NCBI GenBank assembly: GCA_034670405.1 | Contig: JAXDDX010000188.1 | Span: 558,001-622,000 of the forward strand | DNA: 64,000 nt | DNA from: Hoplostethus atlanticus | Lineage: Eukaryota; Chordata; Actinopteri; Trachichthyiformes; Trachichthyidae | Direction: 5' to 3' | Shown here: in pieces, positions 1-64,000 of the stretch | Numbering within the stretch: position 1 is the first letter of the stretch | Layout: the number at the start of each line of letters is the position of its first letter | The notes under the pieces: generated by a model | Told to the model about the DNA's origin: nothing | The model's database searches: none | Seen by the model: the letters and a program-made list of their open reading frames with translations, nothing else | Program-made: the position numbers and the translations under genes

Positions 1-1041
1 TCGGTAGCGGATGCAGAGAACAATAATTTCAGTGGCGAATTATCACAGCGGCAGTGAATACAGCTGACAAACATTGTAACTTAACTAACGTTGGCAAAGC
101 TATCAAAAAAGAAGAGCATATAGCAAAAGTGCAAAACTCTCTTAAAAAAGTCTTTATAAACTCTTAAATTTGGTGTCAGGTGTATTTTTTTTTTATTTTC
201 TGCATTAGTGTTTTACATTACTGCTCTATTTTTTGATATTCAGAAACTTTTCGTTTCATTATTTTTGAAAGCATCTTCGCTTTACGTTTTTTTTTTTTTT
301 TTTTACATGTGCCTCAGACTTTTGCACAGTACTGTATATGTATCTCTTCCAGAGGATGAATAGCAAGACCCACTGTGAAAGAGCCCTAGAGCTACTAGCA
401 GCCCACATGAAACAAAACACCAACTTTATCTACTTTAACAAGTGTGTTGAAAATAGAGGTCGACTGACTAATGTGTCGGTGTGAGTTGATTAGAGAGCAA
501 ATTATGTTCTATAGCACTGAAAATAGAAAATTGCCTGTAATGTAGTAATTCCCTGATGCCGTTTGCAGCATCTAAGTATGAGCATGAAGGCTTTTCAAAT
601 GTCTGCTATATGCCATATGGCCATTGTGAAAAGCCAAGGAGGCCACCTTGCAAGCAATAATTGAATCCTCCATTCTATGCATTTATTTCAGTGACATCAC
701 ATTTCTTGATGGATTAAGAAAGAAAGCGTGCAAAATGGCAATTGTTTTGTCCAGTCCACCAAGTTCACTAGGAAGTTAGAGCAGCACTGTCATAATCTTT
801 AATTACCAGGGTGGAAATATGTACAGGACTGGGGGGCTGAGAGGATTTTATTTTAGAAAAACCTGGAAAAATGCCTGACCCAAACTCAAGAAATGAAATG
901 AGAAATTGAGCTTGAGCCAACCTGAGCCTAATGTATCTAGTTGGATGCATGTTGAGTTGGGAATACAGTTAAGCCAAATTCTGCATTCGGTCAGTTTTAG
1001 TTATTGGTTAAGTCACTGAGGACAATGCCAGCACTGCCTAC
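1..1041 (-). other. pbx3: pbx3 intron 6 (partial)
   Basis: Left-edge intronic DNA, AT rich, with a T tract near 285-303. Apart from a Tc1-like terminus ending near 340 I see no gene. No plausible further pbx3 exon is visible in this piece. Confidence 0.7.
170..342 (+). mobile_element. Tc1/mariner-like element, terminal remnant
   Basis: An AT-rich stretch runs into a T tract and then GCCTCAGACTTTTGCACAGT. This closely resembles the abundant fish Tc1-like terminus that reads GCCTAAGACTTTTGCACAGT. The left part is indistinct and no transposase frame remains. The call rests on the terminal motif alone. Confidence 0.5.
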
Positions 1042-1207
1042 CTGAGTTGGGTGTAGCAGGAGAGTTGGCTTGGCTGCTCTGGACGGCGGCGGCTACTGCA
1101 TGGGTTGCCGTTACAGCTGTCTTGGCCGCGTAAAGATTGGCCTCCTCCTGGAACTTGCCGATGTTCTTCTTATACCGGATCCTCTTGTTGCCAAACCAGT
1201 TGGAAAC
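1042..1207 (-). CDS. pbx3: pbx3 coding exon 6 (recognition helix and post-homeodomain)
   Basis: A 166-bp exon for residues 281-335 plus one base. It begins [18 protein letters not shown], the homeodomain recognition helix with the Trp-Phe-Gly-Asn core that binds DNA, then [34 protein letters not shown] and PNS. The acceptor is CCCCAG/GTTTCC and the donor AACTCAG/GTAGGC. The final G carries into the next exon, which in PBX genes begins the Ser/Gly-rich tail and is often alternatively spliced; that exon lies left of position 1, so the gene is cut by the window edge. Confidence 0.95.
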
Positions 1208-2639
1208 CTGGGGTAGGGAATAGAGAGAAAAAGAAAAAGAGAGAGAGAAATTGCCTCAGATATTATCCATCCCAGTGATTATCAATCAATCATGGCATTC
1301 AGCAATTTTTGACGCAGCAGATCCAACTGTTTTGTCAGACCAATCAAATCTGTTTTCTTGGTCTCATTGTATTACTTTCCTATATGTGAACATGTCAGCA
1401 AGACCATACGGAGAAATTGGATGTTAGTGTTTCACTGCCATGCTTTTAATGGAAACTAAACATAGGGCACAAATTGATCATGTATACATGTGTGCTGTGG
1501 AGTATGTTTGTAGAAATCACTTTTTATTTCATAGTGGCATGACATCCAAAGCACCATGAAGAAACAACCAAATCAACATTATACTGGAGATATGTGTGTG
1601 TGAAAGAGGAGCACTATGGTTAAAGGTAGGGTAATGTTTATGACTGGAAGTGATCCAGGTCATCTACACAGGGCTTGTAAAGAGCAACCAAGGATGGACA
1701 ATAACAGCATATGACAGCTTAAAGGTCACTGGTCAGTATGCATGTGTGTGTGTATGTGTGTGTAGGGGTGGTGGTCTCGGTGTGTGTGCGCAGTGACATT
1801 TACCAAACAACTCTCTCTAGAATGAAATTGCCTCCACTGTCTTTTTCAAAATGCCTCCTTTTCTCTTCACTAACTTAAGGGTCAATAGGTAATTAGCATA
1901 GGAAAATACAATATAATACAGAATTATAATGGCAATTTTAGCCGACTTTAGTTATACTGCTATTACTGAATGTAATACTTTAAAATTAGAATTTACATTT
2001 TCCAGTATTCCAATACCAGTATTCTCTGGATTCATATTTATATATCCCCTAATGTCTGTGTGCTACAGAAGCCGCATTTCTCTTTCAATATTTATTATTT
2101 TAACACATGGTAACTGCAGCCTGTTTCCATATCAGTTTTGTACTTATAGTTACAAAAAGCAATGCACTGTAATTTCGCATGATATTCTACAAATCTAGGT
2201 AAACTGGAGGTGGAGCTCACATGCCTGAAAAAGGCAGTAGTTTGAATTGAAATAGCACAGTGGAATGTAAGGGTATGAAGGTTGGGATGGGGGAAATGGT
2301 CATAGACACTTGCTTTCAACTCATGACTTCCTGAGTTTAATTCCCAACTCATGCAAAGAAGTTTTCTGCTGTGAGTAAAGTTTCCTTTGTCATTCACATA
2401 ACCAAAAGTGTAGGTACCTAAAGCTAACCCTAACCATAACCAAAGTTGTTTTACTTGCCTAACCTTAACCAAGATTTTTAGTTCTTTGCTGCTTAGGTCC
2501 TTATATGAACATTTGAGTTTTTTCTACACTTAGGAGAAAAAAACCTCTTTGTAAACCATCTCCATCATCCATCAGATGTCTAAGTTATCGCAATCAAGTT
2601 ATTTATTTATTTATAGCTGTGTTATATCACCTGGGTTCA

Positions 2640-2945
2640 TTGCTATGTAAAGTCATGTAGCATCTGCATAATAGTAAAAGAGAATCCCATATGGTTAATA
2701 TTACTAGAGAGATGTAAAGTGAAAATGAGAGCACCTAGAATTGAACCATGGGGGATGCCAAAATGGTTATTAGAATAGGCAGATGTGTTACCATCTAGAA
2801 TGACAAACTGAGATCTATTATTTGTGAATGACACCAGTTAAGAGAACTACTGCGAGGCCAGTGATATTTTCAAAATAGTCCAGGAGCATGCTGGAATCAA
2901 CAGTAGGCTTCATCAAAGGCTGACACTTAGAACAAGGAGTACAAA
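2640..2945 (-). mobile_element. LINE (CR1/L2-type) reverse transcriptase fragment
   Basis: On the minus strand the translation carries NNRSQFVILDG, then FGIPHGSILGALIF, matching the RT block usually read as G(V/I)PQGS(V/I)LGPLLF. A reading-frame change then leads to FYYYADAT, a decayed form of the catalytic F.CYADDT box. Upstream, LSVSL, MLLDYFENITGLA-like residues match the block before it. Stops and frame changes show it is a dead partial copy; both ends are missing. Confidence 0.75.
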
Positions 2946-5007
2946 CTGAAGTACAACTGATACAAAGCCTTGATCTGTGGCTAATAGCAGGTCACATGTT
3001 CCTTTGATCACAGCTGTCTTAGAACTGTGATGTAGTGAGGCCAGATTGCAGGAGGTCACATATATTATTTGTGAAGAGAAAGTAATTAAACTGCAGGGGT
3101 ATAACTTTGTAGTACTTTTGTGAGAAATGGGAAATCTGAAATTGATCTGTAGAACTTCGGAACTTCAGGGTTGAAGTTGAGCTTCCATAATAGTACTGTA
3201 CCTCTGTTTTGAATTAAAAAAAAAGAGAATTATTTACAATAGTAAGTAGATTTGGGCTGTACAGAATTGTATTTAAATATCCCATTACATCTAAATTGTA
3301 TTTAAATATAATTGGATATTGTTCATAATGGGATGTCACATCATTGTTTCATGATTGAAGAATAACAAAAGTTTAGTTTTTTTGACAACTGCACAAATCT
3401 CTCACAATTAAGTCCATCTTTTTCTCAGCTGCATATTTCTTTAAATAGAAAACATAGTGCTGTAAAACTGTACACACCCGAGACCGACGTTTCATAAGAC
3501 GGATGACTTTGTGAAATAATGAGAAAGCGAGAGAGATGGAGAGAGGGGAGAGAAAGAGAGACAGAGATACTAGAGAGATGAGGTGAGGTAAGGGGAGGCA
3601 AGATGTATTGTGTCATGCTGGGACCTGACAACTATAGCTTCTCTCTCCAGCTCACTGAGAGAAACCACACAACTGCACTCAATAATTTACAAGTGCATAC
3701 TCTCCTCATTTCCATTCTGCCCTCCTTCCTACTCCTCCTCTTGGGGCGAATACTTCCCCCCCTGTCAGGCCTGTTGGATTGTTCCCCTTTTATACGACCT
3801 AATGGATAGGGCCTCACCTTGCACAACCTCCCCTGTGGAAAATTCAGATTTGTGTCTTGAGATTGTTTGGTTTTAAGTACTGGTCTAACTAGAGAGAGAG
3901 AGTCTAAGGATGGGATCAGTCTTTAAGTTTATGCAACTGCCAATACCAAAATGTTTAAATCTGTCCCATCATTTCATCATCAGGTAGATAAAGAACCTGA
4001 AAGTTGTGTTGTGATAAATCTGAAAGAAAATGACACTGAAAGTCATGAGCATAGATCCAACAGCTATTGCATCAAACTGAGATTAACATCTGTAATCTGT
4101 AACTGTTTGATTTTTTCATTCCGACATCTTTAGATTTCATGTACTTGCATGTAATACTTTGCAACCAGCTATAGTATATTTTTGCTCAATTACTACAAAT
4201 GATCGATTCAGAGATTTTTTTTTTACCTTGTTTGTTGTGTGTTTCACTATATCATAGCTGATAGCAAATAGATGAAGACACAAAAGACGCTAACTTACAT
4301 GGACTTTGAGTACATGCTTCTTAAGATTGATAATTGGCCAACAATTTTGCTATGTTGATTAAACATATTATTATTATTATTATTATTATTTATTATTTTT
4401 TAATTTAAACCTAGAAACACCATTTCAATGTCAGATCGCTTGTCAAGAATAATCAGAAAATGTATTAAATTATTGATCATATAGTTAGTATAGGTACAAA
4501 GTGACCTTATACATAATATACATAATATACTCCTGTATGCTTATGCTTATGCTTATACTTCCTGTATAACAATACAGTAAGGATGCAGCATCTGGTGGAT
4601 TTTTGCATTGCAGTTGTGTAAGGTACAGCTCTTGGCTTTGGTGAGAGTCTTAGGTTAAATAAGACTCCCTTCAAGGCAGAACTGGAGTTGGATGCCATCA
4701 TTGGTGTTGAGGGACTTGTGAGAGAGAAGTGTGATTGCTGCTAGAAATAGCCTGAAGATTACTGGGGGAAGTAAGCGTCCTCGCATCACCCTCATGTACA
4801 CTGGGGAGGACAGACTGCATCCCATCAGCAAGTACAAATGCCGTCATGGAGCCATTTAAGAATGTTGACCGTTTTAAGAGGGACATCAAATTCTTCCTTT
4901 GTTTCCTATGCAACCATGATGAAACATCAAATATGTCCCTGTGTATTATTGCCATTAAACCAGTAAAAGCATTAAATAATAAAATGAATAATAATATAAT
5001 TTTTTTA

Positions 5008-5031
5008 ATTATTATTATTATTATTATTATT
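5008..5031. repeat. (ATT)n microsatellite
   Basis: About eight ATT repeats in AT-rich DNA, a possible 3' tail of an adjacent decayed LINE. A similar shorter ATT run is at 4369-4390. Confidence 0.8.
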
Positions 5032-6954
5032 TTACATTATCTCATTTCTAGTGTTTGTAGTTTTAGTGTGTAAAAACTGCAGTAAAAAACATGGAAGGAA
5101 GAAAAAAGGCAAACCACAGTAAATGTATAATTACCGCCTTTGCTTTCTAACATTTTAAATGTAGTTACTACAGTTACATGGCATTGCATTGTTTACTGAT
5201 GGCTGGAATTGTCAATATTAATATTATGCAACAGTTATTGATTGCGGAATAGGTTACATTTTATATTGGAAAGTGATTGAGGAACAGCTTAGCTAAATAG
5301 TGGCTATTGAGATGACCAGGGAATAATTTTCAGAAAAACAATTAGCTTGTTATCCAGGTTTGTAAGCTAGTAGAAAGCTAGCTAGCAAGCTAATTTGTTA
5401 CTCGTTATTCGGGCCACATTTTGTAAGGTAAGAAAATGTTTTAACTTGTTTGTAAAAACAATATACTGTTTATACAAAAAAAGTTAATTATTAACAATTC
5501 ATTTGTAGTTACTAGCCTTTGTATTTTATACTATTTTATTGATGCAAAGCCAGCAGTAAACAACAGCGCTGTCATTACCTTTTGCGTGGGTTTAAAAATC
5601 AAAGGTCGCGGTTAGAATTTACCTTTCATTTCATCAAAAATAATGACCATGAAATGCTCTTTTAAATGCCATTTTTACAGTTTTAATGCTCATACGGTTT
5701 CTGGTCTTTAGCTGTTTTTTTGCAAGTTTGGTTTCATTAACTTGGGGTGTTAGGCCAAATAGTGCGACACGTCCACCAGTATCACAGAGCATAGAGATGC
5801 CACAACTGTTTCTGCATGCCAATTTTTTCAACCTTGCTTATGGTGATCCCTCTTTCGCCACAAGTACATTTTGCTTAGATTACTTCTGCTGCAAGAGTAG
5901 GTGCAGCTAAACACCACTTAAGTTTAACTGGATACAACATGAGAGAGCGTGCATGCGTGTGAATATCACGTGTACATTCACAATGCGTGAGAGTGTGGAC
6001 TGCCTGTCGCTATGGCTGTCCAATCAATGCACCAGATATTAAATGAAAAAAATACAGCTACTTAACATTAAAATCGTTGCATATACAACTAGGCAGACAT
6101 GATGATAGACAGCAGATGAGGAGAGAGAATTGTGACATACCTGTGACACTGTGATGCTGCTTCCCCCGCCCTGAGGGCAAAAAAGAATGGGCTTTTTTAC
6201 AGTACTGGACTCTGCAGGCCTAACACTCCACACCCCCACCCCACACACAACATACACACACACACACATTCGAAGCTGCATGAGTTGACAAGTCAGATAG
6301 AAAGAGAAATGTGGGATGGGCAAACCTATGCTAATTTTAAGATGCAAACGGAATTAACTTTTGGAAGTGGTTTATCACACAAGAGGTATAAATAAGAATA
6401 TCTTGAGGGGTTGTTTGAAACACAGAATAGAGCATTCCAGAAAACAACGATAGGATAAACAGTAATGCTCGTGTAGGATAAAAGAAAATGTATCCGACAC
6501 CCAAGTGTGGGCTAAAATTGTGTTGGCAGGAGGTGAGGAATGGCGGCCACCTACGCAGATGCCTACACAGATCACCCCTGGTTTTTGTCAGCACGTTAGC
6601 ATGTTAGCGCTGGCCTAGTGCAGCAGCTATAATCCAGCAACTCACGCTTCAGTTGGTGTTTTCTCGATGCTGTCTCTGTGTCACAGTGTGCGTGAGGCTG
6701 AGCGGGTCTGACACAGGACACACACACACACACGGCAGGTGAACAACGGGTGGGTGTTGGTGGGTAGGGTGGGGGGTGGTAATGATGACGCATTCATGAT
6801 GCATTTTGCTCCCTGATGACCACAAGCTTCCACCGAAATGAATCAAAAAAAGGAGCTGGCAAGTGCTATGTACCTTTTTTTTTTTTAAAGATGTTTATTC
6901 AAAGAAGGGTTGCTTAGCATGTTCCTTTTCTTTTTCTAAGCTTTGTATTCATAA

Positions 6955-8872
<1,918 letters not shown>

Positions 8873-9419
8873 TTACTGTATGTAACTGGATCAATATATT
8901 GCAATAGGCAACATTTGACCAGAGTCAAAGAAAGGCTATTCACAATACAAAGATTGGTAAGCAAATGTACAAATGTTCCCATGGGGAAATTGAGTCATTG
9001 CAGCAACAGAGAGAAGGCTATAGAACAGAATAGAGCATATAGATAACATAATAATAAAACATAACGAGGATAGTGCAACAAATAAGTAAATATAGAGCAT
9101 CTTCATCAACAGATTTAAAGGTTATAAGACGTTTGCAGTTCACAAATCTTTTTCAGCATATGTGCAGGGATTCCAAAATGTACATCATTGGCTCTCCACA
9201 TTATTACATTTGCAGAGAGGATGCGCAAATATGCATTGCTAGCTGTCCACAGGAACACTGAACACATGTAAAGATATACACCCAGAATGTGCAGACGCAC
9301 GTTGTTAGCTAGCTTGTGAGGTAACATATACAGAAATGTGACCTGTACTGTACTGTACATGTACTGTAAATGTTCATTTTTATTTGTTCTTATTATCAGA
9401 TGATATTTACAGATGGAAG

Positions 9420-9905
9420 GTGGCATGAAATGTGTCATGTGCATGAATGCAGATCAGATTGTGCAAGCGAGGTAGTTGCACTGCATGACAGGACCAGTGC
9501 ACTGGCCACAACTGATTGGTACTGTAGAAGATGCAGAGTAGTCTGTTGTACACAGACCAGACCAATCTGTTGTTGATATGAACTCCCAAGGTAAGGACCA
9601 CATCATCTCCACCTCCTGACCCCGGATGGTGACAGGAGTCGAAGTTGGAAACCCACTACCAGCTATTTCACTGAGATTGAGCTGCAGATGGTTCTCCTTG
9701 CGCCACCCAACAAAACTCTCCACCAGACGCCTCCTCATTGCCCTCACTGATGCATCCTACAATAGAGCAGTCATCAGTTCCTGGGGTTCCTGCTAACGCC
9801 CCCATGCTACTCTGTTCAACACACTGTGGTACATGGCTTTGCCCACCCGCATCCCTCTGAGCTTTCCGGGTCTGGATGGTGTTAAAATACTGGAGAAATA
9901 AAAAA
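9420..9905 (-). mobile_element. LINE (CR1/L2 group) fragment, RT C-terminal part
   Basis: Minus-strand translation gives a start like FNTIQ, then CSIVGCISEGNEEA, VESFVGWRKENHLQLN, TPVTIRGQEVEM and LGVHINNRL across changing frames. These are blocks after the catalytic RT core in jockey-superfamily LINEs. The catalytic GxPQGS and YADD blocks are absent between FNTIQ and CSIVGC, so the copy has lost the RT core. It shares a family with the copy at 19.5-20.4 kb. Confidence 0.75.
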
Positions 9906-10119
9906 AAACTTGATTCTCACCATTTATCCACGCCTATTCCCGAGGGAGTAATCCCTGCGGAGCAGTTATGATGGCATCGCTCAAGCTTATGTGGAAATAA
10001 TTTAGTCATCTCGGTAAGAAGTAGGCATATAACTCACAGTGAATGTGCACATAGCGCACATCGCGCACGCTCGCAATCTCTCTCAGATAAAATGCTCAAA
10101 TGTGTTGCGGATATGACAC

Positions 10120-10760
10120 CAAAATAGAACATGGTACACAGACAAGCCAACTCACACTCCCACTATGTGATAGAGCCCGGAGGCACACTAGAAAACATTT
10201 GTCATTACCAAGGTCATTTGTCATCTCTTTCAAGACGGCGGGAGTGACTCTTTGTGGACACCAGCTCAAAATGAGCTCCCAGTCGCTTTACAAATGGCTA
10301 GTGCCGACACAACACTCTGAATCTCTCGGCCAGTCGGTTTGGATTTTTTGGGGTGAAAAATGCTTGGCTAGTCATCAGGCGTGCGTCGAGGGCATGGGAA
10401 TATGTGCCTTCTGTCCACCTGTTAGTCTGCATGTATCTGTTGTTCTAGCTGCACTCTGTGGCGCTCGTCCAAGGCGGTGTGTGGGTTGCGCTGCCTAGAA
10501 CAGGGACCGCGGCGGCCAGCCGTAGCGCCACGCTCCATTGGCCGCGGTCTCATCTGGTCGAGACAGAAACAACAACATTCACACCAGATCTCACGTCCTG
10601 CTTAACAGCCTCCTCCGCCATGCGCACCGACAGCCGGGCCGGACACCGACGGCTCATTTTGTCAAATTTCGTCTCAGTTCACAAGCACTGGGTTCGGCTG
10701 CACTGTCCGTTCTCCGGGGCAATGCAAACTCTCACATATTGCGGTCACTAACTGTTGAAC
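10120..10760. promoter_or_regulatory. GC-rich, CpG-containing island inside intron 2
   Basis: In an otherwise AT-rich intron this stretch has many CG dinucleotides, notably 10490-10640 (GGGACCGCGGCGGCCAGCCG), and an inverted CCAAT box within CTCCATTGGCCGCG. It lies about 1.3 kb beyond the exon 3 acceptor in the direction of exon 2, so an internal pbx3 promoter or a non-coding transcript start is possible. No splice-supported exon was found. Confidence 0.3.
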
Positions 10761-12021
10761 TTAACGGTGACGCCACAATAAGTCACACTATGTCGAAAGA
10801 AAAAACCTAATATAACGGTTCAGCAGAGCTCACAAACAACACACAATGCTCTCTCTGCTGCCAGTATGAGTATCTCTCTCGCCTGCTTTCCACCTCCTTT
10901 TCCCAGGTAGCACTGCTGCAGTGTGTGTGTGTGTGCGCCCAGGGGCTGATTTTCATGTCAGGTATATTAACTGTAACAAGGAGGCCCAGTGTGCCGTTCC
11001 GCCCCAGTCCAGCTGTCACTTCCATTCCTCTTGCTAGCTGTTTGAGCCAGTTCACAAGAGGGGGGGGCTCGTCCAGCTCTTGCATCATAGGTGTCTCCGG
11101 CCACATGAAATGAAAAGCTCCTTTCCCCCAAAGGCTTAAGACTGTGGTAAAGTAGGGCACTACAGCCTGCGATGCGTGATAATGTACACCCCATAAGCAT
11201 CACTGTCATAACTCAATAGGCGAGGCCAGGTGACATTTAATGGAGTGAGGAGGTGACATTAAAGGAAGGCTATATTTGGTATGTGTATATATGTGATAAG
11301 TGTTGCACAAGAAAATATATTCCTTGTTTATACAACATTATTTGTAGTCTAATAGAAATGTAATACGCTTCATAGAAAATGAAAGGTGATGCAAAACATG
11401 TAAATGCCATTAGATTTACCTGATACTGTACTACTGCATCATACAGCAGCAGCCTTCTGCCAGTCATCTCAGGACATGCTAAGAAAGCTTTCTTTTCCAA
11501 ATCTACCCTCTCCATGATTCAGATTCATGATTCTTTCATTCGCATTCATTCATTGATTCATTGATGTCCTGCTTTTTGGGCAAAAGCATGAGATGGACCT
11601 TCACACCACAAGGCAAATGATGCAAATTCAGCACTATTCAGAATATTAAAGGCAACCGAAAAAAAAGTAGCACTCCTGCTTCCCTTCTCTTTTGTAGAGA
11701 AAGAGGTATAAGGTCTCTCTACACTCGGGGCACAGTCTAAGACTGAATCAAAGCAGATCATACGCTACAGAGCAAGTCAGCGAGGGGGGTGGATACATAC
11801 ATAAAGAATGCAATTTCATATTACATGCATGGGGTGTTTGTATAAATAATTCTGCATGGGGGGGCACTGATTACTGTTACTGTCGTACTGTGTGTGAAAT
11901 GTATGTATGTATGTGAATGGAGTTAGCTAGCTTTCTTGCATGGATTAGTATTATATATGAGTTTGTGTGTGTGCGTTTGTTTGTATGAATTTTAAGAAAA
12001 TTCATCAGAGGCAGGCCTAAG

Positions 12022-12024
<3 letters not shown>

Positions 12025-12070
<46 letters not shown>
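12025..12070. repeat. (CA)n microsatellite
   Basis: Uninterrupted run of about 23 AC units. Confidence 0.95.
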
Positions 12071-12072
<2 letters not shown>

Positions 12073-12167
12073 CACTGGATGGAACCTTATTTAATGTGCC
12101 CATCTGTAGATACAGGCCGGGGTTTGGTTTGAGCACAAACACAGACAACTGCCTATACATACACACT

Positions 12168-12170
<3 letters not shown>

Positions 12171-12205
<35 letters not shown>
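12171..12205. repeat. (CA)n microsatellite
   Basis: About 17 AC units, followed by ACAT units. Confidence 0.95.
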
Positions 12206-12209
<4 letters not shown>

Positions 12210-13561
12210 TACATATGGCCTGGAGAAGAGTGAGGGAGCCCATTCTTTGCCATAATAAGGGAGAATCTGACTACAATCGCAAGCTTCCCCGTCGCCTTGG
12301 GCCTCTGAAACAAACCTCTGCCAAACCTAGAGCACACCAATTACCAGATAGCAGACTGCAGCTGATCTGAAGGGAACGAGCTAGCTCTAAGACACAAAGG
12401 ACCCGCCTGCATATTGTGTATCTACCCTCATTCTATTTCTCATTATTTCTTTTCTACCTATTGCTAGGTCTTTCTCTGTATTTGTGCTTCTCTTTCTTTC
12501 TTGGAGAGGGTTGGGGGTCCAGTGATTTTCACTTTTGTGGATCAAAAGCAGAGAATCATCTGCAAAACTGCACAATTTTCTCCTCCTGAATAGTGAAAGG
12601 CATTTATTCCTGAGGAGCGCCACTTCAATGCAAGGTATCGTCTTTCAGAAACACTTAAGTGAAATTTCAAACCCCTCAGCTAAGCCTCTTGAAAAAATAA
12701 ATCCCATAATGCAAGCCAAAGGGACTGCTTTAGGGGTTGGAAAGGGTATGTGTCCTGCATGCTTCTTACTCTCAAGTAACATTGTTATGACTAAAATAAA
12801 AGATTTTAATCTCTTAAAAACACTTTATCTGGTGTCACTTTGGCTCTTTATATAAATTCCTCTAAGTATTACATTATATTCTGTCTTTTTACTGTACTTA
12901 CTGTACTTGATGATACTATGATAGAGCATGTGTAATCCTGATACAGTAACACGGTGTTCTAACCTTATCAAGCACATCTAAATGGTCCTCTCTAATGTAT
13001 GAGCCCTCTATTTCCAACCAGCTCTCTGACTTGTTTGCACAACTGTAGTATTCATCAAAAACTCTCTTCCATTGCTTAGAGGAGCCCCTTCGCTCGGATG
13101 AGGTAATGGTGAGGGAATGACAGTGTAAAGGTCAGTAAGGAAACCCCATTACAAAGGAAACCAACCGTCAGCTCAATGGGCTCTCTCAAGGATAATGGCT
13201 TAATAATCCCCTTGATTTGTCTCTCTTGAGTGTATTCTAATCATTTCTGATATTCGGAGATAGCTATACACTTTTATGAAAGACTGCATGGTGCTCGGTG
13301 GAGGGTATTTTCAATGTTGCTTGCCTCTCTTCTTGTGCATTTCAGCATAAGATGAAGCAGAAAAGTGCAGAGGAAAATCTGCCCAAGTTGCAATGACTGA
13401 ATCCTCTTAGCTCAATTACAGATATTTGGATTGCCCCCATGGAGCCAGATAGGAATCCAGTCGCTTTTATTTTCCTCACAGCACAGAAGCGATTTCTCAG
13501 GGAGACATCACATTACCCATTAGAAGCCAAAAACCACTGCCATGTTTGTAGCACACCATGG

Positions 13562-13655
13562 ACCAGAGGTGGAACCAAGTCACCCTCGCTTGAGACACAA
13601 GTAAGTCACATGTCACAGGGTCCAAGTCTTAAACACGTCCCAAGTCTCAGTGAAA
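13562..13655. repeat. Fish interspersed repeat end (ACCAGAGGTGGAACCAAGTC type)
   Basis: Resembles a common fish repeat terminus that reads AGAGGTGGGACCAAGTCA followed by repeated CAAGT(C) words; here AAGTAAGTCACATG, CCAAGTCTTAAA and CCAAGTCTCAG follow. Probably a non-autonomous DNA element; the other end was not found. Confidence 0.35.
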
Positions 13656-14833
13656 CAAACAAACAAACCATTCATTTGGGCATTTGTCAAAATCTTGAAT
13701 GAGCTATCCGTAGCAATTACCATAGGCTTGTTCCTGAATATAAATTATTTTTCTTTGGCATGTGTTGTTCTCTCTCCAACTCTGAACGTAGATCATGAAA
13801 GTTTTTTACAAAGTCCCTGGCGCACAGCAACTTATCATGGGAGGCGCTATGATAGGAAGGAAGTGCTCCTACAGCCGCAGCATGTTTATGAATGGATGCA
13901 AGGAATACAAACGTCTGGAGACTGAAATGATAACAGTTTGGAAATGTGAAATGCTGATTATTACAAAGCTGTTAATATAATGTGGTTGTGAATATTATTT
14001 GACAATGAATAGCCTTTGTTAAAAATGTAACAGAATAGACAAGTTGCATGTCTTTAATGTAGTGCACACATGCCTGTACAGCATGCAGACATCCGGACTT
14101 AGAAAAACCTAGTCACCAAAATAAAAGTCTCCTAAAATTAGAATTCCTCTGCCTGCTCACTGGGGCTCCTTCACCCACATCCATTCAACTCACACCTGAT
14201 ATTCAGTACCTTGTGAAATGCGCAAAAACAACACATGTTCCGTTTGTCAAAACTGAGTCGTGCTCCTGAATTATTGTTGTGTACTAATTTTTAGTGGGAT
14301 GGATGGACAAAGAAAGAAAGCAAAATGGGGCAGAATTCAATTAACAATATCGTGATGGGTTTACACTGGCGATAAAAATTGCAATTTGGGAGTCGTTTTG
14401 AGTCGTCACACAAGCAAGTCTCGATCATCCTGTATGAGCATAAGTAAAAAAGTCATGTCACCACGATCCACTAGAAAAAGTCGGTGAAGAACATTCATTC
14501 AACATTCATCGCAGCGAGCAGTTCGTCATCCTCTATGAGCCCAATAAAGGAGAATAATCTATAAACTAATCTCAGCTCACTATTAGCTTTACCCTTGGCC
14601 ACTGCATCATTTTTCCTTATGCATTCAAATGCCCTTGCTAAATGGAAGATCAATTGAAAATAATCAAGGGGGCAAGAGTGGGAACATTTTATGCCCCTGT
14701 ACATCACCCTTTTTTGAGGATGCAGGCACCTCAATTTTTTTATCACCTTGTTGACATGGTAAACAGCTGGGCATTGCTCATCCTCTAACACAAATAATTA
14801 GTACACCACCTGGTTACAACTCATGCAAAATGT

Positions 14834-14919
14834 CACACACACACACACACACACATACACACACACACTCCACGCGAACACAGACAAACATATGGACACA
14901 TAGCACACAGAGAGATGGG

Positions 14920-14955
<36 letters not shown>
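14834..14955. repeat. Two (CA)n microsatellites
   Basis: Two CA runs (about 14834-14868 and 14925-14955) separated by CA-rich DNA. Confidence 0.9.
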
Positions 14956-14959
<4 letters not shown>

Positions 14960-17886
14960 GTTGATGGATACCAGGTGGTCTATGCCTTGTCCCATTCAAT
15001 AAATACTGGGTGTTGGGCAGAGAGGGCAGCTGTTTGTCTCCGTGTCCTGGCCTGCTCTGTAAAAAGCCTCATTGAAATGGACAAGATCATTTCACACATG
15101 GCAATGGCAAATGAGCAGAATATAGAAGTGTGTAAGGGCTTTTCAGTAGTGCAAAACACAATCAATCCTCACTCTTCGTTCAGAAGATCTGGGATTTTGT
15201 CAATGCAGATTGTGGCTGTAAAACAAATGTGGCTTTTAACTTGAAATTCCCACTTCAAAGGTTTTCCCACAATATACATTCACATCAGCACAAATGAAAA
15301 AAGGAATTCTCAGAGGAAGGGAATCCGTCTTTGATGATTTCAAAAAAGTGACTTAAATGTAATATATATATATATATATGCACAAGCTGAAGATAGCATC
15401 ACTTGTGGATTGACATATGGATATATGGATGAGGAGCCTGAACATAAGCCTTTGTATGCATATCAGAGTCCCTTTAGAGGCTTAGAAGTTGAGTCAGTGA
15501 TCAGTGATGAAATGATCAGTTCCCAGTCAAAAAACAGCACAGAAATCAACCATGTCTATTCAAATCAAAGCCAAGTTGTACGTTTAGAAATGCAACCAAC
15601 TCTTCACAGCCACTGAAGACCTCCAATATGGCCGCCAGAGGGTGTGTTACATGACCTGAAAGCCCTCAGCCCAGACTGGTCATGCCTGGCCAACTCTTTA
15701 TCCCAGATCTTTGAAAACCAAGTCATTCTGGGTGAATGTGTGCTTTTGCTTTCTGATTATTTGCGCCCTTACATGCACTAATACCACGCAGTGTGTGTGT
15801 CTGATTATTCTAATCTTTACAGGATATGACACCGCTTGACCTAATACAGGACGAGGAACATCCATTATGGCAACTGATGTATTAAAGAATATATTTGTTC
15901 TTACAATGTTTGTATTGAACATACAATAGAATCAATGAGCGCAAGAGCAGTATCAGACGCAAGGACAAAACTACCTCCTCTACATTTTCAGGGCATTGAA
16001 ATTGTTCACCTGTCTAGAGGGCGTTAGTTAATATTGACAAAATAATTTCTGGATTTATACCCTTGATTACTTTACAATCTAGGCATTTCAATTATAAGTT
16101 TGCTATGATCCTTGCTGCTGCTTTAGAATATAAATTGTGAATATTCTATACGCTATACATCATGTTAGTTATGATGGCTTTTGCCGGATGACCTTTTCAG
16201 GTCTCCCAGCCAAGGCTCATTGTGGGGGTTCTGCTGTTTTTTAGTCTGTAGAGTTAGTAGGGAGTATGTTTGAATGGATGATTCTACAGAAACAGAGTTC
16301 ATATTGGGGTGTCTAAAAATCTTCAAATTTCTCAATTTTCATATCTATTTTCCCCAATTCTAAAGCAGAGATATGTTAGTCCAAGTGTAAGATACAAAAA
16401 TCTACTGAAAGGTACAGTCACAAATTTTGTCATTTTTTAAAGAATTTTCCAGAATTTCTCCCCTTTCCAAAGATGTGTCACTACCGTGACAGAAAGAAAA
16501 GCTGAGATTAAATGACTAAACATCCACTTGATTTTTATAATGAATTTTCCATTGTAATGAACATTTTTGTTTTGTTGGTATTGGTATGTCTTTTCTAAAA
16601 TGTAATGTATTTTACATAGTAAAAAACTGAAAACCCAATAAAAAAAGAACTCACACAGTCACTTTCTGTAATGAATCAGTTAACAAAGAACCTATCGAAC
16701 ACCTTTGAACTGTAAAAACAACATAGGTGTTGTAGGTAAAGTTATACTTGTTAAGAGACTGGTAGCTGGCTTATCTACACTTTTACTGGAACCTGACAGA
16801 CACTCATGTATCATCTGAAATTTCTCTCAAGAACATACGCACAACATGCGTTCTATTACATTTTCTGATTCATCCTTGGCTTGCAGTTCTTTTAGGGGTT
16901 CAGTAGTAGTTCAGTATGACTTCACCCAACACTAGACTGCATGTTTACTAACAAATGGTTAGCACTTAATTAATTGATGGAGATGATATCAGATATCAGG
17001 GTTTGCAGTAGTAGTAGTAGTAGTAGTATCTTAGTGATACTACTTAGTGATCTTAATGTGCCTCAGTCAATTTGAAAATATTGTTTTGCATCAAAGTTGA
17101 ATAATGAAATGTTTGAGTAAGAAATAAGTTATTAAAGAATAACTCAGTGTTCAGTGATACCAGTAGTGCCTTTGACAGTGAGTACTTGCATTGCATTTCA
17201 TGCTATAGGACAACACATGAAGTCTTAATTCTGGCTTATTGCAAGGCTAAATTATATGTCTATGTTTAAAGGTATTAGACATTTGTTTTGGTGCTAATAT
17301 TTGTATGTACGCGTCTTATATGAAATGTGACAGGAACGACTTAAGAATTAGATCACCTTTTAAAGTGTCTTGGGTCTTGGGGAACAGCTTCATGGAGCAC
17401 ATTTTCATCATCCCAACTATGGCGCTAAAATGCCAAGAAAGCATGCATGCTTTGAGGGCTCCAATTCAGTGTGTTGTGATAAAGGCAATATTGCATGATC
17501 CAGTTAATAAAGTGCAACTGCATTCATTTTTCTTTTCATTATCACATTTTTCTGTTTGAAAACCAGTGAAAAATATTTTCAGACATCATGATGTTTAAAG
17601 CACGTACAATGGCTTTCCAACACCCAGATGTCATTATTCTAACCCCCTATAGCTCATCTATGGCTTCTGCTGACCAGTCAACTTTAAGGCACTCTCTTTG
17701 CTGTTGACTTGTATACATGAATAATAATGGTGTAAAGCTCAGTACACTACAACTAGCTGTATTAGATGAATGCTTTCTGGTGGCCTATTGCAGTAATGCA
17801 TGGATTGTATCAACAGATTGAAGGTGCCATTAATAAAGGTTTCCTATTCCACCTCCACCATCCCATCCCCCCTCTCAATACATGAG

Positions 17887-17892
<6 letters not shown>

Positions 17893-17932
<40 letters not shown>
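17893..17932. repeat. (CA)n microsatellite
   Basis: Twenty CA units. Frames running through it are artefacts of the repeat. Confidence 0.95.
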
Positions 17933-17936
<4 letters not shown>

Positions 17937-19520
17937 TCTTGATGAACTGGGGCGCCTGCAAGACTCCAGTATGTGTATATTAAAGGCGGTCACCAGGGAG
18001 CTGAGGTGTATCCTGTCTCTGATGAGACAAAACAGATTGAGGGGGGTAGAGCAGGGAGGGAAGGACTTGGGAAAGGGGGCGTGGGGGGGGTAAGGGCAGA
18101 AGCATGAATAAATATAGAAAGGAATAAACTGGATAATTGACACAAAGCACCTTTTTGGCATGAGAGCCCATTATTGGCACAGCAAAAAACAAATATAAAG
18201 CCTTCCACCCTTTAAATCACCGGAGTACCCATTTCCAAGTATAATTTAATCTGCTCACTGCAACACTTGATGCTGACTTTGCCATGGCATAATGGCGCGG
18301 AGGGAGAGGGGGAAAAAAGAGAGGGAGAATGGTAGAATTCTATATTGAATGGGAGGCCGTGGGAGGTGGTGGATTTCTTTGCCAAGCGGCAACGATTGAA
18401 GCTGGAATGAGTTACCTAAATGCATATTTCATGCCATAAAGCAACAGCATAGACACGTTTTATCTTCATCAAGCACCCCCGGTGTGCTTTGTGGGCTTTT
18501 TTTTTCCACGCTCACTGATATCCAGCTTTTGTGGGCCTGCGTGAGAAAATTAGTCATATAACATTGTTTTATAGACATGCAGGGTAATACAGTGTGACAC
18601 ACCGATTATAGGACAAACCTGCAGTGTTTGTTTCTTGAAATAAATTAGCAAGTGAACAACCATATTGCCTCTTGATGTGGCAGTCAAATGCTGCTCTACA
18701 TCGTTGCTATTGAAATTGGAGGTGTGGTTTTGGAAAAGGAGTTCTGTGGTGTGCTGCTGAAATATCGGATTACTTCTTCGCTCTTCTGGGAGACTAATCA
18801 ACAACCGATGTTGAACTGGCAATTGGTATTATAAAATACATAATTAAAAGTAGTCATTATAAGAAGCAGATGCGTATAAATAATGATCAAATTTACATTA
18901 ATTCCTCTTCCTCTCAAACTGACCAAAGATGGTTTGAGTAACATTTTCAGAACACTGATCTGTCGCGTTCTTGATGCTCCCCTGTTTACCTGACATGATG
19001 ACTCATAAATAAAGGCATAAACCAATAAATTAAAAGATCCAAAGTTTAACAATTGAATATACAAGCATGTCAGACTTGGAAAGTTATGGTTTGACCAGGA
19101 TGAGCCCAAACACAAAGTCTGTGCTTCATTTCAAACGAGCAAGTGAGTTTTTCTTCAACGGTGAGGGTTGTTGGACGGACAAAGGGTAATCTTTCAGGGC
19201 GATTTGTGAAAATAATGTCCTGCAAATTGGTCAGTGTAGAAGTCAAAATCCTACTTCCCATCAGTAAGTGGCGAGACCTGGCTATAGTGGCCGAATTATG
19301 GATTATGGGCAAATTATGAATTATTGGACTACAGGAATGATTCATCTATTTTTGTCACAAAAAGACATTTACATCCTGCCTAAATCCTAAATATTCTTCA
19401 AAGCAATAAGTGGGCCTAAAAGTTTACGCTTCAAAAAATGTATCATGCCCTACACAGATTTATTAAGTAGATCTAGTCAACACCAAGGTGGATAGATTAT
19501 TATAGATATTAAAATACATT

Positions 19521-20364
19521 TCATGAATCCAAAAACAAATAAACTAACTTCTTACACACTTCTGTTCCCATAGACAAACTTTTTACTGTAATAGTAAAAT
19601 AATTGTTTTGTTCATCTGGTCGGCCAACACAAGCTTGTCTATCCTGTTGGTGTCTGCGGCTTTTATGCTGCTGCCCCAGCACACAACCGCAAAGAAAAGG
19701 GCACTTGCCACCTACCGACTGATAGAACACGTTCAGCATGGTTCTACATACGTTGAAGGACCTGAGCCTCCTCAGGAAGTAGAGTCGGCTCTGGCCCTTC
19801 TTGTATGTAGCCTCAGTGTTCCCACTCCAGTCCAGCTTGCTATCCAGGTGCACTCCTAGGTACCTGTAGGACTGCACCAAGTCTACGTCCTCCCCCCGGA
19901 TGGAAATGGGGGTGATTGGTGACTTAGTCCTCCTGAAATCCACAACCATCTCTATGGTTTTACCCATGTTGAGCTGCAGATGATTCTGGTTGCACCAATC
20001 AACAAAGTCACCAACCAGTCCTCTGTACTGTACAAACCTGTTGAAAAACAGGTTCAACTCCTTAAAACCTGGCTCGGCTCCCATCCATCGGCTGGCTGGC
20101 CACATTGTAGCCAGTGATGGTTTTCATGCCAGACCACACCTCTCTCATGCTGTTCTGCTGCAGCTTGTGTTCCATCTTCCTCCTGTAGGTGTCTTTGCTC
20201 TCCCTGATCTTCACCTTCAGCTCCTTCTGCACCCGTTTCAGCTCCTCCCTATTTCCTTCCCTAAAGGCCCTCTTCTTTTCATTCAGAAGGGCCTTAAGGA
20301 CCGATTCTTTGAACACAATTCTTTTAGGAGAGCAACTTTCCTGTTGGTGAATTTCTGTAACCAA
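19521..20364 (-). mobile_element. LINE (CR1/L2 group) copy with internal deletion
   Basis: Minus strand. The 5' part (20364-20062) encodes the endonuclease-RT linker: LLNEKKRAFREGNREELKR, RESKDTYRRKMEHKLQQN, VWSGMKTITGYN. It reaches LNLFFNRF, then jumps directly to VGDFVDWCNQNHLQLNMGKT, VVDFRRTKSPITPISIRG, YRYLGVHLDSKLDWS and GQSRLYFLRRLRSFNVCRTM (19.5-20.05 kb), the region after the catalytic core. The RT palm, including the PQGS and YADD blocks, is missing at this junction, and the endonuclease is absent, so the copy is 5'-truncated and internally deleted. Its long readable frames suggest a fairly recent insertion. Confidence 0.88.
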
Positions 20365-20929
20365 GTTATGTAATTAAGCCATTATAATTCTAAAGGAGCC
20401 ATCTTCTTCCACAAAGAGTCAACGCTGTTGCACAAAAATGCAAATAAAGCATCTTCAAAATTAACATAGCTTCATCCCTTTACACATATCTACTTTAATC
20501 TTGTAACATTCATTAGGCATCATTCCTCTTTTGACCTTCATAGGATTAGATGTTTTTTCTATTGCTATAGAAGCATTTTATGTTTTCAAGAACAAATAAT
20601 GATCTCCAAAGAGAAATAATATACGAAGTATTGTAAAGGGAATATTTTAAATAGATTTTTAACTTATCTGCCTTTTTAAAGATTTTTTATTATTACTGGC
20701 GAAATCGCTGGAGGAGGTGGGAGATGCATTTAATTGTATCAGGAGAGACTTGGCTATGTGATTCTTATCTGGTTCCTGTGATGCATTCAGCTGCATGCAG
20801 TTGGACTGATTGCAGCTGGGGCACTTGTTACCTGGGTAGACTGAATGTTATTGCAGTGGGAGGTGATGTGCTAGCTCTGTCAAAGCTTCTAACTGGTAGG
20901 ATGTCGAGATGACGGTGAGCCAAGCAGCC

Positions 20930-21270
20930 AACGCAGCCGATGTGAGCAGTAAAAATTGTTACGGTCGTCTTGCCTTACTGCGGCTCATGTGGAGGCCTGG
21001 ATGTTTGCAGACACCCCGCAGTGTGTGATTCCCAATCCCTAGGGCTTGACTACTCAGCGTTTGCAAGACCGCCCCTAAGCCTGGCGGCTGGGGCAGCCTT
21101 GGGGCTCTGGCGTGCTGGCCACCGAGAGAACCGAGAGCGGCCCGGCGGATGGGAGACGGCGCCGACGGCGCGCTGCCGTAACCCGGGCCGTGGGTATTAT
21201 TGTTGCCGGTATTGGTTGGACAATAAAACGGCCCTGCTGGCCCATTAACTCTCCCCTGCCTATGTCTCTG
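20930..21270. promoter_or_regulatory. GC-rich unique stretch in intron 2
   Basis: Markedly higher GC and CpG than its surroundings (for example CGGCGCCGACGGCGCGCTGC near 21160), ending in a TTGGTTGGACAATAAAACGG segment. Candidate conserved or CpG regulatory element; no exon or known repeat recognised. Confidence 0.28.
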
Positions 21271-22829
21271 TCTGTCAAGGACCCCGGTTATGTGGCACCC
21301 TGCCACATTTAACAAAGGGTGGTTTTCTCTGCATTGCAGAAAACAATCGCTGGGATCTAAATTAAAATTGAGTTCTCAACTGGATTTGTATCAGGACCTA
21401 AACTTTGCTATGTATTCATTTATCTTGGTACCCAGTGTGACATTCATCCTAAATGGAACTTATGCATGCTTTCTACTGCTGTGGCTGATGATTGGATGTG
21501 TTGGGGTTTAGACTGAATTGCTTTTAATTGCACAGCACTGCCCACACTCATGTGTAGGCACATTTTCACAAGCATTCTAAAAACTTGGTAAGGTATTTAT
21601 GGTACACTGAGCAAGGCATATGCCAAAACACAGCCCAGTGTGGCCATCAATAAAAATATATGATATAATAGAGATAGGATTTGCCTTATGTGCAATCATT
21701 CTAATGTTTGAAGCGAGCTTGATGTTTTTTGGCAAGACACCCAACCAGAATATATTATATTTCACCAAAGAAATCCCCTCACCTCTTTTTATTCCAAACT
21801 CCAGCATAAACTTGTCAAAAACATTCACACCTTCATCCTTGCCGTCCTGCTCTCCTCTGGGTTTTTTTTTTATTGTGCTTAGGAAAAGCAGTCTCCTGGC
21901 TGGAGAGAGAGGAATATGCTGACTGTGTTTCTCTCGCTCCAGGTCAAGCTCTGCAGAGGAAAAACCCTTTCAGTGCTCTGACAAGAAAAAAGGATGCTAA
22001 CTCTCCCTGCTGGTCCACATACATACTGTCAGTATTTACGCAGGCCCACATAGACATGCACAGTATTTCATTCATTCATTTTCTTTACCCACTTATTCCT
22101 AATCAGGGGGACAGGGGCACAGAAGATATGACGATATATATCACAGTGCATGACTACAACATAGCTGCAGCAAAATGAGCAGGCAGTTCATAAAGAGAAT
22201 GGTTGCATGCACCCTTGATGCAGCTACCCATAACCCTGTCTCAATACCCCAGCCAAACAACACTTCCTCATCACATTCTCACACATGTGCCTCATCACAT
22301 TCTCCGTGCATCATGTCGCATCTCGCTTGCAATGCACAACAAAAGTCTCCCGTCTGCTCAAACGGCCCCGTCATAAAATGGCACATCACCCCAAGTTGTT
22401 TGCCTCCCAATTCACTGGCTCCTTTTTGTGTACAGACGAGAGCCCAACTCCTCCGCCTACAATAAAAGGTGTGTTATGGCACCCGTGAGATGGTAAACTG
22501 GGTGTTAATGGGCATTTGGCAGTCTTTACTGTTCAAGCACTGTGCGTTCAGATTCCTGGGAGAGCTGTTAGCGGTTCTGCCTGTCTCCCTCTATATCCAT
22601 CATAAGTTTCACGTGTTTGAAGCTATAGGTTACAGTTTGTAGAATTGTGAGAATGGCTCGCTGGTAGATGCCAATCTGTGCAAACACTTGCAGGCCTAAA
22701 ATGGATGTTGTCTCGTGACTACAGGTTCTTATAGACCTGTCGAAATGGGTCGTTTAAGGCAACATTTACCCCGTTGCTACCCAGTGCCAAGTAGATGCTA
22801 ACTGGTGCTGCACGCTGTTACTCACAGCT

Positions 22830-23103
22830 CTGACGGTTGGCGCTCAGCAGAGCATTGGCATGCTCCTGCTCTGCCCCAATCTTTATTTTGTCAGGGTGTG
22901 ACGGAGAAATCAAAGAGAGGGAACTGGCGGGGAGGGTTTGCGGGATGTGTGGGGGGGTGGCTAGGAAGCCAAGCAAGGTAAGGGGCGGAGGCTTCTCCAG
23001 CTGTGACTTAATTTCCTGTGACTTGCCTAATCACGGCAATTAAGGATTAATTGGCATGAATTATTCACACATAAGCTCGTAGCAAATCGGGGGGGGGGGG
23101 GGG
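22830..23103. promoter_or_regulatory. Candidate conserved non-coding element with homeobox-type sites
   Basis: GC-richer segment followed by TGCCTAATCACGGCAATTAA, GGATTAATTGG and GAATTATTCAC, a cluster of TAAT/ATTA homeodomain core words. It ends in a 15-base G tract (23089-23103). Placement in a TALE homeobox gene's giant intron fits an enhancer, but this is inference from word content. Confidence 0.3.
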
Positions 23104-24858
23104 TAAATGGCTCTTCGAAGCTGCCTCGCAAAGGCATGTATAAACACACCGGAGAGTTCTGGGTTACGTAGATCCATCGTCTTCAACTAACCCAACCAGT
23201 GAGGAGGTTTGTTAGTAGTCGGTACATTCAGCCTGCATCATCTACAAGAGCTTGGCCTACAGGAACTTCAGGTCTCATGACAGGAAGTGGGTTGAGGTTC
23301 CGTCTGGGTGTTTGAGTGTTTACTGTATTATTATAGTGGCACCTTAGAGGAGCATGTCAGAATCCTTCAATATAAGCCTAACACTCTACAATATTTACAA
23401 ATGGCATGTACTGCTCAGCTTGAATGAATGGTAATACAATCCCAGCTTGACTGAGAAAGCACTCACACAACTGTCCTTCTCTTTGGTCGAGCGGTTTTAT
23501 TACCCGTACGTAATGAACACATTCTGAAATGAGCCTGTGCTTCCCGAATCTCTTAGCTGAGTCATGACCTGAAGAAAAGGCTTTTAGGTTTTGTCCTGAT
23601 TATATGACCGAATCTCAAAAAAAAGAAAAAGAATGAAAAAGGCTGTTGATGGCACACTGCATCATCACAACGTGACCAAGTGAAAAAGACAAAAATGCTT
23701 GTATAGTAGCTGTGCGATCAGACCTTCCCTGTGCCATCTAGCTAATGAATAATAAATGCACACAGTGACAATGGAATACAAACCACAACAAGTAGCCAGC
23801 GGTCACTTTTCATCGGACCAATCTAATATTCATTATTTTGGCCCAATAATGAAATTAAATAGAATTATGAATGAATATAATAAGCACAATAATTGTATAA
23901 CAATAGATTGCCACTAACCATCACATTATCTTAAATACTCCCTACTTTTGAACATGAGACAAATTAACTTTGAGCAGAAAATTGAATTTGAGCCTCCAGA
24001 ATCAAAATAAGTACAATAAATGTAGAGGAGTTTGTCTTGGTGAAAATTATGCAGCAGCAATGACAATAAATGACTCAACATACATCACACTATACAACAG
24101 GGCCTCAAATACAGTGCAAACAGTGCAAGACACACTATGGACAGTAGACTATACATCACATCACTCTTCACACGCATAATACACACATAGAATTTACTGT
24201 ATATATATATATATATATATATCTAAATTCAATATTCTATGCATTATTCAGCAGTATAATGTATGACCAAAGGTGTGCACACATTAGTAGTAATGCATTG
24301 GTCGAGTGTACCATGAATGAAATAAAGTACTAAATAAAGTAAAGCATTATCCTAAAAGGCTGGATGGTTAGTTCATTTCAATGACGTGTCTAAAACAGTC
24401 AGGCTTGTTTAGAGGATTGAGAGGATTCTGCATTTTCAATGGCAGAAGATTGCTCTTCCTGCAAGACTTCAAGCAGGAAGTAAGTGAAGTTAGCCAGACA
24501 GCTAAAGGTTTTCACTTCACTAATGACAAAACAAGACTATGACGGAGGGGGATGCGAGGATGTTTTTAATCACTGATCATTAAAAAAGAAAAATTTGAGA
24601 TTTTCCTGATTTGAATAAGTTGTTTTTGTTTTTAACCATACTTTTCTGTTATTGGCTGCGTTTTTCATGACCCTGAAATGCTATATGTGCTATATAAATA
24701 AAAGTTTGTTTAATATGATTTTGAATTGATTTAGGGATGATATCTTCTGTCCCATTTGAGTGTGATAGTGATGGTGATCCCCAGAAGTGTCAATGACCCG
24801 ACTCTGGTCACAACTGAGGGTTCATTTTTTTATTTGCTAGTAAAAGAAAATAGGACAG

Positions 24859-24862
<4 letters not shown>

Positions 24863-24911
<49 letters not shown>
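24863..24911. repeat. (CA)n microsatellite
   Basis: About 24 AC units without interruption. Confidence 0.95.
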
Positions 24912-24913
<2 letters not shown>

Positions 24914-26111
24914 TAACAACAACAATTACAGGCACTGATACTGCCATTTCCACCACCACCACACAGTCTCCCTACCTATGTGTCCCTATGTGTTACCGAG
25001 CAACTACACAGTCTTCTTACATTTATAGACTCCCCTCCCTGGATCAGGGTAATTAGGCTTTATATGTTAATTGGTGTAAATGGGAGTTGCCTGCGTGCGT
25101 TTCACTGTGCTGCTCAGAAAGCCATAAGATGTTCATTAGAGTGGAGGGGGAGGTTAGAAGAAAAAAAAATGAATGGTTACCCAGAGAGAGAGATCTAGTT
25201 AAGGAATATCTAAAACAATGAAAATATCAGAGGCACTGTGTTTACGCTTGTCCAGTGTAATGTTCTAACAGTAATTGCTTTGTGTTATGAAGATGTTAAA
25301 GAGTGTACTTCACTAGCAATCATGAAATTCAGGGTAGCAGTGCAAGGTGCCATTAAATTCCATGCCATAAAATTAAATTCTTGCACACAAATGTGCAGTA
25401 AGTAAGCCACCCTATATCCAGGCAAAACAGTAAAAATAGTGAAAAAAAACTAAATAAATTTAACCTGGCTTTTTGACACTTTTTTTATTTCCTGACAAAG
25501 CCTGTGTAAGCGAATGATTACCTGCTTCCTGCCACGTCCTGTTCAAAGGAAAGGATTGAGATGTGCTTGAATGAAATCTGCTCTCTCTCTTGACTGACTG
25601 TGATGCCTCTCTTCTCCCCCCATTAAGGTGAGACGGAGCAAAACAGTGAAAAGGAAAGACAGACAGAGAGAGAGTGAAAGATAGAAGAGGAGTCGCTTGA
25701 GAGCAGAAGACAGCGCAGAACTGCAGCCGAGATTGGCAGCGTGCTGTTTTAGTAGACGCTCAGCTGATCTGAGGTCTACATTGTTACAGCGTTGAGGAAA
25801 TGGTGCGCAAAGGAAGGTTTAGGCAAGCTAAATATGGATGGTAAACATACAGTATGTCACATTTTTACTTTTTGACTCCAGAAAACTGTTTGCACCTCGT
25901 CATCTTAAAGGACAAAAAAAAGTCCAACTCTTTTAAAGTATTATTTACAAAAATAAATATTATGTGAACACCAAAAACTTCCTGATAACATATCTTACTA
26001 ACAGAAATGTAGAATCTCTCATTGCCACATGCTGAAACTGATTTCCATCAGCCCAGAACCTGTCTGTCTTGGCATGTCTTTTGCTCTTATTTAAAGGAGA
26101 ACACTGACCAT

Positions 26112-26122
<11 letters not shown>

Positions 26123-26155
<33 letters not shown>
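26123..26155. repeat. (AT)n microsatellite
   Basis: A-tract leading into about 16 AT units. Confidence 0.95.
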
Positions 26156-26158
<3 letters not shown>

Positions 26159-26236
26159 TAAGGTGATAGAACATAATAGAAGAGACCCTGCCTGCTGCTA
26201 ATGCTTACGCATTCATCAAGAATGCACAGCAAAACT

Positions 26237-26536
26237 ACTAGCATCCATGGGCTAAACTGTGGCAGAATTGTTACCATAGAAACGTATGTAGCTAGCATCC
26301 ATTGCTACACTGTAGTAGAATTGTTACAATACATATGTAGCTAGCATCCATGGCTACACTGTAGCAGAATTGTTACCATAGAAATGTATGTAGCTAGCAT
26401 CCATGGGCTAAACTGTGGCAGAATTGTTATCATAGAAACATACGTAGCTAGCATCCATTGCTACACTGTAGCAGAATTGTTACCATAGAAACGTATAGCT
26501 AGCATCCATGCTAGACTGTAGCAGAACTGTAACCAT
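26237..26536. repeat. Minisatellite, six ~50-bp units with higher-order pattern
   Basis: Six consecutive copies of a unit beginning CTAGCATCCAT and containing ACTGT(A/G)GCAGAATTGTTACC and ATAGAAACGTATGTA. Units 1 and 4 share the variant CATGGGCTAAACTGTGGCAG, and units 2 and 5 share CATTGCTACACTGTAG, so the array looks like two rounds of a three-unit block. Unit 6 is degenerate. Confidence 0.92.
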
Positions 26537-26833
26537 AACAAGGAAAACAAATCTGTTAAGACTGGCATTCAGCCTCTAACCAGCAATCAAATGTTACGTG
26601 CTCCCTGAATAAAGTAAAAGTATTAAAAAATCTTCCATGCTTCTAACCTCGGTTAGCCAAGTGTTGTTAGCCATGTCTTTTTTCCACAAGGTGTCACTAG
26701 TTATTTTGATTAGTTACCAACAAAAACAACCAGAATTCTTGACAGCAGAGTGACATGATTAGATGTGAAACAGCGATCTGTTATTTAGAAATACCTGTGT
26801 TCATTCAGAATTCAGATCAGAATTGAGTATTCA

Positions 26834-26990
26834 GGGACGTCATGGTGGCTCAGTGGTCTAAGGCGCATACCACATAATCCTGGGTTTGAATCCGGCCCGG
26901 GACCTATGTCGCATGTCATCCCTCCCTTTCCTGTCTTTCTCTACTGACTGTCAAATAAAGGCAAAATTCCAAAAGAAACTTAAAAAAAGG
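26834..26990 (+). mobile_element. tRNA-derived SINE with intact target-site duplication
   Basis: A 157-bp insertion flanked by identical 12-bp repeats ATTGAGTATTCA (26822-26833 and 26991-27002). The head has RNA polymerase III box A TGGCTCAGTGG (26846-26856) and box B GGTTTGAATCC (26883-26893, one mismatch to GGTTCGAATCC), followed by GGCCCGGGACC and a body ending in CAAATAAAGGCAAAATTCC plus an A-rich tail. This matches a widespread fish SINE type with GCATGTCATCCC and AATAAAGGCAAAA. The perfect duplication suggests a recent insertion. Confidence 0.92.
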
Positions 26991-27499
26991 ATTGAGTATT
27001 CATCGAAGACGTGAAATTACATATTTTATTACCTCCTGAATAATATAACATTCTTGAAAATGGATGGTGTTCCCCTTTAAACTGAAACGTAGTGTTACTC
27101 TGAAAAAATGTCACTGAAACATTGGTTTCTTTGTAGTGTAGAGTTCTTTAGCAGAAGGCCTTTGGAAGGAGGGAGCAATGCATGGGGGGATTTAACCTTT
27201 ACAAATCACCTCTACCAGGCTACCAAATCTCATGCTTTGTGATGTGAATCCAAGTTATATGTACCTCCAATGGTAAGTTACAGGGGTGGAGGGAGTGAAA
27301 GAGAAAGGACAGGAGGTGCAAAGCACTTTACCACTAGTTGATTGTTTTTCATCCTTAAGCTTATTTGCAGTCAAGCCTAATTTTTGTAGAGGCGTAACGG
27401 CAAAAAACGACTTAGCAGTTACACCTTCACTCAGCATTTCTTCAAATGAGAGTGAAAAGGTGACTGTACTGCTTTCGTCACTCTAGGTTTTTTTTCCCA

Positions 27500-28015
27500 C
27501 ATCTCAAACCCTATACTTAGCCTCTTTGTACAGTACCCATGGCATGTTGTGGCGGTGGAGCGACCAACCTCGCCTCCGGGGGATCAAAGCCCAGAATCCG
27601 TCTATGGGAGACAGCACATGCGACCGGCTCACCTTGAAGCCAGCGCTTTTCTTGGCGTGACCTGAAAGGGCACATTGTTGTCTCCGTGGAGATGAAAGAC
27701 CCCGGCTTTGACAGACGGAGCTCACAGTTGAAACAACGGAGCCGCCTCTCATCGAACTCCACTCAAGAGTTGGGAATGCGGCGCTCTCTGACTGCACAGA
27801 GACATTCTCTCTGAGACGATCGCGGCTTGCATTTACCCAGGCGAAAGGTAGTCTACGCTAAAAAGGTTGGCAGTCAATACAAAGAAATCAAGGAGAACCA
27901 TCTTTGAGTGAACTGGCTTCCTTATGAAATCAATATAACCTCTAAGAAAACATGCATTTCTTGGCATTACATCTTTGGCAACTATCAGCCATGGTACAAG
28001 TGAAATTGATATCAC
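27500..28015 (-). other. Unrecognised coding-like stretch
   Basis: GC-balanced stretch (27520-27840) with two overlapping minus-strand open frames of 97 and 81 codons, followed upstream by a 60-codon frame containing CFLRGYIDFIRKPVHSKM and ANLFSVDYLSPG. I recognise no family. No splice junctions tie it to pbx3. It may be part of a decayed mobile element or chance. Confidence 0.25.
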
Positions 28016-28438
28016 TGAAATACACCCTAAATTATGGTCTGTTTTCCGGAAACTGCTGGTTTCATCACCTCATGCGAGGATAGCTTCTATGGTAGACAGA
28101 TTGATACTCTATCTATTGCCACTTTGGTTTGCAACAAAGGGGTTTTCAATTGATTCTTTCCAGAGATACTGGTTATCACTTTAGCCTCACTCTATGCCCC
28201 TTCCTGTCTTATTTCACAACCTACCCCCGCATGAAAAAAAAAAAAAAACACTTCTCCCTCTTGGTAAAATATTCCACTCTCAACTCTCCTCTCTCTGTCA
28301 GCCATCAAGTTACAAGCTTCCCCAGTGAAGTCCCAAGAGACATAAATCCTACTGTACAATGTATCCATCACTTGGAGACACAATAAAAAGGAAACAAAAA
28401 AGGGAAAATAGTGGGGCTATTTGATGAAGGGGAGTATG

Positions 28439-28845
28439 TGTGTGTGTGTGTGTGTGCATTGTGTGTGGGGTGGGATGGTGGGTGGATTAGATGTGCAATT
28501 AGAAGTGTCAACCTGATTACATGTGAATCGGCATGTGAAAACAAACAAATGCACATCGGGAGGGAGCGATTTAGTGCCACTCTGCCCAACCCAAATCAAA
28601 GCTGTCCAACCTCAGTTCCCCCGCAGTTATCAATCAAGCCAGTGGTTTCTACTTGACCCCCGTAATGATGCTAATACATTTTCATGAACGTGACAATGCA
28701 GAAGCATTAAATCACTGGTGTGTGTGAGTGTGTGTGTGTGTGTATGTGTGCGTGGGGGGGTACTGCTGCTGAGACAGTTGATAGTACCGTTCCGCCATAC
28801 CTAACTGTGCGCATGTGTGTGTGTGTGTGTGTATGTGTGTGAAAT
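28439..28845. repeat. (TG)n clusters
   Basis: Three interrupted TG runs (about 28439-28456, 28718-28752 and 28814-28842), separated by unique DNA. Confidence 0.9.
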
Positions 28846-28914
28846 TAATTTTCTATTTTATATGACCATGCCTGCATACGCTTTATGTGCACTTGCCTCA
28901 CTCATTTAATATAT

Positions 28915-29024
28915 ACATGTGTATTTTATATATATATATATATGTGTATATACAGTATGTGTTAAACATATATATATTATTATATATTATATATATATAA
29001 TAATATATATATGACATAATTGAG

Positions 29025-29069
<45 letters not shown>

Positions 29070-29175
29070 TATATATTAATATTATATTATATTATATATT
29101 AAAAAAAAAAAATTCTCAATTATGTTCACATATGTTATTTTTATATATATGTGAACATAATTGAGAAAAAAAATA
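28915..29175. repeat. AT-rich block with long perfect hairpin
   Basis: (TA)n-rich DNA with three copies of a CATAATTGAGAAAAAA word, two direct and one inverted. The last two form 21-bp perfect inverted arms (29113-29133 and 29147-29167, arm TTCTCAATTATGTTCACATA plus T) around a 13-base loop. Confidence 0.85.
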
Positions 29176-29993
29176 AAACATAGTCAACATAGTAGTTAGG
29201 TTTTAGTGTCAGTCACACAGACTCAAAGAACAAGGGCTTCTTTCTAGACTTACTACTTTGCACCAACGTTCAACAATCATACAGGTAGAAATCCATCATA
29301 GAAGAGGAAGAGACACCAATTCTTCCTCCAACAGCTACCACTGCCATCACTCTCTCCACCTACATTTAAAACCCACAGTTGATGATGCATTCATGTCTAA
29401 TGAGAGTTAATGTAAGTATAAGCTTCCGACTGGGAAAAAAACATTCATGTCAACCTCCTAGTGGTAATTCCAAATAGGAAATATGGGAACTTTTGGAAGG
29501 CTCCATTATCTCCCACCCAACGGTACAAATAATGGAAGGGTGTCAAACATGGCTGCCACAAATAAACCAGTCCACAGTAAGAAAAATAATAACTACTCAT
29601 ATTGACACTAGTACGCTTCTGCACAATTTACTCTGTTCATGATTAACTAGAAATACCTGCTGCAGTTTGTTTGGTTGACAAGGCAACTTGTTAAGGAGTT
29701 GTTGCTATGGAGCTAGCTCGCAATGCCATTTGCCATTGCAGTAACATTTTCATGGTCTACCGACCTGTCAGTCATTCTCTAAGGCGGGACGATGTTTCAG
29801 TACCAACCGCTGTTGGCAGTTGTGTGAGTAGAGTGAACAGGGGTCCGTTCCAAGAAGCAGGTTTAACAAACTCTGAGTCTAACCCTGAACTCTGAGTTGA
29901 TTAACTCATAGATAGGAAACTCTGGGTTTTCGGTTCCAGAACGGCTGATCTGAGTTAGTTCAATCAACTCTCGGTATGTTAACCCTGAGTTAA

Positions 29994-30963
29994 AGGACAA
30001 TTCCGGGATTTTTAAACCTGGCCTCTATATCCACAAAATCGCCTATTATACCGCAAAATAGGTCCAAAAAGTTTCGGAATTGCTCCGGTAGATTGGCTCA
30101 GTCGGCAGTCGCGAAACGGGCTCAATGGCTGCAACGTAATCTGTCGGGGCATAGCCGTGCGGTCAAAGTACGTCCACTAAAAGTGCTTGATTTTGCCACT
30201 GACAGGCTCAGATTGTTATTCGTGTGTCTGACAAGTGTCTGACAACATTACTGAAAGGATCGTTACATTTCCAACAACTCTGAACTCTCAACTCTGAAAT
30301 CTCGCGAGAGTTGTTGCAGGAAGAGGACGTGGAAATGTGACAAAGGTGGTCTATGAAAGCAAGAGGCTTGACTTGTTGCAGGAAGAGAATGGTGGAAACA
30401 TAAATCAGCGTTGGAGACGTGTGTTGGGGTATAGAAAGCGTATTTTAGAGTATTTGTTTTTCCCAAAGATAAAAAACAACAACAATGGTTCGTTTTTGCG
30501 CATTTCCGAACTGTGCCAACAAAATGTTGAGGAAGACTTTGCGCAGCTTTCATAGAATACCTTTGTCAGGTTTCTACCGTCCTCTTCCTGCAACAAGTGA
30601 ACCCTCTTGCTATAGACTACCTTTGTCCATCGAGCGGGACTTCTCCTTGAGCTAGACTTTAGTTTTCTGGTTAAAAAAAGGTCTATTTCTGTAGTGATCC
30701 TTTCAGTAATGTTGCCAGACACTTGTCAGACACACGAATAACAATCTGAGCCTGTCAGTGGCAAAATCAAGAACTTTTAGTGGACGTACTTTGACCGCAC
30801 GGCTATTCCCCGACAGATTACGTTGCAGACATTGAGCCCATTTCGCGACTGCCGACTGAGCCAATCTACCGGAGCAATTCCGAAACTTTTTGGACCTATT
30901 TTGCGGTATAATAGGCGATTTTGTGGATATAGAGGCCAGGTTTAAAAATCCCGGAATTGTCCT
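29994..30963 (+). mobile_element. Kolobok-type DNA transposon inserted in the Harbinger element
   Basis: A 970-bp element flanked by TTAA on both sides (29990-29993 and 30964-30967). It has 268-bp terminal inverted repeats (29994-30261 and 30696-30963), almost identical, beginning AGGACAATTCCGGG. Between them a plus-strand frame starting at 30485 reads MVRFCAFPNCANKM then LRSFHRIPL, the C-x4-C and SFHR(I/F)P start of a THAP zinc finger. TTAA duplication plus THAP points to Kolobok rather than piggyBac or P elements. The transposase body is missing, so it is non-autonomous. Confidence 0.85.
30485..30565 (+). pseudogene. THAP zinc-finger N-terminus (Kolobok remnant)
   Basis: ATG at 30485 opens MVRFCAFPNCANKM and LRSFHRIPL. 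THAP domains begin M(P/V)..C....C.N and contain (S/F)FHR(F/I)P; both signatures are in place, with Cys5 and Cys10 as the first two zinc ligands. The frame then runs into the inner inverted repeat, so the second Cys, the His and the rest of the domain are absent. Only a start of the ancestral gene is kept. Confidence 0.7.
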
Positions 30964-31027
30964 TTAAGCGCGTGCCTGACGACAATAAAAAGCCATCATC
31001 AATGGAGGTCCGATACTACGATTCACC

Positions 31028-31197
31028 ATGGCAACCAGCAAGCAGAAAAGGTCGTCGTACGTCACCCCACTGGAATTGAAAGAGCTACTACGTGCATTTG
31101 GGGAGTATGAACAAATTTTCAAAAAGAAGAGCAACACAGCTGCAGCGGCAAAGGAGAGGGAATTGGCGTGGGAGAGAATCGCTGCCCGAGTCAATGC
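31028..31197 (+). pseudogene. Harbinger Myb/SANT-like gene, exon 1
   Basis: ATG at 31028 gives MATSKQKRSSYVTPLELKEL, then RAFGEYEQIFKKKSNTAAAA and KERELAWERIAARVNA. This matches the helix-turn-helix Myb/SANT-like DNA-binding protein that accompanies Harbinger transposases (the K-SNT...W..IA..VNA pattern). It ends at a donor AATGC/GTACGT, leaving two bases (GC) for the next exon. The hAT element lies 22 bp into the intron, so the splice sites themselves survive. Confidence 0.8.
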
Positions 31198-31219
31198 GTA
31201 CGTTTGAATGCAGTAGTGT

Positions 31220-32527
31220 TAGGGGTGGGCGGTATGGCCTAAAATGTATATCACGGTATATTTTGAATTTTGGACGGTAACGGTATATATCGCGGTATAT
31301 TTGTTTTTCTTATAATAATAATAAAAAATGCTTTGGGAGCAGTACAAGACTCTGGGATGGTAACAATTTATTCCCGGGGGGCTAACTATGAGGTTTCTAC
31401 TAGGCTCATTAGTATTCTGTAATCTGTATATTATGACAAAATTGACATTGAACTTAAGTGTTTATGAATGTTTTATTGTGCAAAACTGCACTGTATTAAA
31501 TATAAATAGCACCTTATATGCAAACTTTTTTCCAAAATAGGTTCTGAACAATACAAATAAATATAAAAAAAAAAAAAAAAACATAAAAATGTAAATTTCA
31601 AGTATTCCAATACTTCAAATAACTTCTACTGTATATAACAAAAACTTCAAAGGTTAGGCAACATGCCAAGAAAATAATTATAAAGATAAATAGCACATTA
31701 TAAGCAAACTTTTTTCCAAAATAAGTTGGCAGTTTGGCTGAAGTATTTTCGACCTGGCATCACATACCTCGGATCCAGTGTTTTGATCAATGCCTTAAAC
31801 CTGTTTGTATAGAAACCATGTCCTTACATAGGTACTCCGTTATGGAATGTGTAATGTCCTTCCACCGCTTGCTTTTTTTGTCATACGGATAGCCACTGGA
31901 AAATGACTTGGCTAGCGACGTCTGCGTTGTGGTTTTTCGTTTAGCACCACTTGCGGAGGGACTGCTTGTGTCTGCGCGCATCCTAGTACTCTCTTCATAC
32001 TCGCGGACATGTTTTGTTTTGAGGTGATAAAAGAGATTGCTCGTGTTACCACCGCCGGCAACAACTCTCGCTCGACATTGCTTGCAGATAATAGTTTTCT
32101 GCTCAAGTTCCGACTTTTTAAACACAAACCACGTCCAGATGATGGACGAAGCACCTTTCTTTCTAACTAATTCTTCTTCTTTGTTTGCATCGGGAACGGG
32201 AGCTCCCGCATCATGCTCGCTGCCCTCCATTTCACCGTGCATCTTCAGAAAGCATGCGTCTGTTTACGTCGAAGTTTACGTTGTACTACTCACGTGTTTT
32301 TTTTTAGTAGCCAATAATGGACCAACTTTTTCACATCGTCTTTTTCCACAAACTAGTTTATTATCTTTAAATGGCAGCGCGCAGTTCGCTAGCTTTGTGT
32401 GTTACATTTGCAAATGTGAAAAGGTATTTTTACATTCAACCTGCCTTCTACCGGTACATCCGGTAGAGTCAAATCTCTACTTTGGCACGGATTTCTACCG
32501 GTTCAACCGTTATACCGCCCACCCCTA
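31220..32527 (-). mobile_element. hAT transposon inserted in the intron of the Harbinger Myb-like gene
   Basis: A 1,308-bp element with inverted ends TAGGGGTGGGCGGTAT (31220) and ATACCGCCCACCCCTA (ending 32527). Flanking 8-bp sequences AGTAGTGT and AGTATTCA (31212-31219, 32528-32535) agree at five positions, fitting an aged hAT target duplication. The minus strand carries a BED-finger transposase start. The catalytic part is replaced by AT-rich DNA towards 31230-31720, so it is an internally deleted copy. Confidence 0.82.
31787..32242 (-). pseudogene. hAT transposase N-terminus with BED zinc finger
   Basis: Frame of 151 codons from ATG at 32242. Residues 36-80 form a BED finger: W-T-W-F at 36-39, Cys53 and Cys56, GGGNTSNLFYHLK, His73 and His78. 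A Ser/Thr-rich linker and YPYDKKSKRWKDITHSITEY follow, as in ZBED/hAT transposases just before the RNase H-like core. After residue 143 the family pattern continues in another frame (ALIKTLDPRYVMPGRKYF) to about 31735 and then stops; the catalytic domain and dimerisation tail are gone. Confidence 0.82.
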
Positions 32528-32622
32528 AGTATTCATTTAACATTTAACCAAACTTTCTTATAATATTACCTACATGTGAGAAAGCGGTGGAATGGTATTG
32601 GGAAAAAAATATTTTCATTTAG

Positions 32623-32737
32623 GTGCAATCCCATGGGCGCAAAGCGCACTTGGCAGCAGCTGAAAATGAAATATAAAAACATACTTCAAATGGTGTACTT
32701 GGGGCGGCAAATTAGAAAGGCAGATCTAGAAATTTAA
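32623..32737 (+). pseudogene. Harbinger Myb/SANT-like gene, exon 2
   Basis: Acceptor TCATTTAG/GTGCAATCCC. Joined to exon 1 in phase it gives (A)CNPMGAKRTWQQLKMKYKNI then LQM, the usual continuation of this Myb-like protein, followed by RQIRKADLEI and a stop at 32735-32737. Residues resembling LLEHKLE follow the stop in the same frame, so the stop is probably a premature one in a longer family tail, and the middle part after the KYKNI block is deleted. Confidence 0.8.
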
Positions 32738-32849
32738 TTACTGGAACATAAGTTAGAGGTGGGTGCATGGTAACAGATGAAAAATACTAACTGTTGCTTT
32801 TGTATTTGTAGGAAATAAAGAAGACCAAATGAAATGTGTCTTTATTTGA

Positions 32850-33029
32850 CTGCTCGGGGTGGTGGTAGCTTAATCCGTGAACTGTAAACGACATATTATA
32901 TCTCGGACAGCTCTTCCGTCCTGGACATAGAACATCTAATCGGGGTCTCAAAATCCTCTCCCGACATAAGGCTATGCGAATTACTTCCGCTTGAATATCG
33001 ATCGGGTTACCGAGGAAAGGACACGCCAT
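32850..33029 (-). pseudogene. Harbinger transposase N-terminal stub
   Basis: Minus-strand ATG at 33029 begins MACPFLGNPIDIQAEVIRIA then LCRERILRPRLDVL, a good match to the conserved N-terminus of fish Harbinger nucleases (MACPFL..P.D..A...R.ALRRER..R.R.D.L). The later sequence loses the family pattern within about 50 codons, and the DDE catalytic domain is absent. It is convergent to the Myb-like gene, the standard Harbinger layout. Confidence 0.75.
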
Positions 33030-33917
33030 GTCCGACAGCTGCTTCAGGTTCAGCAGAGGGAGGAGACAGGGAGAAAGTCAGGGTTTGTTAAAGAAAACCT
33101 GCCAGCGAGCAGGTTAGGTTCACAGAGTCAGTTACCATGGTAACTGAATCAGAGTTTGAGTTACCTCTCTTTCTGGAACGGAAAACCCAGAGTTTCCCTC
33201 ATCTCAGGGTTAACAAACTCAGAGTTTTCACTAAACCCGCTTTCTGGAACGGACCCCAGAACAAATAATTTAAAGTTTAGCTGAACCCTCTGCCCTCAAC
33301 ACTACAATGGATTTCCATCTTTTGGGTTCATGTGAGGCAGTAGACTATATGAGACCAGTGTAGATCCGCAAAAAGGTGGGTGGGGGCCAAATAATATAAT
33401 AACTGTGTGTTTGTGTATTGACATAACGATAGGACCGGAGTGGGACTCATTTTCAGCGTGTCATGCTGCAGTGTCATGCCCACTGCCTGGGAAGGGGAGG
33501 GTGTGTGTGTATGAATGCACAACCCCAACCCCTGAGACAAAAACTTGTTTGAATTAAACTACTATTACTTTGAAATTCTGTTTTGTATTGTCTACTTTTT
33601 TCTGCACTTTGAACTTATTCAATAATAATAAAATGCAGGATACTGGTGATGGTCGTAGTAGTAATAGCAGTATCTGTCCTCCTGCTCTGCCTCACCAATA
33701 ACTCAAAAAACAACAGCAACGAATGAGATTCTTACAACACAACAATAACTTTTGCAAAGTCAATGCGCTGTTGCATATCGATGGGCATATTCTAACCATT
33801 TTGCTTAAAATTACAATCATTTATACATAGGTCAACAAACCCTTTAACAGCACAGCACTAATAAGGTTGTGCAAAATGCCTCAGTATTGGGCAACTCCTT
33901 CTGTGCTGTACCTGTCT

Positions 33918-33938
33918 CATCATCATCATCATCATCAT
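33918..33938. repeat. (ATC)n microsatellite
   Basis: About seven ATC/CAT units. Confidence 0.9.
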
Positions 33939-35373
33939 CTTCTGGCTGCCAGCTTGTTTGCACATGAAAAATGTTGGTCAGTTTGGTACATTTCATGGCA
34001 TTTTCTTGCAGTACATTTATTTCTTTAAATCTATGCTATTTCAGCTATTCTGTATTTTGCTTGCAATCCGCCCTAAAGCCAGATTTCCGGAAATCTTTAT
34101 TACATTATAAATTGACCGTATTGTAAAGCAAACCTGCTTGACCAATCAGTGCAACACCATCCAGGACGGGCACATTGCCTCCACTCACCAGTTTGATTGG
34201 ACTCAACACACTGCACTGGTAATTGTCAAGTATGATTAGGACAGGCTGTGGTATATTTAAATTAAATCACAGGTAAGCCGTGTTGCCTACCTGACAGACA
34301 ATGCAGGTAGTCAACTCTTTGTTTAGTTGTGATGTACTGTGATGTAGTTTAGTTTACAATTGTAACTCCTGTCCCCCTGGGAGAGGATTTCATCTAGCTA
34401 CTGTAGTGTACTGCACTTACTGTATTCATCTACCTTTTGTAGACACTTGAAGACCAAACCTCAATGCTCAACAACAGGTTGCAGGTTTTGATATAAACAA
34501 ATTAAAATGCTGAATAACTCGAGACTTGTATTTTGAAGGGAATCAAGGAGTCAGGATGTAGAAAAGATACCAAATAGTAGAGAAGTGGTATGTCAGGAAA
34601 CAATCCATTGGAGGATGCAACAAAACGGATTAGGTAATAGGTAAACCAACAGAGTAGGACTAGGTAGGCCAACCTATCAGCACTAGTTCCGGTTGGTGCT
34701 GAAACATTATCCCACCTTCAGAGAATGACTGACAAGTCGGCAGACCATGAAAATGACTTAAGAGCAAGGAAAATCAATTGCAAAATTGGGCTCTATTTTC
34801 ACATTTGAATTATGTTAACCAAACTAAAGCATGGCAAGTCTGAAATGAAAATGAAATGTCAAATGGCATTTTCAAATTGTCATTGATCGACCATTGCATG
34901 ACAATGAAAATGCAAATTAAATGGGATTACTGAATTTTGGCTTTAGTAAAGCAACTTTTAGTAAAGCAAGTTTTATTGCATCTCAATTTTAAAATTTGAA
35001 TTAACTTAAACTTAAAATTGAATATTGTTAACCATAAAGCCGATCATGTCTTTGAAAATAAAATGTTTTCATTTAATTTCATTTCAGTGAATGTACCTAC
35101 CAGTACTGTACAAATCTGCTTTTGTTGTTGTGGGACTGCATTTTCACAAGATTTATATGCTTCTGGCCTGCTATTGCTTATACAGAATGTTGAATCGTGT
35201 TTTCAGGGTACAGAAGGATAGGTGGATTAATAAAAAATGCTTTGGGTGAGGAGATGGATAGAATTATGGAAGGATAGGAGAAGACATGGGGTTGGGGTGG
35301 CAAGATGATGTCGGTTGCTTGTTGGGGTTTTGAGTGATTTTTAGTGATTTTTGCCCAATCAACAGATTGTGAG

Positions 35374-35549
35374 TAGGGGGGATACCATGAATGATTCAGG
35401 GGGCCCCAGAACTGCAGGGGGCCCTGTAACATGCCTGGGATTGTAGATTTTTATTGTGTGTGTGTGTGTGTGTGTGTTGGGGGTGGGGGTGGGGGGGTGG
35501 GGGGGTGAACGCTTGCCAGGGGGGCACAAGATTCCCAGCGGCGCCCCTG
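35374..35549. mobile_element. hAT-type MITE with perfect 8-bp target duplication
   Basis: A 176-bp insertion flanked by identical ATTGTGAG (35366-35373 and 35550-35557). Ends are TAGGGGGGATACC and the complement of CAGGGGCGCCGCTGGGAATC, only loosely inverted. The right end matches a common fish repeat (CAGGGGCGCCGC). It contains a TG run and a very G-rich block, 35479-35505. Confidence 0.8.
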
Positions 35550-36999
35550 ATTGTGAGACTCCAGTTTGAGAGTGCGCCCTTGGTTTATGCTTCTCCAAAT
35601 CAAAAAGACGCTGACTGGATAAAAGAATATGTGAATAAAAGGCACTCTTTTGTTACGTGCAAAAGTTAAAAATGAATTGATTACCTATATCTGAGACATG
35701 TAGGGTAGCCATAGAGTGCCTTGGCTTCCCTTTGTCAAGGATTCTGAGCCCGCATTCCATATATGTTTCACTTCGGAAATCGGCGAACTTCAAATGATGG
35801 ATCGTTTTTACTACAGCAACATTCCTGTTTGCCCATCTTCAATACTAGATACTAACACCTACCACCTTGTTCACATTGTTCTCCTTCTAATGACTATGTG
35901 GAAGCTGCCATTTCAGACCTGGTCAGTGCGGATGTCCTCCGGTCGCATCATGCTGGTCACTTTTAGTTGTCAGCTCTGATTTATTATAGGCAAGCTGTTC
36001 AGTTTCACATTTTGTCCTCGTCATATCCACCCGCCTTGTGATCATGCCATGCTGACCCTTGTAGGGCACACGGGGGAATATTGATAAAACAATTATCTGC
36101 TCTCTGTTCATTTGATTTTCCATTTCAATTACGGTGCACAGAGGCAAGGGAAGAAGATTGCACCATCGATTTTTCTTTCCTCCATCTCCTTCTCCCTCTT
36201 TCTGTTCTTCTCCAACCTTGTGACAGGAAAGAGACCTGACTTGTTCCCCTCATTCCCCTTTGATGATATGCATTTGTACAATGACTTGGGGAGCTTGGAC
36301 GCTGGATTTTCAATGCATCTCTCACCTTATTGTTTATTAGGGCCTGGAACAACTTGCATCAAACTTGTATGTAATGTAATATGTAATAGAATTTTTAAAA
36401 AACTGGATAGAGGTTAGTTGTGGTGAAGGGAAAGAAATGTTAACAACTTCATCTTAATGCTTGGACGCCATGCAATATGCTTTGCTTCAAGTAATGAGAA
36501 AACAGAAATCTCTATATAACAGAATGAATAATAGTGGGACAATGTCTGTGTAATCCTCTACACAGCTCACTGTGACTGGATGGCAGCATTCTCTTAATCT
36601 TGAATCATTTACACAGCCCAAATTTCCCTTCACTCTCACCTCCCCTGTCCATTAAACCCTGCCAATTGCCTTCTAAATGACCCCATTAAGATGTAATTGC
36701 CTCTGCAGGTCCGTGCCCTCGCTATTTCTTTTCATGCTTTCCCCTCCTTTTTCTCACGTTATGCATGTGTCTCTCTTTCTTCACCTCCCACGTTCTATTT
36801 GTCTCACTGTCTCGTTTTCTTGTCATGGCAATGCTTCAGAGCTGCGACGGTGGCCCGGTGTGAAGATCAAGCGAAATGTGTTTTGGGTTCAGGTTGAAAG
36901 GTGGCACAGGACATCAGCCTCTCTCTGGATACCTTTGTAATAAGAAAGTCGCATTAAACAATGCATAAATAACAATCCAGTACTCCTTATCGTGGCTGT

Positions 37000-37330
37000 A
37001 GTACTTGAGTACAGGATCCAGACCACTTGTCTGAGGCCTTGGACTTATCTCTGTCTCATGCCTATTTTCACTCTGACTCGTCTTATTGGATTTTGCCTTG
37101 ACTTTTACCCAGATATCTAAAACATTTTAAAGACATACTGTATATACTGTTAAAACATTTTAAAGACATACTGTATATACTGTTAATTGCCTATTATGGT
37201 GTTGGTCTTGAGAAAGACTCGATTTGCACTGGTCTCAGTCTTGACATGGCCTCGACTCCCTTTAGACCTGGTTGTGACTCAACCTGACTCGACCTGGTTC
37301 TGGAATTAACTTGGATTTGACTACAGTGGT
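37000..37330. repeat. GACTCGACCTGG-type fish repeat with a 33-bp tandem duplication
   Basis: Words such as TTGACTCGACC-like ACCTGACTCGACCTGG, TGGTCTCAGTCTTGAC and GTCTTGAGAAAGACTCG resemble an interspersed fish repeat built of 'GACTCG/CTTGACT' phrases. Within it, 37119-37151 is duplicated exactly at 37152-37184 (unit AAAACATTTTAAAGACATAC plus 13 more bases). Confidence 0.5.
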
Positions 37331-37379
37331 TTTGCCTACAACCATGCTCCAGACAGTATCTATAAACTTTGAGGTGAAA

Positions 37380-37990
37380 CACCAAACCCAGATGTAATCA
37401 TACAGCGACTCTACCCTCCTGATAGTCCGATCTCGTTTCGCAGACCTCACCACGAGCTTCGCGAAAAGTAGGCGGCGTGGCCCCCGCTGTTGTGCCAGCA
37501 AGCTGTTTGAGAGAGCTAAGAAACCTCCCTGACGTAGGGATAACTAACCAAGGTAGGTTCATTGCTCGGGGAGTTGACATGGGTGGCTAGCTCCGTTAGG
37601 GCCCTGACAGTGATGTATTGCCACTGACTCCCACCGTCAGGCAGTGCACCGGAGCTCACTAGACCTAGTGGGTGGGGAGAGACTGACAGACTCCATTCCC
37701 CACCTTAACAATGTTCATTTCACCTAGCAAGGCTGAGGAGAATTGCTCTTCGGCTCTACTTGGTCTTCTGTTCTTTTGCCCTGATGAACTGGAGGCGGTA
37801 CTCAGCTGACTATCTGTCTACCCACAGTCCATCTGTGGGCCTCTATCTTCACAAGTTAATGTGCACAGCTGAAACAACTTCTCGGAACCCTCAATAAAGT
37901 TCCCATTTCTGAGTCAACTAAAGCGTTCTGCCTTCAACATGAACCACCGGCTGGCAGACGTTGACACCCTGTTAAAACCTGGCTTATGAC
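37380..37990. other. Unclassified GC-elevated insert
   Basis: Composition differs from the AT-rich surroundings. It contains TCAATAAAGTTCCC near 37892 and a short direct repeat TGGCTTATGAC at its right end. It may be a mobile-element end, but I could not identify matching termini or a family. Confidence 0.2.
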
Positions 37991-39689
37991 TGGCTTATGA
38001 CAGAGCTGTGCTGGTCCAGCAATTATGTCCAGAGGATTCATTTTAACCTCAGTCAAGAGTGGCAAGAGTTTGCTTTATTGCTGTCCAATCACTCTTTCTC
38101 TGGAATTGTTATATGGCTGTAACTTTTTTATCCATTCCTAAAGAGCCTCTCTGCCACACCCTCCTTTGACCGTGAGCAGTTTCTAAGAGCTTTAGAGTTG
38201 TTCAATTTAACACCTTTATTTCACGGTTATAAAAAAAGGGTGATAAACAGAAAATTTATAGATTAGAAAAATGAGAAGTGCGGTGTGAAAATACTGCCTT
38301 TTCTGTGCCCTTTCCAACAAGACTTCCCACACAATGTACAGGAATAATTTCACTGTATTCAATGTGAGAACAGCTTTGAGTCCATTACACTTTCATCCCT
38401 TCTACAATGTGTCAGAAACATCACAACGGATGCCTAAATGCTTAAACACTTCAAAGATTTCAATCCAAAAGACTAAATATCCTTTTTGATAAAACAAAAA
38501 AATATATTAAAAAAATATTAAAATAAAAAAATATTTTGTATTCAATGGTCTTTAGTTAGCTAATAGCCTATCTAATTCTTCTTCCATGCAAGCAATATTT
38601 TTAAGAGTAGGTGTCATATTTTTTTTATTGTTTATATCTCTTTAACATGACACTCTTGTACATTTTGAGTGTTTCATTTATCTGGTAATATCAGACAACT
38701 AATTCAATCTGAATTGAAATGAGCAGCCATGAAGGTAAAATGGTACTGTAATAACAATGGAGCTCAAATAAAAGAGAACTGTTAACTTGTGAGCTCAAAA
38801 ACTCCTTTCCAGCATCATCACACTTAAAATTAAAAATATAAAATATATTATATTATATAAATAAAATATAAAAAAAACAAAAAATCCTAAAGTTGCTGAG
38901 ACATTTAGAGTCTACAAACCCCATTTTCCTCTATTTCCCCCCATTTTGCAATACAATTGTTGCAGGCACAACATGAATATAACCTTCAATTTTCTATCTG
39001 ACAATCTTTTTGACAGATAGAAGTTATGTGAGAATTTAGAGAATATATTGGGAAACACAATATCTCCCGTCATACTTCTGTTCGCTAAGTCATTGCTAGC
39101 CTGTGTGATTTAGAGTGACACCCTGACATTTTCTCAAAGTCAAGTTCAAATTGCATCCCCCTGAAATATTGTCATGCAAAACATAAACACACATAGAGAT
39201 GCAATGATATATGTTACATAAACAAGACAATACAGACCTGTGTGCAACAATGAATGTTAAAAACACTGTTGTGAGGTGGGGTTAAATAAAATATATGGGT
39301 CTGTAATTGTTTACCTTTGATATTGTGCTATATATTCAGTAGATGTTTGCAAAAATTGTTTCAGTTTCGTGTTACTGTCAAGTAACATCATATCTGGCGT
39401 AAGGATTCATCTATTTCATGGACTTTGGAAAACAAAACATTTTTCACCAAGTTCCCACAACAGTCACCAGCATTTATAAATTTGTTTTCAATCAGACTCG
39501 TCTTGGTCTCGGCCACTATTGGATGTTGACTTGACTTGACTTGAAACAAAGAAGTCCGGGTAATGTTACCACTGGCTGCTACCTCTTCAAGCAGAATTAT
39601 GGTAAAGTTAGTTACGGTTTGTAATATAAATTCTTTATCTAGAAACACTATTCAAGTTTAAGTTGATTTGTGAATTGCTATAAGTATTG

Positions 39690-41010
39690 CGCTGTCATGT
39701 GGGTAGAAGCAAAATTGTGTCAGGCCATCACAATGCTAACAACATTTCAGCAGCTTTTGATGAGATATTGGATGCATACAAGTGATAGAGTAGACTTCAT
39801 AATAACAGACAATGCATCAATGTGCTTTTAAAGTAGCAATGACACAGTACTGACAGTGAAGATGACATGGGGGGGGGGGGGGCTTAGATAACGAAGAAAT
39901 GTACTAAAGTAATGTAATAAAGACTGCACTATTTATGCAAGGCAGAGGCTGTCATGTTTTGCGCACAGTCTCCAGCTTGTTGTAGGGGACGGGATAAAGG
40001 AGGTTCAGTGCATTTCACAAGCAATCTCAGTGTCAAAGATGGCAACTCGACTGCACAGCAGGACAATCTTTAAGGAAATCTTTGAGAAAGTGGCAGTGGC
40101 AGTGGCAAACCTATTCCTGTTGCAAATGTAACATGCTGAAATGCAGAATTTAAGTGCAGGTTACTGAATTGGACCACATTGCTGCATGGACTTGTCATCT
40201 TCACAACAAGAGAATGGGGCCAACTGAATGAGCTTTGCCTTGTTCTCGGAACATTTGCTAAAGCCACTGAGCTAACAGAGGGGGATAAGGTCATCATCAC
40301 AACTGTGCTAGACTTAGTACACACTTGATCCAGATGGAGGCAAGAAAGAGTCTGTACAGGCCCTTGATCAGGGTTCTCCAAGAATCTCTCCAGAACAGAT
40401 TCTCAGGGATCTTTGTCAATGTCCTCCTATTGGTGGCTCTCAGCCAGGAGGAGCTATTTGGGCCACCAAATATACCTCCAAGCAGCAATTTTGGAGCCTC
40501 AGTTTTGTGTGAAATGGATTGATATGGACGTGCAACGACAATGGCAATGCTGCTGCTCCGAAAAGGTTCCGGAAAGAGCTCAGGGAGTCACTAATAGGTT
40601 AATGCGTTAATTACCAAGACTCCCTCTCCACCAGTATATGAAAAATGGCAATAATTATTTTTATCAATGGTGTTTGTTACTGACAACTTGATCATTAAAG
40701 CTAATGGAGGATGAGTGAGCAAATGCCTACTGGGGACCCCAGCAGTGCCAAAGTTCCCACGACTCCTGGCTCGATATCAAACGTGCAGGGAAAAGCAAAG
40801 TGCTCACGATGATGCAAGCATCTCCACCCAAGCCATCAAGTACTTTGAAGATATACAGAACTATGCAATAGAGGAGGATGCACTTATCTTCTGGTCCAAG
40901 ACCTATTAAAAGAGTGTTGAGTACAGGAGGACTCATTATGAGGCCCCACCACAAAACTGTTCTCTGCCCTTGTGTTCCTCAAGTGCAAGAATTATGTTGT
41001 TATATGATAT
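39690..41010 (+). mobile_element. Decayed hAT transposase, near full catalytic region
   Basis: Across changing plus-strand frames the order of hAT transposase blocks can be read. FDEILDAY and VDFIITDNAS (39740-39815) come first. LQLVVGDGIKEVQ, SKMATRLHSRTIFKEIFEK (39975-40090) and IPVANVTC follow. Then come REWGQLNELCLVLGTFAKAT, ELTEGDKVI (40210-40300), VLQESLQNRFSGIFVNV (40370-40425) and YLQAAILEPQFCVKWIDMDV (40472-40531). The C-terminal dimerisation part is YFEDIQNYAIEEDALIFW (40842-40896) and GGLIMRPHHKT (40928-40962). Many stops and frame changes show an old dead copy; termini were not found. Confidence 0.8.
39869..39882. repeat. G homopolymer
   Basis: Fourteen G in a row, inside the decayed hAT transposase region. 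Confidence 0.95.
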
Positions 41011-43784
41011 CTGTCTATAGTGTAGGTGGGGAGATAAGAGTGGAAAGACTGAAACCTGGGATCAGAATAGTCATGGTTCTACTTCCTCTCACTCTGCTAA
41101 CTTCTAGTGAATGAAAATATAGTCTATTCCTCCTTTTCCCCTGGAACCCCACTTAAGGACCCACCCAAGGTCCCTGAACCCCAGGTTGGCAACGAGTGCA
41201 CTAAAACATTGGCACCCTTTTTTAAAATTAGCCAGAAAGACTATGATGGAATAAATACACACATATTTAACAAGACATATTCTATGGTCAAAAATACATT
41301 TGCTCAGACAAATTGTCTGTTTCTTACTATCTTTTACAGCATTTCTGGCTTAGTTTTAAATATGCCAGGACCTCTGACTACATCTGTATAATACCATAAT
41401 GCACTAAAAATACATGCAAATGTGTGTATTATGCACTAAAAGATATGACATATTGCACCGACAAGATTATTTCTTATGAAATTATGAAATTGTAACATAC
41501 CTCCTATTTTTGGACAATAAAACCTGGGTAATTTGTATTGATCTAATGGTCTTAAGCTTTGAGAACAAGGACTACCAACATCCATGCTCACATCAGGTCT
41601 AAAACTGTTTTCTCAGGCACGTATTCAAATTGGATGAGGGATTTGGCTTCGGGGGTGATGCATAAGTAGCTTCTTATAAACATCCTCAAATAAAATAAGC
41701 CCTCCAGCTATTTTTCAAAAGCCCCGCAGCAGCTTGACTTTCACAGATAGAGGCCCCTTAGATCTTCTCTGGACAGCTTTTACATGGCCCCTTTTAAGTT
41801 TGTACGCTTGCCTTTTGGCAGATGGCAAAGTGAGGTGCGCTGAGCCCTGCATTCCAAGAGCACGGTGGTTATGATGAATTAAATATAAGAAAATCTCAGC
41901 CCAGCAGCCAATGAGAAGTATTTGTTTTATTAAAATGGTAGAAAATGCTGATTAAATTTTCATGCAGTGGCTGGCTTTTTCATGCAGCTGTTTTTGTTTT
42001 TTTTGCCTTCAATTTAGCGCTGAAAGGTGGTGACATGTTGTTCAAAGATTAAATAGGGACAGGGATAGCTGGAGTGATGAAAGGAGGAATTCCAGAAACG
42101 CCTTGGGTTCTGCATCTGCCAGGAAACTTTTAAAGGGCTGTATTTTTTTTTTTCAATGGAAACGATGAGTTCTCGTACATTCCCAGCAATGTGGACAAAT
42201 AAGCATGTTTTCATTTTCACAGCACTAATAGTTCTACATTTTAACTAAAAGGTAACACATTTCAAATGGGTTTTCAATAGTCACATAGCAATAGTAGCCA
42301 TGAACTGCGCTTCCCACCTTCCCACAAGCATCTGTCAGTTGTTGAAAAAAAATGTGATGCCTAGACTTTGGCTGCATGTTCACTGTTGACCTCTCTTTTT
42401 GCTGTTATTTTGCTGTTATTTTTAGTAATGCAGTGTTCCAGAAGGCACTTACAGCTTAACACGTTAGCCGTGTTCAGAGCGCCAAGCACTGAGTTGAAAA
42501 TATTTCAACTTTTAGCAAATGGGGGTGGGGGGGCACACTTCAAAAAGATTTTGATTAGTCTCATAGCAACAGCACTTCCCACATGCAGCTACCACAAGAG
42601 ATGCCTAGTGCACACAGGGGCTATAATGGGGATTATAACCCTCCTTGGGGACAACAATAGATCAAGTAGATGCATCCATGTATGGAGGCATGAACACATT
42701 TTTCATTTTATTTTATTTATACCACAATTAGTCCTCAATTTGAACAAATTACAGTATTTTAATTATTAAAAATTGCAACATTAAAATTAGAAATCAGAAT
42801 ATTGCACAATAATATTTTCCACCTGCATTATATATGAAATGGTCATTGTTCTGTGCTTTGCAGCATTTTGCCTAGTTATATTCTCTTATAAGCATTCCAA
42901 TATTATATAAAAACACTGGAATTTAAGGAAGATTTTGATTCACAGGACACAGTGTTTTCTTTCCTCAAAGAATAGTTGGTACAGAAATTCAGAATATTAG
43001 ACTGCTGTAGTTTGTTATATGGCATTTGTACATTTGATATTTGGTTAAGAGAAGAATTCATCTCCAAGGTATTAGAAATTTTGTAGCTCTCTGCTCATCC
43101 TTTGCCCTTTTTCCAATTAACTAAAAAACTTTTCCCCAACCCAAAAGTGCTGTTGCACTTCACAGGAAATCAAAAAAGTGTTAACTGTGCAAATAAAGAA
43201 TGTCATGTACTTGGACAAACTGCATCCATTACCTCAGTGTGCATGTGTCTAGGAGAAGAGCTATCACACTTCATATGCACAGTGCACGCTCGAGAACAAG
43301 AAAAACATGAATAAAACTTGATGATTTAGAACATGTGGACAGAAAATGGTCCCAATATGCAGAGCAGAGCAAAGATAAAATGATGTGCAGCTGCATTTGT
43401 TATGATGCTGCAAGATAGGCACAGAGATCAAATAATTCCTTAATTCATCATAAAAGGGAGGAAATGGGAAATGCCCCCCCGCGCACATATCACCGATTCA
43501 AGAAAAGTTCAACAGCCATGCTAATGTGATATTCTCCTCCATAAAATATGTGGGCTTGAAACGGTGTCAGGTGGGTGCACCCGAAAGCTTTTATCCCCGG
43601 TGACAAAATTATGGATGACAACACATAGCAAATGGTACTCATTGCATATACACGTGTCACGGGCGAGGGGAGGGGTGGGGGATGTAAAATATTGAAAGTG
43701 GCACTGACGCCGAGTGGAACATTTACTTTTCAGAAATGAAAATTTAATACCGCAATACTTGAGCACAATTTAGTTAACCTGGCT

Positions 43785-43808
43785 GGGGGGAGGGGAGGGG
43801 AAACTGGG
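43785..43808 (+). other. Potential G-quadruplex
   Basis: Four G runs in 24 bases (G6, G4, G4, G3 with short A or AAACT spacers) on the plus strand, the non-template strand's complement for pbx3. Sequence-only prediction. Confidence 0.5.
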
Positions 43809-45234
43809 TTAGGAGCAATGTTGAATTCATCAGCTGCCTCCTTTACGGTGGGACTCCGCATGTGCTTTACAAGCCCTCACAACGAGGAAATACATCAAGC
43901 CCCGATGCCCCCCCACGCTTTAAGAGGCTTTGACATTTATAGAGCGCTGGCTTGTCTCGCTTCTGTACCAGGGATGCATCACATAACTCTTTAGGTGAAC
44001 AATGAGACGGCATAAGGAATGTTAAGTCATATATACAAACCAAAACACTTCCACGTGTTGTTGTTTATTTTGTTTTTTTTAAATAAAGCTTTGACTTCAT
44101 GGGACGTCATTTTCAAACACTGTGTCAATGGAAAATCACAATTTTGACCTTGTTGCTGCTGCGGCGGTATTTTTTTAAGGGCTGTACTCTTAAGGAAGGA
44201 ATAAAATCCATAGAACTTGCTATGTTGTGACCCCAGTTCATAATTAGCAGAAACACGGCGAGCCTTAGCTCAGTACATTAAAAAGAACATATTGTTAGTT
44301 GTCTGAAACTGAAACTAGTGTGTAACCATTTCTGTGTAACAATTCTGTGTCTTTGACTCGATTGCCAGTCACTCCTAGACACCACAACAACATTTCACCA
44401 TCGCTGTTGAGCTGAATGAAGAAGCTAATGGGTGCTAGGATGCTAGGATGCTAATTGCGACACTAGTTGCTAAAGACGCTCATTAGCATAGAATATGTGT
44501 AGGGGGGAAAAACAATTACAGACAATTACAACACATTTTCAATTTCAACAATTGCAGATTATGTTTTCGTCTGGGGGAAAAGGCTTTCTGTTTTTTTGGT
44601 TTTCATCAAACAACATACTCAAACGTGTTTTTTGCGCTCCGCGAATTAGCAAAACCTGGAGGCGGCCACGAGGCAGATCGAGGTCAGCGTCATCTCCGAA
44701 CCGGCACGTCAAAAAATCCAGAGCGAATCGCCTGGCCGGGACTTAAACCGTAATGAAAGGTAGAAATTACAAGGCGTCATGGCGGACGGGAGGACATGCT
44801 CTGCTGCTTCCCAGCCATAACAGAGCAAGCTGCTGCCAGAGTGGAAGCAGCTCATACTATGCTTCAAGGAGCAACAGAAATCACATCAGGGTTTGTTTTT
44901 TTTTACTGCTAATGTTCACACTCTAGTCTATTTTCCGACCCACTGGCTCATAAGGTCCATCTCAACAGTTGTCGAAGAGCCACACAGCGGTCGCAAAACC
45001 CTCTAACGGGATACCTGTTGTTAAGGACTTGATGGCTTTGGAAGCGCGATGACACGCGACACACAGAATTCTTTCTTTAACATTCAGATATTGCCGTCGT
45101 TGTCAGCGTACACTTTACATAATGAACACGTGGACAGATTTATTCATCTCATTAGCTCTCTGTTTGATTGCCCTGAGACCGAATGCCCCCCCCCACACAC
45201 ACACACACACACAGGCTTAAGAACTGCTTACCTC

Positions 45235-45600
45235 CTCAATCTGAGCCGGCTGGTAAATCAACTTAATGATTTCAATTGCCCCCGCTTCACTTTATTACAA
45301 TCTAGGCTCACAATTGATTCGGCCAAATGCATACGCCGTGCCATTACGAATCCATGTGTTCGGCATAATGCAAATTTTCTGATGCTGCCCCTTGCAGCCG
45401 GAGAACATAGTAATTGGTTATACTGGGCTTGAGTATTATGAAAGTAAGCAGAGATCTCGGCCGACTTGCAGACCGCCGCATTGCTGTGCAAGTCGTCCTG
45501 TACCTCTTGAATTAGTGCTGAGAGATATTGCGCTCACACCGAGCTGACTTTCCTAGAGTAACGCCACTGTAATTAGCACACTGATGTGAACATATCTAGG
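45235..45600. promoter_or_regulatory. Candidate conserved non-coding element
   Basis: Repeat-free, compositionally balanced stretch with many homeodomain-type words (CTTAATGATTTCAATTG, CACAATTGATTCGG, GTAATTGG, GTAATTAGCAC) and an octamer-like TAATGCAAATTT near 45366. It differs from adjacent simple repeats and SINE-like DNA. Giant introns of developmental homeobox genes often hold such elements; conservation itself is not shown here. Confidence 0.33.
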
Positions 45601-45773
45601 ACAACTTCAAATATGCCCGGGGCTCAATTGTAGAAAGCTGCCAAAACACATAGAAAACCACCTCCATCATTTTTCTCCCTCAGCAAACATTTATGTAGCT
45701 GGGCTGCACACGACTGTCCTGAGAGACTTCTTGAAGTAATAAGACATGCTTGTGATCAAAACACCACAGGGGG

Positions 45774-46200
45774 GGTGGCAGGGTGATCAAGTGGTTACTG
45801 GAAGGACCTAGGTTCTATCCCACAACACCCGAGTATCTGCCTTGTGGAAGTGTCCTTCAGCGAGACACTGAACCCTCCCCCCACCACCACCACCACACAC
45901 AGACATCCCAGTGCCACTGCTCTGTAACTGACCCTGCACAGGACATTAAGGTGGCCTGATGGTTCAAGAAACCCTCCTGTAACTGGAAGGTCACACATTT
46001 TATCCTTGCCACAGCCAAAGTGCCCATTCATGTTGAAGTGTCCTTGAGCAAGGTGCTGAACCCCCTAACCTGTTACGGGGACACTGTTTCCTGCTGCCCC
46101 TGACCTCTGACCCCTCTGGCGGAATGGATAGATGTGTCTCCTCAGAGAAAAACGGTAAACGGTATGTCTCCAATGGATATGCAACAAAACAAATCCCTAA
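45774..46200 (+). mobile_element. Two tandem tRNA-derived SINE-like copies
   Basis: Copy 1 (about 45774-45935) has a box A-like GATCAAGTGG and box B-like GGTTCTATCCC, then GAAGTGTCCTTCAGCGAGAC and ACTGAACCCTCCCCCC. Copy 2 (about 45945-46200) has TGATGGTTCAAGAAACC, then GAAGTGTCCTTGAGCAAGGT and GCTGAACCCCC. The shared GAAGTGTCCTT..GC.AG block is typical of fish SINEs. No clear target duplications were seen. Confidence 0.6.
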
Positions 46201-46329
46201 ATACATGATAAATAAATAATATGGTATTCTAAAAGTCCTCCAAATATATTTCAAAAAATCTAGGGGCCTTGAAATGCAAAACAGCAAGTCAGAAAAAACA
46301 ATACACTGGAGTGACTCTAACCGCAAAAG

Positions 46330-46800
46330 TGTAGGTAGGGGAGACCGGGGCGCTGTGGAACAAGGGCACTTTGGGACAGACTAAAAATAGAACGTTTCCA
46401 TTGGTGAAACATGCTGTGTGGTGCCATGAAATCCCAGCTAGGACCGCCTCTTATCAGGTCTGTGAATCATTCAAAGCATGTTTCACCAACTACTGATTGA
46501 ACAATGAATCCTCGTCGCTGATTGGACGAGCTGTCTGTCAGTCTGGGTGAATAGGGAAACCCACTATACCCCAAAGCAACTACTGCAAACCTTCGGCCGC
46601 AAGGTTACAATTAACTGTTCACAACAATAAGGGTTTCTTCGTGAAGGTCTAGTATCGTTGACTACTTCTTCGCTCTTCTTCTACTGCTTTGAGCGCTGCA
46701 AAATAGCTACTTCTGTTCCTCCCAGACAGACAGACAGTTCGTCCAATCAGCGACAAGGAATCATTGTTCAATAAGTACCAACACTTTCCAGTTTATTTCA
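46330..46800. repeat. Inverted-repeat element starting GGGGAGACCGGGGC
   Basis: Starts with GGGGAGACCGGGGCGCTGTG, a phrase seen at ends of fish repeats. It holds a 52-bp inverted pair (46497-46548 and 46721-46772, about 90% complementary, including GTCGCTGATTGGACGA) around a 172-bp spacer. A second perfect 14-bp pair, TTGGTGAAACATGC, is at 46401-46414 with its complement at 46477-46490. Probably a foldback or MITE structure; no transposase present. Confidence 0.6.
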
Positions 46801-47155
46801 CATTAATATGCTGTGTTTTCTGATTTGCTCATTTGTTTTGCACTTCAGGGCCACCGTAAGATTCACTTTTCTCCATTTTCAATGTATTTCTAAAGTCACT
46901 GTTCTAGAGTCCACAACTGCTAGTTGATTCAGTCGTTATTAATTTCCTCTAGCCCATAATTAACACCTGATCATGGTCTATAACTATGACCTACGATACA
47001 TACATACAATTTATAAATTACATATAAAAGCATAATAAGAGTTAACACAGTTAACAAAATGCTAGACATGAATTAAAAAAGGTTTGCATAAAAATAAAAG
47101 AGACGACTATTAACAAAAAGTTAAACGCATAAAAATCCCTTAAATTAACACAACC

Positions 47156-47157
<2 letters not shown>

Positions 47158-47214
<57 letters not shown>
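47158..47214. repeat. (CA)n microsatellite
   Basis: About 28 CA units, the longest dinucleotide run in the window. Confidence 0.95.
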
Positions 47215-47216
<2 letters not shown>

Positions 47217-48872
47217 CCTTACTGTGGTGGTCCCTAAACACTTTTTAACATTTGTTTACATGGTTACTAGGCAAACACTCCTCCTGCTTGCATCCAGCTC
47301 ACACAATTGCACTTCTTATGATTTAAACCTTTATACCCCAAACGCCGTACTGAACATCTTTGCAAATTTTTTTTACGATATACGTTTAAAAATATATATA
47401 TATATATTGTCGGCATAGAAAACATAACTCCCTCTACAGCTTGAGACATTCATTCATCGTTTAGCTGCAATCCCACCACCAGGAATATATTCCCATATAT
47501 AGTGCATGCAACCATCACTCATGTATACTGTGGATGCATTTCCACACAATATTCAGCACCATCCCTACTGGTGTTGCAGGTTCCCAAAAGACCAGTCACA
47601 GTTAACACCCAAGCACACTATGCATGTCTGCGGCCACATAGTAAATACAATTTAAACCAAGCGTCTTTTGGTTATGGTGTTGCATTTTTTTTTAACTATT
47701 ACCCATGTTTCTCAGTTTCTCTGTGGCTTACTGGTGTTACACATATAATGCTGATACTGTAGTTGTGGCTTGTCATTATATATGCCAGTCTCCTCTACGC
47801 TCATGAAGACTGAAAGCGCCGCACTAAATATGTAAAATCGGATGGATCTAAGTGTGCAGAAGTTTTCTCTTTTACATACTTTATTGTACCTTCAAAAGAT
47901 CAACAAAGTGTTGTGTATTATATGTAACCACAATCAGTTGAAATACTACTGTGGATTTGGAGGAAAACATTACATTAAGAACATTACAATTCCTGATCGT
48001 GCATATTTGAACTTTACCCTTTAATGCATAAACTATTCAGGTCTGTCTGTTTTTTTGTAGCAGTATAACTCCCCCTGCTAATAATCTCCTATAGTGAATG
48101 ATCTGTTGTTAGTGCTGCTTCACCTAAGCACAGCCTTTTGCACAGTTGGGTTGGTATCTCTGTTACCACCCTGTAATCTTTCATCTTTACTTCAGACACT
48201 ACTGTGGTCCTTGCTATTGACCCTGAACCCATCTCTAGAATATGAATCATTTTGATTTTTGTTTAAACCTTGAGAGACATACTAAAAAGCTGGTTCAGAC
48301 ATGTTTTTACCGATTTAGGAAAGTTTCAAGGATTCAATTTGGGGTTTTTTTCAACAAACCTGAAAGACATACAACAACAACACCCTGTTCTCCTGTTTTT
48401 TCCACTGACAAGCTATGGCAAGGCTGTAAATAACCTGGCAGCAGAATTTCACACGATTTGTGCTATTTTATTTTTTCTACGTTTTCAAATTGGTTTTGAA
48501 GATTTTACTCATTATCATCTCAGTCATCATCATCTCAATCACTGCATGAAACACATTTTAGAGACAAACTTTACTTATTTAAATTTACTTTTTTACTTCT
48601 GTATTTGCGTATTTAATTCTTTTGTAAAACAGTTTGTAATTTGTCTGTTATTTTATATGGTTTATCTTGTCAACATTTATTATTGTTTTATTGACTGTTA
48701 AACACTTTGTAACTCTGTTTTGAGAAGTTATACACAAATAAAGTTTGCTTTTCTCCATAGAGACTCCCTACAGTTCCTACTTCACATACAGTGGATCTGT
48801 TTTCTTTGTAGATGCATTATTTCATGTGGTTGTGACTTATGTTTCGGTGTAAAATGCAGTTTCAGTGTTGGA

Positions 48873-48905
48873 GCGCATGGAGTGTAAATAAAACACTCCA
48901 TGCGC
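48873..48905. terminator. Perfect 13-bp hairpin with AAATAAA loop
   Basis: Arms GCGCATGGAGTGT and ACACTCCATGCGC around a 7-base loop AAATAAA. It could form a DNA cruciform or RNA stem-loop, or be a young inverted duplication. The terminator label is only the nearest category; no transcript end is shown. Confidence 0.25.
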
Positions 48906-49305
48906 ACACACACAGAGTATCACCAGCACAAGAATCAGCAAACAAAAACAAATTAAAGCCAATTAAAAAAATATAGTGTCTAAAATATTTAGTGTCTAAA
49001 ACACAGTTAAAAACACATGTCAGACACTGTGCAAGTATGTATACATAAATCCCATGGGCATATATGAATACTCAATCAATGCCACCAAGTGACACACACT
49101 ACCACAATCCTCATGTTTTTGTTGGATTTCATATGTAAATAATCACATTATTTTCTCAAAATGTAAGTCTAAAGGCAACATTTACATTTTGTGAAACTTG
49201 GGGGTACTTCGAGTATAGTTTATTATGAAAATGCTGCTAAAAACAGTTGGGTATTTATGACTCCACTTTTTAAGGCTCTAAATAGGTTTATTTGAAATAA
49301 CCTCA

Positions 49306-50076
<771 letters not shown>

Positions 50077-50273
50077 TTTGCCTGCGCTTCATCCAGACTC
50101 TGGTCGGTGATGGTCATTATCTGATGGAGAATATCCCCAATGTCCTGCTTTCTTCCGTCCCCGTCGGCGCCGTCGTGGATGTGAGGCAGCGGTAGTCCCA
50201 TGCCTCCCTGCGCCGGGTGTCCAGCCAGAGTCACGCCGCTCAGAGCCTGTATCATTCGGCCTTGCTCCTCCAT
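50077..50273 (-). CDS. pbx3: pbx3 coding exon 1 (start codon; PBC-A N-terminus)
   Basis: First coding exon of a PBX-class TALE homeodomain transcription factor, a nuclear protein that binds DNA with HOX and MEIS/PREP partners. It gives residues 1-65 plus two bases. It starts [11 protein letters not shown] and contains [17 protein letters not shown] and the PBC-A stretch [14 protein letters not shown]. The start ATG (50273) has purine at -3 and G at +4 and aligns with the family start; the frame is also open upstream. The donor reads GCAAA/GTTCGT, and the split AA-G codon is completed by the next exon. PBX3 rather than PBX1 is supported by the GGM..P..H..GADGDG pattern here, KKCSITVSQ in exon 5 and [20 protein letters not shown] in exon 6. 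The first 35 residues differ from mammalian PBX3 at several positions, so this may be the more diverged teleost copy; I cannot decide a versus b. Confidence 0.93.
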
Positions 50274-50800
50274 GTCTGCCGCAGCACAATCAATGCGCTT
50301 CCCTTTTCGGACGCACGCCGCGAGAGAGGGAAAAAAAATATCGGCTTTTACGGCCGCAATTTTGCCCGATAAGAGAGCACGCATGAAAAGGAGAGAATGC
50401 AAAAACAGAATCGAGGTGAAATAAATAAATAAATGAAAAGGATGTACAGTGAGAAAGAGGTTGAGGCTATGTCCGACTCCACCATGTGCAAAAAAAATAA
50501 AATAAAAAATCTCTTCTGAGGTTGGTGTTCCGTTTTGCACTTTTCAACTCAAGTGCGCGCAGTGATGATGGACGGGTGGTTGTTTTCCTCCCCTGTCTAC
50601 GCCGTGCGAAAGGTCTTCTGGTACATGACACATGCGAGGGCAAGCGGTCGCTCCTCGCCGCGTTGCATCCGCGACCCGACTCCTGCCAGCTAACGGTATT
50701 CCCTGCGTGAACGGTGCGTTGGTATTATCCTCCAGTCTGGCTTCAAACTTCCAGGATCCCGTTGAAATCAACACCAGCAATTCAATGACAAAAATCCCGC
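50274..50800 (-). promoter_or_regulatory. pbx3: pbx3 5' UTR and promoter zone
   Basis: Immediately upstream of the pbx3 start codon, with raised GC and CpG at 50280-50350 and again at 50550-50720 (GCGGTCGCTCCTCGCCGCGT). No TATA box is placed convincingly, which is usual for CpG-type promoters of developmental genes. The transcription start is not determinable from sequence. Confidence 0.5.
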
Positions 50801-52560
50801 TAAATAGACAGTGTGGATGGCGGAGTTTTTTTTTTTTTCAAAGTTGCAGCTTAGTGCCTGCAGCACTGTTGATGATGTGTACTAATAAAAAAAAAGTTTA
50901 AATTATTGCTTCAAATGGACAGACCTCTATCATCACGCATCATTAGACTGTAATTCCCAGCGTTCCTCAATGTGCATCAAACTCCTACCTGGTGGTAAAC
51001 TCATGCATGGTCATCACCAGGTCTTAGGAACCACGGCAAGGATGCGAGGAACTGAATGCAAGAGAGAGGCGCTCAAAAAAATAAGAAGATCTCTATGAAA
51101 ATGAGCTCCACCCCTTTCAGGGACGTGCGCCTTTTCCTCTCACAAGTAGGACACCCTGCACACTCCATGGCCATTGTAAAGGAAAGAAGAGACAGTCGAT
51201 TTTTGCAGAAGATATGCAGGTTTATTGGATAGAATAAGCTCGTGCATCTGGCAGAGCAGGGGCCCCAATCAAGTCCCTGCATCTATTATCATTTGCCATA
51301 GCACAACTTAATTTGTGATAAATTGTCCGGAATGCTCCCCTGATGATGACATTTTTGGTGATTTGTGCTTGATCTTTGCTCCCTTAGAGAATGATATAAA
51401 AAAAATACAAGACTCACTTAGGCTACAGTGTGGCAAGTGCCTTACCTTGCTACACCCCATTAACACCCATGTGGCAGAGCAAAAAAAAAAAAAGGTGGGC
51501 TGGGATGTGTGATAACATGAAGAAACCTGAGCACATGTACTATTTCTCCACCGGGAGACGGACTTGTTCTGCCAAGATATTATATTGCATGACAGACTCA
51601 ATTTGCCTTTAGAGGACCGGTTATGGTCTAGTTAGACAAGTGTACGGAAATCAGAGTTGCCCAGTCCACAGGTCTTTAATATACTCAGAGCCAAAACTCC
51701 CATTAACAAGGATAACTGCACAGAAATTAATACATTTACACTGGCCTCTTTGGTTGCTATGTCAAATAAAGCCTCAGATATGAGCTAGTGTAGAATAGTG
51801 TAGATACAGTAGAATATCATAGTTGTGCTGTGCAATAATCATATTTTGGCAGCAGAGTGACCTGGAGAAACAGTGTCCAGTTACTGGAAGAAGAGGGTAC
51901 AGGTTTAATGGCTTGTGACTACTTAGGCTGACGTTTCTCTGAGCAAGACGTCATCTTTGCATTATGGGATGTGAAAAATGACCCAGCGATTGACCCCCTG
52001 TGCTGAAACTCATAATCCTACTAACATCATAACACACATCCTATGAGACTTGCCTATGGTTTGCAAAATGCCTATGAAAATCTGTTATGGTGTAATGTGA
52101 CAGACAAGATTTCATCCTTCAAAAAAGTGAATGTCTCAGTCGGGGGCGACTACAATTGCTGCTTACGTTTGAGGCAGCTAATTGAGGACTTGATGAGGCC
52201 CCGAAACGTTTTAACTGACTGGACGTTGGCATCAAAACCCATAAACTTTGAAATAATCCTCCTGGGGAAACAAATGTTTAAAAAAAAACATCTGGGTAAC
52301 ACATTCGCGTCAGAAGCTGTACAAAGTAGGAAATAGAGGAGAGAAAGTAGAGAAAACACCAAAATCTTTGCAGTGGTAAATAAAAACGCAGGGTAAACTA
52401 TGACTTCCAGTCAGTGATCATCATAAGGCAAGCAACCATCAACATAAACAAAATTAAATATGTTAGTTAACTTATGCTTTTTTTCTTCATTAGAAGACCC
52501 TATCCACATATAACTTAACCAGTATATCATATATCATATAACCAGTTTGATACTATTGTA

Positions 52561-52660
52561 TAGGTAGGTAGGTAGGTAGGTAGGTAGGTAGGTACTTTAT
52601 TGATCCCTAGGGGGAAATTTCTTTGTTACAGCAGCCAGACATAGAGTAACACAGGAAATA
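52561..52660 (-). mobile_element. LINE 3' end with (TACC)n tail
   Basis: On the minus strand the sequence reads AAATTTCCCCCTAGGGATCA then ATAAAGTACC and a (TACC)n tail (plus-strand GGTA repeats, 52561-52594). This is the usual 3' end of fish CR1/L2-group LINEs: GGGGATCAATAAAGTA followed by a tetranucleotide repeat. The coding region upstream is absent. Confidence 0.6.
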
Positions 52661-55420
52661 AAGAAATAGAATAAAATATATATATATATATAATATAAAT
52701 GTAAATGCCTAAAAAGGTGGGTAAATTATTCTACAAACAAACAGGTTGGTAGATTATTTTTAAGAGTGGGATTTTTTGTAAAGTCAATCTGTCAGTTGGT
52801 GTCCAGGGAAAAAAGTTGCACTGATAAAAAATGACTTTATTTTGTTCACGTGCCCACACACATAATAATTGTACCCATCCAGTGACTTGCATGTAAAGCA
52901 TCAAGAGTAAACAGACCTGGGGTGTTCATTAGATAGTTATAAATGTGCATGTACTGGACAGGAGACAGCTGGAGAGGGTCAGGGTGCCACCCATCACTGA
53001 GGTTGCAGGGGGTGGATGCAGTGACACAACATGATCACCAATGAGGAGTTGCAGTTACTGGCTATATACCGGTCTGTTGTGTCCAGGCCAGTGTTTTTCC
53101 AAAGTGGGGTCCTTGAGTGGGGTCCTTCCAGAAGGGTCCCCGGAAAAATTAGCAATTATTTCACTCCCTAGAAGTTAGCACAATGACAGCATTATAAGGA
53201 TAAGTCATTTGCCCATAGGTTTCACTCTACACTCTGTCAGTATCACCTCACCTACAGTATATACTACCGTTATATAATTCTCTAACACGTAATATCTAAC
53301 AATAAAAATCTTCTCAAATTGAGTTCCATAGGACTAAATCTTATTAAATGGTGACCATGGTCTAATGTGCAAAAGGATTCTGTGTGATTGGACAGGAGAT
53401 TTGGCTGGCTGCTCATATCTCCCCTTCTTCCTTCTAAGGTCCCCATACTCCAAAAAACAACACCTTGGAATATGTTAGAGATAGTTTCAAAATATACAAA
53501 AATTTTGGATGCTGGAACAGAAAAAAAAAATCCTCTTATTCGATGCTCACAACATACTGTATATCCTCAACTATACCACTGTCATTCTATTTTACCAAAG
53601 GTCTTTAGTGAACAAGACATTTATAATTCGGCACTTTGCGGACCGATTGCCCTACAGCACGCATTAAAACAAAAGACATTTAACGTGTGTAGCAGCTCAG
53701 CATCCACCTCACCACTAGAGCTGGTGGGAGTTTAAATGCTTCGCTCAAGGGACGCGTGTGTGGTAGCACGGTGTCTTCTTTGGGGATTTCAGCAGCCCTT
53801 CCACAAGCCAGATCAGTTCAGTTATTCTCTCCGGGAATCAGTCCAGAGGAGCTCCAGTATATCTAATTTCTGTTGTTTCCTCTTGTCTTCTGCTATGATG
53901 CAGCAGGATGTTTATAGGTATAACCAGGGATGTAGTGAAGGGTAAACCCACTAAAACTCAGGTTGCCCACAATTGTATTTTCAAAATAATTCTAAGAGAA
54001 CGATCTTTAAAGGGTCTTTAAAGAAAAAAAGCATAAAATAATGCATTTCTGATTGGTGGTTGCGATGCCCTCTGATGATCACGACAGAAGGTTATAGTTT
54101 ACCCACCTTTTTGTTTAGCACCGCAGCAGCAACAAATTCAGTTGATTTAAAGGGGCACATCCCAGATTTTTAGAAATTCTTTACAGTTATGCATATGGTT
54201 TAAGACAGTCCAATCAACATTTGTGAAGATGAACATTTATTTTCCAGAGCCAGAAAACAGAGAACTAAGATGCAAACTTGCGGATGTTGTCAGTCTTAGT
54301 TTTCTGATTTCGGGCTTCGTTCTGTTTCGGATGTTGTTTGTGCTCTCACATCTCCATTGTACCTTCTTTGTGGGAATAAGATATAAAAAGTTTTAAATTG
54401 TCCAACAGATTTGACTTTTAAATGAATTCAGTAACTTCTTCGAGCTTTAAAGACATGCAAGGAAGATGAAACATGAAATACATGATTTTTTCCCCCTTCT
54501 AAACAGCGCCTGGCAAAGATATATGAAGGACAACATTAAATGATATAAGTAATTGGTAAAATTCTTTGTCTTCTTCTGTTATTCTCATATAAAGAAAGTC
54601 TTCAGTTAATAAGGCATCAAATCTAAACATGGCTAAGAAATAACCCCTGTAATTATAAGAACATATAATTATATGCACTGTGTTAAAGTGGTATTTTTAT
54701 ATTCCCCCCAGTATGACAGTGTTTCTTTTGTGACAGTGACTTTTTCTTCATCGGGAATAAACAACAATCTGTGACAGCTTTTACATTTTTTAAAGTAGTA
54801 TCTGCACTTCAGTGTCACTAATGTTTCAGGAAAACTGTTTTAAACAGGTTAGGTAGAATACTTGTCTTTATCTGTCTTGTTTTCCTTTTTGTTTCCCTTT
54901 CAGCTACACAATGACACTTGCTTTTCACTTGACCTTGAGGTAGGTGTGGAGCACCATACTCCCAGGATCAGGTGCCCGTGAAACGGATACAGCATTTATC
55001 ACTGAAATGTGCTCCTGTTATAAAGAACTATCTATGCAGTGTGGGCAAAATCGTAGTGCTTGGAGCGAATGGAGTTCCAGTTGGAATTGTGCATCACTGA
55101 TGATGTACGTTTGAGGCAACATTTTCATGCAATGTGCAATGTGAAGCGTTTGCATGTGTGCAATGTCGTACACACAGAGATATAGAGTGTAGGCAGACAG
55201 ATGAAAAGGCATGAGGGCACGCACACTCTGTTTAACGCATGGGCATGAATCTGAAAAAGATCACCCTTCCCCCTAAAACCATACACTTTTGGTGACGTTT
55301 TAAAAAAGCATTATAATGATTTTAAACCAGTACTGTAAAGAAAACAGTATTGTAAATCATGAGATCAACGACATGTTTCACTCTAAAATTAAAAAATATT
55401 GACACTGACTGCAGGCTATG

Positions 55421-55768
55421 TCACATCCGTAGTTTTAAAGATTTCTGTGGCAAAGGGAGGCGCCCAGGGGGCATCCTTACCAGGTGCCTGAACCACCTCA
55501 ACCAGCTCCTTTCAATATGGAGGAGCAGCGGCTCCACAACAAGGTCCTCCATGATCGGTGAGCTCCTCACCCTATCACAAAGAGTAAGGCCAGCCACCCT
55601 GTGATGAAACCTCATCTTGGCTGTTTGCATCTGCGATGTCATTCTTTTGGTCACTATACCCAAAGCTCATGGCCATAGGTGACGGTTGGAACGAAGATCG
55701 ATTGTTTTATGGCTCAACTCTCTCTTCACCACCACTGTCCGATAGAACGCCTGCATTACTACCCGAGG
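55421..55768 (-). mobile_element. LINE RT C-terminal fragment (RTE-like)
   Basis: Minus-strand blocks in order: VMQAFYRTVVVKRELSHKTI, DLRSNRHLWP, then TKRMTSQMQTAKMRFHHRVA, GLTLCDRVRSS, VEPLLLHIERSWLRWFRHL and VRMPPGRLP. This is the C-terminal region of a non-LTR reverse transcriptase frequent in fish (family form MSFLRRVAGLSLRDRVRSS and LLLHIERSQLRWFGHLVRMP). One stop lies between the first and second parts; the catalytic core is absent. Clade assignment to RTE is tentative. Confidence 0.7.
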
Positions 55769-57689
55769 GACCTAACCGGCGGAAAATCTTGCGATCCTTC
55801 TTACCCTGGCTTGTAAATTTCCAAATCCACAAAACACATGTACACAGGATAAGCAAATTCCCATGCCCCCTCCATTATCTGCGAGAGGGCAAAAATAAGA
55901 AAGTAATAGAAGTTAGAAGTTTCTCTAATGCAAAGGGGAAACTGTCAGATAAAAGACTACCTTGATGAAGAGGCAATTTTAACAGCATCAGAGTAGCCTG
56001 TCAAAAGTTTAGGAAGATGGTATAATGCAAACATTGCAGGCAAGGAAGAGATTCAGGGGCTGAGACAGGATGTGGTATGAGGTTTAGACTGCAAAGGCAA
56101 GTCAATGCCATGGTGTCGACAGCTCATATGTTAGGAAATTGCCCTAACAGTGCAGCATTATATGGGAAGAGGGACCCTGAGTTCCCTCTCTCTAGCCTAA
56201 CAGACATATTCAAATGTCCAAAGGTAAGAAACCCTACAGATGCAGTTCAGCGAGCACAATCAGCACTTAAGACCAGCAGGGATAAAAAAGGGCAAATGCA
56301 ATAAGGTCATAAAGTGCAAGCAAACCTGCATTGAACAAATCTACATTGTAAGAAATGAGGAAGTTGGTGGTGAAGTAAATATCTCATGAGGAGGAAGTGG
56401 CAAGTGTGATGTCTCTCCGTCTCAGCCCGATTTGATATGAATCTCAATTTGTCGTTATCAATTCATCACAGGATATATATCTTTGAGCGGGTCAATGATT
56501 TGATAAGATGCATTCATTTCTTATTTGATCTGATACAATTTGATTTGATTCCAAATAATAGTCTTTGACAAGAGCATTGGTGATTTTAACATGAATCTCC
56601 TCAAAAGCAAAACTCTAATGGCAGATATTTTGAACACCATATTCTCTAATTATTTGCACCCTCATTTTTAAACCAACCAGACTAATTTCATTTATTTTCT
56701 ATTCTAATACACAATTTTACTAGCTCTGAGTAATGTGTAAGTATTGCATCTTCCATTTTACTGAAGATTCAATGCGAGAGTCAGACAGGAGGGAATGGAA
56801 AGATTCTCAAAGTGTAGAATGGTCAACACAAGAAATGAGGATCAACCTTTCCATAGATGCTTCGTCTTAGTAATATGCACAAAATCCTTGGATTACCCAG
56901 GCCTCCAGAAACCTGTCAGTAATTAATTAGGAAATAATTATAGAGCAAATTCATTGAATCCCACTGTTTCTAAGAAATGCAGAAATATACGTTGACAAAG
57001 AGGGCCAACATGCCTAAAAAGGCCTAGATGTTGTTCTACCCACCATTATACACACATACCATGAAATAACCCTGCATCCCCAGAGCCACCCATGTAATTA
57101 TCTGCTGATAGAATCATATTGATAGGCCTCTTTGCCTCTGGCATTTGAAACGCTATGCCTTCAGACCCCACATTTCTGTGGCTATTTTTGTTTTTGGGGT
57201 TTTTGGGCTTATGTTTGCCCAATATGCTTCATTTGCTATTAAAATACTCAGAGGGCTTTGAGGATGGTAATACTCTGTGAAGGTGTTGTTGTAACCTCCT
57301 TTTAGATATAATTATAATTTTCTTATCCCTCAACTATAAAAAAAGAAGCATATTTTGAGATTTAAAGTACCCAGGATACTTGTGGAGTAGCCGTTTGATC
57401 ATTAACACTGGCATTTTTATTTGAGAGCAATAACTGTACATAATGCTAATAGAATGCAACGCATTTACTATGTATTGTTTTCTACTAAAGACAGGCAGAA
57501 ATTGTCAAAATACACTCTAAAATGTTCTTTAAGACCACAAAACTATCAAGAGGCAATACATAATATTCAGCGCAATTATTTCAACTGTGTAATATAACAT
57601 ATTGTGGATTTGTAGTTTTATTATATATTCCATACTGATATAATCAAGCATTGCCTAAATCATTTTTAGCTCTCCATTTACTCAACTCA

Positions 57690-57870
57690 ACTCAAACTTG
57701 TCATTGCCTCATTTAATGACCAATCACCTTCTAAAACTAACCTGGGCTTGACCAATCAGGGAGGGGCTGCTGTCATCCCCCCTATCAACATCCAAATGCA
57801 TTTTGCAGTGTTTTGACAGGGGAGCTCGCGGTTACTATGGCCTCGCGGTGTGTGTGTGCGCGTAAGTGCG
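57690..57870 (+). promoter_or_regulatory. mapkap1: Candidate mapkap1 promoter and 5' exon
   Basis: Contains ACCAATCA boxes (57719 and 57749 regions), a GC box-like GGGAGGGGCTG, TGTCATC and TTTTGACAGGGG (TGACAG is the MEIS/PREP core), then a CpG-dense stretch. A consensus donor GTAAGT lies at 57862-57867 after GTGTGTGTGCGC. Vertebrate MAPKAP1 begins with a non-coding first exon, so this is a reasonable place for it, about 3.1 kb before the coding-exon acceptor at 60971. Unproven. Confidence 0.3.
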
Positions 57871-60800
57871 CGCGCGCGGCTGCACTACAAGGCACAGTAT
57901 TTGGCAGAGCCAGCGGCCCGTGCAAGCAGGCACTGTACATGATGATCAAGTCATACATAGATTTCTCAACCCCCGGCTATGCTTTGTTTTTAGTTATTCC
58001 TCATATTTAAATAGATTAATAAAAAACGGATGCACCTTTCTTGCTCTTCAGTCTGCCACTGCAGCACAAAGTACCTCTATGCCTTTTAATTTCTATAATG
58101 AATCAACAGCCACCAAACAGGATGCTTTGGCTACAGAGTCCATTTTATTAACCACCAAAAGGCATTTGAATGCACTGACAAGTCGCATTTACAACTTCAT
58201 ACCTGGGAAGTAGGAACTGAGCTTTGTTAGTTTTCATATTACTTAGAGCTATCATTGCTTTAACTTGCTGTTGCCTTTTCCTTTCATTTTATCTAAATGT
58301 GATTCCTCACTATCACTCCCCTTGTTATTTTTCATATTAATCTGAACTATCATTGGTACATCTGGATGTCAGTCGGTGTCTGTATCGTTCTGTACAGAGC
58401 ACTGGTATAGAGTCCTCAACAGGAACTGCATCTGTCAATAGAGGACAGACAACTACTGAGATAGCTACATGGTGCTGGTGTTTTATTGTGATTTTGGCAG
58501 AGTCAGTTATGCTGATATTATCAATGAAAGCAGTCGTTGTCACTACTGGGAATATGCACAGATAATACGGAGTACTGTGGATATTTCGTTTCCTCGACGG
58601 ATGCATAAAGGTGGGATACATTCATTACTAACTAGCAAATAGCCTGGGAGGCTATGGTAGCAGCTAACCACAGCCAGCTAGCTAGCTAACATAGCTGTAC
58701 TACAGATGGGCTACAGATGGGCCTAACTATAGCCTTGACGTTAGCCAAGGGTCTACATTAGTCAACGTTATATCCGACCGATGCCATTTCTGATGAGTGG
58801 AGACATTTATACTTAAAACGTGTTGAGTTGCAGTGCTGAGTAACTACCTTGCTGCTAGGTGGGAGCTTTATTTTCAGCAAGTAAATGTTAAGTTTATAAT
58901 CTGTAGTGAGTCAGGTAAACAGTTAGCCAAGCTCAATTAGCTAACATTAAGCTACCTAGTGAACTAACGCTAGCTAACCAGATTGTTGAAGGTATTTACT
59001 AATATTCAGAACAATCACCAAACGTTAGCCACTTCTGCCTTTATAAAAACTGAGTATGAAGTTGGCAATAACGTTGACATGAATTGTCTCAAGTGACAAA
59101 GCATGCATTTCAAGAATATGAGAGCTCACTGTTAAGATAGTTTAGCATTAGCCACGGCTAGCTTCGAGAGGACAACCTCTCTGATGTTAGCTTACTTTCA
59201 AACAAGCGAAAAATCAATTAAAACTATCAAAGATGGTTTTAACATTAACTGGCTGGCTAGTTGGCATTAGTTTGCTAACCTTAGATCAAGTCCTAGCCTA
59301 ATTAGCTGCACCAGCCTGCTTTTCAGATGCTGTCTCAGGCTAACGTAGCTCCATAGGGTAGCATTGATTTGTCCTTGCTTGCAGCACATATCTTCATGTT
59401 GAAACTGTCAACAGCTTTGTGTTCACAATGTAAATACTCAGGGTAGTTAAACAGGTTTTTAACCATAATGCATGTAGTTAGTGGTCAATAAAAGTGTGCA
59501 AAGCTGTCGTTGTATCATGTGGATTGATTGTTTTTAACATCTAAGTTTAATGAGTGGATATTATAACTCCAACTCACTGTTTTGAGTGATTTGATTCCAT
59601 TCACAAGCACAACCAAATTAAAATTTGAGTCAATGGCAGTGTCACATGCATGCACCTCTGCAGGAATTAGTCCAAATCACTCAAAACTTTGGGCAGTGGC
59701 AATATCAAATCTGTTGGCAGATGTGGCTTATAGGAAAATATTGAATGAATGCCATTGTATTTTCTATATTCATAATCTAGGTTGTCATTGTAGGAAGGGC
59801 TGTTTCACCTATGTTGCTATTTATGAATGTATGCCTAAAGAAGTTATTATAAACATTAAATTTAACCAATTATGGACTATCGCGAACATGACATCTTACT
59901 TTGCCCAGCCACAATTCAGCGATTGATTTGGAGGAACCTATGCGGCTGATGAACCTGAAATGTAGCTTAATTGTAATGTTAATTATGGGGTTTTGTAATT
60001 CAGTGCTTTTTAGGTACCAAGTGGATTACATCGCTACTACAGAGTTCAGAACAACAACTCATTCAGTTCCAACTTTTGATGCTTTATTCTTAGACAGATA
60101 TGTTGCTAGAGAAATTCATTCACTCTTCTCACAGCCTGTAGCGCTATTTATGTTTCAGCTTTACTTGTGATTGGTGAAGCGTAATTTACACCCAATGCTA
60201 TTAGCTTTTCATTTACCAGACACAACACATTTGACTTCATCGGTGTTGTTTTTCAACTTCACAGAATTCCCAGAAAGCAACGTCACGAGTACTTATGACT
60301 TTCTCAGTATTAGATATGCTGACATGCTAATGTTAACTATATTTACAATTAAACATGAATACACAACTAAACATGTATTATGGATTATCAACATTTTTGT
60401 TTATGCAATTAATAGTATAATACTGGTACATTGCCCGCTGTAGTTGAAAATAGTCTAGTGCAGTAAAACAATTTTGTTCCTCAAAACATAAAGACTAATA
60501 ATCATGATTAATAATTGGAATCACAAAATCTACAAAATAATAGATGTTACCCATAACTGTGCAGCCCCACTTCCTTGCTGCCATTTGCTAATCAGACAAA
60601 GGTGCTAAAATTGTTAGCTAACAACAAGATGTTAACGTTAGCATCGTCTTGCATAATCTACCTTTTTTTCCGACAGGCAAGATCCACTTGACATGACCAT
60701 AAGTCATGTTATACTTCAGCCAACACTGGTCTAGCCCCATTCACCCCCTGATGTATGTTCCCCTTAGCCCTTAGCTCTACCTTACGCTGGTGGTGGGAGA

Positions 60801-60971
60801 TTAGGTTATATGTTTGACTTAAGTATGTCTTTCCAATATAATATATCATGTAATTTTATGGTGACTTAAACTTGTGACGCCTACATTGTTTACAGTGAGT
60901 TATACAGTTTTAATAACAATGTCTTATTGCCAGCCTGCACCATGTAATGACTCTTAACTCTTCCCAAACAG
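57871..60971 (+). other. mapkap1: Probable mapkap1 5' intron or upstream DNA
   Basis: AT-rich DNA with many GCTAGC/GTTAGC words (58.66-59.35 kb). Open frames at 59582-59926, 59901-60170 and 60171-60443 resemble nothing known, and I treat them as chance. Pyrimidine-rich DNA and an AG at 60970-60971 mark the acceptor before the mapkap1 coding exon. Confidence 0.45.
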
Positions 60972-61208
60972 GCAAACACACATTTCCTATCATGGCGCAG
61001 AGAAAATAACCCAGACAAGAAGCTCTCCACTTCTCATCAACCCACTGATTAAACACTTTCACAGAGAAAGTAAAAGGGAGGAAGAGAGGGAGAGACGGAG
61101 GGGGAGATTGTCATTGTCAGAGGAGGAGGAATAAACAAGTAGACAGGAAAGAGGGTGGGACGACAACAAAAACCCTCGAAAGCTAAAAAACCTAGCCTTG
61201 AAAACGAA
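60972..61208 (+). other. mapkap1: mapkap1 5' UTR part of the first coding exon
   Basis: Follows acceptor CCCAAACAG (AG at 60970-60971). It contains a five-codon upstream reading frame, ATGGCGCAGAGAAAATAA, at 60992-61009. A GA-rich segment with GAGAGGGAGAGACGGAGGGG follows near 61083. The exact exon start is inferred from the acceptor only. Confidence 0.5.
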
Positions 61209-61491
61209 ATGGCTTTCTTGGACAACCCGGCCATTATTTTGGCCCACATCCGCCAGTCTCATGTGACCAGTGATGACACGGGCATGTGCGAGATGGTACT
61301 AATCGACCAGGACGTGGATCTGGAGAAGTGCCAGCTGGCTTTGGTGCCTGGCAGCAGCTGTGGGTCAATGGGGTCGGGCTCCCTGAGCGAGGGGGGCAGC
61401 AGCATAGGGGACAATCATGGCTGTGACCTCTCCCAGTCCATGGACATCACCTCAAGCTGGGACTTTGGCATCCGCCGACGCTCCAACACAG
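61209..61491 (+). CDS. mapkap1: mapkap1 (SIN1, mTORC2 subunit) first coding exon
   Basis: Encodes residues 1-94 plus one base of SIN1, the scaffold subunit of mTOR complex 2 that recruits AKT and other kinases through its CRIM and PH domains (downstream, outside the window). The start [20 protein letters not shown] and [19 protein letters not shown] are almost identical to vertebrate SIN1, as is the end [18 protein letters not shown]. Between them lies a Gly/Ser-rich stretch (about residues 42-73: [20 protein letters not shown], then [11 protein letters not shown]) that differs from the mammalian sequence. The ATG has G at -3 and +4. The donor is AACACAG/GTAGGC. The gene runs head to head with pbx3, as in human 9q33.3. 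Confidence 0.94.
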
Positions 61492-61844
61492 GTAGGCTAG
61501 TCCGTTGGGTCTAGCTGGTTGCAGGACAAGCTTTCTAGTCTACTCTCCTTCCATGCTGGAAGGGGGGGGGACCAGATAGAAAGCATGTCCTGCTGTTGTT
61601 TGTGGGGGTTCATGTGTCAAATCTGGGTCAGTGGTTTAGCGAGGCGTAAGGGAAATTGTGTGGTCTTGGAGGATGCAGCAGCAACACCACAGCTTGTTGC
61701 TGCACAGGTGGAAAGCATGGGTTTAGATCGGAATTCACTTTCTGAATGTCATTACTGTCTATGAGGTTACACCAGCTCAGATCACATGAACAGTGATTAA
61801 TGCCAATTCCAATGTATGCCAATGCATTTTTCAAATCAAGCAAG

Positions 61845-62816
61845 TAGAGGTGCACCGATAGTATCTGTAGTATCAGAATCAGTGCTGATCCAATTCCCTT
61901 TAATGAGCCACGCTACGGCGCAATAAAATACTTTTGCAGTGCAAGGAAAAATGTTTGCAGTGTTGCGATTCTTTGATCTCAGTAAAGCAATGTTCCAGTT
62001 GTGCAAAGCTAAGGTGTCTGGCATTGTTGACAGTAGTGGAGAGCTGGAGCAGCTCCCTCAAAGCAGACAGAGATAGCCAGTCAGAATAATACCAGTGACT
62101 GCCTTGAAGAAATAAGAATACAATTTGGCACTGACACTTTTGGAAAAAACAATAATTACACAATGCTGGTATGTATGAGTCCCCCTGAAATATATTCACT
62201 TAGGGTCTTTGTATTACTCAAAAAACTGCAACACATGCTCATCAATATGTGTTGTTTTTTTCCTGACATTTTTTATTCTGGCCGCTTTGATACTGGTAGG
62301 AGAACCAGGATGGAAATGTCGCTGTTTCTGACAAAGAATATTCTTCTCATTACATTACATTACAGTCAATTAGCAGACGCTTTTATCCCAAGCGACTTAC
62401 AATAAGTGCATTCAACATAGGTAGGCAAGAGAACTACTAGTCACCAGAAATCGTAAGTGCATCTCCTCCCCAAACAAGCATCTAAGAGCATAACCAGTGC
62501 TAAAGTAAAAGTGCATTATATATATATATTTTAATATAAACAAAGCAAATAAGTGAGAGGAAGTAAGAGGAAGGGTTAGGGTAGTATTGTAGTATTCTCA
62601 TTTTTTGTTATTCTAATTTTCTTTTATTTCATTGAGGATTGTTACACAGTGCATATCTTGATCAAATTAAGCACTTGTTCTTGTAATTGTTTATAATAGG
62701 CAGATACTAAGTGTAGTAAAGTGGAGGAAATGTTAATTGAGTGGTACTCGTATTGGCTGATCTACTAAATAAAGTACTCATATCAGTTCTGAAAAATTTG
62801 TATCGGTGCAGCTCTA
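61845..62816 (+). mobile_element. hAT transposon with 8-bp target duplication in mapkap1 intron
   Basis: A 972-bp element with ends TAGAGGTGCACCGATA (61845-61860) and TATCGGTGCAGCTCTA (62801-62816), inverted with one mismatch. Flanks CAAGCAAG (61837-61844) and CAAGCAAT (62817-62824) match at seven of eight positions. Near 61950-62030 a plus-strand frame reads FAVLRFFDLSKAMFQLCKAK, a decayed start of a BED-finger transposase. The catalytic region is absent. Confidence 0.88.
62338..62540 (+). repeat. Fish interspersed repeat (ATTACATTACA / GACGCTTTTATCC type) inside the hAT element
   Basis: Contains CATTACATTACATTACAGTC then AGCAGACGCTTTTATCCCAA and GCGACTTACAATAAGTGCAT, a phrase very common in fish genomes. 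It sits inside the hAT copy, so it inserted there or is carried by it. Exact class (SINE or other non-autonomous element) is uncertain. Confidence 0.7.
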
Positions 62817-63974
62817 CAAGCAATCACTGCCACTAGAAAGGTTTAAAGTCAGTGGCTGTGGCAAAGGTGTGGGGCAGAAACTCCTTGGTGCTCTCTGTTC
62901 CTGCACTTAATTTTCAGTGACAGTGGCCAACAACCAGCAAACCAGGTTCCATTCATCTATGCAGAGGAGCAAAGTGGGGCAGGGGATGGTGAGAGTGGTG
63001 AAAACAATTCAGCTACACTCTGCTAAAAAAAGTTGGCGGGAAGTACAATTTTGTTGGAAGAGTGACCATCAATGAAGAAACTACTTCTCTTTAACTAAAT
63101 GTTATTGAAGAAAGAGACTTAAGTAATCCTGAAATCCAATGCTTTTAACACTTAAAGTGCCATAGGGCTATGTTAAAACTTACTCCTTACTCCTCTTACT
63201 CCAATTACTCCAACGTTGCAAGCCAAAGTTCTTAATCTTCCTCAACTTTTTTATTTTTATTTTTTTTACAAAAGGTGGTGTGTCTTTCATGTAGTCTGCC
63301 TTCACATAATGTTCTTGCAGAGACATCAGGCCCAACTCATGCACAAAATAAATGCAAGGAGGTCTGTGAAGTGAAATTGCCGCAGTGTAATCAATACTTT
63401 TATTAGGCTACTTGGTTCTGTAAGGAACAAATGGAAACCCCAGCTATTCTATGTTGGGCGCAGAAGACATTGTCATCATTTGGCCTCAATGGAAGATTGA
63501 GGCAGTTGAGGAGATTGTTCCAGTCTCTCGTGCTTTCTTGCTTTGGCCAATGCTGCTATCAAACATTAAAGAGCACAGGAAACATCAAAGGATGTTAACA
63601 TGGTTAAAGTAATGGACCTTGACTGGATAATGACACGCTAGCAACAAGTGTAGAATAATTGGGCTGACTGGCACTGCTCAGTAGAGCGACTTAAAAAAAA
63701 AAACAAGTGATAAGCTACAAGGGGAAAATGTGATTGTGACTGTAGAGAAGATACAACCAAAAAGTCCATCCCATATTGGCCCATTTCACAGAGCATTGCC
63801 CTTAATAACTAGAATTTACTGTAGTCAACACGTTTATCACACCAAATGATATGATTTATTCTCAGCTTGCTATCTCATGGAGCCTTCTTTGTACAAAGGA
63901 TGGCTGTAGTAAAAAAAAAAAAAAAGGTAATGTTAATTAACATGAACAATTAAAGCAGGTTAATTGTTTTGGTT

Positions 63975-64000
63975 CTCTATCAGACCCAAACAGCAAGACT
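63975..64000 (+). CDS. mapkap1: Possible start of next mapkap1 exon at the window edge
   Basis: The last bases hold a pyrimidine-rich run TGGTTCTCTATCAG with an AG at 63983-63992 area and a second AG (CCCAAACAG) just before CAAGACT. With the phase-1 base from the previous exon, the second acceptor gives Ala-Arg-Leu, close to the conserved Ala-Gln-Arg-Leu that follows SNT in SIN1. Too short to settle. Confidence 0.25.

Follow-up and report, generated by a model that had tools for sequence, protein, structure and literature searches.

Three sets of transposon ends lie between positions 29840 and 33257 of the window (the whole stretch of 64,000 nucleotides that was analysed, G000:C188:558001-622000), which raises the question whether they belong to a single element or to an element that was interrupted twice, and in which order the parts arrived. 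When the sequence is read and its repeats are listed, the nest, its ends and its repeats are found at the coordinates that an earlier note on this DNA had given, and I put the probability at about 0.95 that a NuwaI-type outer element came first and that a Kolobok-like and, independently, a hAT element then inserted into it at separate sites. The genome searched comprises 633 Mb in 1161 contigs. Pieces of PBX protein match the minus strand in two regions, 50159-49531 and 8830-1040; since these matches lie on both sides of it, the nest apparently sits within one large intron belonging to a gene of the pbx family. The same apparent intron contains a tandem array at 26238-26537 (5.8 copies of a 53-bp unit, 84% matches). 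At 46491-46777 of the window there is a segment of 287 bp whose inverted ends measure 57 bp and are 91% complementary; it resembles a small transposon of the hairpin type.

The outer element and its target

The outer element runs from 29841 to 33256 (GGGTCC...GGACCC) and has CAG on each side, the left copy of this 3-bp target duplication (29838-29840) being equal to the right one (33257-33259), while its inverted ends (29840-29865 and 33232-33257) are 88% complementary. Three parts of it are found on the plus strand: a left arm starting with GGGTCC (29841-29993), a middle part (30968-31219), and a right part with GGACCC at its end (32531-33256). A search with 29800-30100 as the query gave 2643 first-look candidates, of which 40 places were scored, and the family is probably larger than these 40. 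The 39 listed places other than the window, all of which were fetched, match the left arm with 95-99% identity, and in most copies the middle part follows directly after the left arm. Among the 20 copies given for comparison, 30964-31219 is matched in 19 (88-98%) and 32528-33257 in all 20 (about 91% or more, in some of them in pieces).

Target duplications were counted in 20 of the 39 other copies and in the window; four of these lack the right end, and among the 17 in which both ends are present, 12 (counting the window) show matching 3-bp duplications. All twelve are CAG or CTG and none is an AT-rich triplet such as TAA, on which count an AT-rich-target PIF/Harbinger element sensu stricto was rejected. 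PMC4482050 describes the NuwaI group of the PHIS (PIF/Harbinger-ISL2EU-Spy) superfamily by CWG target duplications and a Myb/SANT open reading frame. Because its target duplications are CWG, the outer element would more precisely be a member of this group than an AT-rich-target Harbinger, and both have the CWG 3-bp duplication and a Myb/SANT-domain protein encoded within. Unlike the NuwaI group, the copy in the window is an internally deleted, non-autonomous derivative that is split by two inserts; at most an N-terminal remnant of its DDE transposase is left, and its membership was judged by the target duplications and the Myb/SANT frame. Three of the five two-ended copies with mismatched duplications (L015, L020 and L025) are close neighbours on contig C39. 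On this contig five copies of the family (these three, L064 and L065) occur within approximately 61 kb, at about 1854685-1915807, and the left flank is nearly identical among L015, L020 and L025, which suggests local duplication.

The outer element carries a Myb/SANT open reading frame, which is interrupted in the window copy. Exon 1 (31028-31197, plus strand) is followed by a predicted splice donor at 31198, and exon 2 (32623-32737, plus strand) runs through the stop; spliced together, they match the Pfam family Myb_DNA-bind_5 with an E value of 9e-14 over positions 1-70 of the 78 in the profile. The intron between them (31198-32622) is a prediction, of which the GT and AG letters were checked. 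On the minus strand, the list of open reading frames gives a further stretch at 32787-33029 (MACPFLGNPIDIQAEVIRIAL...), which may be what is left of the N-terminal end of the outer transposase; at E<=1 it matches nothing in Pfam or PDB. When the surroundings of three outer copies were read over a greater length, they yielded no complete transposase and one longer copy, L079, in which a stretch resembling 32787-33029 is found. In L079 the left and right parts of the family lie about 7 kb apart (328-7847), and the transposase-like stretch is somewhat longer. PIF/Harbinger elements require a Myb-like protein plus a transposase, according to PMC2836001 and PMC9710019; because both are needed and a recognisable transposase domain is absent, the outer copy would not have been autonomous.

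Empty sites and the Kolobok-like insert

Neither of the inner inserts is present at these sites in any of the 39 fetched outer-family copies, which are paralogues from the same genome and not copies from other teleosts. The idea that the inner segments regularly belong to the outer family was therefore rejected. The outcome that the earlier note had named as speaking against it (every copy of the family carrying them) did not occur among these 39 copies, and they bear out its claims that both inserts are nested in a Harbinger-type element and that this element came first. Matches that extend beyond 29993 are limited to the window among the 40 scored of 2643 candidates, and most of the outer copies run from 29993 straight into 30968. 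At the Kolobok site a single TTAA is present in 29 of the 39 copies, 27 of them fully contiguous and two (L009 and L060) with a small adjoining loss; another seven are contiguous with CTAA, and three (L015, L020 and L025) are locally rearranged. Removing the Kolobok-like segment together with one TTAA from the window gives GAGTTAAG..., which is found exactly in 28 of the 39 others. The copies with CTAA are L059, L063, L064, L065, L071, L074 and L076; this variant would be the mark of a subfamily without the Kolobok target. The hAT site is uninterrupted in 35 of the 39 copies (22 with AGTAGTGT and 13 with AGCAGTGT); it is missing in L010 and L066, and L074 and L077 diverge ahead of it.

The Kolobok-like segment is a non-autonomous foldback of 970 bp (29994-30963, plus strand, with the ends AGGACAATTCC...GGAATTGTCCT) between a left TTAA at 29990-29993 and a right TTAA at 30964-30967, the target duplication thus being present at both ends. 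Its arms, with TTAA included (29990-30267 and 30690-30967), are 97% complementary. As single-stranded DNA the segment folds with -427.7 kcal/mol, whereas 20 shuffled versions of it average -115.3 (z -43.75), and because this fold is far stronger than that of the shuffles, an inverted repeat by chance was rejected. An open stretch at 30485-30571 on the plus strand (MVRFCAFPNCANK...SFHRIPLSG in the list of open reading frames) presumably resembles the start of a THAP domain, a likeness seen by eye, and has no Pfam match at E<=1. Comparison of this stretch with the Pfam profiles found no transposase in the insert, which for Kolobok would be one with DDE, THAP and H2CH motifs.

TTAA is a target common to Kolobok and piggyBac, and it is TTAA combined with RR..YY ends that distinguishes Kolobok, as stated in PMC9587614. 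The insert could come from another TTAA-target superfamily such as piggyBac, given that the target is shared, that its transposase was not recovered, and that the fifth base (C) of its AGGAC start falls outside the AGGRR motif of the frog T2-MITE (PMC6004289). However, its termini AG...CT (5'-RR...YY-3') obey the Kolobok rule of PMC9587614, the table of full-length frog Kolobok ends in PMC6004289 includes AGGAC starts, and the internal open stretch looks THAP-like by eye, the THAP domain being usual in Kolobok transposases according to the same source. I regard an origin from piggyBac or the like as very improbable, and piggyBac was set aside on the RR..YY end rule. A Kolobok label fits the TTAA target, the RR..YY ends and the THAP-like start seen by eye, and would apply on these grounds. 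With Kolobok elements and the non-autonomous, presumed-Kolobok T2-MITE of the frog (PMC6004289) the insert has the TTAA target and AG.. ends in common, and perhaps the THAP-like coding start seen by eye; full-length frog Koloboks start with AG at the TTAA, some of them with AGGAC as the insert does. Unlike these, the insert is mostly foldback, with arms of 274 bp, and the AGGRR motif of T2-MITE is broken at the fifth base. L074 contains, elsewhere in its 3 kb, a short foldback between TTAAs (2083-2475), which starts with AGGGGAATTCC and is distantly related to the Kolobok-like element, about 80-88% similar to it in the longer matching pieces.

The hAT insert and its incomplete target copy

The hAT element (31220-32527, 1308 bp, minus strand, with the ends TAGGGGTGGGCGGTAT and its complement) has a perfect 17-bp inverted repeat, TTAGGGGTGGGCGGTAT, at its ends (31219-31235 and 32512-32528). 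It lies inside the predicted GT-AG intron 31198-32622 of the outer Myb-like gene, in agreement with the earlier note. Its coding remnant on the minus strand (31787-32242) holds a BED zinc finger (Pfam zf-BED, E 4.5e-7), the catalytic family of hAT transposases is absent among the Pfam matches of this remnant, and the element is an internally deleted derivative. With the hAT superfamily it shares the 8-bp duplications of its family, short terminal inverted repeats and the BED zinc finger; unlike that superfamily, the copy in the window measures 1.3 kb, is without a recognised catalytic domain, and has a right target cut to 3 bp.

The hAT family was sampled by the left end only; of 311 candidates, 40 places were scored, one of them being the window. 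From 29 non-window loci that were fetched, 24 have both ends, and their 8-bp duplications are exact in 21 and agree at 7 of 8 bp in 3. In the window the flanks agree at 5 of 8 bp: the left copy of the target, AGTAGTGT at 31212-31219, marks a site that is undisrupted in 35 of the 39 other outer copies, and on the right an AGT remnant (32528-32530) is left, 5 bp being missing compared with the empty sites. With the hAT removed, the window reads AGTAGTGT followed by AGTATTC, where other copies have AGTAGTGTATTC or AGCAGTGTATTC, their last letters occasionally changed. The insertion, as previously claimed, and the 8-bp habit of the family thus stand, whereas an intact 8-bp duplicate does not. Because the hAT family normally duplicates 8 bp, the right copy of the target has probably lost 5 bp. 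GTA is present twice, 5 bp apart, so that the placement of the loss is ambiguous and slippage between the two triplets is perhaps its cause.

The flanks in the window by themselves would not prove an 8-bp target, and their overlap with the empty site consists of GT, no more and no less. Alternatively, then, the hAT may have made a 2-bp duplication (GT) with one extra base, or its insertion may have deleted part of the target. I consider this unlikely, as a 2-bp target was rejected on the exact 8-bp duplications of 21 of the 24 other copies, the remaining 3 agreeing at 7 of 8 bp, and the extra A is simply the first base of AGT and requires no additional event under an 8-bp duplication that was later shortened.

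Order and age of the insertions

The whole nest might also have transposed as one unit, with both inserts already aboard when the outer element reached the pbx intron. Intact outer ends and matching CAG around the entire 3.4 kb would make such a composite mobilisable in principle, and if it did move as one, a Harbinger-type element would have been the vehicle for two unrelated transposons. However, a second composite is absent from the 40 scored places of each boundary query (2643 and 311 candidates): the left Harbinger/Kolobok boundary is matched across by the window alone among 40 scored of 2643, and the whole Harbinger/hAT boundary query by the window alone among 40 scored of 311. Joint transposition is thus highly improbable.

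Separate insertions into the outer element are the preferred reading. An internally deleted, non-autonomous element of the NuwaI, CWG-target PIF/Harbinger type would have inserted and duplicated CAG. Later, its left arm would have received a Kolobok-like foldback at a TTAA, and the intron of the remnant Myb-like gene, in an independent event, a hAT that is a deletion derivative, after which the right copy of the 8-bp hAT duplication would have lost 5 bp, the timing and mechanism of that loss being my reconstruction. All three presumably moved by cut-and-paste, with transposase supplied in trans by other copies.

The nesting gives no mutual order of Kolobok and hAT, because they occupy separate sites and divergence fails to resolve their ages. 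Private substitutions number 9 of 1133 positions in the outer copy compared with 35 others (L066, L072, L074 and L077 were left out, having no right part or being too long), while for the hAT, compared with 24 others, they number 18 of 1236. With 24 random others the private rate of the outer copy averages 0.0085. Fisher's test of 18/1236 against 9/1133 is not significant (p 0.17). The terminal branch of the hAT measures 0.0239 versus 0.012 for the outer copy, for which the first 20 of the 39 copies served as the sample; the five hAT loci that lack the right end (L040, L046, L048, L053 and L057) were left out of both the branch and the substitution counts. The longer branch and larger number of private substitutions of the hAT, which was sampled by its left end, are opposite to what would naively be expected of a younger insert. 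Between the two arms of the Kolobok-like insert, 7 of 274 positions are different, which is an upper bound, as the arms need not start identical. Since all these values amount to roughly one to three percent, the insertions cannot be put in order by divergence, and such signal as it gives does not favour a younger hAT. The relative dating of three superfamilies that was read into this locus does not follow, as each inner insertion is independent of the other and the nest gives an order of copies rather than of superfamilies.

The nest is real and the core of the earlier reading right, and its kind is ordinary, nested transposons being common. Dating by interruption of nested transposons is established in mammals, as PMC2517846 describes, and as there, an older element is here split by younger ones. 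In contrast to the interruption analysis in that paper, the present case concerns a single locus, with empty sites taken from paralogous copies. The general view is unchanged, as both nested transposons and interruption dating are long established. What this locus adds is a clean, boundary-exact set of nested DNA transposons with empty sites confirmed within the same genome, and its markers (the two insertions and the 5-bp loss) could be scored in related species to date the inserts.
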